This document shows, one piece after another, positions 1 to 39,966 of a DNA stretch of 39,966 bases. The translations under genes and the position numbers were made by a program. Origin of the DNA: a virus. The number at the start of each line of letters is the position of its first letter. Positions within the stretch are counted from its first letter, which is position 1. The notes below the pieces were generated by a model. It was given only the letters and a program-made list of their open reading frames with translations. It did no database searches and had not been told where the DNA came from. The stretch spans positions 1-39,966 of the IMG/VR virus record IMGVR_UViG_3300027782_000005; one strand, 5' to 3'.

Positions 1-127
1 ACGCGATGGGCTAAGGCTGATGCGCTGTCTGTCGGGCTGCTGCTGATTGAGATGATGGCTGCTCGTACAGGCATTGTGGAACTGATCACCAAGTTAAATG
101 CTCGTGGGCGCCGTTACTGCGTCATTC
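1..127. repeat. Assembly overlap, left copy (identical to 39840-39966)
   Basis: Exact 127-bp identity with the contig end, inside the RNA polymerase coding frame. It indicates a circular assembly with a 127-base overlap, not a biological terminal repeat. Confidence 0.95.
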
Positions 128-1920
128 AGGCATCCAAAGATATCCGCGAGTGGATCAAAAATTGTCACGAGTATCACGAGACGCTTGAGCCGATGTTCTT
201 GCCTACCGTTGAGAAGCCTTTAGAATGGAATAACCCTTGGATTGGCGGCTACGCTTCGCTTGAGTGGAAGCCTCGACCTCTCGTAAAAAGCAGATCGAAG
301 GCTTACCAAGAATCACTATCAACTTCACTGTCATCGGGCGTGTATTCGTCCGTCAACTTCATTCAGAATACTCCGTGGGCTATCGATCCGATTACACTTG
401 AGTTGGTTAAAGATTGTTGGAAAGAAGGCATCTCACTTGATGGTCTGCCTCCTTCACTTGATGAGCAACTGCCTACGAAACCAAGCGATATCAACACGAA
501 CGATGATGCACGAAGGCAATGGCGCAAGGCTGCGGCTAAGGTTCACTTCCTAAATGAATCGTATGAGTCACAGCGACTCCTGACCTTGAAAGCCTTGTTC
601 ATCGGTGACAAGATGAAGGACTTCAAGTCCCTGTGGTTCCCACATCAATTAGACTTTCGTGGACGCGGATATCCCCTGCCCCTCTTCTTGCAACCACAGG
701 GTGTTTCATATGCTAAGTCTATGCTTCGTTTTGCAAACGGTAAACCCCTACATAGTGATGCTGATCAGTTTCCCCTATACATTCAGGTTGCTAATAAGTT
801 CGGTCTCGACAAAGAACCTCTTCAAAAAAGAGTAGCGTGGGTCGAGGGCAACAGGGCAACCATTGAACAGATCGCACGAGACCCTTGGGCTAATCGCTTG
901 TGGCTCAAGGCAGACGAACCATTCGCGTTTGCTGCTGCCTGTCGTGAACTTAATGGCTTGTGGAAGCATGGCAAAGGCTTTGTAAGCCGCCTACCCATCT
1001 CAATGGATGCTACTACTCAGGGTTTACAGATCTATTCTATGTTGTTGCGGGATCCTGTTGCAGCCCTAGCAACCAACGTCCTGCCTTCCGACTGTCCTTC
1101 TGATCCGTACAGATTCGTGGCTGAAGCGGTCATTGAACGCCTGAAGAAGTCTGAGGATCCAATGGCTCCCCAACTGCTTCGCTTTGGTATTGATCGCAAC
1201 ACCACCAAGCGTCAGACAATGACCCTGCCCTATGGGCTGACAATGCATTCATGTATCAACTACACGCGTGAGTGGCTTGAAGACAAGATGCGTAAGACAG
1301 GTGAGAATCCGTTTGGACTTGAGACCTACAAGCCGATTGCTTTTCTAGGCAAAATAATTTGGGAATCTATCGATGATGTTGTTGGCTCTGCAAAGCGTGG
1401 AATGGATTTCATTCGTGGTTGTATTAGTGTGCTTATTGATAACGATGTGACGCCTCATTGGATGACGCCCATCGGCTTCCCTGTTCGTATGCGCTATGAA
1501 AACTACGACACCATTACCGTATCTACTCGCATCGGTGCCAAGGCTAAGGTGCTATCGCTGCGCCAAGACAACGGATTACAAAGCAAACGCAAAGCACTTA
1601 ATGGCGGTCCTGCTAACTATATCCATTCGTTGGACGGCTTCGGTGGACTGCTAGGACACACGATTAATATGTGTGCAGCAAACGGCATTCAAAACCTTGG
1701 TGCAGTACATGACCAAATCCTGTGCCTTTCGGCTGACTACATGACTACTGCTTCGTGTGTGCGACACGCAACGGTTGACATCTTCTCAAGAGACCTGCTT
1801 GAGGAGTTCCGTCAGGGGCTATTGACATATCTGCCTTCTTCCTGTACAATACCCGAAGTGCCAAAGTACGGTTCTTTGGACATATCAAAGGTCAAGGATT
1901 CAGACTACTATTTCAATTAG
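1..1920 (+). CDS. T7-like single-subunit RNA polymerase, C-terminal part (gene split by contig ends)
   Basis: This is the DNA-directed RNA polymerase that transcribes the phage middle and late genes. The frame is open from base 1, and the N-terminal part lies at 39366-39966; joined across the 127-bp overlap the protein is 797 aa (T7: 883). Motif A is ISMDATTQGLQ, with the metal-binding Asp at residue 494 of the joined protein. Motif B is TKRQTMTLPYG, with K561 and Y569 spaced exactly like T7 K631/Y639. Motif C is AVHDQI with D729. All catalytic residues are present. The 3' end (1822-1850) carries a sigma70-type promoter, and the TAG stop is followed directly by a palindrome copy. The family call is firm; promoter specificity cannot be read from sequence. 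Confidence 0.97.
   Translation, partial: TRWAKADALSVGLLLIEMMAARTGIVELITKLNARGRRYCVIQASKDIREWIKNCHEYHETLEPMFLPTVEKPLEWNNPWIGGYASLEWKPRPLVKSRSKAYQESLSTSLSSGVYSSVNFIQNTPWAIDPITLELVKDCWKEGISLDGLPPSLDEQLPTKPSDINTNDDARRQWRKAAAKVHFLNESYESQRLLTLKALFIGDKMKDFKSLWFPHQLDFRGRGYPLPLFLQPQGVSYAKSMLRFANGKPLHSDADQFPLYIQVANKFGLDKEPLQKRVAWVEGNRATIEQIARDPWANRLWLKADEPFAFAAACRELNGLWKHGKGFVSRLPISMDATTQGLQIYSMLLRDPVAALATNVLPSDCPSDPYRFVAEAVIERLKKSEDPMAPQLLRFGIDRNTTKRQTMTLPYGLTMHSCINYTREWLEDKMRKTGENPFGLETYKPIAFLGKIIWESIDDVVGSAKRGMDFIRGCISVLIDNDVTPHWMTPIGFPVRMRYENYDTITVSTRIGAKAKVLSLRQDNGLQSKRKALNGGPANYIHSLDGFGGLLGHTINMCAANGIQNLGAVHDQILCLSADYMTTASCVRHATVDIFSRDLLEEFRQGLLTYLPSSCTIPEVPKYGSLDISKVKDSDYYFN
1822..1850 (+). promoter_or_regulatory. 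Sigma70-type promoter inside RNA polymerase 3' end
   Basis: TTGACA, 17-bp spacer, TACAAT. It lies 70 bp before palindrome 1921-1934 and the SSB start. It would let host RNA polymerase transcribe the replication genes without the phage polymerase. Confidence 0.65.
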
Positions 1921-1934
1921 TCTAGGATCCTAGA
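1921..1934. repeat. Palindrome copy, 14-bp core, before SSB
   Basis: TCTAGGATCCTAGA begins on the base after the RNA polymerase TAG stop. The SSB ATG follows 16 nt later. The outer T of the 16-mer is G here. Confidence 0.9.
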
Positions 1935-1950
1935 AAAGAAAGAGAACGCC

Positions 1951-2550
1951 ATGAGTAAGAAGTTTGCACGCATCACCTCCCCGCTCGGTACCGCAGTCTA
2001 TCCACGCCTCAACGCGCCGGATACCAAGTTTGATGCTGATGGGGTGTACAGCGTGGAGTTGGAGTTGAACCCGAAGGACAAGACTGCTGCTGCATTCCTT
2101 GTCGAACTCACGAAGGCAGCCGATGCTGCTTACACGGAGACCTGCAAGGAGAAGGGCGGCAAGAAGTTGAAGCGTTCCGGATTGCCTATTAAGGAAACGG
2201 ACGATTCACTAGTTCGCATCAAGTTCAAGTTGAAGGCGAAGGCAGGAAACGCGGAGAAGTCGTGGGCGCAGAAGCCTGTCCTGTTTGATGCTCAGGGTAC
2301 TGCACTTGATGCGCCTCCGAACATTGGTTCGGGTTCACAGATCAAGGTTGCTTTTGAGATCGTTCCTTACTTCACGGCAATGGTTGGTGCAGGTATCTCC
2401 CTTCGCATGAAGGCAGTACAGATCTGCGAACTCCGTGAGTACACCCCCGGGGATAACTTTGATGCCTATGGCTTCAAGGCTACTGAGGGATTCACCAAGC
2501 AGACCGAAGCCCCGAAGGCTGCCACAACGGAAGATGAGTCCGACTTTTGA
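1951..2550 (+). CDS. ssb: Single-stranded DNA-binding protein, T7 gp2.5-like
   Basis: This 199-aa protein coats ssDNA at the phage replication fork and probably contacts helicase and polymerase through its tail. It begins MSKKFARITSPLGTAVYPRL and ends in an acidic tail with terminal Phe (TTEDESDF), the hallmark of T7 gp2.5 (232 aa), whose C-terminal Phe is needed for partner binding. It is the first gene after RNA polymerase, as expected for a middle gene. Its leader is a palindrome copy (1921-1934) followed by AAGAAAGAGAACGCC and the ATG, and a host-type promoter lies about 70 nt before the palindrome. It overlaps the next gene by TTGA. The assignment rests on position, length and tail; the OB-fold core is diverged. 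Confidence 0.85.
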   Translation: MSKKFARITSPLGTAVYPRLNAPDTKFDADGVYSVELELNPKDKTAAAFLVELTKAADAAYTETCKEKGGKKLKRSGLPIKETDDSLVRIKFKLKAKAGNAEKSWAQKPVLFDAQGTALDAPPNIGSGSQIKVAFEIVPYFTAMVGAGISLRMKAVQICELREYTPGDNFDAYGFKATEGFTKQTEAPKAATTEDESDF

Positions 2551-2951
2551 AATTAGTTCTTTGGGTTGAACCTACTCCGGCAAGCCGTCCTCGCATATCT
2601 AGGAAGGGCTTTGCCTACTACGGTAAGACCTATGAGAACTACAGAAAAGAAGCGAAGGCAGCCCTTGGTGCAATTAAAAAGCCCAAGGGCTGCCCCCTCG
2701 CAGGACCACTTAAGGTGAAGGTGACTTTCTTCTGTCGTTCCCCGAAGAAGATCACAAGCCTGTTCCCGCTAGGTGACATTGATAACCATGTGAAGTCGAT
2801 TCTAGATTCGCTCAATGAGTGGGCGTGGCTAGATGATCGACAGATTATGACGCTTGAAGCGCGAAAGTGCTACAGCACAAACCCTCGAATCGAAATCGAA
2901 TGGAAAGAGCATTATGACGAACCCCAACGAATCGGAGTTCCTACAGCATGA
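2547..2951 (+). CDS. rusA: RusA-like Holliday junction resolvase
   Basis: This 134-aa enzyme would cut branched DNA during phage recombination and before packaging, the job done in T7 by the unrelated gp3 endonuclease I. The RusA signature is clear: GDIDNHVKSILDSLN at residues 76-90, then WLDDRQI at 94-100. Asp77, Asp79 and Asp96/97 are candidate metal ligands, and the basic PRISRKG stretch lies near the N-terminus. The start is TTG, overlapping the SSB stop as TTGA; no later start keeps the conserved VEPTPASRPR beginning. Translation is therefore probably coupled to SSB. The 3' end overlaps the primase-helicase start by 38 nt. Confidence 0.9.
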   Translation: MKLVLWVEPTPASRPRISRKGFAYYGKTYENYRKEAKAALGAIKKPKGCPLAGPLKVKVTFFCRSPKKITSLFPLGDIDNHVKSILDSLNEWAWLDDRQIMTLEARKCYSTNPRIEIEWKEHYDEPQRIGVPTA

Positions 2952-4503
2952 GTCCTGCCCCCAATGTGGGAGCAAGGACAACCTCGCTAGGTACACAGAC
3001 GGACACGCTTACTGCTTCGGCTGTAAGTATTACGAGACAGGCAAGGGCGAACCCTTAGCCGAAGTTACCAAGACCAATACTACTTTGATTGATGTAGTAA
3101 CGGCTCCGCTCAAGAAGCGCGGAATCACCGAAGATACCTGCCGCTTTTGGGGCTACGGTATGGGTGAATACAACGGACAGACTGTGCAGGTTGCTCAGTA
3201 CATCAAGGATGGCTCCGTTGTTGCACAGAAGTTACGCTTCCCATCTAAAGATTTTGTAATGCTAGGTGATACAAAGTCGCTGCCTCTGTACGGTATGCAC
3301 TTGTGGCGCGATGGTGGGCGCATGGTTACCGTGACTGAGGGCGAGGTAGATGCTCTTACTGTTGGTCAACTCTTCGGCAACAAGTGGGCAGTCTGCTCAG
3401 TACCTACAGGTGCTACAGGTGCGCTCAAGTCTTTCCAAGCGAACTTGGAATGGCTAGAAAAATTTGAATCTGTAGTGATCATGTTTGACGATGATGAGCC
3501 GGGTCGCAAGGCAGCCCGTGAGTGTGCGATGTTGCTTACACCGGGCAAAGCAAAGATTGGAACCATCGTAGGTTTCAAGGATGCCAACGAAGCCCACATG
3601 GCGGGTGAAGGAAAGCGAGTAATCGATGCGGTCTATGGCGCTAAAGCCTATCGTCCGGATGGCGTTGTTCTCGGTTCGGATCTGTGGGATACTGTTAATG
3701 AAAATGATAAAAATGAATCGACTTCTTATCCGTGGGCTGCACTCAACGATAAGTTACTTGGAATCCGTAAGGGTGAACTAGTAGTCATCACCTCAGGCAC
3801 AGGCATCGGCAAGTCCTCTGTCTGTCGTGAAATGGTTTGCCACTTGATTCGTTCAGGTAAGAAGGTTGGGCTGCTCATGTTGGAAGAAAATGTAAAGCGC
3901 ACAGGGCGCAACCTCATGGGTATCCATCTGAATACACCTCCCTACTTTTGGGAAGAGCGTGGTATTTCAGGGGAGCAGAAGCGCGAAGCCTTTGATGCCA
4001 CAGTAGCCAAGGTGGTACTGCTTGATCACTTTGGTTCTGTGAATCCTGAAAATCTTCTTGCTCGTATTCGTTACATGATCAAGTCATGTGGATGTGATTA
4101 CATTTTCCTAGATCACTTGTCCATCGTTGTATCCGGACTAGGTGATGGAGATGAGCGCCGCTTGATTGACAACGCGATGACCTCGCTGCGTAGCCTCGTA
4201 GAAGAGACTCAGGCAGCCATGTTTGTGGTGTCGCATCTACGCCGTCCTGATGGAGACCGTGGGCATGAAGAGGGTGTTACGACCTCCCTAGCCCAACTGC
4301 GTGGCTCTCACTCTATTGCTCAGTTAGCCGATGCTGTTATTGGTTTGGAACGCAATCAGCAAGGCGAAGCGCCCAATGAATTACTTGTTCGGGTTCTTAA
4401 GAACAGATTCACAGGAGACACAGGACTCTCCGGAATGCTGCGATATTTCAAAGAATCAGGACGATTGCACGAGATTGCAATGGATGTGAACGATGATATT
4501 TAA
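2914..4503 (+). CDS. Bifunctional DNA primase-helicase, T7 gp4-like
   Basis: This protein of 529 aa (T7 gp4A: 566) unwinds the fork as a hexamer and makes lagging-strand primers. The zinc-binding primase domain has Cys15, Cys18, Cys34 and Cys37 in CPQCGS...HAYCFGC. The TOPRIM region has VTEGEVDALT and VIMFDDDEPG. The RecA-type helicase has Walker A SGTGIGKSS (Lys300), Walker B YIFLDHLSI, and a later VVSHLRRP...QLRGSHSIAQL segment. The tail is acidic (MDVNDDI), as in T7 where it docks the polymerase. The frame is open further upstream to 2854, but the ATG at 2914 has GGAAAGAGC before it and places the zinc finger as in T7. It overlaps rusA and is followed 9 nt later by the HTH gene. Confidence 0.97.
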   Translation: MTNPNESEFLQHESCPQCGSKDNLARYTDGHAYCFGCKYYETGKGEPLAEVTKTNTTLIDVVTAPLKKRGITEDTCRFWGYGMGEYNGQTVQVAQYIKDGSVVAQKLRFPSKDFVMLGDTKSLPLYGMHLWRDGGRMVTVTEGEVDALTVGQLFGNKWAVCSVPTGATGALKSFQANLEWLEKFESVVIMFDDDEPGRKAARECAMLLTPGKAKIGTIVGFKDANEAHMAGEGKRVIDAVYGAKAYRPDGVVLGSDLWDTVNENDKNESTSYPWAALNDKLLGIRKGELVVITSGTGIGKSSVCREMVCHLIRSGKKVGLLMLEENVKRTGRNLMGIHLNTPPYFWEERGISGEQKREAFDATVAKVVLLDHFGSVNPENLLARIRYMIKSCGCDYIFLDHLSIVVSGLGDGDERRLIDNAMTSLRSLVEETQAAMFVVSHLRRPDGDRGHEEGVTTSLAQLRGSHSIAQLADAVIGLERNQQGEAPNELLVRVLKNRFTGDTGLSGMLRYFKESGRLHEIAMDVNDDI

Positions 4504-4512
4504 AGGAGAACC

Positions 4513-4851
4513 ATGCAACCCCGCAAACTAACTGCACGACAAGTGAATGAAATTCAAGACCTTGGCAAGACTTCCATGAAAAAGGTGGACATAGCCAAGC
4601 AGTATGGCGTCAGCCCACAATTGGTATCTACGGTAATTAGGTACGGCTATGAAACGCGTCCCACTATTTACCGCAATATGTCTACAACAGCAGAGCCGGA
4701 CTCTTGGGAGACACTTGCAAAAGCATTGAATGCAAAGTATCCTGACGAACCTGTTACAGCCGCACAGGTACGACAGATGCACGACATAGCACTAAAGAAG
4801 ATTGCTGCGGCTTGGGCAAAGCAGGGCATCACTAAAGAAGACTTGTTCTAG
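4513..4851 (+). CDS. Small two-HTH DNA-binding protein, putative transcription regulator
   Basis: This is a 112-aa protein of unknown function with two visible DNA-binding patterns. Residues about 7-42 (TARQVNEIQDLG...KVDIAKQYGVSPQLVSTVI) read as a resolvase/phage-type helix-turn-helix. Residues about 80-100 (EPVTAAQVRQMHDIALKKI) resemble the recognition segment of sigma70 region 4.2 (VTxxxIRQIxxxALRKL). A strong AAAGGAG ribosome-binding site precedes the ATG. The TAG stop lies inside a palindrome copy (4846-4861), which separates it from DNA polymerase. By inference it could bind that palindrome or touch host or phage RNA polymerase, but nothing in the sequence proves a target. The HTH call is fairly firm; the sigma-like match is a pattern judged by eye. 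Confidence 0.7.
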   Translation: MQPRKLTARQVNEIQDLGKTSMKKVDIAKQYGVSPQLVSTVIRYGYETRPTIYRNMSTTAEPDSWETLAKALNAKYPDEPVTAAQVRQMHDIALKKIAAAWAKQGITKEDLF

Positions 4852-4861
4852 GATCCTAGAA
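4846..4861. repeat. Palindrome copy before DNA polymerase
   Basis: A full TTCTAGGATCCTAGAA; its TAG supplies the stop codon of the two-HTH gene. It is followed by a hairpin with the ribosome-binding site of DNA polymerase. Confidence 0.95.
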
Positions 4862-4876
4862 TCTCTTGAAAGGAGA
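4862..4876 (+). promoter_or_regulatory. Leader hairpin with ribosome-binding site in loop (DNA polymerase)
   Basis: Arms TCTC and GAGA flank the 7-nt loop TTGAAAG. The GAAAGGAG ribosome-binding sequence spans loop and right arm. Confidence 0.5.
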
Positions 4877-4881
4877 ACACG

Positions 4882-6633
4882 ATGGAAATTGTATTTGATA
4901 TTGAAACGCCTATGGTGGCTGATTGGTTGAACCTGTCTGACGTTAAAGAAATTCTGTGCATGGCTATTAGTATTGATGGTGCAGAGCCTAAGACGGTAGA
5001 CATGGAGTATGGCTTGCTGCTCCTGAGTACTGCCGATACTGTGATCGGACACAACATTCAATCCTTTGATATCCCTGCACTCAAGCGGGTCTATCCGAAG
5101 TTTGAGATTAGCGGACAGGTGTTCGACACTTTAATTGTTTCGCGTTTGCTTCATGCGGATATCCGGGAGCGTGACTTTCTGCTCCCTGAGTTTCCAAAGG
5201 AGTTGGTCGGGTCGCACAGTCTCAAGGCTTGGGGCTACCGCCTTGGTCTTGGCAAGGGACAAGCACCTGAGTTCACTACGTCAGAAGAACTCAATGCTTA
5301 CTGCCGTCAGGATGTACGGGTTACGCATCGGCTGTACAAGCACTTGCTGAACCATCCATCAATGCCGGAAGCCGTTAAGGCAATCACTCTTGAGCATGAG
5401 TTTTCTGCAATCATTCGCAAGCAGGAGCGCACGGGCTTTCCCTTCGACATCAAGGGTGCAGAGCGTCTTCACGCTGAGTTGCGTAAAGAGTTGCTTGGGT
5501 TGGAGCAGGAGATGCAGAAGATCTTCCCTCCAAAGGTGATTGAGCGTGTGTCTGAGAAGACAGGTAAGGCAATGAAGTCGAAGACTGAAGTCTTTAATCC
5601 GGGATCTCGTCTTCAGATTGCTGAACGCCTGATGGAGCGATACCAATGGAAGCCCATTGAGTTGACCCCTGATGGACGCCCTCGGATTGACGAAGCGGTG
5701 CTGTCTGATCTTCCATACCCGGAGGCTAAGACCCTGTGCCGTTACCTGACAATCATCAAGCGTCTTGGGCAGGTAGCAGACGGGGACGAGGCGTGGCTCA
5801 GGGCGGTCGCTACTGATGGACGCATTCACGGACTAGTGAACACCAACGGAGCGATTACGGGGCGTTGTACCCACCGTAGTCCGAACTTGGCGCAGGTTCC
5901 CAAGGAGCCTGAGTACCGTGCCTTGTTCCTCCCGGCTGCTAACGAGGTGTTGGTTGGGGTGGATGCTTCGGGTTTGGAACTGCGCTGCCTCGCTCATTAC
6001 CTTGGCAAGTACGATGGTGGTGTATATGCGGCTACGATCCTGACCGGAGACATCCATTGGGAGAATGCCAAAGCCTTCGGGTTGACCACCGATGCTGTGC
6101 AGGACAAGACAAATCCAACTCACAAGCAAGCCCGTGATCAGGCAAAGGGTGCAATCTATGCGCTCATCTACGGCGCAGGTAATGACAAGTTAGGTTTTGT
6201 TCTTGGTGGTACCGGAGCGCGAGGCAAGAAGGCTCGGATGAACTTTGAAGCCAAGGTTCCGGCATATGCAGCCCTCAAGGCAGACGTGACGCAACTGATG
6301 ACTACCCGTGGATGGATGCGTGGTCTTGATTCACGCCCTCTCTATCCCCGGTCTACTCATGCTGCCCTCAACACGCTGCTTCAAAGTGCAGGAGCGGTTG
6401 TGATGAAGGAAGCCTGTGTCATAGCCCACCGCAACTTTGCTTTGCAATCTATTCCGGTAAAGCAAGTAGCCACCGTGCATGATGAATATCAGTTCACAGT
6501 TAATGCTGCCTACGCAGAAACTGTTGGTAACATTGTTGTACAGGCTATTCAAGAAGCCGGAAAGTACTACAAATTCAGATGCAAATTAGACGGCGTACAT
6601 CGAAGCGGAGCCAATTGGGCAGAAACACACTAA
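4882..6633 (+). CDS. DNA polymerase, family A, T7 gp5-like, with 3'-5' exonuclease
   Basis: This is the replicative polymerase. It is 583 aa, against 704 in T7. The exonuclease domain has FDIET (Asp6, Glu8), VIGHNIQSFDIPAL and YCRQDVRVTH. The polymerase domain has motif A GVDASGLELRCLAH (Asp361), motif B RDQAKGAIYALIYGAG and motif C VHDEYQ (Asp534). The end, GANWAETH, matches the T7 GPNWAICH end, so the gene is complete. The segment before FNPGSR in the thumb is only about 30 residues and appears to lack the T7 thioredoxin-binding loop, so another or no processivity factor is likely. The leader carries palindrome copy 4846-4861 and a hairpin with the ribosome-binding site in its loop (4862-4876). 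Confidence 0.97.
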   Translation: MEIVFDIETPMVADWLNLSDVKEILCMAISIDGAEPKTVDMEYGLLLLSTADTVIGHNIQSFDIPALKRVYPKFEISGQVFDTLIVSRLLHADIRERDFLLPEFPKELVGSHSLKAWGYRLGLGKGQAPEFTTSEELNAYCRQDVRVTHRLYKHLLNHPSMPEAVKAITLEHEFSAIIRKQERTGFPFDIKGAERLHAELRKELLGLEQEMQKIFPPKVIERVSEKTGKAMKSKTEVFNPGSRLQIAERLMERYQWKPIELTPDGRPRIDEAVLSDLPYPEAKTLCRYLTIIKRLGQVADGDEAWLRAVATDGRIHGLVNTNGAITGRCTHRSPNLAQVPKEPEYRALFLPAANEVLVGVDASGLELRCLAHYLGKYDGGVYAATILTGDIHWENAKAFGLTTDAVQDKTNPTHKQARDQAKGAIYALIYGAGNDKLGFVLGGTGARGKKARMNFEAKVPAYAALKADVTQLMTTRGWMRGLDSRPLYPRSTHAALNTLLQSAGAVVMKEACVIAHRNFALQSIPVKQVATVHDEYQFTVNAAYAETVGNIVVQAIQEAGKYYKFRCKLDGVHRSGANWAETH

Positions 6634-6959
6634 ACGCTTATGCAGCGGGGCTGCTTGATGGGGAGGGATGCGTTCGATGGAACCACTCCCCATCAATTGA
6701 GGTCAGCAACAAGCACCAAGGTGCTTTGCGCTTACTTCAAGAGAAGTGGGGTGGATCCATTCGGGACAAAGGCGATAAGGTATTTGTGTGGACGGTACAT
6801 GGTAAAAGGGCTTTGAAATATCTCAGCCATGTTGCCAAATACTCCGTCATCAAATACCCACAAATTGTTGCCCTGTTTCGAGCGGTTGCTACTAGAGGCA
6901 CAGTCAGACAACAACACATTGACACATTGAAAAGGTTAAAGAATGTCTACACCAATTGA
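6579..6959 (+). CDS. LAGLIDADG-type homing endonuclease-like protein
   Basis: This 126-aa protein has the single motif YAAGLLDGEGCVRW near residues 21-34, the LAGLIDADG helix with its catalytic acidic residue. It also has ISxxxx-like positions (SIEVSNKHQGALRLLQEKWGG) and a C-terminal KYPQIVALFRAV segment typical of small one-motif homing enzymes. It overlaps the 3' end of the polymerase gene by 55 nt if ATG 6579 is used, or by 19 nt from TTG 6615; neither start has a strong ribosome-binding site. Free-standing homing genes next to polymerase genes are common in phages. It would cut a homing-gene-free allele of a relative, probably near the polymerase 3' end (inference). It could also be inactive or have a DNA-binding role. 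Confidence 0.75.
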   Translation: MQIRRRTSKRSQLGRNTLNAYAAGLLDGEGCVRWNHSPSIEVSNKHQGALRLLQEKWGGSIRDKGDKVFVWTVHGKRALKYLSHVAKYSVIKYPQIVALFRAVATRGTVRQQHIDTLKRLKNVYTN

Positions 6960-7146
6960 TTACATGACTACTGACGAGTTGCTGCTTGAACTTAAGAAGC
7001 GATTCAATGAGATGGTGTTCGTGGGTTACAAAGAACATCCTAAGAAGGACGATAGTTACAGCATCTGTGTGAAGTCCACGCTGCACGGAACGTATGGCTT
7101 GATTGAGGTTCTTACTAGAGCCGCAGACGCTCAAGAGGCAGACTAA
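6943..7146 (+). CDS. Small conserved-position protein of unknown function (67 aa)
   Basis: This short protein, MSTPIDYMTTDELLLELKKRF..., is not recognised. An alpha-helical N-terminus with an LLLELKKRFNEM stretch is followed by a likely beta segment (MVFVGYKEH, YSICVKSTL). It overlaps the homing gene by 17 nt and shares its stop with the exonuclease start (TAATG), so it lies in a tightly coupled translational chain. AAAGGTTAAAG upstream of the ATG can act as ribosome-binding site. Its location between polymerase and exonuclease suggests a replication or nucleotide-related role, but no motif supports one. Confidence 0.7.
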   Translation: MSTPIDYMTTDELLLELKKRFNEMVFVGYKEHPKKDDSYSICVKSTLHGTYGLIEVLTRAADAQEAD

Positions 7147-7898
7147 TGCGTAAGAAGCCTATTGTTTTACCACAGCGCACCTTGCTAATCGATGGCGATA
7201 TCCTTATCTATTCAATATGCTCTGCTACCGAATATGTAGCGCGGCTTGATGAAGATACTGATGTTGCCTTTTCTAATATCAATGAAGCCTTGCATCTGTG
7301 CGATGTGACTATTCAAAAGTATATGGCAACTCTAGATGCTCAGTTCTGCGTCTTAGGGTTCACCGGAAAGTTCAACTTCAGGAAAGACGTTTACCCTGAG
7401 TACAAGAGCCACCGCAAAGCCTGTCGTAAACCTTGCGGATACAAGCCTGTCAAGGAAATGCTTTCGGCTAGGTATGTTGTCCGTGAGGAACCTACGCTAG
7501 AGGGAGATGACATAATTGGCATCTTGCAGACAGAGGGAACTTACGGTGATTCGGTTATTGTTTCCGCAGACAAAGACCTGAACACCATCCCCGGCTTGTT
7601 GTGGAATCCGGATAAGGATGAGGCTCCCCGTCTGATTACCGAAGAAGAAGCAACCCACAATTGGCTAATGCAGACCCTGACCGGGGATAAGACTGATGGG
7701 TATCCCGGCATTACGGGGGTGGGTCCTGTGACTGCTGCAAAGATTCTTAAGACTGACTCGTGGAGTGAAGTCTTGGAAGCCTATATTGCAAACGGCTATA
7801 CTGAAGAGTTTGCTCTGACTCAAGCGCGTTGTGCGCGAATCTTACGACACAAAGAATACAATTGGGAAACAAAGGAGGTACTACTATGGACACCATGA
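7146..7898 (+). CDS. 5'-3' exonuclease, FEN/PIN superfamily, T7 gp6-like
   Basis: This 250-aa exonuclease removes RNA primers and degrades host DNA for nucleotide supply (role known for T7 gp6). Visible elements are LLIDGDILIYSI near the N-terminus (Asp16, Asp18), EGDDIIGIL and VSADKDL as metal-binding acidic clusters, and the helix-3-turn-helix DNA-binding segment DKTDGYPGITGVGPVTAAKIL. It is somewhat shorter than T7 gp6 (about 300 aa). The start overlaps the stop of the preceding gene by one base. The 3' end overlaps the next start by 13 nt and contains that gene's strong AAAGGAGGT ribosome-binding site. Confidence 0.95.
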   Translation: MRKKPIVLPQRTLLIDGDILIYSICSATEYVARLDEDTDVAFSNINEALHLCDVTIQKYMATLDAQFCVLGFTGKFNFRKDVYPEYKSHRKACRKPCGYKPVKEMLSARYVVREEPTLEGDDIIGILQTEGTYGDSVIVSADKDLNTIPGLLWNPDKDEAPRLITEEEATHNWLMQTLTGDKTDGYPGITGVGPVTAAKILKTDSWSEVLEAYIANGYTEEFALTQARCARILRHKEYNWETKEVLLWTP

Positions 7899-8224
7899 AT
7901 CGTACTCGACTCTTAGCCATGCATAAGGAACTGTGTGATGAAGCCCGTGCGCTCTCTGAGCGTAAGAACCATGACTACAGCGGAGGTAAGGATGATCAGC
8001 ACCCCTTCCTGAATTTCACCCGCTGCGAGTCTATGGGGATCTGCAAGACGGAGTCAGGGATCATGGTGCGCCTGACGGACAAGATGTCCCGGCTCTCCAC
8101 CTTCCTGACTACAGGAGAATTCAAGGTTAAGGATGAAGCCTTGCGGGACACCGTCCTTGATATGATTAATTATGTCATTATTCTATACGCATTTATCCAA
8201 AGTGCAAAGGAAACCGATGAATAA
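7886..8224 (+). CDS. DUF1599 / Nmad1-like protein (nucleotide modification associated)
   Basis: This 112-aa protein has the pattern ERKNHDYSGG...PFLNF...MVRLTDKMSRL...VKDEALRDTVLDMINYVIIL. I recognise it as DUF1599 (Pfam 'nucleotide modification associated domain 1'), an all-alpha fold with acidic residues resembling MazG-type NTP pyrophosphatases. In phages it sits in nucleotide metabolism blocks, as here after the exonuclease. The start ATG at 7886 was chosen over an upstream frame extension because AAAGGAGGT lies 6 nt before it and the conserved region starts shortly after. Substrate is unknown, and the link to modified bases is inference from the family name. Confidence 0.75.
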   Translation: MDTMNRTRLLAMHKELCDEARALSERKNHDYSGGKDDQHPFLNFTRCESMGICKTESGIMVRLTDKMSRLSTFLTTGEFKVKDEALRDTVLDMINYVIILYAFIQSAKETDE

Positions 8225-8420
8225 TAACATATCTAAGGATAGCGTGTTTCCTCCTATTTCTGAAGAACTGCTTCGGGTGCTTTCAACTTTGTACCCGGAG
8301 CGGTGTGCTAAGGTAGGGGAAACCCTCCAAGAAATTTATTTTTATGCAGGACAACGTGCGGTTTTTATGCATCTACAGCGGGTGTATAACGATCAAAACG
8401 AAGAATCGCTTCTTGATTAA
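8217..8420 (+). CDS. Small phage protein, FPPxxxELL...YPERC...GQRxVFxHL type (67 aa)
   Basis: The protein contains FPPISEELLRVLSTLYPERC and EIYFYAGQRAVFMHLQRVY. From memory this resembles a short protein found near the exonuclease in other marine and freshwater T7-like phages; its function is unknown. It starts at ATG 8217, overlapping the preceding stop by 8 nt, with AAAGG 8 nt upstream. The frame extends upstream to 8172, but that part lies inside the previous gene and lacks a ribosome-binding site. It closes the replication block; after it the structural genes begin. Confidence 0.65.
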   Translation: MNNNISKDSVFPPISEELLRVLSTLYPERCAKVGETLQEIYFYAGQRAVFMHLQRVYNDQNEESLLD

Positions 8421-8434
8421 AAAGGAAAAACTAT

Positions 8435-8929
8435 ATGGCTTCTTATTGGGATCGACAGGCATACGAGGCTAAGAAGAATGCTGCGGCAAGCCAAACCGCT
8501 GCTCTTACCCCTGAAGCCCCTATTTCTTTTGCCGGAATGGCTCAATTAAACAGCGGTATTCCAAATGTTGGGTTTAATCAGGCTGCTTATGTCGCACAGC
8601 AGAAAAGTGCAACAAGCGCAAAAGTAGACAACAAGCCTCCTAAGCCTCCTAAGACACCAAAAGTTAAACTCTATTCGGATGTTTTTCCAAAGACAAAGAC
8701 ATACGCCGAAGATGGAACAAAGACTAGAGTTGCTCGTGACCCTAGTACTTTGAATAAAACAGGACTTAAAAAGTACACCGCTGCTAGGTTAGGTATTAAG
8801 TCTACCTATACAGAGCCTAAGAATACCGAAACTATTGTAGCCAACAGTAACACGGGTCGGCTTGTAAGTCCTCGTTCATCCACCATTTCAGGTAAATCAA
8901 GCCTGATTATCAAGAAAGCAGGTTCGTGA
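8435..8929 (+). CDS. Hypothetical low-complexity protein before the portal gene (164 aa)
   Basis: This protein is rich in Ala, Ser, Thr, Lys and Pro (KPPKPPKTPKVK near the middle) and looks largely disordered. Its last residues, ISGKSSLIIKKAGS, resemble the end of the next protein (VSAGRGMLRIGS). T7 has small virion-associated proteins (6.7, 7.3) at the same map position before the portal gene, so a minor virion role is plausible from location only. A good AAAAGGAAAAA ribosome-binding site precedes ATG 8435. It overlaps the next start by one base (TGATG). Confidence 0.65.
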   Translation: MASYWDRQAYEAKKNAAASQTAALTPEAPISFAGMAQLNSGIPNVGFNQAAYVAQQKSATSAKVDNKPPKPPKTPKVKLYSDVFPKTKTYAEDGTKTRVARDPSTLNKTGLKKYTAARLGIKSTYTEPKNTETIVANSNTGRLVSPRSSTISGKSSLIIKKAGS

Positions 8930-9456
8930 TGTGTACTCCCGCCGCTAAACCGGATCCCCGCCTTGCGGGTTTTGTAGCCCCAAAGCGCAACATAGTTAAT
9001 GAGTTTAAATCGGAAGTAACGCGCTATAGCGATTTGGAATCGGATACCGCGTACTACAAGCGAGATAATGCAGCCTATCAAGCGTGGAAAGCGGATCCGG
9101 CAAATGCAGGAAAGACTCGCACTAAACTTGAGCGTTTGCGTGGGGGTGAAGGAATGTCAGCAAAAGAATCTTCTAGTGCTTTTAAGAAGCGACAAAAAGC
9201 CGAATTGGCTGCCTTTGAAGCCTCTGATTTGGGCAAGGCAAATGAATCACAGGCTGCCTACAACGCTCGACTGAAAGCCGCACAACAAGAGTACATCAAT
9301 CGCCAACCCGCAGCCGGAGCAACCACAGCCGCCCCCACAGGAGCAACGGCATCGGTAGCCTCGACAGATAAAATGGCGATGCGAAACAAGCAAAAAACAG
9401 CCCAAAGAGCCTCACGAGTCTCAGCCGGACGCGGTATGCTACGCATTGGTAGTTAA
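8929..9456 (+). CDS. Hypothetical charged/Ala-rich protein before the portal gene (175 aa)
   Basis: This unrecognised protein has a long helical, Lys/Ala-rich centre (FKKRQKAELAAFEASDLGKANESQAAYNARLKAAQQEY) and an Ala/Thr/Gly-rich linker (about residues 128-150). It ends with the short motif GRGMLRIGS, similar to the end of the preceding protein. The map position equals T7 gp6.7/gp7.3, small tail-related virion proteins; a shared role is inference. ATG 8929 overlaps the upstream stop (TGATG). GTG 8926 is an alternative start one codon earlier. Confidence 0.65.
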   Translation: MCTPAAKPDPRLAGFVAPKRNIVNEFKSEVTRYSDLESDTAYYKRDNAAYQAWKADPANAGKTRTKLERLRGGEGMSAKESSSAFKKRQKAELAAFEASDLGKANESQAAYNARLKAAQQEYINRQPAAGATTAAPTGATASVASTDKMAMRNKQKTAQRASRVSAGRGMLRIGS

Positions 9457-9475
9457 CAATAAACAGGAGCCCTAG

Positions 9476-11008
9476 GTGTCAGGAAAAGAACTATATTCTA
9501 AACTCGCAGCACAGCGTTTTACCTATTTGGAACGCGCTCGTGATTGCGCCCGTTTGACCCTGCCACACCTGTTTCCGGACGAAGGGGATCAGAGTAGCCG
9601 TAAGTTTGTTACTCCATACCAATCCGTTGGCGCACGGGGTGTCAACAATCTAGCCTCGGCTTTACTGCTTTCGCTGCTGCCCCCCAACTCGCCGTTCTTT
9701 CGTTTTGTAATTGATGAAGCAGCAGTAAAGAACCTACAGCAACTTTCCCCTAGCGCCCAAAGCGAAACAGAGCAAAGTCTGTCGCAAATGGAGCGGCTGA
9801 TTATGCGGGAGATTGAGGGACTGAGCATTCGCGTTCCCCTGTTTGAAGCCGTTAAGCAACTGATTGTCGGCGGCAACACGCTCTTGTATTTCCCTGACGA
9901 AGGTCCAATGCGGGTCATTCGTCTTGATCGTTATGTGGTCAAGCGGGATCCGATGGGCAATGTCCGGAAGGTCATACTCAAGGAAACCATTTCTCCTGCA
10001 ATGCTGCCTCCGGAAGTACAGGCTGCGGTTCAGACCACCCTAAACTCCCTTGAAGACACCGTGGATTTGTATACCTGCTGCCATGTCATGGACGATGAGC
10101 GGGTCGAGGTGTACCAAGAAGTGGGTGGAATGGAGATTCCCGGATCATATATGATCTATCCAATCGAACGCAGCCCCTTCCTTGCTTTGCGAATGCATCG
10201 TGTGGATGGCGAGGACTACGGTCGTGGCTATGTAGAGCAGTACTTTGGTGACTTGGTTTCTTTGGAAAGCCTGTCTAAGAGTATTGTGGAAGCCGCTTCA
10301 GCCTCTGCCAAGGTGCTTTTCCTTGTCAATCCGGTAGGCACCACCCGTGCTTCTAAGTTGGCAAAGGCTCCTAACGGAGCAATTATTGAAGGAATGGCTT
10401 CTGACGTTACGGTGCTTCAGGTTGCAAAGTCGGCAGATCTTGGTGTTGCTTTGCAAACGATGGGTGCCATCAACGAGCGCCTTTCCTACGCCTTCTTGCT
10501 TACTGAAGCCTCAGTTCGTAATGCTGAACGTGTAACTGCCGAAGAGATTCGCCTAGTCACGCAGAGTATTGAGCGTCAACTCGGAGGCATCTACAGCATC
10601 CTGTCTCAGGAATTCCAATTGCCTTTGGTTCATCGAATGATGGATCGGCTGACGAAGTCTAAGAAGATGCCTAAGATTGATAAGAAGTACATTACTCCCA
10701 CAATCGTTACGGGCATTGATGCTCTTGGTCGTGGAAATGATTTGAGCCGTTTGGATCTTTATTTGCAAGGTATTGCACAGATTCTCGGTCCCGGCGGTAT
10801 TCAACAGTATATTGATTTCAGAGAATACCTGAATCGCCGTGCTGCAAGTCTTGGAATCGATGTTACGGGGTTGCTTAAGACTGAAGAACAGATTCAGGGT
10901 GAAATGGAAGCCGCGCAACAGCAAGCGACAGCGCAACAACTAGTTCCGCAAACCGCAAAGACAGTCGGAAACATTATTGAGAAGCAACAATCTCCACCAC
11001 AACAATGA
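9476..11008 (+). CDS. Portal / head-tail connector protein, T7 gp8-like
   Basis: This 510-aa protein (T7 gp8: 536) forms the dodecameric ring at the head vertex for DNA entry and tail attachment. The N-terminal stretch has YLERARDCARLTLPHLFPDEG, followed by TPYQSVGARGVNNLASALLLSLLPPNSPFFRF, the typical start of podovirus head-tail connectors. The centre has HRVDGEDYGRGYVEQYFGDL and the C-terminus is Gln-rich. The start is GTG at 9476, with AGGAG 9 nt upstream. It overlaps the scaffold gene by ATGA, so their translation is likely coupled. Confidence 0.95.
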   Translation: MSGKELYSKLAAQRFTYLERARDCARLTLPHLFPDEGDQSSRKFVTPYQSVGARGVNNLASALLLSLLPPNSPFFRFVIDEAAVKNLQQLSPSAQSETEQSLSQMERLIMREIEGLSIRVPLFEAVKQLIVGGNTLLYFPDEGPMRVIRLDRYVVKRDPMGNVRKVILKETISPAMLPPEVQAAVQTTLNSLEDTVDLYTCCHVMDDERVEVYQEVGGMEIPGSYMIYPIERSPFLALRMHRVDGEDYGRGYVEQYFGDLVSLESLSKSIVEAASASAKVLFLVNPVGTTRASKLAKAPNGAIIEGMASDVTVLQVAKSADLGVALQTMGAINERLSYAFLLTEASVRNAERVTAEEIRLVTQSIERQLGGIYSILSQEFQLPLVHRMMDRLTKSKKMPKIDKKYITPTIVTGIDALGRGNDLSRLDLYLQGIAQILGPGGIQQYIDFREYLNRRAASLGIDVTGLLKTEEQIQGEMEAAQQQATAQQLVPQTAKTVGNIIEKQQSPPQQ

Positions 11009-11724
11009 GTAACCACCAACAGATTGACATTGTCCGCGATACCGCCACTTCAAACAACGAAGTAGATGCTCTAGCCGTAGCAAAGGCTGAACAAGAAGCC
11101 CCCAAGGCTGAAGAGCGCCCTTCGTGGCTTCCTGAAAAGTTTTCTAAGCCTGAAGAGTTGGCTGCTGCTTATTCTTCACTTGAAACTAAGTTGACCTCTT
11201 CCGGGAAGTCTCTTGAATCCCTTGATGCTTATTCTGAAGAGTTTGCAGCCAATGGAACCCTGAGCGAAGAGTCCGTAAAGGAAATTGCCGCTCTTGGCAT
11301 TCCGGAATCGACTGTTCGGGCTTACATTGCAGGACAAGAAGCCCTTGCTGAAGGCAACCTAAAGAGCATTATGGAGGTTGCCGGAGGAGAAGAGCAGTAC
11401 AAGGCATTGACCGCTTGGGCTCAAGCCAATATTCCTGAAGAACAAGTGGATGCATATAACGCCATCATGGAAAAGGGAGATGGTTCTACCATCAAGATGG
11501 CTGTTGCGGGTCTTCGAGCCCGATATGAGCAGACCAACGGCTCAATTGCAAAGACCGGACGGCTGCTACAGGGGGGTACTACGACCGAAAGCGGTGGTAC
11601 CTTCCGTAGTGTTGCTGAAATTGTTACCGCTATGAGCGATCCACGTTATTCAAAGGATCCTGCTTATCGCGCTGATGTTGAACGCCGAATTGCCACTTCT
11701 AACGCCTTTGGAGGATCACGATGA
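11005..11724 (+). CDS. Capsid assembly scaffolding protein, T7 gp9-like
   Basis: This 239-aa, strongly acidic, helix-rich protein lies between portal and capsid genes, as T7 gp9 (307 aa). It shows the usual SWLPEKFSKPEELAAAYSSLE segment near the N-terminus, then long helices. Its C-terminal segment (PAYRADVERRIATSNAF) probably docks to the capsid protein. It acts inside the procapsid and is released on maturation (known for the family). ATGA overlaps on both sides couple it to the portal gene and to the small membrane protein. Confidence 0.92.
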   Translation: MSNHQQIDIVRDTATSNNEVDALAVAKAEQEAPKAEERPSWLPEKFSKPEELAAAYSSLETKLTSSGKSLESLDAYSEEFAANGTLSEESVKEIAALGIPESTVRAYIAGQEALAEGNLKSIMEVAGGEEQYKALTAWAQANIPEEQVDAYNAIMEKGDGSTIKMAVAGLRARYEQTNGSIAKTGRLLQGGTTTESGGTFRSVAEIVTAMSDPRYSKDPAYRADVERRIATSNAFGGSR

Positions 11725-11915
11725 AAAAGCCCCATGACTTTAAGACAACTGCCCTTGGTATTGCCACCATTCTTACTGTGCTTTCAGCCGCTGCTGTAGC
11801 CTTCTTGGATGGCGATCCTGCTACTAACTTTGACATTGCAACTGTGATTGCCGGAGTTACCGCAGGTGTCGGCTTGATCTTGGCAAAGGATGCTGAGAAG
11901 AAGGTTGCTCCCTAA
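11721..11915 (+). CDS. Small two-TM membrane protein, holin-like
   Basis: This 64-aa protein has two hydrophobic segments, TALGIATILTVLSAAAVAFL (about residues 10-30) and IATVIAGVTAGVGLILA (about 38-56), separated by DGDPATN and ending in the charged tail KDAEKKVAP. Size and topology fit a small holin, and it is directly followed by a spanin-like gene pair. In T7 the holin (17.5) is near the terminase genes, so this position between scaffold and capsid is unusual. The ATGA overlap with scaffold would give expression with late genes. Holin activity is inferred from topology and neighbours only. Confidence 0.6.
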   Translation: MKKPHDFKTTALGIATILTVLSAAAVAFLDGDPATNFDIATVIAGVTAGVGLILAKDAEKKVAP

Positions 11916-12157
11916 TGTGGGGGTGGGTAGGTGAGTTAGTTACTGCCCTACTGAAGTTCTTTGAACGGATGGTTTCCAAGGAAACATATGCTAAACAAGC
12001 CGACCCAACTGCTAATGGTACTAGGGAGCGTTTTGCTCAACGGGTGCGGGAGTTCCGTGCTGCTCGTACCCTCGGGGACACCCGTCCAACTAGCGGAGCC
12101 TGTGACTGCAAGAGTGTTTGTAGTTCAGAAGGACGGAACAAAGATCAAGTCGGCTAA
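11915..12157 (+). CDS. Small protein, possible inner-membrane spanin-like partner (80 aa)
   Basis: This protein begins MWGWVGELVTALLKFFERMVSK, an amphipathic to weakly hydrophobic N-terminus, followed by a charged segment with RERFAQRVREF. The start ATG overlaps the preceding stop by one base. The coding region of the next lipoprotein begins inside this gene in another frame, the arrangement of Rz/Rz1 spanin pairs. The hydrophobic segment is too weak for me to call a clear transmembrane anchor, so the i-spanin role is tentative. The last 25 residues, Cys-rich and irregular, may be shaped mainly by the overlapping frame. Confidence 0.5.
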   Translation: MWGWVGELVTALLKFFERMVSKETYAKQADPTANGTRERFAQRVREFRAARTLGDTRPTSGACDCKSVCSSEGRNKDQVG

Positions 12158-12236
12158 TCGTGTAGAAATTCCCGCCGGATGGTGGGCTGCTGATGTGCCT
12201 GAAGAACCCGGCATTGCGCCGGAGATCGTACCCTGA
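11988..12236 (+). CDS. Small lipoprotein, Rz1 (o-spanin)-like, nested in preceding gene
   Basis: This 82-aa protein has a lipoprotein signal, MLNKPTQLLMVLGSVLLNGC, with lipobox LNGC and a predicted mature N-terminal Cys at residue 20. The mature part is short (VPSGTPVQLAEPVTARVFVV, then VEIPAGWWA). ATG 11988 has AAGG upstream. The frame extends up to 11961, but the signal peptide starts cleanly here. Its first 170 bases overlap the previous gene in a different frame, as in Rz1. By inference it anchors in the outer membrane and helps disrupt it at lysis, which argues for a Gram-negative host. A general virion-independent lipoprotein is the alternative. Confidence 0.65.
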   Translation: MLNKPTQLLMVLGSVLLNGCGSSVLLVPSGTPVQLAEPVTARVFVVQKDGTKIKSANRVEIPAGWWAADVPEEPGIAPEIVP

Positions 12237-12264
12237 CGACAAGTCTGAGTGGTGCGTCTAACCG

Positions 12265-12300
12265 GAACCCTATAGAGGAATCTATGGGGTTCTTTTCATT
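12265..12300 (+). terminator. Hairpin with U tract upstream of the capsid gene
   Basis: An 11-bp stem with one G-U pair (GAACCCTATAG and CTATGGGGTTC) closes a 6-nt loop and is followed by TTTTCATTT. It ends the scaffold/holin/spanin transcripts before the capsid gene or, given its place in the leader of the most expressed gene, protects or processes that mRNA. The left arm contains CTATAGAGG, similar to the core of SP6/T7-type phage promoters. Confidence 0.6.
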
Positions 12301-12329
12301 TGTGCATAATTTTAGATGGATTATGCATA
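12301..12329. repeat. Inverted repeat in the capsid gene leader
   Basis: Perfect 8-base arms TGCATAAT and ATTATGCA flank a 9-nt spacer; two further pairs extend it, including one G-U. It lies about 105 bases before the capsid start. As RNA it forms a second hairpin in the leader; as DNA it could be a protein site. No sequence tells which. Confidence 0.55.
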
Positions 12330-12434
12330 AACTGCTATGACTGCTTTTAGCCCCTTGCGAGGGAGAACTCTAAGCGCGTTACAGCAAACTCCTCTTCTAT
12401 CTAATCATTCACTAATTTAGGAAAACAAACAACT

Positions 12435-13580
12435 ATGGGATCTTATACCGACCCGTCACGCATTGGACAACTTAATGCAGCAGGTGGCGACACCGAAGCA
12501 CTCTTTCTGAAGATTTTCAGCGGCGAAATTGTTACGACCTTTGAAAAGGCTAACATTATGATGCCTCTCCATCGTGTCCGCACGATTCAGAGTGGTAAGT
12601 CTGCAATCTTCCCTGTAACCGGAACGGCAGCAGCGGGTTACCACACCCCCGGCGAGTCTGTTCTTTCGCAGTCATCGTCCACCACAACCACCTATGGAAC
12701 GCAAACTTCCGGCGGTGCTGTTGGTACTTTGACCGCTCCTGTTGAATCGACCGTTCAGTCTTCCAAGTATCTCAACAAGTTCAAGCACAACGAGCGCACC
12801 GTCTTCATTGACGATATTCTCGTGTCTTCAACCTTCGTTGCTGATATCGATGAGATGAAGAATCACTACGATGTTCGCTCAATCTACTCGACTGAAATTG
12901 GTCGATCATTGGCTTACACCGCAGACAAGAACTTGATCCGCACCGTCATTGGTGGCGCTCGTGCAACTACGGATCGCTTTGCAGGATCTGCTGCGGCTTA
13001 CCTTGGTGCAAAGATTCCTTGCGGCACTACCACCTACACGCTGACTTCTGCAAGTATTCTTGCGGGTTTTGCAACTGCGGCTCAGAAGATGGATGAGCGC
13101 AACGTGCCAAACGATGAGCGGTTTGCCGTGGTAACTCCGCAAGTTTACTACACGCTCCTTGGTGGTAGCCATGATGCAATCAATCGTGATTGGGCTCCTG
13201 ACAACGGTTCGATTGCAACGGGACAGATTGCTTCTGCTTACGGTATCAAGATTATGAAGAGTAATCATGTTCCACAAAGCGATGAAAGCAGCGTTGCGGA
13301 TGCTCTGCACGGCGCTTCAGGCGTTCGCAATAACCCAAACGGTGGCTCTCTTAAGTACTCGGGTCTCAACTACGCAACGAGCAACGCAATCACGCAGGGA
13401 ATCATCTTCCACCGTGAAGCAGTTGCAACGGTGAAGTTGCTTGATCTGTCCCTTGAGACTGACTACATCATGGAGCGTATGGGTACGCTGATGTTGGCTA
13501 AGTATGCAATGGGTCACAACATCCTGCGCGAAGAGTGCTGCTATGAGTTGCAGTCTTCTTCGACCGGACTGACTGCCTAA
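12435..13580 (+). CDS. Major capsid protein, T7 gp10-like
   Basis: This 381-aa protein (T7 gp10A: 345) builds the icosahedral shell with the HK97 fold. It shows the family N-terminus LFLKIFSGEIVTTFEKANIM, followed by GKSAIFPVTGTAAAGYHTPGE, and later a FAVVTPQVYYTLLG segment. It has a long leader of about 200 bases with two hairpins. A strong terminator lies directly downstream, so its mRNA can be made at higher level than that of the tail genes, as with T7 gene 10 and Tphi. There is no sign of a programmed frameshift product. The ribosome-binding site is weak (TTTAGGAAAAC). Confidence 0.96.
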   Translation: MGSYTDPSRIGQLNAAGGDTEALFLKIFSGEIVTTFEKANIMMPLHRVRTIQSGKSAIFPVTGTAAAGYHTPGESVLSQSSSTTTTYGTQTSGGAVGTLTAPVESTVQSSKYLNKFKHNERTVFIDDILVSSTFVADIDEMKNHYDVRSIYSTEIGRSLAYTADKNLIRTVIGGARATTDRFAGSAAAYLGAKIPCGTTTYTLTSASILAGFATAAQKMDERNVPNDERFAVVTPQVYYTLLGGSHDAINRDWAPDNGSIATGQIASAYGIKIMKSNHVPQSDESSVADALHGASGVRNNPNGGSLKYSGLNYATSNAITQGIIFHREAVATVKLLDLSLETDYIMERMGTLMLAKYAMGHNILREECCYELQSSSTGLTA

Positions 13581-13597
13581 TTGAGTTACTAGTTTTT

Positions 13598-13640
13598 AAG
13601 AGAGGGTGGTTCCCTAAGTTGGGTTCCACCCTCTCTTTTC
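13598..13640 (+). terminator. Strong intrinsic terminator after the capsid gene
   Basis: A 12-bp stem (AAGAGAGGGTGG and CCACCCTCTCTT) continues through a TT/TT internal loop into CCC/GGG with loop TAAGTT, followed by TTTTC. Its position matches T7 Tphi between capsid and tail genes. It should reduce but not abolish transcription of the tail genes. Confidence 0.85.
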
Positions 13641-13651
13641 TTTGTCTATCT

Positions 13652-13667
13652 TTCTAGGATCCTAGAA
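13652..13667. repeat. Palindrome copy overlapping tail tube A start codon
   Basis: A full 16-mer whose last A is the A of the ATG; its AGGA is the only candidate ribosome-binding site. It lies 15 nt after the capsid terminator. Confidence 0.95.
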
Positions 13668-14269
13668 TGGCTCTAACAAAAACAAATAAACTACAGGCAA
13701 TCAACACGATGCTTTCGGCGATTGGAGAGCCACCTGTTAACTCGTTGGCAGCCCAACGCGCAGACTCGTTGATTGCTCAAAGCATCCTAGATGAAACCAC
13801 CCGCGATATCCTGTCTTATGGTTGGCAGTTCAACACGGATGAGAATGTGGTGATGACCCCTGAGACAACCACCGGATTTATCTATATCTCAGACAGCATT
13901 GTGCGCGTGGACATTGCCCCTACGTCCGACACAGTTGCGCTTGAGGTGGTAATCCGTGGCAATCGACTGTATAATCGGGTGACCTCGTCCTACGCCTTTA
14001 CAGAGGCTCTAACGACCACACAGGTGACCCTGCTTGACTTTGATGAGATGCCTGAGATTGCCAAGCGATACATTACTATTCGCGCCTCTCGTATCTTTCA
14101 AGATCGTGTAGTAGGATCCTCTACGCTTCATGCGTTTGAGATGCAAGACGAGATTGCAGCCCTAGCCCGATTGACTGAATACGAAAATGAAGTTGGCGAT
14201 TACAACATCTTCCAAGGTGAAAGCGTCATTCGTCCTTTCCTGCGCCAAGGTTCCTACAGGATCTACTAA
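13667..14269 (+). CDS. Tail tubular protein A, T7 gp11-like
   Basis: This 200-aa protein (T7 gp11: 196) forms the gatekeeper ring joining portal to nozzle. The start MALTKTNKLQAINTMLSAIGEPPVNSL, followed by ILDETTRDILSYGWQFNTDEN and KRYITIRASRIFQDRVVGS, is characteristic. The A of its ATG is the last base of a palindrome copy (13652-13667). The only ribosome-binding sequence is AGGA within that palindrome, 7 nt before the ATG. Anything binding or folding the palindrome would therefore directly control this gene. It is followed 2 nt later by tail tube B. Confidence 0.95.
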   Translation: MALTKTNKLQAINTMLSAIGEPPVNSLAAQRADSLIAQSILDETTRDILSYGWQFNTDENVVMTPETTTGFIYISDSIVRVDIAPTSDTVALEVVIRGNRLYNRVTSSYAFTEALTTTQVTLLDFDEMPEIAKRYITIRASRIFQDRVVGSSTLHAFEMQDEIAALARLTEYENEVGDYNIFQGESVIRPFLRQGSYRIY

Positions 14270-14271
14270 TA

Positions 14272-17139
14272 ATGCCTCTTATTACGACTAACATTCCTAA
14301 TCTCATCGGTGGCGTAAGCCAACAGCCCCCCGCTATTCGGGCTACAAATGAAGCCGAAGTTATTGAGAATGCGGTGCCATCGGCAGTAGAGGGTTTGCTA
14401 AAGAGAGCGCCGACAGAACACCTAGCGTTCATTGCGGATGCTTCCGGAGCCGGACTTGTTGCAAACACTAGTGAAACGCCTTTTGTTCATCTGATTGAAC
14501 GAGATGAAACTGAAAGGTATGTGTTTGTAGTCTTGAAAGATGGAACTCCCGCCGTCTACAATCTTTCGGGGGTTCGACAGACACTAACCGTAGCAGCAGG
14601 GGCTAGTCTAGGAACTGCTTTTCATTATCAACGTAAAGCCCTTACGATTGGTGATTTGACTTTCATTTTAAACACAACGCAAACAGCAGCAGCAGACGCA
14701 ACTTTATCCACGCAATTCCCCACTAATCCGGCTAGGAATAGGTTGATTTGGGTTAAGCAGTCCAACTATGACCGCACGTTTGTCGTAAAAATTACTCCAA
14801 CAGATCCTTTACTTTTAGCAAACGCCACAACTTACCAATTTAGAACGGCATCGACCGGAGAAAATGGTACAAGTTATGTTGCTAATGCTTTATATAGTGG
14901 CGCACTTCCGGCAGCAACGGTGGTTTCCACAGGAATTGTAGGAACCATTGTCAATGATGTTTTAACTGTAACTACTGCCGGAACGGGTTTGCTTCAAATT
15001 GGACATGAAATCTTTTCCATTGTTACAGGAACATCCGGAGTAAACGGAGGAGCCCCTGCCGGATCTTTGACACAAGCAATCACAGGATTTGGTGCAAACG
15101 GATCTGTGCCATCAACAGGCGGCGTAGGCACTTATCGTCTACGAAATGTTACTAGTTCTACTACAAAGACCTTTGCAGCAGGAGCCAACGCGATTGAAGC
15201 CCGAACTCCCGCAAGTGGCGGTTTCTACACCGGAACCGGACCCAACTCGGCAGCGGGAATTGATACTGCCGCAGGTTACTACAGCACAAGCGCCCTGTAT
15301 AACAACACTATTCACGTTGTCGGTTCTATTGATTTTAAACTTGGTGTAGGAGACTCTATCGGTAATGTTGGAATTGCTTCATTTGGAGGCATATCCAAAG
15401 GTACACCGCGTTTTGAAGATCTGCCTCCGGAAGCCCCTAACGGCTATATGGTAAAGATTGAAGGAGTTCCCGAAGAAACCTCAGATGACTATTGGGTAAA
15501 GTTTGTAGCCGAAAACGGTACCTTTGGTCCCGGAGTGTGGGAAGAATCGCTTGCTCCGGGTCTCAAGTACCTGTGGGATTATGGCACTATGCCTTTGATT
15601 TTGATCCGACAGTCAGATGGCACTTTCCTTCTAAAGAAAGCAGACGGTGTTACAGGAACCACCGGAGTGGCAGCAGGGGCTGACTATTCAGCCTTTAAGT
15701 GGGAACAACGATATATTGGGGACGATAAGACCTGTCCCTTTCCTTCTTTTGCGGGAAACAAGATTCAAGACATGGTGTTCTTTCAGAACCGCCTTGGCTT
15801 CTTGTCGGGAGAAAACCTTATCTTCAGTCGTGTAGGAGAGTTCTTTAATTTCTTTAAAGAATCAGCAACACAACTCTCCGATACCGATCCTATTGATATT
15901 GCATCAAGCAGTCCTCGTGTTGGTAAAGTCATGGCTGCTGTGCCTTTCAACACAGATCTCATTATCTTTACCCCCACAAGTCAACTTGCGCTACGAGCGG
16001 ATGCTGTGTTTACTCCAAGTACCGTCAGCCTTGTACCTGTAGGCGAATTTGAAAACACCTCTTCAATCGTTAAGCCTGTCCCTACGGCTAACTCTATTTT
16101 CTTTCTTTACAACAACGGAGCCTATGTGGGTATGCGTGAACTTGTTCCGCAACCTGCACTTAGTGGTGCCTATCTTGCAGATGAACTGACTAGTCGAGTG
16201 CCTCAGTACATCAAAGGTCCCGTTACTTGCCTTGCTGCGACTTCGCATGACACGTTTAATGTCGTGGTATCTGATGGAGATATGTATGGGTACCGCTACT
16301 TCCTATCAGACCGACAGAAAGTGCAATCAGCGTGGTTTAAGTTTACCTTTAACGACTCCTCTAACCTTGCAAAGGCTCGTCCGGTATGGGCAGGATTTGT
16401 AGAGTCAGATCTTTATGCGATAATGCTGCGTCCCAAGACTTCAACAACAAGTTGGCTGACGCTCGAAAAGATCAAGGTTGGTATGGGAACTACAGACGCT
16501 TTGGTCTCCGGCGTAGACACTACGACCTTCCTCGACCAACGTGTGTATTTTGCCACTAGCGCCGGGAATGCCGGGGTATATAACACCAACACCAAAGAAA
16601 CGACCTTTACTTTGCCGAAACCTTTAAGTTATAGTTCTACTTTAACTCAAGTGGTTTCATCAAATGGGTATGTAATTCCAATTGTGAGCGGAACAGCCTA
16701 CTCCGGCTCTACTCCTTCCACACAAGCCACTATCACCGTGCAAGGTAAGTGGGATACTGAGAAGGTTTGGATTGGTACAAAGTACAGCATGAACTATACG
16801 TTCTCTCCTTTCTACCTGCGAAACGCCAACAACAACAGTTCCTTTGTTTCCGGTAGGTACCAATTGCGGTACTTGTCTATTCAATATGCGGAGACAGGCT
16901 ATTTCAAGGTGCTAGTCAGCATCAAGAACGAAGATCCCTATGAGTACTTCTGTACTGCCAACACGGTGGGATTGATGACTCTTGGCGCTCCTGAGACTGT
17001 TTCGGGAACCTTCAGGCTTCCCTTGTACTCCAAGCATGACAACTTAACGGTCAGCGTTATCAACGATTCACCTTTCCCGTGTAAGTTGCTTGCCGCTGAA
17101 CTTGAAGCCGTCTACGAAACCCGTTCTATCCGTAACTAA
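14272..17139 (+). CDS. Tail tubular protein B (nozzle), T7 gp12-like
   Basis: This protein of 955 aa (T7 gp12: 794) is the large nozzle of the short tail. It has the conserved start NIPNLIGGVSQQPPAIRATNEAEVIENAVPS and the later segments FQNRLGFLSGENLIFSRVGEFFNFF and YKYFLSDRQKVQSAWFKF-like text (YRYFLSDRQKVQSAWFKF). The extra length comes from a Gly/Thr/Ala-rich insertion at about residues 190-380 that looks like an added surface domain. It lies between tail tube A and gp13-like, and the next start follows its stop directly (TAAATG). Confidence 0.95.
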   Translation: MPLITTNIPNLIGGVSQQPPAIRATNEAEVIENAVPSAVEGLLKRAPTEHLAFIADASGAGLVANTSETPFVHLIERDETERYVFVVLKDGTPAVYNLSGVRQTLTVAAGASLGTAFHYQRKALTIGDLTFILNTTQTAAADATLSTQFPTNPARNRLIWVKQSNYDRTFVVKITPTDPLLLANATTYQFRTASTGENGTSYVANALYSGALPAATVVSTGIVGTIVNDVLTVTTAGTGLLQIGHEIFSIVTGTSGVNGGAPAGSLTQAITGFGANGSVPSTGGVGTYRLRNVTSSTTKTFAAGANAIEARTPASGGFYTGTGPNSAAGIDTAAGYYSTSALYNNTIHVVGSIDFKLGVGDSIGNVGIASFGGISKGTPRFEDLPPEAPNGYMVKIEGVPEETSDDYWVKFVAENGTFGPGVWEESLAPGLKYLWDYGTMPLILIRQSDGTFLLKKADGVTGTTGVAAGADYSAFKWEQRYIGDDKTCPFPSFAGNKIQDMVFFQNRLGFLSGENLIFSRVGEFFNFFKESATQLSDTDPIDIASSSPRVGKVMAAVPFNTDLIIFTPTSQLALRADAVFTPSTVSLVPVGEFENTSSIVKPVPTANSIFFLYNNGAYVGMRELVPQPALSGAYLADELTSRVPQYIKGPVTCLAATSHDTFNVVVSDGDMYGYRYFLSDRQKVQSAWFKFTFNDSSNLAKARPVWAGFVESDLYAIMLRPKTSTTSWLTLEKIKVGMGTTDALVSGVDTTTFLDQRVYFATSAGNAGVYNTNTKETTFTLPKPLSYSSTLTQVVSSNGYVIPIVSGTAYSGSTPSTQATITVQGKWDTEKVWIGTKYSMNYTFSPFYLRNANNNSSFVSGRYQLRYLSIQYAETGYFKVLVSIKNEDPYEYFCTANTVGLMTLGAPETVSGTFRLPLYSKHDNLTVSVINDSPFPCKLLAAELEAVYETRSIRN

Positions 17140-17625
17140 ATGGTCACGATCTATCCGACACAGCGCGAAGACATACGTCCAATCGCTCTTAATCTTAGAC
17201 TTGCAGATCGTTTAGAGATTCAGGCAGGGAGCGGTAAGTATCCTCTACAGGCGCTTCACGATGCCGTAGACATTAGCACAGAAGCCTATACCTTCTTTGA
17301 GACAAAGACCATGCGTCCTTGTGGGGTGTTTGGCATTGCTCCGACAGAGTCCCCACTTGCGGCACAGATTTGGTGCGTAGGAACAGATGACATTTCTGTC
17401 CTTGCCGTAGGGTTTCTAAAGAAGTCGGTTACTTGTGTTAATGCTTTTCAAGAGAAATATCCAATTCTAATGAATACAGTAGATTGCCGTAATACTGAAC
17501 ACATTCGTTATTTGGAATGGCTTAAATTTAAGTTTATTCGTATAATTCCAACACATGGTGTGGAACGCCGCCCCTTTGTTGAGTTTTGTCGCATAACCCA
17601 AAGTCCTATTTTAGAATCTATTTAA
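17140..17625 (+). CDS. Internal virion protein A, T7 gp13-like (GNAT-like)
   Basis: This 161-aa protein lies between tail tube B and gp14-like, where T7 gp13 (138 aa) lies. It has the layout of a degraded GNAT acetyltransferase fold: N-terminal RPIALNLRLADRLEI, a beta hairpin around MRPCGVFGIAP...AAQIWCVGTDD, and the end EYLEWLKFKFIR-like segment (IRYLEWLKFKFIRIIPTH). Phage proteins of this type act in virion assembly; no acetyl-CoA motif is clear. The start ATG follows the upstream stop with no gap. Confidence 0.85.
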   Translation: MVTIYPTQREDIRPIALNLRLADRLEIQAGSGKYPLQALHDAVDISTEAYTFFETKTMRPCGVFGIAPTESPLAAQIWCVGTDDISVLAVGFLKKSVTCVNAFQEKYPILMNTVDCRNTEHIRYLEWLKFKFIRIIPTHGVERRPFVEFCRITQSPILESI

Positions 17626-17636
17626 GGATTTGAATC

Positions 17637-18266
17637 ATGTGTGAACCTGTATCAATTAGTTTGGGGATTGGAGCGGTAGCCGCCGGAGTAGGAATGGCTG
17701 CTCAAAACAAAGCAGCAAGTGAGCAGAACGCATATCGTAAGCGTTTGAAAGTTGCCGGACAAACAAACTACGAAAACAACAAGGAAGCCGTCCTTAAGGA
17801 TGTAGGTCTTCAAATCGATCAGTTGGGCTTGCGTGAACTTCAATCTCGTGCTGCGGCTCGACTTGAACTAGAAGGCATCTCCCGTGCGGCTAAGAGCGCA
17901 TCTGCTACATCTGCTGTGTCCTTTGGACGCGCAGGAATCACAGGACAATCGGTATCCCTGCTTCATCAGCAGTTTGAACGTGATGTCCTTGAACACGAAT
18001 CTGCATTTACCCGCACCCAAGACAACATGAGACAGCAGTTCTCTATGGATGCTCAAGGTATCTACGCTCGTGGTGAGGCTGCTATTAACGCAGGTACTCC
18101 TGCTCCACTACCTCCTGTGCAAACCGTATCTCCTGCCACAAGCATTATGAATGGCATCAGCACAGGCTTTAACGTCTACGGCTCATTGGGATCCTTTAAA
18201 ACACCTCCCGGCGTAGGCACAGGCGGTACTCCGGCTCCACCTCCACTCCTAGCCCGACCAAAGTAA
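17637..18266 (+). CDS. Internal virion protein B, T7 gp14-like
   Basis: This 209-aa protein (T7 gp14: 196) has the typical start MCEPVSISLGIGAVAAGVGMAAQNKAASEQNAYRKRL, with a hydrophobic segment at residues 6-22 followed by a helical, Gln/Ala/Arg-rich part. In T7 this protein is ejected first and forms the outer-membrane part of the DNA channel. AAGGATTTGAATC precedes the ATG. The C-terminal 50 residues are Pro/Gly-rich. Confidence 0.9.
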   Translation: MCEPVSISLGIGAVAAGVGMAAQNKAASEQNAYRKRLKVAGQTNYENNKEAVLKDVGLQIDQLGLRELQSRAAARLELEGISRAAKSASATSAVSFGRAGITGQSVSLLHQQFERDVLEHESAFTRTQDNMRQQFSMDAQGIYARGEAAINAGTPAPLPPVQTVSPATSIMNGISTGFNVYGSLGSFKTPPGVGTGGTPAPPPLLARPK

Positions 18267-18276
18267 AACTACAAAT

Positions 18277-20823
18277 ATGGCTCTACCTAATCCTTCCCTT
18301 GGCGTTGTGGCGCAACCTGTCAGCACCTATGTACAGCCCGTGGCTGCTGCTGCTGAACTTTATGATCAGCAATCTGTAAACCTTGCTTTGATGTTTAGCG
18401 AGTCGTTCAGCAACCTATCGGTATCTGCTGCTCGGTTTGCCGGAGCCTTTAAAAAGGATCAAAATCAAGCAGCCCTACAACAGGGACAGTTCCTTGTTAA
18501 TAGCAATCAAAAGTCATACAAGCAGTTGGTGGCTGATGGTCAGATCAATCCTGCTGAGAACCCGTGGCTTGCCATCGGCGCTCAACAGGCTAGTGGTGCT
18601 ATTGAAGGACTGAATGCTCGTGCTGAGTTTCAACAGCGATACAACGATCAAGCAGCCCAAAACCCGGACTTCTTTAAGGACTCTAGTCATTTCGATGCTT
18701 TGGCTTACACCTTCAGTAAGGAAGCCAACACCCGCATGGGGGATTCTGCATATGTAAGCGCGGCTTTCTATGAGTCGTTTAATCCTTTCATGGCAAGCAT
18801 GGGGATGCGGCACCTCGAAAACATAACAAACGAGCAACGCAGAGTTCTTGCTAACGCTACGGAGGCGGCGGTTGGTCGCTATGAAGAAGATGGACAAAAC
18901 CCTCAATTAGCGCCTGAAGCGCGATCTATGCTTACACAGAGCCTCAACAGTTATGGCGCTGTGATGGGACATACACAAGTCAACAACATAGCAATTGATG
19001 CTTTTGTGGAAGGGGCTGCAAGCGGAAACAATCCGAATCTTCTAGATGATTTTAGAAGTTTAAAAGTAGGAACCGGACCGCTTTCGGATACTGCCTACGC
19101 ACAGCAACAACTTGAGTTATATGCGGGACGAATCTACGACAACACCGACAGACTTACTGTTCAAAAGAAAGCAGAGTTTGCATCTTGGGCTGACACCCAA
19201 GTTAAAACTCTGATAAGCGGCGGCACAACTGAAGAGGCTATTTTACAGGCTTTCGATGCTTCAGGAAACCCACCGGAGCAGCGTGATTGGTTGCTAAGTG
19301 AAATCCAAAATGCACGGACAAACTTGAGCATTATGGGAGAAAACAATAAGCGCAACTCTATTGAAACAACTGTCGATAAGAGTGCGCGTCTAGAAACCGC
19401 CGCCACTACTCCGCTTGGATCGCTTATCCGTTCAGATGAAGAGACTTACGCTATTGCTAAGAACGCGCTTATTAGACAAATGGATGAATTTAGGACTTCT
19501 CCTGTTGAGCGTGAGAAATACCTTTATGCCTTTGAAAAGAAGTGGCAAGCACAAGCCCCTGCCCGTGACCGTCAATACGTTGATCGCATGGGTAATGCTT
19601 TCTATAATGGGGTAGGGAGTCAACCGGGATCGGTTGGGGTCTTTGGTCGGGACTTTCAAACTTTTCTTGACGGCGGCTCATTCCCTGATTTAGCGGCACA
19701 AGCAGATAAGCAATCTCAAATGATGACTTATTTGCGTTTGTCTACAGATGAGGCAAGTGTCAAGAAGTTTAATGAAACGTCTTATGCAAAGTACAACGCG
19801 GAGATTGATCGTGGCGCAGAAGCGGCAGCACAAGGAGAGGGCTTTAACGGGACGCTGATGCCTACGCCTAAGGACACACTTGAGATAAAAGCAAAGAAAG
19901 CCGACATCCGTGGAAAGATTATTTTTTCGCGGTTAGCCCTTGGGGAAACCTATGGAAACAAGGATTATGCTGTTTCATTGAATCGCTCTCTTACGACAAT
20001 CTTGAACCCATCAATTGAAAAAGAACTTGACCCACGACTAGATGACATCATTAATGCTTATGCCATAGGAAAGACAAATCGTCCTATGAATCAGGCGTTT
20101 GCTATTGATCCCGGCACAAAGAATGGCAAGGTTGTTTATAGTGCGCTAGACGATATTGTAAGTCGAGTTCGTAATGGTTCTAAGGTAAGAGATGCTGTTG
20201 CAGATGTCTCACAGAATCTACAGTTTAAGACGGACAGTTTTGATCCCAACAATATGTGGGACTACACAACAGTCTTTGACGGCAGCAAAAAAGACGGAGA
20301 AAAGTTTTCACTCCTGTCGCGTGATCTTGCTATTGATTTAGGAATCACCTCCGGAGACTCCTCTGTCTACTTTGCACGAGAACTACGCGCACGGGTTACA
20401 GCAAACCTTCGCACGACTCTAAACGCTGATGCAGCCTTTGAAGCGGCTCAAGCGGAGATGAGCGATCCTTCTAATTACTTTGTCGTGAATGGCGCTATTC
20501 TTCCTGCTAAGGCTTTTAAAGGCGACATCACGCCTAAGGTTCTTGAGTTTTGGCTTGATACTAAGTACAAGGACAGGAACGCCAAACTTGTAGTTATTGG
20601 TGAAAGACCATCAGGTGAACCTATGTTCGGAGTTCGTGATGGGCGAGACAACCACTTTATGGATCAGATCGTGTCTCCAAGCGATGTGCGAATTGATACC
20701 CCTGAGATGGTTCAGGCGTTTGTTGCTTGGATGGCAGAGGACAAGAAGAAGAGGGGCTACGGTAGCGATATGCCGGGAATGCTCAAGTCTTTGACCTCCA
20801 CTCCTTTCGGTGGCGCATACTAA
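18277..20823 (+). CDS. Internal virion protein C, T7 gp15-like
   Basis: This protein of 848 aa (T7 gp15: 747) is mostly helical with many Gln and Ala. It lies between gp14-like and the giant gp16-like gene. Recognition is mainly by order and size; the N-terminus NLALMFSESFSNLSVSAARFAGAFKKDQNQAALQQGQ fits core proteins of this class. In T7, gp15 and gp16 form the internal core and are ejected to span the periplasm. Confidence 0.85.
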   Translation: MALPNPSLGVVAQPVSTYVQPVAAAAELYDQQSVNLALMFSESFSNLSVSAARFAGAFKKDQNQAALQQGQFLVNSNQKSYKQLVADGQINPAENPWLAIGAQQASGAIEGLNARAEFQQRYNDQAAQNPDFFKDSSHFDALAYTFSKEANTRMGDSAYVSAAFYESFNPFMASMGMRHLENITNEQRRVLANATEAAVGRYEEDGQNPQLAPEARSMLTQSLNSYGAVMGHTQVNNIAIDAFVEGAASGNNPNLLDDFRSLKVGTGPLSDTAYAQQQLELYAGRIYDNTDRLTVQKKAEFASWADTQVKTLISGGTTEEAILQAFDASGNPPEQRDWLLSEIQNARTNLSIMGENNKRNSIETTVDKSARLETAATTPLGSLIRSDEETYAIAKNALIRQMDEFRTSPVEREKYLYAFEKKWQAQAPARDRQYVDRMGNAFYNGVGSQPGSVGVFGRDFQTFLDGGSFPDLAAQADKQSQMMTYLRLSTDEASVKKFNETSYAKYNAEIDRGAEAAAQGEGFNGTLMPTPKDTLEIKAKKADIRGKIIFSRLALGETYGNKDYAVSLNRSLTTILNPSIEKELDPRLDDIINAYAIGKTNRPMNQAFAIDPGTKNGKVVYSALDDIVSRVRNGSKVRDAVADVSQNLQFKTDSFDPNNMWDYTTVFDGSKKDGEKFSLLSRDLAIDLGITSGDSSVYFARELRARVTANLRTTLNADAAFEAAQAEMSDPSNYFVVNGAILPAKAFKGDITPKVLEFWLDTKYKDRNAKLVVIGERPSGEPMFGVRDGRDNHFMDQIVSPSDVRIDTPEMVQAFVAWMAEDKKKRGYGSDMPGMLKSLTSTPFGGAY

Positions 20824-20856
20824 GTTTTTGAACCGATAAATCTTTTTAGGATTCCT

Positions 20857-23800
20857 ATGGCAGACGCAATATTTGGTTCACCGATCTTTAGCCTTACTCC
20901 CGCAGAAGAAGCGCGTATTCTTAATGACGAAGCGAATAGCCGTCAAGAAAGAACCGCATGGGAAAAGGAAAACGATCCTGCTCCATTCTCAAGTTTTATT
21001 GCCGGAGTGCGTAGTTCTTCTGTTATGGGTGCAGGGATTTTGCGAGGCATTCAAAAAGGGCTACAAATCTATGACCCAAGCGGTTCTCAGGATCCCCTAA
21101 ACATTGCAAAGGGGCGTAACGAATATAACCCGGCTACAGATCCGATGTCGCATGGAATGGATAACAATATTGATGCGATTACATCAGATCTACGGGGAAT
21201 TCCTTTTGAGGAGTATCCATATGTTTTGTCTGCCTCTTCTCATGCAGACTTTAAAGACAGGCTCGACTTTGTACGAATGGGACTACCTGAAGTACAAGCA
21301 AGGATGACGGGGAATGTCGGGCTTGGTAAGGCTGTAGGTGTGGCTACAGATATCTCTGCGATGATGGCAATTGGTGCTGCCGCAGAACCCTTTGCTCTCG
21401 CCGGATTAGGTACACGCACTAGTCTTGCGGGTAAAGCCGTCTATGAGGCTAGTAGTGGTCTTCAACCCCTTGCAGAGGCTGTGACGGCTGCTGCTGAAAC
21501 CGTGGGGCGCACGCATCTTGCTTTTCGTTATGGCGCTTTAGGTATTGCTGAAGAGGCAATGTTCCAAGCCGTAAAAGAAGGCATTGATCCAAACTCTAAT
21601 CCGGACGCCTCTGAGGTTTTGTTTAATATAACACTTGCAGGAGGTATCTCCGGAGTCCTTGGTGGCGCTGTCTTTGGACGAACCTTTGTTCGGCAGAACA
21701 TTCAGGAAGCCGCCGATGATCTACGAAGAATGCGGGTTACTGATCTGCCCGGAGGGTACACAATCAATGTGGCACCTAATTGGGAGTTTAGTTCTACCGC
21801 TAATGCAGACGGCGTTATGTTTGCTAGAGGCTTTGGAACAGCAGATGAACTTGGCGTAGAACTCCACGCTGATTGGGAGAAGACCGGAGATATGTTTATT
21901 CCCGGCTCTCGAACAGTCTCAAATATTCCTGTGACATCGGGAAGTTTTCGAGCGGGTACCGTGAATATTGGTGGCGAGATTACACGTTTTCCTCCCTACG
22001 AGGTTGCTACAGCCGGACGATTTATTCCCGGAGGCAAGGGAGAAGTAGCCCGAAAGGTCTTTGCAGCCACCGACTTTGCAAAACGCTTGTTTCACACCAT
22101 ATCGGAACCTACTGACCTGTTGAACATCCTGCGAAACGGGACTTCAATGGGAAAGATCAAACTCAATGTTGTTGCTGAAGAAGGCGCAATTCGTTTGGAG
22201 TTTGCTGCCAATAAACTAAAGGGTTCTGTTGCAGGAAACGTAGACCGTGCTACCTATGAGTCTTCAAACATTGGTCTTGATATCACAACAAATCCCCGTA
22301 CTCTGAGCAAGCGCCTCAAGGGTGTTACCGTAAAGGTAAGTCAGATTAACGAAGACGATCTTGTAACGGTTCGTAATGCGCTACACAAGGCAGGACTAAA
22401 GGAACTCCCACAAGTTGGAGATGAGTTGCGCTTTATTCGTCCGGGATCAAAGGTCAAGCCGGGAAAGATGCTTGTTCGTGGCGCGGCTTCCACCGTAAAG
22501 ACCGTTGTTAAATCCCTTGAAGACCTAGGTATTCCGGTTGATCAAGAGTTGTTTAAGAAGGTTAGTCGTGGTGTCCTTGCTGCCGAACAGAGCCGTCTTG
22601 CGGGTAAAGCCTTTAATACCCGTCTTTGGGAAGAAGTAGCAAAGGAAGTTGGAAATCCACAACAGGCTCAACTGATTAGTGAAGCCTTAATCAACCGTGT
22701 ACTCCCGCGTTTCAGCACAGTAGATCGAAACGTCCTGTCTGTAGCAAGCCGGGAGAACATGATTACGGCTATTCACAAGGGCTTTAAAAGCAAGATGCAC
22801 CTTGATCCTGCTAATCCAAAATCATTAATTTTTCAAGTGTTGGAAGACATTGAAAAGCGTGGGGGAACTGTTGATCGAGAAATGGTTGCCGGAGTTATCG
22901 ATGACCTTCGGAGTATCGTACAGAATCCTCCAAAGCGTCTAAATAAACTTGGTCGTAAAACTATTGATACCTTTGGTAGACGTAGGGCTGTTGTTGACAT
23001 TATTAATAAACGTGTTCAAGGCATTCCCGGCGCAACTCCTATTGAGATTCCAAATAACCTATTAAGGAGGATGTCTCGCAACGCGATGTCACCTGTTTCC
23101 GGTAGTGGAGGTGGTGGGGCTATGGGAATAGGTATTGCCGGAGCAGCGGGATCACCTACATTTGAAAATGTTCCGCGAGTGACGCTTCGTGTTCCTATCT
23201 TGAGCAACTTCTTAAATCAAGCCGCTCTTGCTATGCAATCGGAAAATGGCATGGCAAGGTATATGGCACACATCTCTTTCAATGCTCGGCGAGTTCACGA
23301 TGGTGTACAGCCCACAACGATCTTTGAACACGGCATACAGATCGTGCAGTCTACGCTTTTCCATTTCTCAGTAGCCTATCGCAACGGGTCTACAAAGTTT
23401 GCTATGGGAGTTAAGGGAGAAACTGTTACTGATTCTCCAACGCTAATTAACGCAATGTTTTCGCGCTTCGGTAAGCGAAACAAAGAGATTGCTCGTGAGT
23501 TTGATGAACGTGTTTCAGCCGTACTCCGCAGCGGAACTCCTGATGCTGTAGAAGCCGTCAATGAAACAGCAGATGGGGCTAAGAAACTATTTCAACGCTT
23601 GCATAACATTGCGTTTGAAGCAGGAGTAGCCGGATTTACTAACTCGGCGGTTGCCAATTACCTACCCCGCTTGTGGCGCTTTGAGCGCATTCGCCGACTT
23701 ACAGGTACTGAAGAGGGCATGAAGGATTTAGTTTCTCTTCTTAAGACTTCGTTTGAAACGAGCGGTCGAAAGATTGTTGTAGATGGTGTAGAGCAAACGA

Positions 23801-25644
23801 TCACAGGCGATCTGCAACAGGCAGCGGTGGTCTTTGCTAACCGCCTAAAGCGAATTGCTTTTGAAACTGAAAATGCTCCTCTGCTTGCTCAAGACCAAGA
23901 GTTGGTAGATTCGCTTGCCGGATTAATTGCGCCTCTTAAGGGAAAGGGAACAAGTAAAACCCCATTTGGTCGCAGTCGTATTGTGTTTGATGAGATGGCG
24001 GGAATAACTGCTACGGCAGACCATCTTAATTCAGGCAGTACAACTCTTAAGTTAGCCGATCTTCTAAGCAACGACTTGTCGCTTATCTTTAAGCGGTACA
24101 CCACTTCAGTTATGGGTGCTGTAAACGAAAAGCGTTTCTTGAATGCTATGAACGAAGCGGCTACTGCTAATGGACTTAAGGGACCAATAGTTGATGGCGT
24201 TCAACAACCCTTTCAAAAATTCACTAGTCTTGATGAAGTGATGGATACGGCTAAACTTGTTGCGGGTCCTATTAACCCAAACCATGAAAGCGGCTTGCGC
24301 GAAGTCCTAAGTGCGATGCGCTTTGAACCTCTGCACTCCGGTACTGCTGAATTTAGCGATAAGGCTAAGGGCATCCTGATGTCCTACGGCTACTTGGTAA
24401 AGGGAGGACAGTTTGGTTTGGCTCAGTTGGGCGAAACCGCACGAGTTGTAGGCAGTCTTGGCTTGTTCAAAACTATTAAGCAAATGCCTATTTTGGAAGA
24501 GATGGTCACCAATTGGTGGAACCTTGACCGTCCTACACAGAACTTTGCATCATGGATTGATGCGTGGATGTCCCCTTCAACAGACCGTCTACGCCGTCAG
24601 TTTATGAATGTTGGTTTGGATATGAACGAGCGGGAGAGCAAGGGTGTTCGTGGTGGTCTTGATATGGCAGCCAACCTCCTTGCCGATGTGTCGGGTCTTG
24701 CGCCTTTGACAAGTTGGACACAGCAGTTGACGGCGGCTACAACCATGCAACACCTGTGGGAAGTAGCCAATAGAGGCGTATCTCGCCTAGATAACGCTAC
24801 CCTCAAGGGACTTGGTTTAACTTCTGATCAGTATGAAAGGCTTGTTGCTTATGTTGGGCGCAACGCTGAAATTAAAGAAGGATTCTTAGGAGAGCGCGTT
24901 GTAGGTATGGCGGCTATGGATAAGGTGGAAATGGATCTACTGCGTGACATGGTAGATCGCTGCATCCGTACTCGTATTCAAGATATGCCAACACGCGGTG
25001 ACTTCGCTAAGAGCCTATTTGGCTTTTGGGGAAGCGCGGCAACGCAGTTCAGATCCTTTAACTTGAAGGGCATAGATAACTTCCTATTGCAGAACGTAGG
25101 TCGCGTACAGCAGGGCGGTGGAAAGCGTGTGGCTGCTGAAATTGGTTCTACGTTGCTGTTCTCCGGCATCATTGCCTATGGACGTAACTACGCCGATTGG
25201 CGCTCGTACAAGAACACCTCAGATACTGAAAAGACCAAGGAACTTGAATCTACTTTGACTGCCGGAGGTTTTGTTCGTGGCGCTGTGGCAGGTCCATCAG
25301 AATTCTTTATTGCGCTGATGCTTGCTGATGGCGTGTGGCAGAACACGGTAGATCCGGATCCAATCTTCTCGCAGTATCGCTATAGCGGACAGTCCACATT
25401 TGGTTTCCCTCTTGAGGATACGCTTAAGCGCACCTATGGTTTAGGCAAAGACCTTTATGGCGCTACGGTTGCCAAAGCAACAGGATCGCGCCTGAGCCGT
25501 GACTTTACACAACGAACCCTACACTCAGCCCGGTTGTCCTTGTTTGGACAGAATCTACCCGGTCTTAAACAGTTTTTGAACGTAGCAGAATCTGAAATTG
25601 CAGATTACTACCGTCTACCCAAAACCCAACCCCGCGACAGGTAA
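20857..25644 (+). CDS. Internal virion protein D, T7 gp16-like giant ejection protein
   Basis: At 1595 aa (T7 gp16: 1318) this is the largest gene. Gly/Ala-rich hydrophobic stretches at about residues 150-275 (GLGKAVGVATDISAMMAIGAAAEPFALAGLG; ITLAGGISGVLGGAVFG) are typical of membrane-inserting ejection proteins. I do not see the N-terminal lytic transglycosylase domain of T7 gp16, so peptidoglycan crossing must rely on another protein or an unrecognised domain. The C-terminal part (FGFWGSAATQFRSFNLKGIDNFLLQNVGRV) is typical of the gp16 C-terminal region. AGGATT precedes the ATG. Confidence 0.88.
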   Translation: MADAIFGSPIFSLTPAEEARILNDEANSRQERTAWEKENDPAPFSSFIAGVRSSSVMGAGILRGIQKGLQIYDPSGSQDPLNIAKGRNEYNPATDPMSHGMDNNIDAITSDLRGIPFEEYPYVLSASSHADFKDRLDFVRMGLPEVQARMTGNVGLGKAVGVATDISAMMAIGAAAEPFALAGLGTRTSLAGKAVYEASSGLQPLAEAVTAAAETVGRTHLAFRYGALGIAEEAMFQAVKEGIDPNSNPDASEVLFNITLAGGISGVLGGAVFGRTFVRQNIQEAADDLRRMRVTDLPGGYTINVAPNWEFSSTANADGVMFARGFGTADELGVELHADWEKTGDMFIPGSRTVSNIPVTSGSFRAGTVNIGGEITRFPPYEVATAGRFIPGGKGEVARKVFAATDFAKRLFHTISEPTDLLNILRNGTSMGKIKLNVVAEEGAIRLEFAANKLKGSVAGNVDRATYESSNIGLDITTNPRTLSKRLKGVTVKVSQINEDDLVTVRNALHKAGLKELPQVGDELRFIRPGSKVKPGKMLVRGAASTVKTVVKSLEDLGIPVDQELFKKVSRGVLAAEQSRLAGKAFNTRLWEEVAKEVGNPQQAQLISEALINRVLPRFSTVDRNVLSVASRENMITAIHKGFKSKMHLDPANPKSLIFQVLEDIEKRGGTVDREMVAGVIDDLRSIVQNPPKRLNKLGRKTIDTFGRRRAVVDIINKRVQGIPGATPIEIPNNLLRRMSRNAMSPVSGSGGGGAMGIGIAGAAGSPTFENVPRVTLRVPILSNFLNQAALAMQSENGMARYMAHISFNARRVHDGVQPTTIFEHGIQIVQSTLFHFSVAYRNGSTKFAMGVKGETVTDSPTLINAMFSRFGKRNKEIAREFDERVSAVLRSGTPDAVEAVNETADGAKKLFQRLHNIAFEAGVAGFTNSAVANYLPRLWRFERIRRLTGTEEGMKDLVSLLKTSFETSGRKIVVDGVEQTITGDLQQAAVVFANRLKRIAFETENAPLLAQDQELVDSLAGLIAPLKGKGTSKTPFGRSRIVFDEMAGITATADHLNSGSTTLKLADLLSNDLSLIFKRYTTSVMGAVNEKRFLNAMNEAATANGLKGPIVDGVQQPFQKFTSLDEVMDTAKLVAGPINPNHESGLREVLSAMRFEPLHSGTAEFSDKAKGILMSYGYLVKGGQFGLAQLGETARVVGSLGLFKTIKQMPILEEMVTNWWNLDRPTQNFASWIDAWMSPSTDRLRRQFMNVGLDMNERESKGVRGGLDMAANLLADVSGLAPLTSWTQQLTAATTMQHLWEVANRGVSRLDNATLKGLGLTSDQYERLVAYVGRNAEIKEGFLGERVVGMAAMDKVEMDLLRDMVDRCIRTRIQDMPTRGDFAKSLFGFWGSAATQFRSFNLKGIDNFLLQNVGRVQQGGGKRVAAEIGSTLLFSGIIAYGRNYADWRSYKNTSDTEKTKELESTLTAGGFVRGAVAGPSEFFIALMLADGVWQNTVDPDPIFSQYRYSGQSTFGFPLEDTLKRTYGLGKDLYGATVAKATGSRLSRDFTQRTLHSARLSLFGQNLPGLKQFLNVAESEIADYYRLPKTQPRDR

Positions 25645-25665
25645 TGAATCTAAGGAGAAACCAAC

Positions 25666-27564
25666 ATGGCAAACAGTTACAAACTATATACAGGCAACAA
25701 TTCAACTACAGTTTTTGCTTTATCCGGCATTGATGGGTGGGTAAGCACCGCCTTTTTAAAGGTGTATTTGAATGATGTTCTTCAAACGACAGGGTATTCT
25801 TTTATTACCATGTCTACTGCACCTTCGGTTCAGTTTACTACGGCTCCGGGAACAGGCGTAACCATTCGTCTGCAACGGGAAACAGCAAGAATTAGCGGTA
25901 GTTTGGATTTGTCTGCATTCCAATCCAACATTATTGACTTTAGCGATGGCTCGGTTTTGACTGCCGGAGATCTTGATAAGGCAGTACAGGGGCTTGTCCA
26001 TGTAGCCCAAGAGTCCAACGACAGCGGCTCCGGTGCTTTGGGTCTTAATGTAACGCAGACCGCATGGACTGCATCAAACAAGCAGATTACTGAAATTGCT
26101 GACGGTACTGCCGCTCAGGATGCCGTTACGGTTAACCAATTCAACCTAGCAACGCTCTTTGGTGGCTCAACAATGCAGCCGGAGTTGTGGTCAATTACGG
26201 CTACGGGTGTGGCTACCTATACTCTTAGTCCTGCTCCTTCGGGACTAAACAAAGATCTGTTCTTTGTCACCATTGATGGCGTAGTGCAGCCCCCAAGTTC
26301 TTATACCTTAACGGCTACTACGATTATCTTTAGTGCCGTTGTGGCTTCTTCTAAGTTGATTAGCATTCGTAATCTTGGAGTAGCGCGGAGTCTTGTTTCT
26401 AGCGTACAGACGGCAATGATTGTTGACGGTAACGTCACTACGGCTAAACTTAACGATTCTGCGGTAACTGCTGCAAAACTTGACTCAAATAGCGTAACTA
26501 CTGCAAAGATCACAGATGCCAACGTGACCTATGCAAAGATTCAAAACGTAACCACCAACAAACTGCTTGGTCGCACTACCGCAGGATCCGGAGTGGTTGA
26601 AGAGGTTACCTGCACACCGTTGGCGCAGACCTTTCTTACTAAGACAACCGAAGCAGACCAACGCACAGCCCTTCAGTTGCAGCCGCTTGCTCTTAAGACA
26701 ACCGTAGGTACTACGGACATCGATAACGCAAGTGTTACCTTTGCCAAGATGCAAGGCGTAGGGGCTAATGTTGTATTGGGAACAACTACTGCGGGAACAA
26801 TCGGCACCCTACCAAACAGTACTTTTGGTCTGTCGTTGTTAAACACCGCAAGTGCCTCAACGGCAAAAACTACTTTAGGTATAACGCCTACTGTTGAAGT
26901 AAGAAACTATACCACCGCTTCAAATACAGTTGTAAACCACATAGAAGTAAATCTTTCAAATGCCGGGGCTTATGGTGAACTTAATAAAGAATTTGTAATT
27001 GTTTGTAATTTTACAACATCAGGTTCAAGTCCAACTACCGCAGGGCAAGATCTATACTTTTCAAATATTGACACCAACGCGGTATGGCGTGTTTCATACA
27101 ATCTTTTAAAGGTACAAAACACAGTTTCTAGTTCAGTTCCGAAACCCCAAGTAAGTACTACGGTATTTGAGACAATTTATAGGGGTGCCTCTAACGGTTC
27201 GACTTTTCCTATCTCAGGTTATATCACTCTTTTGCCTGTTCCCCATGTAACAGACGAAACCACACAAACCCAAGTCTATACCGGAGATGGCGTGGATAAT
27301 ACGTTTGCCACCGCCTCAGTCCTTGGGAGTGGCATGAACAGCGTAGACGTTAACGATTACCTTGTAACTCTAAATAATGTAGTACAACCCCCATCAGCGT
27401 ACACCATTAATTCAAGTTCAAAAGACCTATCTTTTGTAGCCGGGGCTCCGGCAGTTGGCGTTGCTATTCTAATTAGAACTATTAAGCCCACACGTTCTAA
27501 CACCTTTAATCTTTCAACCGGGTACACCTACACAAACATCATTACGGTTGAACGTATCTATTGA
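25666..27564 (+). CDS. Tail fibre protein with T7 gp17-type N-terminus
   Basis: This 632-aa fibre binds the host receptor. Residues about 1-150 form the T7 gp17 N-terminal attachment domain (SYKLYTGNNSTTVFALSGIDGW, DGSVLTAGDLDKAVQGLVHVAQES). A stalk with AKL/AKI repeats (NVTTAKLNDSAVTAAKLDSNS) follows at about 255-300. The beta unit with V-x-(L/I)-(N/D)-x-V-(L/V)-Q-x-x-x-x-Y appears three times (near residues 30, 195 and 560), suggesting internal duplication. The start has a strong AAGGAGAAACC site. The stop overlaps the next start as TTGA. Confidence 0.92.
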   Translation: MANSYKLYTGNNSTTVFALSGIDGWVSTAFLKVYLNDVLQTTGYSFITMSTAPSVQFTTAPGTGVTIRLQRETARISGSLDLSAFQSNIIDFSDGSVLTAGDLDKAVQGLVHVAQESNDSGSGALGLNVTQTAWTASNKQITEIADGTAAQDAVTVNQFNLATLFGGSTMQPELWSITATGVATYTLSPAPSGLNKDLFFVTIDGVVQPPSSYTLTATTIIFSAVVASSKLISIRNLGVARSLVSSVQTAMIVDGNVTTAKLNDSAVTAAKLDSNSVTTAKITDANVTYAKIQNVTTNKLLGRTTAGSGVVEEVTCTPLAQTFLTKTTEADQRTALQLQPLALKTTVGTTDIDNASVTFAKMQGVGANVVLGTTTAGTIGTLPNSTFGLSLLNTASASTAKTTLGITPTVEVRNYTTASNTVVNHIEVNLSNAGAYGELNKEFVIVCNFTTSGSSPTTAGQDLYFSNIDTNAVWRVSYNLLKVQNTVSSSVPKPQVSTTVFETIYRGASNGSTFPISGYITLLPVPHVTDETTQTQVYTGDGVDNTFATASVLGSGMNSVDVNDYLVTLNNVVQPPSAYTINSSSKDLSFVAGAPAVGVAILIRTIKPTRSNTFNLSTGYTYTNIITVERIY

Positions 27565-27794
27565 AAGAAACTACTATGCATACCGAAGCCGAATTAATGT
27601 TAGCGGTTGGTAGGCTTGAAGGAAAAGTAGATGCTATTCTACAAATGCAAAGGCTGCATGAAGAGCAGATCAAGAATCACGAAGAACGCCTACGCGAACT
27701 AGAGCATTCAAGATCCTTCACAATGGGCATGGCAGCCGCAATAGGCGCCGGAGTTTCGGTAGGGCTCAATTTAGCAATTAAGGCTTTCACATGA
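27561..27794 (+). CDS. Small coiled-coil plus TM protein, XhlA/holin-like (77 aa)
   Basis: Residues about 10-50 (RLEGKVDAILQMQRLHEEQIKNHEERLREL) form a heptad-like coiled coil, followed by a single hydrophobic segment at about 54-72 (TMGMAAAIGAGVSVGLNLAI). This layout matches small XhlA-type lysis accessory proteins, and the position between fibre and small terminase equals that of the T7 holin 17.5. The start is TTG overlapping the fibre stop as TTGA; an alternative is ATG 27576. It is coupled to terS by ATGA. The lysis role is inferred. Confidence 0.6.
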   Translation: MKETTMHTEAELMLAVGRLEGKVDAILQMQRLHEEQIKNHEERLRELEHSRSFTMGMAAAIGAGVSVGLNLAIKAFT

Positions 27795-27997
27795 ATAAAC
27801 ACACGCTAGAACAGATTCACGCCGCTCTTGCAGAAGAGTTGCTCCGAAAGATTTCTGACGGCTCTGCCACTTCTTCTGAACTGAACGTAGCCCGTCAATT
27901 TTTAAAGGACAACAGTATTGACTGCGTGGTTGACGCAAGTGTTCCTATGCTGAACCTCGCCAAGATCATGCCTTTTGATGAAGAAGAGGCTGCGTGA
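27791..27997 (+). CDS. terS: Terminase small subunit, T7 gp18-like
   Basis: This 68-aa protein (T7 gp18: 89) recognises phage DNA for packaging. It reads LEQIHAALAEELLRKISDGSATSSELNVARQFLKDNSID...LAKIMPFDEEE, the pattern of short podovirus TerS proteins: a helical bundle, then PFDEE. It overlaps upstream (ATGA) and downstream (GTGA) genes, forming a translational chain with the large subunit. Packaging site specificity cannot be read from sequence. Confidence 0.85.
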   Translation: MNKHTLEQIHAALAEELLRKISDGSATSSELNVARQFLKDNSIDCVVDASVPMLNLAKIMPFDEEEAA

Positions 27998-29652
27998 GTG
28001 AACTTGAACGCAAACTAAAAGACTTTAGGAACTTTGTGTTCCTTGCTTGGGATCATTTGGGGCTCCCGGAGCCCACCCCCATCCAACTAGACATTGCCTC
28101 TTATCTTCAAAAGGGTGACCGTAGGCGTGTCGTGCAAGCCTTCCGTGGGGTAGGCAAGAGTTGGCTCACGAGTGCTTATGTGGTCTTTCGTTTGCTGCAC
28201 GACCCTCGGTTGAACGTCTTGGTGGTCTCAGCGTCTAAACAACGTGCTGATGATTTCAGTACGTTTACGCTGCGGCTGATCAACGAACTGCCCCTGTGTC
28301 AGCATCTGAAGCCCCGTGAGGATCAGCGCAACTCCAAGATTGCGTTCGATGTGGGTCCTGCCCCTGCCTCTCAGGCTCCAAGTGTGGTATCTAAGGGAAT
28401 CACAAGTCAGATTACGGGTAGCCGCGCTGACTTGATCATTGCTGACGATGTGGAAAGTTTAAATAACTCAGCCACATTCGCAATGCGTGAGAAGTTGCAC
28501 ACATCTATTGCCGAATTTGAAGCCGTTCTCAAACCCGGAGGGGAGGTGATCTTTCTCGGTACGCCGCAGACAGAGCAGTCGATCTACCATAGTCTGCATG
28601 AGAAGGGCTACAACACCCGTATTTGGTGTGCTAGATACCCTGACGAACGCCTGAGAACGGCTTTTGGTGAGAAGTTGGCTTTGACCCTGAGGAATGGTGT
28701 GGAAGGCGAGGCTACGGATCCTAGACGCTTTAACAACATTGACCTCATGGAGCGCGAAGCCTCCTATGGACGCACAGGCTTTGCCTTGCAGTTCATGCTC
28801 GACAGCACCCTGAGTGACGCAGACCGTTATCCACTTAAATTGTCGGATCTCACGGTACTTGGATTAAATCCGGAGTGTGCGCCTGAGGGTGTTGTTTGGG
28901 CAACTAATACCAACAACATCGTTAAAGACATTCCCTGTGTGGGCTTTAATGGTGACCGATACTACGGACCGATGGATATCCTAGGCAAGTGGATTCCCTA
29001 CGAGGGCGGGATTATGGCTATCGACCCAAGTGGTCGTGGCGATAACGAAACCGCATATGCCGTGGTCAAGATGTTGAATGGCTTCTTGTACGTCACGGCT
29101 GCCGGAGGAGTCAAGGGTGGCTACAGCGAGGAGACCCTGTCTAAACTCGTGAACGTAGCCAAGTGTCAGAAAGTCAACAAGATTATCATCGAATCCAATT
29201 TCGGTGATGGTATGTTCACAGAACTGCTGAAGCCCTATCTTGTAAAGATTTATCCCTGCTCAGTCGAGGAAGTGCGCCACAATATCCAAAAGGAAAGGCG
29301 CATTATTGACGTTCTAGAGCCTGTGATGAATCAGCACCGCTTGGTTATTGATGCAGGGGTCATCCGGGATGACTACGAGTCCACCAAGCAGTACGCCTCA
29401 GAGAAGTCCTTGCAGTACAGCCTGATGTGGCAGATGTCCCGCATTACCCGCGCTAAGGGCGCCTTGGCTTACGACGATAGAATCGATGTCTTGTCTATGG
29501 CTGTGTCCTCGTGGGTAGAGCAGATGGGGCAGGATGTCCACCGCAAGATGCTGAATCACGCTGAAGATGAATTCCAAAAGGAAATTGACCGCTTTGTAGA
29601 CAACGCTTTAGGCAGAAAGGCAAGGGATCAAGACTCATGGATAAACATCTAG
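27994..29652 (+). CDS. terL: Terminase large subunit, T7 gp19-like
   Basis: This 552-aa protein (T7 gp19: 586) is the packaging ATPase and nuclease. Walker A is FRGVGKSW (residues 50-57) and Walker B is LIIADDVE (147-154). The coupling motif region is EVIFLGTPQTEQS. The RNase H-like nuclease has IMAIDPSGRGDNE, IIIESNFGDG and YDDRIDVLSMA, supplying the three acidic positions. The start is GTG 27994, overlapping the terS stop. T7-type terminases cut concatemers at direct terminal repeats, so the virion genome is expected to have defined ends, probably in the 32-34 kb region. Confidence 0.97.
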   Translation: MSELERKLKDFRNFVFLAWDHLGLPEPTPIQLDIASYLQKGDRRRVVQAFRGVGKSWLTSAYVVFRLLHDPRLNVLVVSASKQRADDFSTFTLRLINELPLCQHLKPREDQRNSKIAFDVGPAPASQAPSVVSKGITSQITGSRADLIIADDVESLNNSATFAMREKLHTSIAEFEAVLKPGGEVIFLGTPQTEQSIYHSLHEKGYNTRIWCARYPDERLRTAFGEKLALTLRNGVEGEATDPRRFNNIDLMEREASYGRTGFALQFMLDSTLSDADRYPLKLSDLTVLGLNPECAPEGVVWATNTNNIVKDIPCVGFNGDRYYGPMDILGKWIPYEGGIMAIDPSGRGDNETAYAVVKMLNGFLYVTAAGGVKGGYSEETLSKLVNVAKCQKVNKIIIESNFGDGMFTELLKPYLVKIYPCSVEEVRHNIQKERRIIDVLEPVMNQHRLVIDAGVIRDDYESTKQYASEKSLQYSLMWQMSRITRAKGALAYDDRIDVLSMAVSSWVEQMGQDVHRKMLNHAEDEFQKEIDRFVDNALGRKARDQDSWINI

Positions 29653-29822
29653 ATGCCGTCCTAGTGACAAAAGCCTGTGCTGCGGTTTGTAGATATGAAC
29701 AGCATCTAAGGAGTGATGAGGCTCTTGTTGCGTCTAAAGCCCTAGCAAGGGCAATGCGCGAACTTAGAGAGGAACTTCCTCCAAAGATCTTGATACAGTT
29801 TCGGAGTTCAAATGCCAAGTAA
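29637..29822 (+). CDS. Small helical protein of unknown function (61 aa)
   Basis: This short protein starts inside the terL 3' end (16-nt overlap) and ends 11 nt into the next gene. It is helical with alternating charge (ALVASKALARAMRELREELPPKIL). The ribosome-binding site is AAGGGA. It is not recognised. The chain of overlaps suggests real translation in the late operon. Confidence 0.55.
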   Translation: MDKHLDAVLVTKACAAVCRYEQHLRSDEALVASKALARAMRELREELPPKILIQFRSSNAK

Positions 29823-30045
29823 GAAGAAGCCCAATTTATCGGTAGGTCGCGGCGAGAAGTTATCCATCCCCAAGGGAGCCGGGTTAACTGCTAAGGGACG
29901 CGCTAAGTACAATCGTGAAACAGGAAGTAATCTTAAAGCCCCCACAAAGGACAAGGACAACCCAAGGCACAAGTCATTCTGTGCGCGTAGTAGTTCTTGG
30001 AAGGGCGAACGCGGCTTGGCTGCAAGAAAGCGATGGGACTGCTAA
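29812..30045 (+). CDS. Small basic Cys-containing phage protein (77 aa)
   Basis: This basic protein reads GAGLTAKGRAKYNRETGSNLKAP...HKSFCARSSSWKGERGLAARKRWDC. I have seen this layout (GAGLTAKGR...RRxSFCARxxxWxGxRxxAxRKRWxC) as a short conserved protein of unknown function in many phages. Two Cys and many Lys/Arg suggest nucleic acid binding, but no role is established to my knowledge. TAATG joins it to the HNH-like gene. Confidence 0.7.
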   Translation: MPSKKKPNLSVGRGEKLSIPKGAGLTAKGRAKYNRETGSNLKAPTKDKDNPRHKSFCARSSSWKGERGLAARKRWDC

Positions 30046-30272
30046 TGGCTAAACCAAGAGACTATAAAGACGAGTACGCTAAGTTCCAAAGCAGCACCTC
30101 CTCAAAGAAGGATCGGGCTTCTCGAAACAAGATGCGGCGTCTTATGATCAAAAAGGGAGCCGTTAGTAAGGGCGATAACAAAGACGTTGACCATAAGAAT
30201 GGCAATCCAAAAGACAATCGTATGTCTAATCTGAGAATTGTGCATCGGTCAGTAAACCGTGCAAAACATTAA
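30045..30272 (+). CDS. Small HNH-like protein (75 aa)
   Basis: The protein has DVDHKNGNPKDNRMSNLRIVHRSVNR, matching a minimal HNH-type motif (DHxxGxxxxNrxxNLrxxxxxxNr) with a basic N-terminal arm. ATG 30045 overlaps the preceding TAA by one base; an upstream frame extension to 29997 lies in the previous gene. Several phages carry HNH proteins beside terminase, where they help DNA packaging, so that role or a homing role is possible. The first His/Asp of a full HNH is not obvious, so catalytic activity is uncertain. Confidence 0.65.
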   Translation: MAKPRDYKDEYAKFQSSTSSKKDRASRNKMRRLMIKKGAVSKGDNKDVDHKNGNPKDNRMSNLRIVHRSVNRAKH

Positions 30273-30293
30273 ATCTTTTTAAGGAATTTACAC

Positions 30294-30566
30294 ATGGCAA
30301 AGGCAGAAGTTACAGTCGCTCCTACAAACACTAGTCCAACTACTGTTCCAAACAAGAACCCTATTACCACCACTACTTCTCCTTCGAGTAAGGCAGTAAT
30401 TAAGAAGGGCAACCTTTCTCAGGCTCCTATGGCTACTCGTTCGGCGAACAACACGACTTCTCCTACAGCCGCAAATAACAACCCATCGGCTACTACTTTG
30501 AATATGGATACCCTATTTAATGGGCGTGTAAACAGTCATCGTACAAATAAGACGCCTAAGAAGTAA
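30294..30566 (+). CDS. Thr/Ser/Asn-rich low-complexity protein (90 aa)
   Basis: Nearly half of this protein is Thr, Asn, Ser and Pro (TNTSPTTVPNKNPITTTTSPSS), with a basic end (SHRTNKTPKK). It looks disordered and has no recognised domain. A good TAAGGAATTT site precedes ATG 30294. Position in the late operon suggests a minor virion or assembly role, without direct support. Confidence 0.6.
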   Translation: MAKAEVTVAPTNTSPTTVPNKNPITTTTSPSSKAVIKKGNLSQAPMATRSANNTTSPTAANNNPSATTLNMDTLFNGRVNSHRTNKTPKK

Positions 30567-30576
30567 GGATTTTGCT

Positions 30577-30753
30577 ATGCCTCCTCCACCACCCTCACCT
30601 CCTCCGGCTCAAGCCCACATCAGTACGCCCCATAACATCAAAGAACATTTAGGCGCTAATGCGTTTACTTTAAAGGATGCTTCTTTACATCCTGTTAAGG
30701 ATTCGCTTAAACAGTTGTATGGCAACCGTATGAAGACGCGTAGAATTAAGTAA
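30577..30753 (+). CDS. Short Pro-rich protein (58 aa)
   Basis: This short reading frame, MPPPPPSPPPAQAHISTPHNIKEHLG..., ends NRMKTRRIK. AAGGA lies 8 nt before the ATG, and the spacing to both neighbours (10 nt each side) fits the operon. The poly-Pro start and basic end are all that can be said; no family is recognised. It is likely translated because start, site and spacing resemble those of the adjacent genes. Confidence 0.55.
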   Translation: MPPPPPSPPPAQAHISTPHNIKEHLGANAFTLKDASLHPVKDSLKQLYGNRMKTRRIK

Positions 30754-30763
30754 GGAGTTTCCT

Positions 30764-31135
30764 ATGGCTGACGCTACTCCCATCATTGTTGCAGATAATC
30801 GAACCGACAGCCTTAGTCGTTATCGAAATCAACAGGGATCCAACAATCCACAGTATCAGGGAGCCGGAGCATATAGGGCGCAACAAAGCAAAGACAACAA
30901 GAAAAATCAACTGCTAATGGCTTTGTTGCAGATGATGATGGAAGATAAGCAGCCTGAAGACAAGGCAACAGAGACTTATCAGGAACAACTAGCAGGAGAC
31001 AAGGAATCTACCCTGACTCCCGCTCTTGCTAACAACCCGGCTACTGCTCTTATGGGTCCTCAGAAGCCCAAGGCAGAGCCTAAGGATGACTTTAAAAATA
31101 TGCTCTTGGCTTTGCTACTGAAGTCTCAAGGCTAA
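30764..31135 (+). CDS. Hypothetical Gln/Lys-rich late protein (123 aa)
   Basis: This unrecognised protein has a polar, Asn/Gln-rich N-terminus (SRYRNQQGSNNPQYQGAGAYRAQQ) and two short hydrophobic, Met/Leu-rich helices (LLMALLQMMMED near residue 50; NMLLALLLKSQG at the end). The two amphipathic LL motifs may mediate self-association. The ribosome-binding site TAAGGAG is strong. It ends 2 nt before the methyltransferase-like gene. Confidence 0.6.
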   Translation: MADATPIIVADNRTDSLSRYRNQQGSNNPQYQGAGAYRAQQSKDNKKNQLLMALLQMMMEDKQPEDKATETYQEQLAGDKESTLTPALANNPATALMGPQKPKAEPKDDFKNMLLALLLKSQG

Positions 31136-31137
31136 CC

Positions 31138-31731
31138 ATGCGTGTCTTAGTTGCCTGTGAGTGCAGCGGGGCAGTCAGAGACGCCTTTGCAGCCCTAGGG
31201 CATTACGCCTTGTCTTGCGACATCAAGGAAACAGAGGAGCCGGGGAACCACCATGTGGGCGATGTGCTTGAACTCTTAAATGAGGGATGGGACATTATGA
31301 TTGCTCATCCTCCTTGCACCCACTTGGCAGTTGCAGGAGCAAGATACTTCAAAGAAAAACAGGCTAGTGGGGTACAGCAACAGGCTTTAGAGTTTGTGCG
31401 CCAACTGATGGCTGCCCCTATTCCTAAGATCTGTGTGGAGAACCCTGTTGGTGTTATTTCTACCCAAATTCGTAGACCTCATCAGCGCATACATCCTTGG
31501 CAATTTGGTCACGAAGCAGAGAAAACTACTTGTTTATGGCTTAAGAATCTGCCCCGACTACAACCAACAAATATCGTTTCTAAAGGCGAATTTGTTGTCT
31601 TAAAGAACGGAAAACGCATGACTAAGTGGCTATGTAATGCAAGCAATAGTGCGCCCGGAGTCCGCAGTACTGTTCGTAGTCGCACCTTCAAGGGCATTGC
31701 AGAGGCAATGGCAGCCCAATGGGGGATCTAG
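31138..31731 (+). CDS. Cytosine-C5 DNA methyltransferase-like protein
   Basis: This 197-aa protein has motif I-like RVLVACECSGAVRDAF, an acidic HVGDV segment, motif IV IAHPPCTHLA with candidate catalytic Cys60, and motif VI CVENPVG, the order of C5-type methyltransferases. It is much shorter than typical enzymes, lacks an obvious target-recognition domain, and has Thr rather than Gln/Ser after the catalytic Cys. It could be a compact phage methyltransferase protecting phage DNA or a divergent member with another substrate. No partner restriction enzyme is present. It overlaps the next gene by 13 nt. Confidence 0.7.
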   Translation: MRVLVACECSGAVRDAFAALGHYALSCDIKETEEPGNHHVGDVLELLNEGWDIMIAHPPCTHLAVAGARYFKEKQASGVQQQALEFVRQLMAAPIPKICVENPVGVISTQIRRPHQRIHPWQFGHEAEKTTCLWLKNLPRLQPTNIVSKGEFVVLKNGKRMTKWLCNASNSAPGVRSTVRSRTFKGIAEAMAAQWGI

Positions 31732-32090
31732 TAATCAAATGGTATCCCTACAGTATACCTGTTATCACCACAAAGATGGCTAAGAATGAGTTTGGGGAGT
31801 TCTTATTCTTCCCTAGTCCTAGGATCTTAGTATCAGAAGACATCCAAGGTAGTATACTCTCTAGTACTCTCTTACATGAAATACTAGAAATGATTAATGA
31901 AGTACATGATTTAGGACTAACTGAGTCAAAGATAAGGACTCTAGAGGTATCCCTTAGCCAAATCGTAGGGGAGAACCCTGATCTGTGTGTCTTTCCCAAG
32001 AAGCCGCCAGAATGCCCTCAGGGCGATTCAGGAGACGAAGATGGGTCTCGACTGCCTTTGAGTCCACGGAGCGATCCTGAGGCATCCTAG
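31719..32090 (+). CDS. Hypothetical protein with HEILE motif, atypical codon use (123 aa)
   Basis: The segment STLLHEILEMINEVHDLGLTESKIRTLEVSLSQIV resembles short phage proteins whose HExxH/HExxE helix looks like a metallopeptidase helix. Only His-Glu and a later Glu are seen here, so activity is uncertain. The middle of the gene is rich in CTA, TTA, ATA and AGG codons, unlike its neighbours, and contains a degenerate palindrome (31817-31832, 13 of 16 matches). The C-terminal third is Pro/Asp/Ser-rich. No good ribosome-binding site is seen, and coupling to the upstream gene is likely. Confidence 0.55.
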   Translation: MGDLVIKWYPYSIPVITTKMAKNEFGEFLFFPSPRILVSEDIQGSILSSTLLHEILEMINEVHDLGLTESKIRTLEVSLSQIVGENPDLCVFPKKPPECPQGDSGDEDGSRLPLSPRSDPEAS

Positions 32091-32451
32091 CCCCCTTAAA
32101 AGGCAAGCCCGTTGACAACCTGCGGTGCAGTTTGAGGGTACGACAGGTTTTGGAGAAAAAATCTGAAGGGGCTTAATTGATTCACAGGGCGCGCACACCC
32201 CCCGTGGGGGTACCCCGCAGCCGCGCCGTGGGCAGCCGATGGCAGCGCCCTATGCATAGCCAACGGATAGCCAATGGATAGCCGCGCGTTATGCAATGGC
32301 TATGCATTAGGCGGGTTATCGGGCTAATTCCGGGTTGCCGTTATCGGTACCTGTAGCCGGGCTAGTTATGCGGACGTTCGCCAGGGCGCATGGTCAGTCT
32401 GTACCTACCCGTTTATTTGTGAAATATTTCCATCCGATTCCATGCAGTTAC

Positions 32452-32480
32452 TTGACGGCGCGGCATTCATGGTTTAAGAT
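32452..32480 (+). promoter_or_regulatory. Sigma70-type promoter for the GC-rich first early gene
   Basis: TTGACG, 17-bp spacer, TAAGAT, 28 bp before palindrome 32509-32524. It is well placed as a left-end early promoter. Confidence 0.65.
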
Positions 32481-32508
32481 ACGCAAGTCAGCCAACCGAG
32501 GCGGGAAA

Positions 32509-32524
32509 TTCTAGGATCCTAGAA
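32509..32524. repeat. Palindrome copy before the GC-rich early gene
   Basis: A full 16-mer, 28 bp after a sigma70 -10 box and 39 nt before the ATG at 32564. Confidence 0.95.
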
Positions 32525-32563
32525 ACCGACCAAGGCGCTGACAAACTGAAAGAGGATGACACT

Positions 32564-33259
32564 ATGACTACGAAAGCCACTAAGAAGTCCGCAGCACCGA
32601 TCGCCCTCCCTGCCGCAGTCGCTTCGCTTGCTGCCAAGGTGGACGCAACGATGCCGAAGTCTGCCATGTCTTGCCGCGGCTACGGTGCCACCATCAAGGC
32701 GGGAATCGTGTCCGTTCTGACCCACGCCGAAGCCGCTCATTCTGCCGGGATGAAGGTAGCCACCGGGCTAGCCGAACTGTTTGTGATGGAGCCATGGACG
32801 ATCAGTGGTCATAAGGATGCCACACAATGGGCGCTAGCCTTGCTGACCGAGGCGCTGCCGACTGCCGGACAGTCAACCAAGTACGCATGGGTTGACGCTG
32901 CGGTAGCCCGGTGTGCTATCGTGGCGGATGGGACGCTCGACATTGCAGACTTCCCGATGGATACGCTGCGCGTGGCAGGGTCACGGATGGCAACGGGTCA
33001 CGATCCGGTCAAGGTAGTCGAATTGGCAAAGAAACTCGCAGCGAATCCCGACCTGCGAAACGCCAAGGGTAGCATTGACCCGGTCAAGGCAGCCAAGGCA
33101 GCCAAGGGCAAGAGTACGGAATTGACCCGGATGGACATGATTAAGGCTATCCGGTCATGTGCTAATCGATACGCTCCGAATGACGCGCAAGGTGCCTACG
33201 AATTGCTCCGCGATGCTGCGGAAAGCCAATTGGTAGTAGTGAACGGCGCCAAGGCATAA
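32564..33259 (+). CDS. GC-rich first early protein of unknown function (231 aa)
   Basis: This Ala-rich, mildly basic protein (MTTKATKKSAAPIALPAAVASLAAKVDATMPK) is not recognised. Its third codon positions are visibly richer in G/C than those of the rest of the genome. It stands alone: a strong sigma70 promoter and palindrome copy lie upstream, while a palindrome copy and a terminator hairpin lie 4 and about 25 nt downstream. It would be among the first proteins made after DNA entry, the position where T7 encodes anti-host factors such as gp0.3. That role is inference from position. Confidence 0.75.
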   Translation: MTTKATKKSAAPIALPAAVASLAAKVDATMPKSAMSCRGYGATIKAGIVSVLTHAEAAHSAGMKVATGLAELFVMEPWTISGHKDATQWALALLTEALPTAGQSTKYAWVDAAVARCAIVADGTLDIADFPMDTLRVAGSRMATGHDPVKVVELAKKLAANPDLRNAKGSIDPVKAAKAAKGKSTELTRMDMIKAIRSCANRYAPNDAQGAYELLRDAAESQLVVVNGAKA

Positions 33260-33262
33260 GGA

Positions 33263-33278
33263 TTCTAGGATCCTAGAA
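33263..33278. repeat. Palindrome copy after the GC-rich early gene
   Basis: A full 16-mer, 3 nt after the stop codon and directly before the terminator hairpin; no gene starts right after it. Confidence 0.95.
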
Positions 33279-33283
33279 ACGAT

Positions 33284-33318
33284 AGCCCCGGTTGCCCGTA
33301 AGGGTAGCCGGGGTTATT
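33284..33318 (+). terminator. Intrinsic terminator after the GC-rich first early gene
   Basis: A 12-bp stem (CCCCGGTTGCCC and GGGTAGCCGGGG, with G-U pairs) has a GTAA tetraloop, followed by TTATTTC. It ends the single-gene transcript starting at about 32486. Confidence 0.7.
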
Positions 33319-33350
33319 TCATGGGCAGAAATCCAGGATTAGCCCAGCTA

Positions 33351-33420
33351 TGCGTCCTAATAATTAGCCCGGCTATTGGTCTTATAATTTGACGCGCCAA
33401 CCCGGAATGCGTCCTAATAA
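33351..33420. repeat. 13-bp direct repeat TGCGTCCTAATAA, two copies
   Basis: Exact copies lie at 33351-33363 and 33408-33420, 57 bp apart. The intervening bases repeat variants of TTAGCCCGGCTA. No function is evident. Confidence 0.7.
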
Positions 33421-33431
33421 AAAATCCTGCC

Positions 33432-33555
33432 ACTATCATTCACTATCAACGGGGTACCCTCTTCGGGCATGACTATCATCTACTGTCATACGGGGTACCC
33501 TCTTCGGGCATGACTATCATATCTACTGTCATCGGGGCGCCCTCCTCGGGCATGA
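33432..33555. repeat. Three tandem repeats of about 41 bp
   Basis: Units start at 33432, 33472 and 33513. Each has ACTATCAT..., then CGGGG(T/C)(A/G)CCCTC, then TCGGGCATG. The third unit differs in the loop of the GC block (GCGCCC for GTACCC) and has TCC for TCT. Iterons for replication, packaging or a regulator are all possible. Confidence 0.8.
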
Positions 33556-33564
33556 CACGAGATC

Positions 33565-33580
33565 TTCTAGGATCCTAGAC
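33565..33580. repeat. Palindrome copy in the noncoding region
   Basis: A 14-bp core with C replacing the last A of the 16-mer. It lies between the tandem repeats and the AT-rich tract, away from any gene start. Confidence 0.9.
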
Positions 33581-33800
33581 TTTCGTATGCTTTAGGGTAT
33601 GCCCTGTAGTAAACTAGTAGTTACCTATAGATATCCCTGAGTCCTTATATAAGACTCTAATAGAGAATAGATATAAGACTAAGAGAAGTACTACTTAGGT
33701 ATAGACCTAGGACTACTTAGGTTATACTAGGTATATATACAGGGATCCAACAGGTAGTCGTTGTAATATTCCTAACTTGTGTGACTTTCTCCACATAGTC
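33581..33800. other. AT-rich, CTAG-rich noncoding tract, candidate origin
   Basis: The tract is rich in TATA and CTAG strings, with small inverted repeats such as GAGTC...GACTC around TTATATAA, and a direct repeat ACTACTTAGGT at 33690-33700 and 33712-33722. It contrasts sharply with the GC-rich repeats beside it. AT-rich origins are known in T7; that this is one is inference. Confidence 0.4.
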
Positions 33801-33826
33801 CAAACAATTTGTACTTTCCTACGCTA

Positions 33827-33854
33827 TTGACAAGAAACAAATCAATGGTACAAT
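33827..33854 (+). promoter_or_regulatory. Sigma70-type promoter of the main early operon
   Basis: TTGACA, 16-bp spacer, TACAAT with TGG before it (extended -10). The downstream bases GGGCGCA and AGAGG recur in the promoter at 37494. It is 37 bp before palindrome 33892-33907. Confidence 0.75.
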
Positions 33855-33891
33855 GGGCGCAGATCCAAGAGGCTCCTGCTCGTTGCAGGTC

Positions 33892-33907
33892 TTCTAGGAT
33901 CCTAGAA
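33892..33907. repeat. Palindrome copy before gene 33929
   Basis: A full 16-mer between the main early promoter and the hairpin leader of the first small early gene. Confidence 0.95.
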
Positions 33908-33908
33908 A

Positions 33909-33923
33909 GTTCTCGAAAGGAAC
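33909..33923 (+). promoter_or_regulatory. Leader hairpin with ribosome-binding site in loop (gene 33929)
   Basis: Arms GTTC and GAAC flank the loop TCGAAAG, directly after palindrome 33892-33907. Confidence 0.5.
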
Positions 33924-33928
33924 TCACA

Positions 33929-34150
33929 ATGGAGACTGATATTTACCGTGGTATGTCTGAAATAGAGATCGCCCGTGTACAAGGTAGGGCAGAAGAACGC
34001 ACCCATATTCGCCGTATGGTGGCGTGTCCTATTGGAACGCTTCAACAGTTACAGGATCAGTCTATCAAAGATGGCACCGATTATTGCGTTGTACTCAGCG
34101 GCGTTATCGCTCAACTTCAAATCTGCGTCAGAGAACGCTCTCTAACTTAA
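33929..34150 (+). CDS. Early protein of unknown function (73 aa)
   Basis: The start MSEIEIARVQGRAEERTHIRR-containing protein (METDIYRG...) is helical and charged in its first half, with two Cys later; no family is recognised. The frame is open further upstream, but ATG 33929 follows the standard leader: promoter, palindrome (33892-33907), then GTTC-TCGAAAG-GAAC with the ribosome-binding site. The stop TAA is followed immediately by the next palindrome copy. It is the first gene of the main early operon. Confidence 0.7.
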   Translation: METDIYRGMSEIEIARVQGRAEERTHIRRMVACPIGTLQQLQDQSIKDGTDYCVVLSGVIAQLQICVRERSLT

Positions 34151-34166
34151 TTCTAGGATCCTAGAA
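34151..34166. repeat. Palindrome copy before gene 34178
   Basis: A full 16-mer starting on the base after the TAA of the previous gene. It runs directly into AAGGAAC, the next ribosome-binding site. Confidence 0.95.
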
Positions 34167-34177
34167 AGGAACCCACC

Positions 34178-34435
34178 ATGCAACTCCCAAACCCAAAACA
34201 CACTTATGAACCGCGTACCTATACGGAAGCAGAACGCCTTGATGACATGATGAAGGCGGGGCGAATGGCAAAGTCTCATGCTATTGCTGATGAGCGCAAG
34301 CGTATCAAGGAAGAACTGTTCTTCACTACTCACGCTTTGTTCATTCTCGCACAGAACATGGAAAATCAGGGCATCAACACCGTTGCTGAGTTTCTCAAAA
34401 CCGCTGTTAAGAAGATCGAAAACGCCACTAACTAA
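34178..34435 (+). CDS. Early protein of unknown function (85 aa)
   Basis: This is a helical, charged protein (YTEAERLDDMMKAGRMAKSHAIADERKRIKEEL) with a Phe/Leu-rich middle (FFTTHALFILAQNM). It resembles the preceding protein in having an Ala/Glu/Arg-rich helix with ADERKRIKEE versus GRAEERTHIRR, so the two could be distant paralogues, though this is weak. It is flanked on both sides by palindrome copies, abutting stop-to-palindrome at both ends. The ribosome-binding site is AAAGGAAC directly after the palindrome. Confidence 0.7.
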   Translation: MQLPNPKHTYEPRTYTEAERLDDMMKAGRMAKSHAIADERKRIKEELFFTTHALFILAQNMENQGINTVAEFLKTAVKKIENATN

Positions 34436-34451
34436 TTCTAGGATCCTAGAA
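34436..34451. repeat. Palindrome copy before gene 34474
   Basis: A full 16-mer starting on the base after the TAA of the previous gene, 22 nt before the next ATG. Confidence 0.95.
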
Positions 34452-34473
34452 AAACACTCTCGAAAGGAACAAA

Positions 34474-34887
34474 ATGAAGATTGATATTAAAACTCGTTGG
34501 ATCGCCGCTCTCCGCTCAGGGGAGTACAAGCAAGGACACCACACCCTTCACTCAAAGGACGGCTGCTTCTGCCCGTTGGGGGTCCTCTGTGACCTCTTCG
34601 CCAAGGAGTTCGACATCAAGTGGGAGGAACGAGAGACTCGTATCGGGTCTGGCAGCAAATTCTTTACTGTCATGGCGTTGCAGCACAAGTACAACAACGG
34701 TGAGAATTTCTATTCGGTTGCTGTACCTCAATCACCTGTTTCAGAATGGGCATCGATGCTATCTAATCCGATGCTCCATGTAACTACGAAGGAAGGTGTT
34801 CGCAAGGAGTATCATATGTCAGAGATCAACGATCACCTTAAATTGACCTTTGCTCAGATCGCAGACATCATTAAGGAGCAACTGTAA
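34474..34887 (+). CDS. Conserved phage/plasmid-type early protein (137 aa)
   Basis: The protein has TRWIAALRSGEYKQGHHTLHSKDGCFCPLGVLCDLF at the start, VPQSPVSEWASML in the centre and INDHLKLTFAQIADIIKEQL at the end. This is a layout I recognise from many phage and plasmid proteins of unknown function (KWIxALRSGxYxQG...CCLGVLCDL...LNDxGxxFxxIAxxIE). Cys pairs near residues 32-40 might bind metal. The leader has palindrome 34436-34451 and a CTCGAAAGGAAC site. The stop overlaps the next ATG by one base. Confidence 0.75.
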   Translation: MKIDIKTRWIAALRSGEYKQGHHTLHSKDGCFCPLGVLCDLFAKEFDIKWEERETRIGSGSKFFTVMALQHKYNNGENFYSVAVPQSPVSEWASMLSNPMLHVTTKEGVRKEYHMSEINDHLKLTFAQIADIIKEQL

Positions 34888-35111
34888 TGGTACTTCCGTT
34901 TTATCACACCATCGTTTACAAAGGCGTACCAAGACGCAACACCATTGCGTGTCATTGTGGTCGTTCTTTGTCAAAGGATACGGCGCGTGAACTCGGCGCG
35001 GAGCAACTCAAGCGTTTTCGCGAGATGGATCGACACGCTGATTACTTTATGCAAATGTTTCAAGTAGTCGAAAGCGTTGGCTTTGAAATTGATTTGGAGG
35101 ACAAACAATGA
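34887..35111 (+). CDS. Early protein of unknown function (74 aa)
   Basis: This protein has a short CHCG motif (NTIACHCGRSLS) after a beta-like start, followed by a helix (TARELGAEQLKRFREMDRHADYFMQMF) and an acidic end. It is not recognised; one Cys pair alone does not define a zinc site. The TAATG overlap with the previous gene and the ATGA overlap with the next place it in a coupled chain with no palindrome in between. Confidence 0.65.
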   Translation: MVLPFYHTIVYKGVPRRNTIACHCGRSLSKDTARELGAEQLKRFREMDRHADYFMQMFQVVESVGFEIDLEDKQ

Positions 35112-35281
35112 AAACACACACAATCATCATTCTTCCTGACGGTGAAACTTGGAACACACTTAATGGGTGTCAGATCGTTGTTATTACTGACGAACATTTT
35201 AAGGATCTTTGCAACGATCAAATCAATGCGTGTAATGTTCAACCAATCGCAACCATTGCGGTTTATACGGAGGATAAATAA
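35108..35281 (+). CDS. Small early protein (57 aa)
   Basis: The reading frame MKTHTIIILPDGETWNTLNGCQIVVITDEHFKD... ends AVYTEDK. It starts in an ATGA overlap and ends in TAATG with the next gene. GGAGG near its 3' end serves the next start. Sequence alternates beta-like hydrophobic stretches (TIIILP, QIVVIT, ATIAVYT), consistent with a tiny beta-rich fold. No family is recognised. The coupled overlaps on both sides and a good upstream site (TTGGAGGAC) support translation. Confidence 0.65.
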   Translation: MKTHTIIILPDGETWNTLNGCQIVVITDEHFKDLCNDQINACNVQPIATIAVYTEDK

Positions 35282-35487
35282 TGCATACCCGCACCAAGAT
35301 TATCTTAGGTAGCAAGCGCGCACTCAGCCTGTCTATTGACAATCTGTTTATTTCGCGTACAATACACGCTCCAAAGCCTTTCATGCATGACTGCGAGTTG
35401 TGCGAGGCGGGTGGAGAAGAATACTGTGACGCGTGTCGCAGTAGTGTTTCTAGGATCCTAGAAGATTCACGAAAGGAATCAGCATGA
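35281..35487 (+). CDS. Small early protein with four-Cys zinc-ribbon-like motif (68 aa)
   Basis: The motif CELCEAGGEEYCDAC (C-x2-C-x8-C-x2-C) near residues 38-52 suggests a small zinc ribbon. A strong GGAGG precedes ATG 35281, which overlaps the previous stop. Unusually, the frame reads through palindrome copy 35448-35463 (encoding SRILE) and stops in an ATGA overlap with the next gene. It also contains a complete TTGACA/TACAAT promoter at 35336-35363. Either the last 15 residues are incidental or gene and control element genuinely overlap. Confidence 0.55.
   Translation: MHTRTKIILGSKRALSLSIDNLFISRTIHAPKPFMHDCELCEAGGEEYCDACRSSVSRILEDSRKESA
35336..35363 (+). promoter_or_regulatory. Sigma70-type promoter within the zinc-ribbon-like gene
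   Basis: TTGACA, 16-bp spacer, TACAAT, 84 bp before palindrome 35448-35463. It would restart early transcription for the 35484 gene onwards. Confidence 0.65.
35448..35463. repeat. Palindrome copy before gene 35484
   Basis: A full 16-mer inside the 3' end of the zinc-ribbon-like frame, where it reads SRILE. Confidence 0.95.
35464..35480 (+). promoter_or_regulatory. Leader hairpin with ribosome-binding site in loop (gene 35484)
   Basis: Five-base arms GATTC and GAATC flank the loop ACGAAAG, directly after palindrome 35448-35463. Confidence 0.5.
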
Positions 35488-35876
35488 AGACTGTAATAGA
35501 CCGCATCCGTGATTTGGTACCACACCTCTCAGACCAAGGCTTTTTCAGAGAAGCAGACATCGTAGAGTTGTGGCTTGAGAACACCTCAGAGATCACCTTC
35601 GATAACATCAACAAGTTAGAGTGGCGTCATGTCTACCACACCCTACACGCTGACCTCGACTACATCGGGGAAGCCTTGGATGATGTAGGCAATGAGGCAA
35701 ACGAGAAGGCTCATATCAAGGAGGCTCCTTCTCCAACTGTTACTACGCCTTACGCTGCCTGTGCCTGTTGCAACGATGCTACATTTGCTCAGATTGTTGT
35801 GGATCGTATCGTTGATTCGGAATCGTTTTACATTCTCCTCGCAACCGCATTGAAAGGACGCCTCCGTGCTTACTGA
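35484..35876 (+). CDS. Early protein of unknown function (130 aa)
   Basis: This protein has an acidic, helical N-terminal half (IRDLVPHLSDQGFFREADIVELWLENTSEITFDNI...YHTLHADLDYIGEALDDVG), then CACCND and a C-terminal helix. It is not recognised. The leader contains palindrome 35448-35463 and a 5-bp arm hairpin (GATTC/GAATC) with GAAAGG in the loop. A host-type promoter lies 84 bp before the palindrome. It overlaps the next start (GTG) by 11 nt. Confidence 0.7.
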   Translation: MKTVIDRIRDLVPHLSDQGFFREADIVELWLENTSEITFDNINKLEWRHVYHTLHADLDYIGEALDDVGNEANEKAHIKEAPSPTVTTPYAACACCNDATFAQIVVDRIVDSESFYILLATALKGRLRAY

Positions 35877-36234
35877 AATCCAACGCAAGATTGTCTGTGA
35901 TTGTCTACATTCCCGCATCCTCATTCTTGAGGATCAAGCGGAGGGTATTGGTGGTGGAGATTATGTCCACTCCATTCAACTTGAGATCGAAGATCTGAAG
36001 GTCATTCAGAAACAGTTTCTTCCCATTGCGGGGTCGTGGGCTGCCTACTTCGATACCGGAGAGAAGCAGCGCACTACCAACTCCTGCCGCTTTGCTACCA
36101 AAGAGGAAGCAGAGGCTCACGGCTTTGAGTTGATGAGCAGGTGGATGCTTGCTCGTGCCTTTGAGGTACGCAAGGAGTTAGATGTCCCGAATGCCATTGC
36201 TGATCTTAAGACAGGTCAGGTGGCGATGCTTTGA
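35866..36234 (+). CDS. Early protein of unknown function (122 aa)
   Basis: The start is GTG 35866, with GAAAGGAC 9 nt upstream inside the previous gene. The protein has a helical N-terminal half (SRILILEDQAEGIGGGDYVHSIQLEIEDLKVIQKQF), then a compact segment, RFATKEEAEAHGFELMSRWM. That segment resembles the short 'F.t..eA..yg..l..rW' element found in many small phage proteins. No specific function is known to me. The stop overlaps a tiny membrane protein by TTGA. Confidence 0.65.
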   Translation: MLTEIQRKIVCDCLHSRILILEDQAEGIGGGDYVHSIQLEIEDLKVIQKQFLPIAGSWAAYFDTGEKQRTTNSCRFATKEEAEAHGFELMSRWMLARAFEVRKELDVPNAIADLKTGQVAML

Positions 36235-36332
36235 CTGCCTTTGTCTTTATCGGATGGTGCATTTGCATCATCTTTTACCCTGCCCTTATGGTCGCGTTGA
36301 TCCTAGGGTATAACGACGAGTCCACTCACTAA
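36231..36332 (+). CDS. Tiny single-TM peptide (33 aa)
   Basis: The frame MTAFVFIGWCICIIFYP... starts with TTG in a TTGA overlap, with AGGTGG 9 nt upstream. Its hydrophobic run of about 25 residues ends in NDESTH, so it would insert in the inner membrane. The same TTGA coupling is used by rusA and the XhlA-like gene. The TAA is 3 nt before a palindrome copy, the same gene-end spacing as other early genes. This supports a real coding unit, but the length leaves room for doubt. Confidence 0.5.
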   Translation: MTAFVFIGWCICIIFYPALMVALILGYNDESTH

Positions 36333-36335
36333 TCT

Positions 36336-36351
36336 TTCTAGGATCCTAGAA
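36336..36351. repeat. First of two palindrome copies before the Gp88-like gene
   Basis: A full 16-mer, 3 nt after the stop of the tiny TM peptide and 13 bp from the second copy. Confidence 0.95.
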
Positions 36352-36364
36352 CTCAACGACGGGT

Positions 36365-36380
36365 TTCTAGGATCCTAGAA
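36365..36380. repeat. Second of two palindrome copies before the Gp88-like gene
   Basis: A full 16-mer. Centre-to-centre distance to the first copy is 29 bp, close to three helical turns, which would put two bound dimers on one face of the DNA. Confidence 0.95.
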
Positions 36381-36383
36381 AGT

Positions 36384-36400
36384 TTTTCTCGAAAGGAAAA
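36384..36400 (+). promoter_or_regulatory. Leader hairpin with ribosome-binding site in loop (Gp88-like gene)
   Basis: Five-base arms TTTTC and GAAAA flank the loop TCGAAAG, after the double palindrome. Confidence 0.45.
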
Positions 36401-36401
36401 T

Positions 36402-37241
36402 ATGCTAACTCTTCTTACAACATCAGGTATGCAAGTTCCAAATTGGGAAGCCCTTGAAGCCGCCTCGTGGATGGCTCACAGGGACTACCTCATGGGTTAT
36501 AAATTCCCGCGTCACTATCAAAAGTTACTGTCATCACCCGACAGCAACACCAAGTTCACCAAGGGCGGTGGCTTGCCCATCATCGGGCTTACCTTGGCTC
36601 CTGCGGGAATGTCGGGGTATCAACTCTGTCCGAATCGTTCGGCTGAGTGCGAGGCTGCTTGCCTTGGTGTAACCGCAGGTCGCTCTCGTTTCAGCAATGT
36701 TGTAGAGGCTCGGATCAAGAAGACCCGTTTCCTCATGGAATCGCCGTACTACTTCTTCCGTAATCTGTATCACGAACTAAACGCCGCCCGTGTTAAGTAC
36801 AAGAAGTTTGCCTTCCGTAGTAATGTCCTGAGTGACATACCTTGGGAAGATGTTGCGCCTGACATTTACAACTTCTCCGAGCATAACTACGACTACACTA
36901 AGAGTCTTGCTCGTGCATTACGCTCGTTGAGATTCAATTCTGCCATCAACCTGACCTTGTCATACTCCGGTAGGAATTGGCAGGACTGCGCTGAATACCT
37001 ACGCCAAGGTGGAAATGTTGCAATGGTATTCAAGGTTAAACGCGATGAACCCTTACCATTAACTTTTGTTCGTGGCTATAAAGAATGGCGTGTTATCAAC
37101 GGCGATGCGAATGATCGGCGCTATACAGATCCACTAACCGTTGGTGGTGCTATCGTTGGACTTCGGGCAAAGGGAAACATCGATATGAATTCCCCGTTTG
37201 TTGTAAACCCTAACAGGAGAACAGAATGCGAATCTATCTAA
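36402..37241 (+). CDS. Gp88-like phage protein of unknown function (279 aa)
   Basis: The largest early protein besides DUF932-like. Conserved-looking parts are GLTLAPAGMSGYQLCPNRSAECEAACLGVTAGR, VVEARIKKTRFLMESPYYFFRNLYHEL, FRSNVLSDIPWE and NYDYTKSLAR. This matches what I recall as the 'gene product 88' family of phages (three or four Cys, then AR.KT, SDi.WE, YDYTK). Its function is not established to my knowledge. It is preceded by two palindrome copies 13 bp apart and a leader with GAAAGG in a 5-bp arm hairpin, so it may be under the tightest control of the early genes. Confidence 0.7.
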   Translation: MLTLLTTSGMQVPNWEALEAASWMAHRDYLMGYKFPRHYQKLLSSPDSNTKFTKGGGLPIIGLTLAPAGMSGYQLCPNRSAECEAACLGVTAGRSRFSNVVEARIKKTRFLMESPYYFFRNLYHELNAARVKYKKFAFRSNVLSDIPWEDVAPDIYNFSEHNYDYTKSLARALRSLRFNSAINLTLSYSGRNWQDCAEYLRQGGNVAMVFKVKRDEPLPLTFVRGYKEWRVINGDANDRRYTDPLTVGGAIVGLRAKGNIDMNSPFVVNPNRRTECESI

Positions 37242-37489
37242 CAGTCACGACCGACAAAGGCGCCGGGTTTTATTCGGGCTTGGCTTCCTTGCAGGATGCG
37301 CGTTACATTACCGCGTACAGCGTCCTCAATGAAGACGGTGTAGCCATGCATCATGGGGACACTATTACCGAGGGCGTACACAAGGCGCTTGAAGATTTGA
37401 CTACTGCTATTGCTGCTTACGAAGACGCGTTGCGTGTTGACCGCATCCATCAAATCGCAGTTACTTTGTGGACAAATACAGAATTGTAA
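37226..37489 (+). CDS. Early protein of unknown function (87 aa)
   Basis: This protein starts with a beta hairpin-like segment (MRIYLTVTTDKGAGFYSG), has mid-region YSVLNEDGVAMHHGDT, and ends in a helix rich in Ala/Glu (VHKALEDLTTAIAAYEDALR). It is not recognised. ATG 37226 overlaps the previous gene by 16 nt with CAGGAGAAC upstream. It ends 4 nt before the next TTGACA box, closing this transcription unit. Confidence 0.65.
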   Translation: MRIYLTVTTDKGAGFYSGLASLQDARYITAYSVLNEDGVAMHHGDTITEGVHKALEDLTTAIAAYEDALRVDRIHQIAVTLWTNTEL

Positions 37490-37493
37490 ACGC

Positions 37494-37521
37494 TTGACAA
37501 CAACAGAATGTTTGGTACAAT
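37494..37521 (+). promoter_or_regulatory. Sigma70-type promoter of the acidic-protein gene
   Basis: TTGACA, 16-bp spacer, TACAAT with TGG before it, followed by TGGCGCA. It is near-identical in layout to the promoter at 33827 and is 41 bp before palindrome 37563-37578. Confidence 0.75.
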
Positions 37522-37562
37522 TGGCGCATGGATCAGAGGTGTTCGGAGCGTTTCCGAATATC

Positions 37563-37578
37563 TTCTAGGATCCTAGAA
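37563..37578. repeat. Palindrome copy before the acidic-protein gene
   Basis: A full 16-mer between promoter 37494-37521 and the hairpin leader. Confidence 0.95.
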
Positions 37579-37580
37579 AA

Positions 37581-37595
37581 GTTCTCGAAAGGAAC
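37581..37595 (+). promoter_or_regulatory. Leader hairpin with ribosome-binding site in loop (acidic-protein gene)
   Basis: Arms GTTC and GAAC flank the loop TCGAAAG, the same as in the leader at 33909. Confidence 0.5.
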
Positions 37596-37598
37596 ACA

Positions 37599-37955
37599 AT
37601 GGTAGATTTCACCGTTAGTTTGTCAGAAGACACCCTCTCGTATCTCGCAGATCAGGTCGCAATCAAGTCGAACCCCATGCCTGATGCCAAGGCGGTTGCA
37701 GAGGAGATCAGCCTGTCGGATCTCGCCTCAGAGTTCAGCACCTCAGACGTTGCTGAGTGCATTGCTGACGATATCTCTGCCTCTGATGTTGCAGAACATA
37801 TCTCCGCGTATGATGTTGCTCAAGAGATGTCCTGCTCAGATGTTGCGTCTGAATTGGATCTGTCCGCGCTTGCCTCAGAGATTGATGTGCGAGAATTGGC
37901 GTTTGCTGTAGTAAACGAATTGCTCAAGCGCATTCCTGTTACCATCAAGTCCTAA
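37599..37955 (+). CDS. Very acidic protein with nine-residue repeats (118 aa)
   Basis: I count 24 Asp/Glu against 6 Lys/Arg, so it is strongly negative. Residues about 37-100 are near-tandem units of the form hydrophobic-S-x-S-D-(V/L)-A-(S/E)-E (ISLSDLASE, FSTSDVAEC, ISASDVAEH, ISAYDVAQE, MSCSDVASE, LDLSALASE). Size and charge resemble T7 gp0.3 (Ocr, a 117-aa DNA mimic that blocks type I restriction), but there is no sequence similarity I can see. A DNA-mimic or protein-binding role is inference. It has its own strong promoter (37494-37521), palindrome and hairpin leader. Confidence 0.75.
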   Translation: MVDFTVSLSEDTLSYLADQVAIKSNPMPDAKAVAEEISLSDLASEFSTSDVAECIADDISASDVAEHISAYDVAQEMSCSDVASELDLSALASEIDVRELAFAVVNELLKRIPVTIKS

Positions 37956-37965
37956 GCCTTTCAAT

Positions 37966-37990
37966 GGGGTGGGTCGCGCATACCCCTCTT
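37966..37990 (+). terminator. Weak hairpin after the acidic-protein gene
   Basis: GGGGT and ACCCC pair across an 11-nt loop, followed by TCTTT. The short stem makes this a possible attenuator rather than a terminator. Confidence 0.3.
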
Positions 37991-38006
37991 TACCCAATAA
38001 CGCGAA

Positions 38007-38021
38007 TCTCTAGAAAGGAGA
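38007..38021 (+). promoter_or_regulatory. Leader hairpin with ribosome-binding site in loop, no palindrome (gene 38028)
   Basis: Arms TCTC and GAGA flank the loop TAGAAAG. This leader lacks the 16-mer, showing that the two elements are separable. Confidence 0.45.
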
Positions 38022-38027
38022 ACTGCT

Positions 38028-38297
38028 ATGCAAGATTCTAATTGGAAAGGTATTCAGCCCGATGCTGACACCCCTGCGGGTGCTACCTACCACTTCAACC
38101 GCGCTCGACCGCTTGCGGGTTGCGTTGTTGCGGGTATCGGTATCGCCGGAGACAACCTCAACGAAGGTGATTACGTCATCTCACTACTGCTTGTCGATCC
38201 CAAGACGCACAAGGCTTACTCTATCGCCGCTTGGATCGATGAAGAACGCACCCGTGTTGGTTGGCTAGACATAGCCGAGGTACAGGGGGGCGAGTGA
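38028..38297 (+). CDS. Early protein of unknown function (89 aa)
   Basis: This beta-rich protein (ATYHFNRARPLAGCVVAGIGIAG, YVISLLLVDPKTHKAYSIAAWI) has an acidic end. It is not recognised. The leader has TCTC-TAGAAAG-GAGA, the arm-loop-arm layout seen after several palindromes, but no full palindrome is present. The stop overlaps GTG of the next gene (GTGA). Confidence 0.65.
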   Translation: MQDSNWKGIQPDADTPAGATYHFNRARPLAGCVVAGIGIAGDNLNEGDYVISLLLVDPKTHKAYSIAAWIDEERTRVGWLDIAEVQGGE

Positions 38298-38497
38298 GTG
38301 AACGGTTTCTAATCACCGATACTGTTAAACAAACTTGGGACTACTCTAGTGCAGGAGACCAAGAGATGGCGTTCAACTTCGCTTCACTCGTTGTGTGGCG
38401 TGTTGATCAGAATAAACTTTGGCTATCTGAGTCAGAGGACATATTCATCAGTTTGTGTTTGGCATTCAAGCCGCCTTCTAAGCGGAAGAATAAATAA
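38294..38497 (+). CDS. Early protein of unknown function (67 aa)
   Basis: The start GTG 38294 overlaps the previous stop (GTGA), with GGGGGG 5-8 nt upstream as a possible site. The frame extends up to 38261 without a better start. The protein has a Trp/Phe-rich beta-like middle (MAFNFASLVVWRVDQNKLWLSE) and a basic end (PPSKRKNK). It is not recognised. Its TAA is followed directly by palindrome 38498-38513. Confidence 0.6.
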   Translation: MSERFLITDTVKQTWDYSSAGDQEMAFNFASLVVWRVDQNKLWLSESEDIFISLCLAFKPPSKRKNK

Positions 38498-38513
38498 TTC
38501 TAGGATCCTAGAA
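38498..38513. repeat. Palindrome copy before the DUF932-like gene
   Basis: A full 16-mer starting on the base after the TAA of the previous gene, 21 nt before the next ATG. Confidence 0.95.
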
Positions 38514-38534
38514 ACTACTCGAAAGGTTACTGCA

Positions 38535-39248
38535 ATGAAGAACACTTATCGTTCGCTCGGCAACTTGGCATCGATCCCGTTCCCCGCTCCTACTGCTTCG
38601 TACACCCCGGTACCGCAGGAAGACTTGTGGAACCTGACCGTCCGACAGTTTGAGAACCGTGGTTACACCGTCAGCAAGGAGTCGCACGTTGTGCATCACT
38701 CCAAGCCAATCTTCGTGTCTAACATGACGGTCAGCAAGCCCACCATTACTAACCCTGAGATGGAGTGGACTTGCGCCTTGGTCAACAGTTACAACATGAC
38801 CCGTCCTGCCTCAATCCTTTTCGGAGGTAGGGTCTTCGCCTGTTCTAACGGGCTGATGGTTGCCGATCACATCCTCAAGACCAAACACACTACCCATGTG
38901 TGGGATCGCTTGCCGGGTATGATCTCAGCCGCTGTTAACTCCTTTGAGGAAGAGGTGACTAATGCTTCTATCTTCTACAATGGTTTGCGTCAGAAATTCA
39001 CCAATGAGCAGCAGTTGTCTACCTTTGCTGTTAACCTTGGTCGTAGCGGTTTGTTGCCTAAGTCTTCGGTTGTTGACTTTGTAGATGAGGCAATGAATCC
39101 TTCGTTTGATTACGACAGCAACAGGATGTGCTTGTGGAATGTCCACAATGCGTACACGCACCTCGCTAAGGAGTTCACCATTACGGAGCGTCCGCAGCGC
39201 GTGATGAACTTTGAGAAGCAACTCAAGGCTTCCTACCTGTTGGCTTGA
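38535..39248 (+). CDS. DUF932-like early protein (237 aa)
   Basis: The protein carries VNSYNMTRPASILFGGRVFACSNGLMVAD...KHTTHVW and later CLWNVHNAYTHLAKEF. This matches the DUF932 (phage/plasmid-like) pattern NSxD...G..vFxCxNGm...rHt...l.n..NA.TH. Function of the family is unsettled; members are common on plasmids and phages. The frame is open from 38349, but ATG 38535 has GAAAGG upstream after palindrome 38498-38513. It is the last gene before the terminator that isolates RNA polymerase. Confidence 0.75.
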   Translation: MKNTYRSLGNLASIPFPAPTASYTPVPQEDLWNLTVRQFENRGYTVSKESHVVHHSKPIFVSNMTVSKPTITNPEMEWTCALVNSYNMTRPASILFGGRVFACSNGLMVADHILKTKHTTHVWDRLPGMISAAVNSFEEEVTNASIFYNGLRQKFTNEQQLSTFAVNLGRSGLLPKSSVVDFVDEAMNPSFDYDSNRMCLWNVHNAYTHLAKEFTITERPQRVMNFEKQLKASYLLA

Positions 39249-39259
39249 TATAATCCACG

Positions 39260-39285
39260 CGCTGTGAAAACAGCGTTCTCCTTTC
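39260..39285 (+). terminator. Short GAAA-loop hairpin after the DUF932-like gene
   Basis: CGCTGT and ACAGCG close a GAAA tetraloop, followed by a T-rich run with C interruptions. It may work together with the stronger hairpin at 39294. Confidence 0.45.
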
Positions 39286-39293
39286 CTTTCGAG

Positions 39294-39332
39294 CCTCCTG
39301 TATACACTTCGGTGTATGCCGGAGGTTTTTTT
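39294..39332 (+). terminator. Strong UUCG-loop terminator ahead of RNA polymerase
   Basis: A 14-pair stem with one mismatch and one G-U pair has an extra-stable C(TTCG)G loop and is followed by seven T. It separates the early operon from the RNA polymerase promoter. Confidence 0.9.
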
Positions 39333-39334
39333 AT

Positions 39335-39342
39335 GGTATACT
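39335..39342 (+). promoter_or_regulatory. Extended -10 promoter of RNA polymerase overlapping palindrome
   Basis: TGGTATACT spans 39334-39342 and carries the TG extension; there is no clear -35 box because the terminator lies there. A start point 6-8 bp downstream falls inside palindrome 39345-39360, so a bound protein would block it. Confidence 0.5.
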
Positions 39343-39344
39343 TT

Positions 39345-39360
39345 TTCTAGGATCCTAGAA
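39345..39360. repeat. Palindrome copy at the RNA polymerase promoter
   Basis: A full 16-mer, 2 nt after the -10 box and 5 nt before the ATG of RNA polymerase. Confidence 0.95.
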
Positions 39361-39365
39361 ACCCT

Positions 39366-39966
39366 ATGCGCCAAAGCAAACTCGACAAGGAAATGGTTGA
39401 ACTTGGCAAGCAACGGTATCAAAACCGTACTGCTAAAGCCCACCGCATTGCAGCAGAGAGCAACACCATCCCCGGACGGATGATGCTTAATCGCTGCACT
39501 ACTGAATTGGCAAATGAAATTGAGAATTGGATTGCTAAATCATCTACCGGGGCAGGTCGTAGGCATCGGTGCCTGTCCTTCTTGCAGCAACTAGATCCCG
39601 CCAAGATTGCCGTCATTGCGTCTAAGGTGGTCGTTGATGCGCTGTCGCAAGAACGAATGCTGACTAGTACTTGTGTTGCTATCGGTCGCGCTATTGAAGA
39701 TGAGATTCTTCTCGCTGACCTCGCTGCTAACAGCCCCGATTTCCTTCGCACAGTACAGAAGAAAACATTCAAGAAGGTTGGACAGAAGTTTAAACGCAGG
39801 TTTGCGCGTGAAGCAGCCAAGGCAGTCAACTTGGTCACTACGCGATGGGCTAAGGCTGATGCGCTGTCTGTCGGGCTGCTGCTGATTGAGATGATGGCTG
39901 CTCGTACAGGCATTGTGGAACTGATCACCAAGTTAAATGCTCGTGGGCGCCGTTACTGCGTCATTC
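39366..39966 (+). CDS. T7-like single-subunit RNA polymerase, N-terminal part (gene split by contig ends)
   Basis: This is the N-terminal part of the phage RNA polymerase, starting MRQSKLDKEM and running off the contig end. In-frame continuation is from base 1 to 1920 (last 127 bases equal first 127). The ATG lies 5 nt after a palindrome copy (39345-39360). The only ribosome-binding-like sequence is the AGGA inside that palindrome, about 13 nt upstream, so initiation is probably weak or unusual. A TGGTATACT extended -10 box lies just before the palindrome, and a strong UUCG-loop terminator before that. The gene is therefore insulated from the early operon and has its own promoter/operator unit. 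In T7, gene 1 is by contrast the last gene of the early operon and is transcribed from host promoters at the left end. Confidence 0.95.
   Translation, partial: MRQSKLDKEMVELGKQRYQNRTAKAHRIAAESNTIPGRMMLNRCTTELANEIENWIAKSSTGAGRRHRCLSFLQQLDPAKIAVIASKVVVDALSQERMLTSTCVAIGRAIEDEILLADLAANSPDFLRTVQKKTFKKVGQKFKRRFAREAAKAVNLVTTRWAKADALSVGLLLIEMMAARTGIVELITKLNARGRRYCVI
39840..39966. repeat. Assembly overlap, right copy (identical to 1-127)
   Basis: The second copy of the 127-bp overlap. The RNA polymerase frame continues seamlessly from here into position 128. Confidence 0.95.

Follow-up and report, generated by a model that had tools for sequence, protein, structure and literature searches.

How is the RNA polymerase gene of this T7-like phage controlled, and what is the role of the palindrome that lies just in front of it? 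In T7, gene 1 belongs to the early operon, unlike the polymerase gene considered here. The window, i.e. the whole stretch of 39,966 nucleotides that was analysed (IMG/VR record IMGVR_UViG_3300027782_000005), has identical first and last 127 bases, corresponding to an end repeat, and, as judged from its sequence, represents all or nearly all of a T7-like genome. Since the terminal bases are identical, the polymerase gene runs across the window junction, from 39366 to 1920, and encodes 797 aa. Both a single-subunit T7-type RNA polymerase and a T7-like module order (helicase-primase, DNA polymerase, head-tail, capsid, tail, terminase) were found, as in Autographiviridae-type phages. The early genes (about 33.9-39.2 kb, the last one being 38535-39248) lie behind three near-consensus host-type promoters.

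39366-39966, plus strand: RNA polymerase gene, first part (phrog_414, E 2.9e-167; PF00940)
128-1920, plus strand: RNA polymerase gene, second part, past the 127-base end repeat
33827-33854, plus strand: early host-type promoter 1 (TTGACA-16-TACAAT, 11/12)
35336-35363, plus strand: early host-type promoter 2 (11/12)
37494-37521, plus strand: early host-type promoter 3 (11/12)

Rfam and tRNA scans gave no matches, and a search of phage records returned no near match. Upstream of the early promoters, the non-coding stretch 33449-33562 holds three near-identical 31-nt direct repeats (ACGGGGTACCCTCTTCGGGCATGACTATCAT). Another non-coding stretch, 32091-32563, contains repeated inverted repeats of the TATGCATAGCC/GGCTATGCAT type and is perhaps near an origin or genome end. 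A small DNA methyltransferase gene (31138-31731; phrog_757, E 3e-62) has no counterpart in G004 or any other relative compared.

Between the last early gene and the polymerase gene, three elements follow one another closely.

39291-39332, plus strand: intrinsic terminator at the end of the early operon, ahead of the RNA polymerase gene (stem 39291-39328, UUCG loop)
39334-39342, plus strand: extended -10 element TGGTATACT, predicted promoter of the RNA polymerase gene itself, host sigma-70 type
39344-39361, no strand assigned: putative operator TTTCTAGGATCCTAGAAA over the predicted RNA polymerase mRNA start point, a perfect 18-bp palindrome

The terminator stem folds with an energy of -23.8 kcal/mol (z -5.8, no shuffled sequence being equally good) and is directly followed by seven T (39326-39332). 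Only 1 nt separates TGGTATACT from the palindrome, whose 16-bp core is 39345-39360. No recognisable -35 was found before the gene, the hexamer at a 17-nt spacer being GTATGC, and the consensus promoter scan does not list this promoter. Because a -35 is absent, the predicted promoter would rely on its extended -10; its activity is suggested by this element and by the conservation described below. Transcription would be expected to start at A39349, about 7 nt past the -10, leaving a leader of about 17 nt. The original prediction had placed the polymerase gene behind an insulating terminator and under its own promoter, with the palindrome on the start point. All three claims were upheld: the strong stem with its UUCG loop and T-run is kept in relatives, the likely host-type promoter TGGTATACT lies between terminator and palindrome and recurs in relatives, and the expected +1 falls inside 39344-39361.

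Immediately upstream of the terminator, positions 39257-39293 form a hairpin followed by TTCTCCTTTCCTTTCGAG. Here TTCCTTTCGAG matches, as an exact reverse complement, the CTCGAAAGGAA that several early genes have in their ribosome-binding sites (near 33911, 34456, 36388 and 37582). Several relatives with a spacer of the TTCTCCTTTCCTTTCGAG type have matching ribosome-binding sites; G003, G006 and G010, which have other spacers, do not. The spacer could possibly act as a 3'-UTR antisense RNA.

The relatives are metagenome contigs whose polymerase loci were compared at 77-98% identity; they represent few lineages, partly interrelated. They keep the order terminator, -10-like element, TCTAG-N3/4-CTAGA and start codon, a few of them carrying the shorter TCTAGACTCTA in place of TCTAG-N3/4-CTAGA. 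A stem-loop with a T-run was present in the upstream region of every relative examined. Ten upstream regions, from about 7 lineages, have an extended -10-like sequence between the terminator and TCTAG; it ends 3-4 nt before TCTAG, or abuts it in three of them. The summed -10 score was 66, against 29 +- 6.6 (maximum 53) in shuffled gaps, for 10 sequences of which some are close kin. Furthermore, in relatives the polymerase gene is flanked on both sides by TCTAG-N3/4-CTAGA at matching places.

The palindrome is not confined to this locus. Its exact 14-mer, TCTAGGATCCTAGA, occurs 15 times in the window, when about 0.1 occurrences are expected (shuffled mean 0.09), and, allowing up to 3 mismatches, TTCTAGGATCCTAGAA is found 16 times where 0.17 matches would be expected. 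Fourteen of the 15 sites are essentially non-coding in a genome whose non-coding share is 5.6%, a value that depends on the gene set chosen. The 14 sites beyond the polymerase promoter are as follows, with no strand assigned to any of them.

1920-1935: site separating the RNA polymerase gene from the SSB gene (exact 14-bp core; place conserved in relatives)
4846-4861: site ahead of the DNA polymerase gene
13652-13667: site abutting the ATG of a tail gene
32509-32524: putative operator within the candidate repressor gene's leader (see below)
33263-33278: putative operator directly after the candidate repressor gene
33565-33580: putative operator in the non-coding stretch ahead of the early promoter (14-bp core exact)
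33892-33907: putative operator at about +32 of early promoter 1, about 22 nt ahead of an early gene
34151-34166: stoperator-type site flanked by two early genes
34436-34451: stoperator-type site flanked by two early genes
35448-35463: site lying, alone among the 15, wholly within a reading frame (end of 35281-35487), at about +79 relative to early promoter 2
36336-36351: first site of a close pair ahead of the GP88-family gene
36365-36380: second site of this pair
37563-37578: putative operator at about +36 of early promoter 3
38498-38513: stoperator-type site ahead of the last early gene (38535-39248)

Sites nearly always fall within the short gap from a stop codon to the next ribosome-binding site, typically 0-4 nt past the stop and 12-24 nt ahead of the next start. 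Most early genes are preceded by one; others surround the candidate repressor gene or stand at 1920, 4846 and 13652. Relative to promoters, they lie at about +32, +36 and +79 from the early ones and about +22 to +23 from that of gene 32564, and only at the polymerase gene is the start point itself covered. That the palindrome is one of 15 copies was absent from the original prediction, which had seen in it the switch for the polymerase. This idea stood in so far as a site does lie at the polymerase promoter; as the sole switch it did not, since 14 further sites exist across the genome. At the tail gene, the site 13652-13667 contains AGGA at a distance of 7 nt to the ATG, which may be its ribosome-binding site; the palindromic site remains GATC in phages of other types (G002, G004, G005).

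When the relatives were compared, the half site TCTAG was constant and the centre varied by lineage (GATC, TCA, AACT, ACT, GAA and others). The window has GATC in all 15 copies and G007 in five. G004 has TCA eleven times and GATC once. In G003, AACT occurs eleven times, AGTT once (at the polymerase) and AATT once. L151 has ACT at 7/7 sites in the operon and AGT at 4/4 around the repressor. Centres are GAA, TTC or GAC in G006, mixed pyrimidine-N-purine triplets in G009 and mixed in G001 and G002. Those that are not self-complementary were found in both orientations, mostly in one direction along the operon; among the relatives with asymmetric centres, this preference was 11/12 in G003, 11/11 in G004 and 7/7 in the L151 operon, and G009 was mixed. 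This pattern points to a two-fold symmetric DNA-binding protein whose fit at the centre would differ between lineages. Downstream of the candidate repressor gene of L151, at 5056-5082, three operators overlap in tandem (TCTAGAGTCTAGAGTCTAGAGTCTAGA).

Which protein would bind these sites? Gene 32564 stands alone to the left of the early promoter and outside the early operon, with sites on both sides.

32452-32480, plus strand: likely promoter of the candidate repressor gene (TTGACG-17-TAAGAT; expected start about 32487)
32564-33259, plus strand: candidate repressor, 231 aa, helical, of no known family, which follows the operator type

Outside the early region, most genes of the window share 87-100% identity with those of G004 (polymerase 98%, terminase 99%), but the 32564 products are only 36% identical. 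In three other phages with TCA sites (L067, L068, L086), whose terminases are 98-99% identical to that of the window, the homologues share 38-39% with the window protein and 83-100% among themselves and with G004. Thus identity is 36-39% between GATC and TCA phages and 83-100% within the four TCA phages. Early genes 33931, 34474, 35484 and 35866 and the tail gene 25666 do not track the operator type. Positional counterparts of 32564 were found in G001, G002, G003 and L151, which have other operators (the G003 homologue extends over the contig ends), and a site adjoins the homologue in every lineage where one was found. A direct search with the 32564 protein returned no relatives; they were found through the G004 version and a profile. 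Profile comparison with the G001/G002 counterparts gave E 2.7e-6, and the L151 counterpart is 45-48% identical to these two. No version was found in cultured phages, and the 32564 protein had no PHROG, Pfam or PDB match. AlphaFold2 models were helical (pLDDT 65 for the window protein; 74, with a core near 90, for L151). Fold searches with them gave no significant PDB match; the BFVD search gave one uncultured phage protein, A0A6J5M438. From co-variation and position, the product of 32564 is most likely the repressor that binds the sites, the independent operator/repressor pairs being only a handful; DNA binding by this protein is suggested by the same correlation and position and by its all-helical model.

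Two other proteins were considered as binders and rejected. The phage polymerases of the GATC and TCA types differ in 12 of their 797 residues, none of them near the region after TPIGFPV, which we take to be the counterpart of the T7 polymerase specificity loop. The HTH protein 4513-4851 has a helix-turn-helix stretch, SPQLVSTVIRYG, that is essentially unchanged between GATC and TCA phages, and its version in G014 (TCA) is nearer to that of the window (GATC) than to that of G004 (TCA).

The 32564 protein has no recognised DNA-binding domain, and it is conceivable, though unlikely, that the same network is served by another phage protein, such as an undetected small protein or the GP88-family product of 36402-37241. 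Homologues of the latter are present in most lineages, and it tracks the operator type weakly (94% identity within TCA phages against 67-69% between types, in three comparable genomes). However, 36402 diverges far less between types than 32564 and its change could be explained by linkage, whereas 32564 occupies its own segment outside the early operon with a site alongside in every lineage where it was found. A host regulator, with the lineage-specific centres reflecting different hosts, seems improbable. It would fit the 24 TCA-form copies on the unrelated 113-kb contig L124, which has no clear homologue of the candidate, but not the comparison of the window with G004: as polymerase, terminase and most replication genes are shared at 98-99% identity, both phages should share a host or have very closely related ones, but every site except the tail one differs in its centre.

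We consider it very improbable that the palindrome works as RNA, i.e. as a 5' hairpin, an RNase III-like processing site or an mRNA stabiliser. It does fold as RNA at -5.8 kcal/mol and sits just before ribosome-binding sites, but compensatory changes are absent (the 14-mer is identical in all 15 copies), the copies at 33263 and 33565 precede 350-650 nt without a gene, and a hairpin in the polymerase leader would be halved because the start point falls inside the palindrome. Since odd centres occur in both orientations, the site is better read as a DNA element. A role as the promoter recognised by the phage RNA polymerase can scarcely be maintained: the site is repeated ahead of early and some late genes and no rival repeated late promoter motif was found among the intergenic stretches, but it is self-complementary, and genomes that differ in their sites have polymerases that are 98% identical and unchanged in the specificity region. 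Equally hard to credit is a ParB/parS-like partition centromere of a plasmid prophage. Many palindromic sites near a candidate binder gene, and a weak structural resemblance of the 32564 protein to Spo0J (E 5.7, not significant), would suit it; on the other side, no ParA partner was found, ParB N-terminal and HTH domains gave no Pfam match in the 32564 protein, and a site on a start point or between stop codons and ribosome-binding sites suits transcription control.

We therefore favour, as the probable reading, that the 15 sites are operators and stoperators of a repressor which the phage itself encodes, probably a dimer and most likely the 32564 product. At the polymerase promoter, a repressor on the start-point site would block initiation by the host RNA polymerase, and the terminator would remove read-through, so that phage polymerase would come mainly from this promoter. 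On the other sites, most of them 12-40 nt ahead of early-operon start codons or at +22 to +79 from promoters, the repressor would road-block elongation. The simplest outcome of a bound repressor would be joint silencing of the early genes and the polymerase, leading to a quiescent or excluded state of the phage itself or of an infecting relative with the same sites. We infer binding, the identity of the binder, repression and a role in immunity or quiescence from sequence. No integrase family was found among the reading frames scanned and no partition gene was found, so classical lysogeny would not be expected; nor was there prophage evidence, the only match in bacterial genomes being an all-phage 13-kb contig. 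In a phage lacking an integrase, silencing may serve to keep out co-infecting relatives, to maintain a carrier state or to time the shut-off of early transcription; the diversified specificities would favour exclusion or a carrier state over timed shut-off.

By analogy, the nearest system in behaviour is the repressor of cluster A mycobacteriophages (L5, Bxb1, Trixie), which acts on operators and on stoperators, where it halts elongation; each genome has tens of these 13-14 bp sites, of which a few lie at promoters and the majority in short gaps between genes, mostly in one orientation along transcription, and site and repressor diverge together between subgroups (PMC6550527, PMC9283540). The phage studied here likewise has many copies of one short, mostly intergenic site (15, of which 14 essentially non-coding), an orientation preferred along transcription in the relatives with asymmetric centres, and a site and candidate repressor that diverge together (two types in detail, the others being consistent). 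It differs in being T7-like with its own RNA polymerase, whose promoter is targeted, in having inverted repeats where cluster A sites are asymmetric, in a candidate repressor unrelated to that of L5 by sequence search, and in that no integration gene was found. KorB of plasmid RK2, a ParB-like global repressor (PMC11790492), also uses one palindrome of similar length spread across a mobile element, near to and far from promoters; in this phage, however, no ParB domain or KorA partner was detectable, and the sites are found past the promoters and within operons. T7-type gene order is shared with LUZ100, which has temperate features and a suspected special control of the polymerase gene (PMC10134795), with T7-like cyanophages, which also have temperate features (PMC8776855), and with pelagiphages such as HTVC109P, again with temperate features. 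LUZ100 and HTVC109P have an integrase with a MarR-like regulator, whereas the window lacks an integrase; no repeated palindrome was found in HTVC109P or HTVC168P. Searched for stoperators and podoviruses together, the open-access literature yielded no description in T7-like phages, and such an operator/stoperator network seems undescribed in T7-like phages.

Contig L124 (IMGVR_UViG_3300031539_000007) carries 24 copies of TCTAGTCACTAGA, of the TCA type, at 75.0-87.4 kb of its 113 kb, many just ahead of ribosome-binding sites. Neither a T7-type polymerase nor a detectable homologue of the 32564 candidate was found on it, and the lack of such a homologue beside these sites counts against the reading favoured above. 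Upstream of this cluster, the ORF L124:1818-2315 has an HTH-like STAY motif; it resembles the same HTH by eye and ranks second of 2782 reading frames, but at E 2.3, and is therefore not claimed as a homologue.

A broader proposition, which we advance tentatively and which could well prove wrong, is that T7-like phages have a full immunity system with a new repressor family of rapidly diversifying specificity, evolving jointly with 12-15 operators/stoperators through which the early operon and the phage polymerase are silenced, but with no integrase, and that the same operator code is used in the unrelated 113-kb phage. T7-like phages are the textbook strictly lytic viruses, and such a network would bear on the practice of calling them so from a missing integrase. 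If the proposed network is real, part of the T7-like group would live under co-infection pressure or in quiescence, self-silencing would give a reason for the insulation of the polymerase gene, and orthogonal repressor/operator pairs would be supplied.
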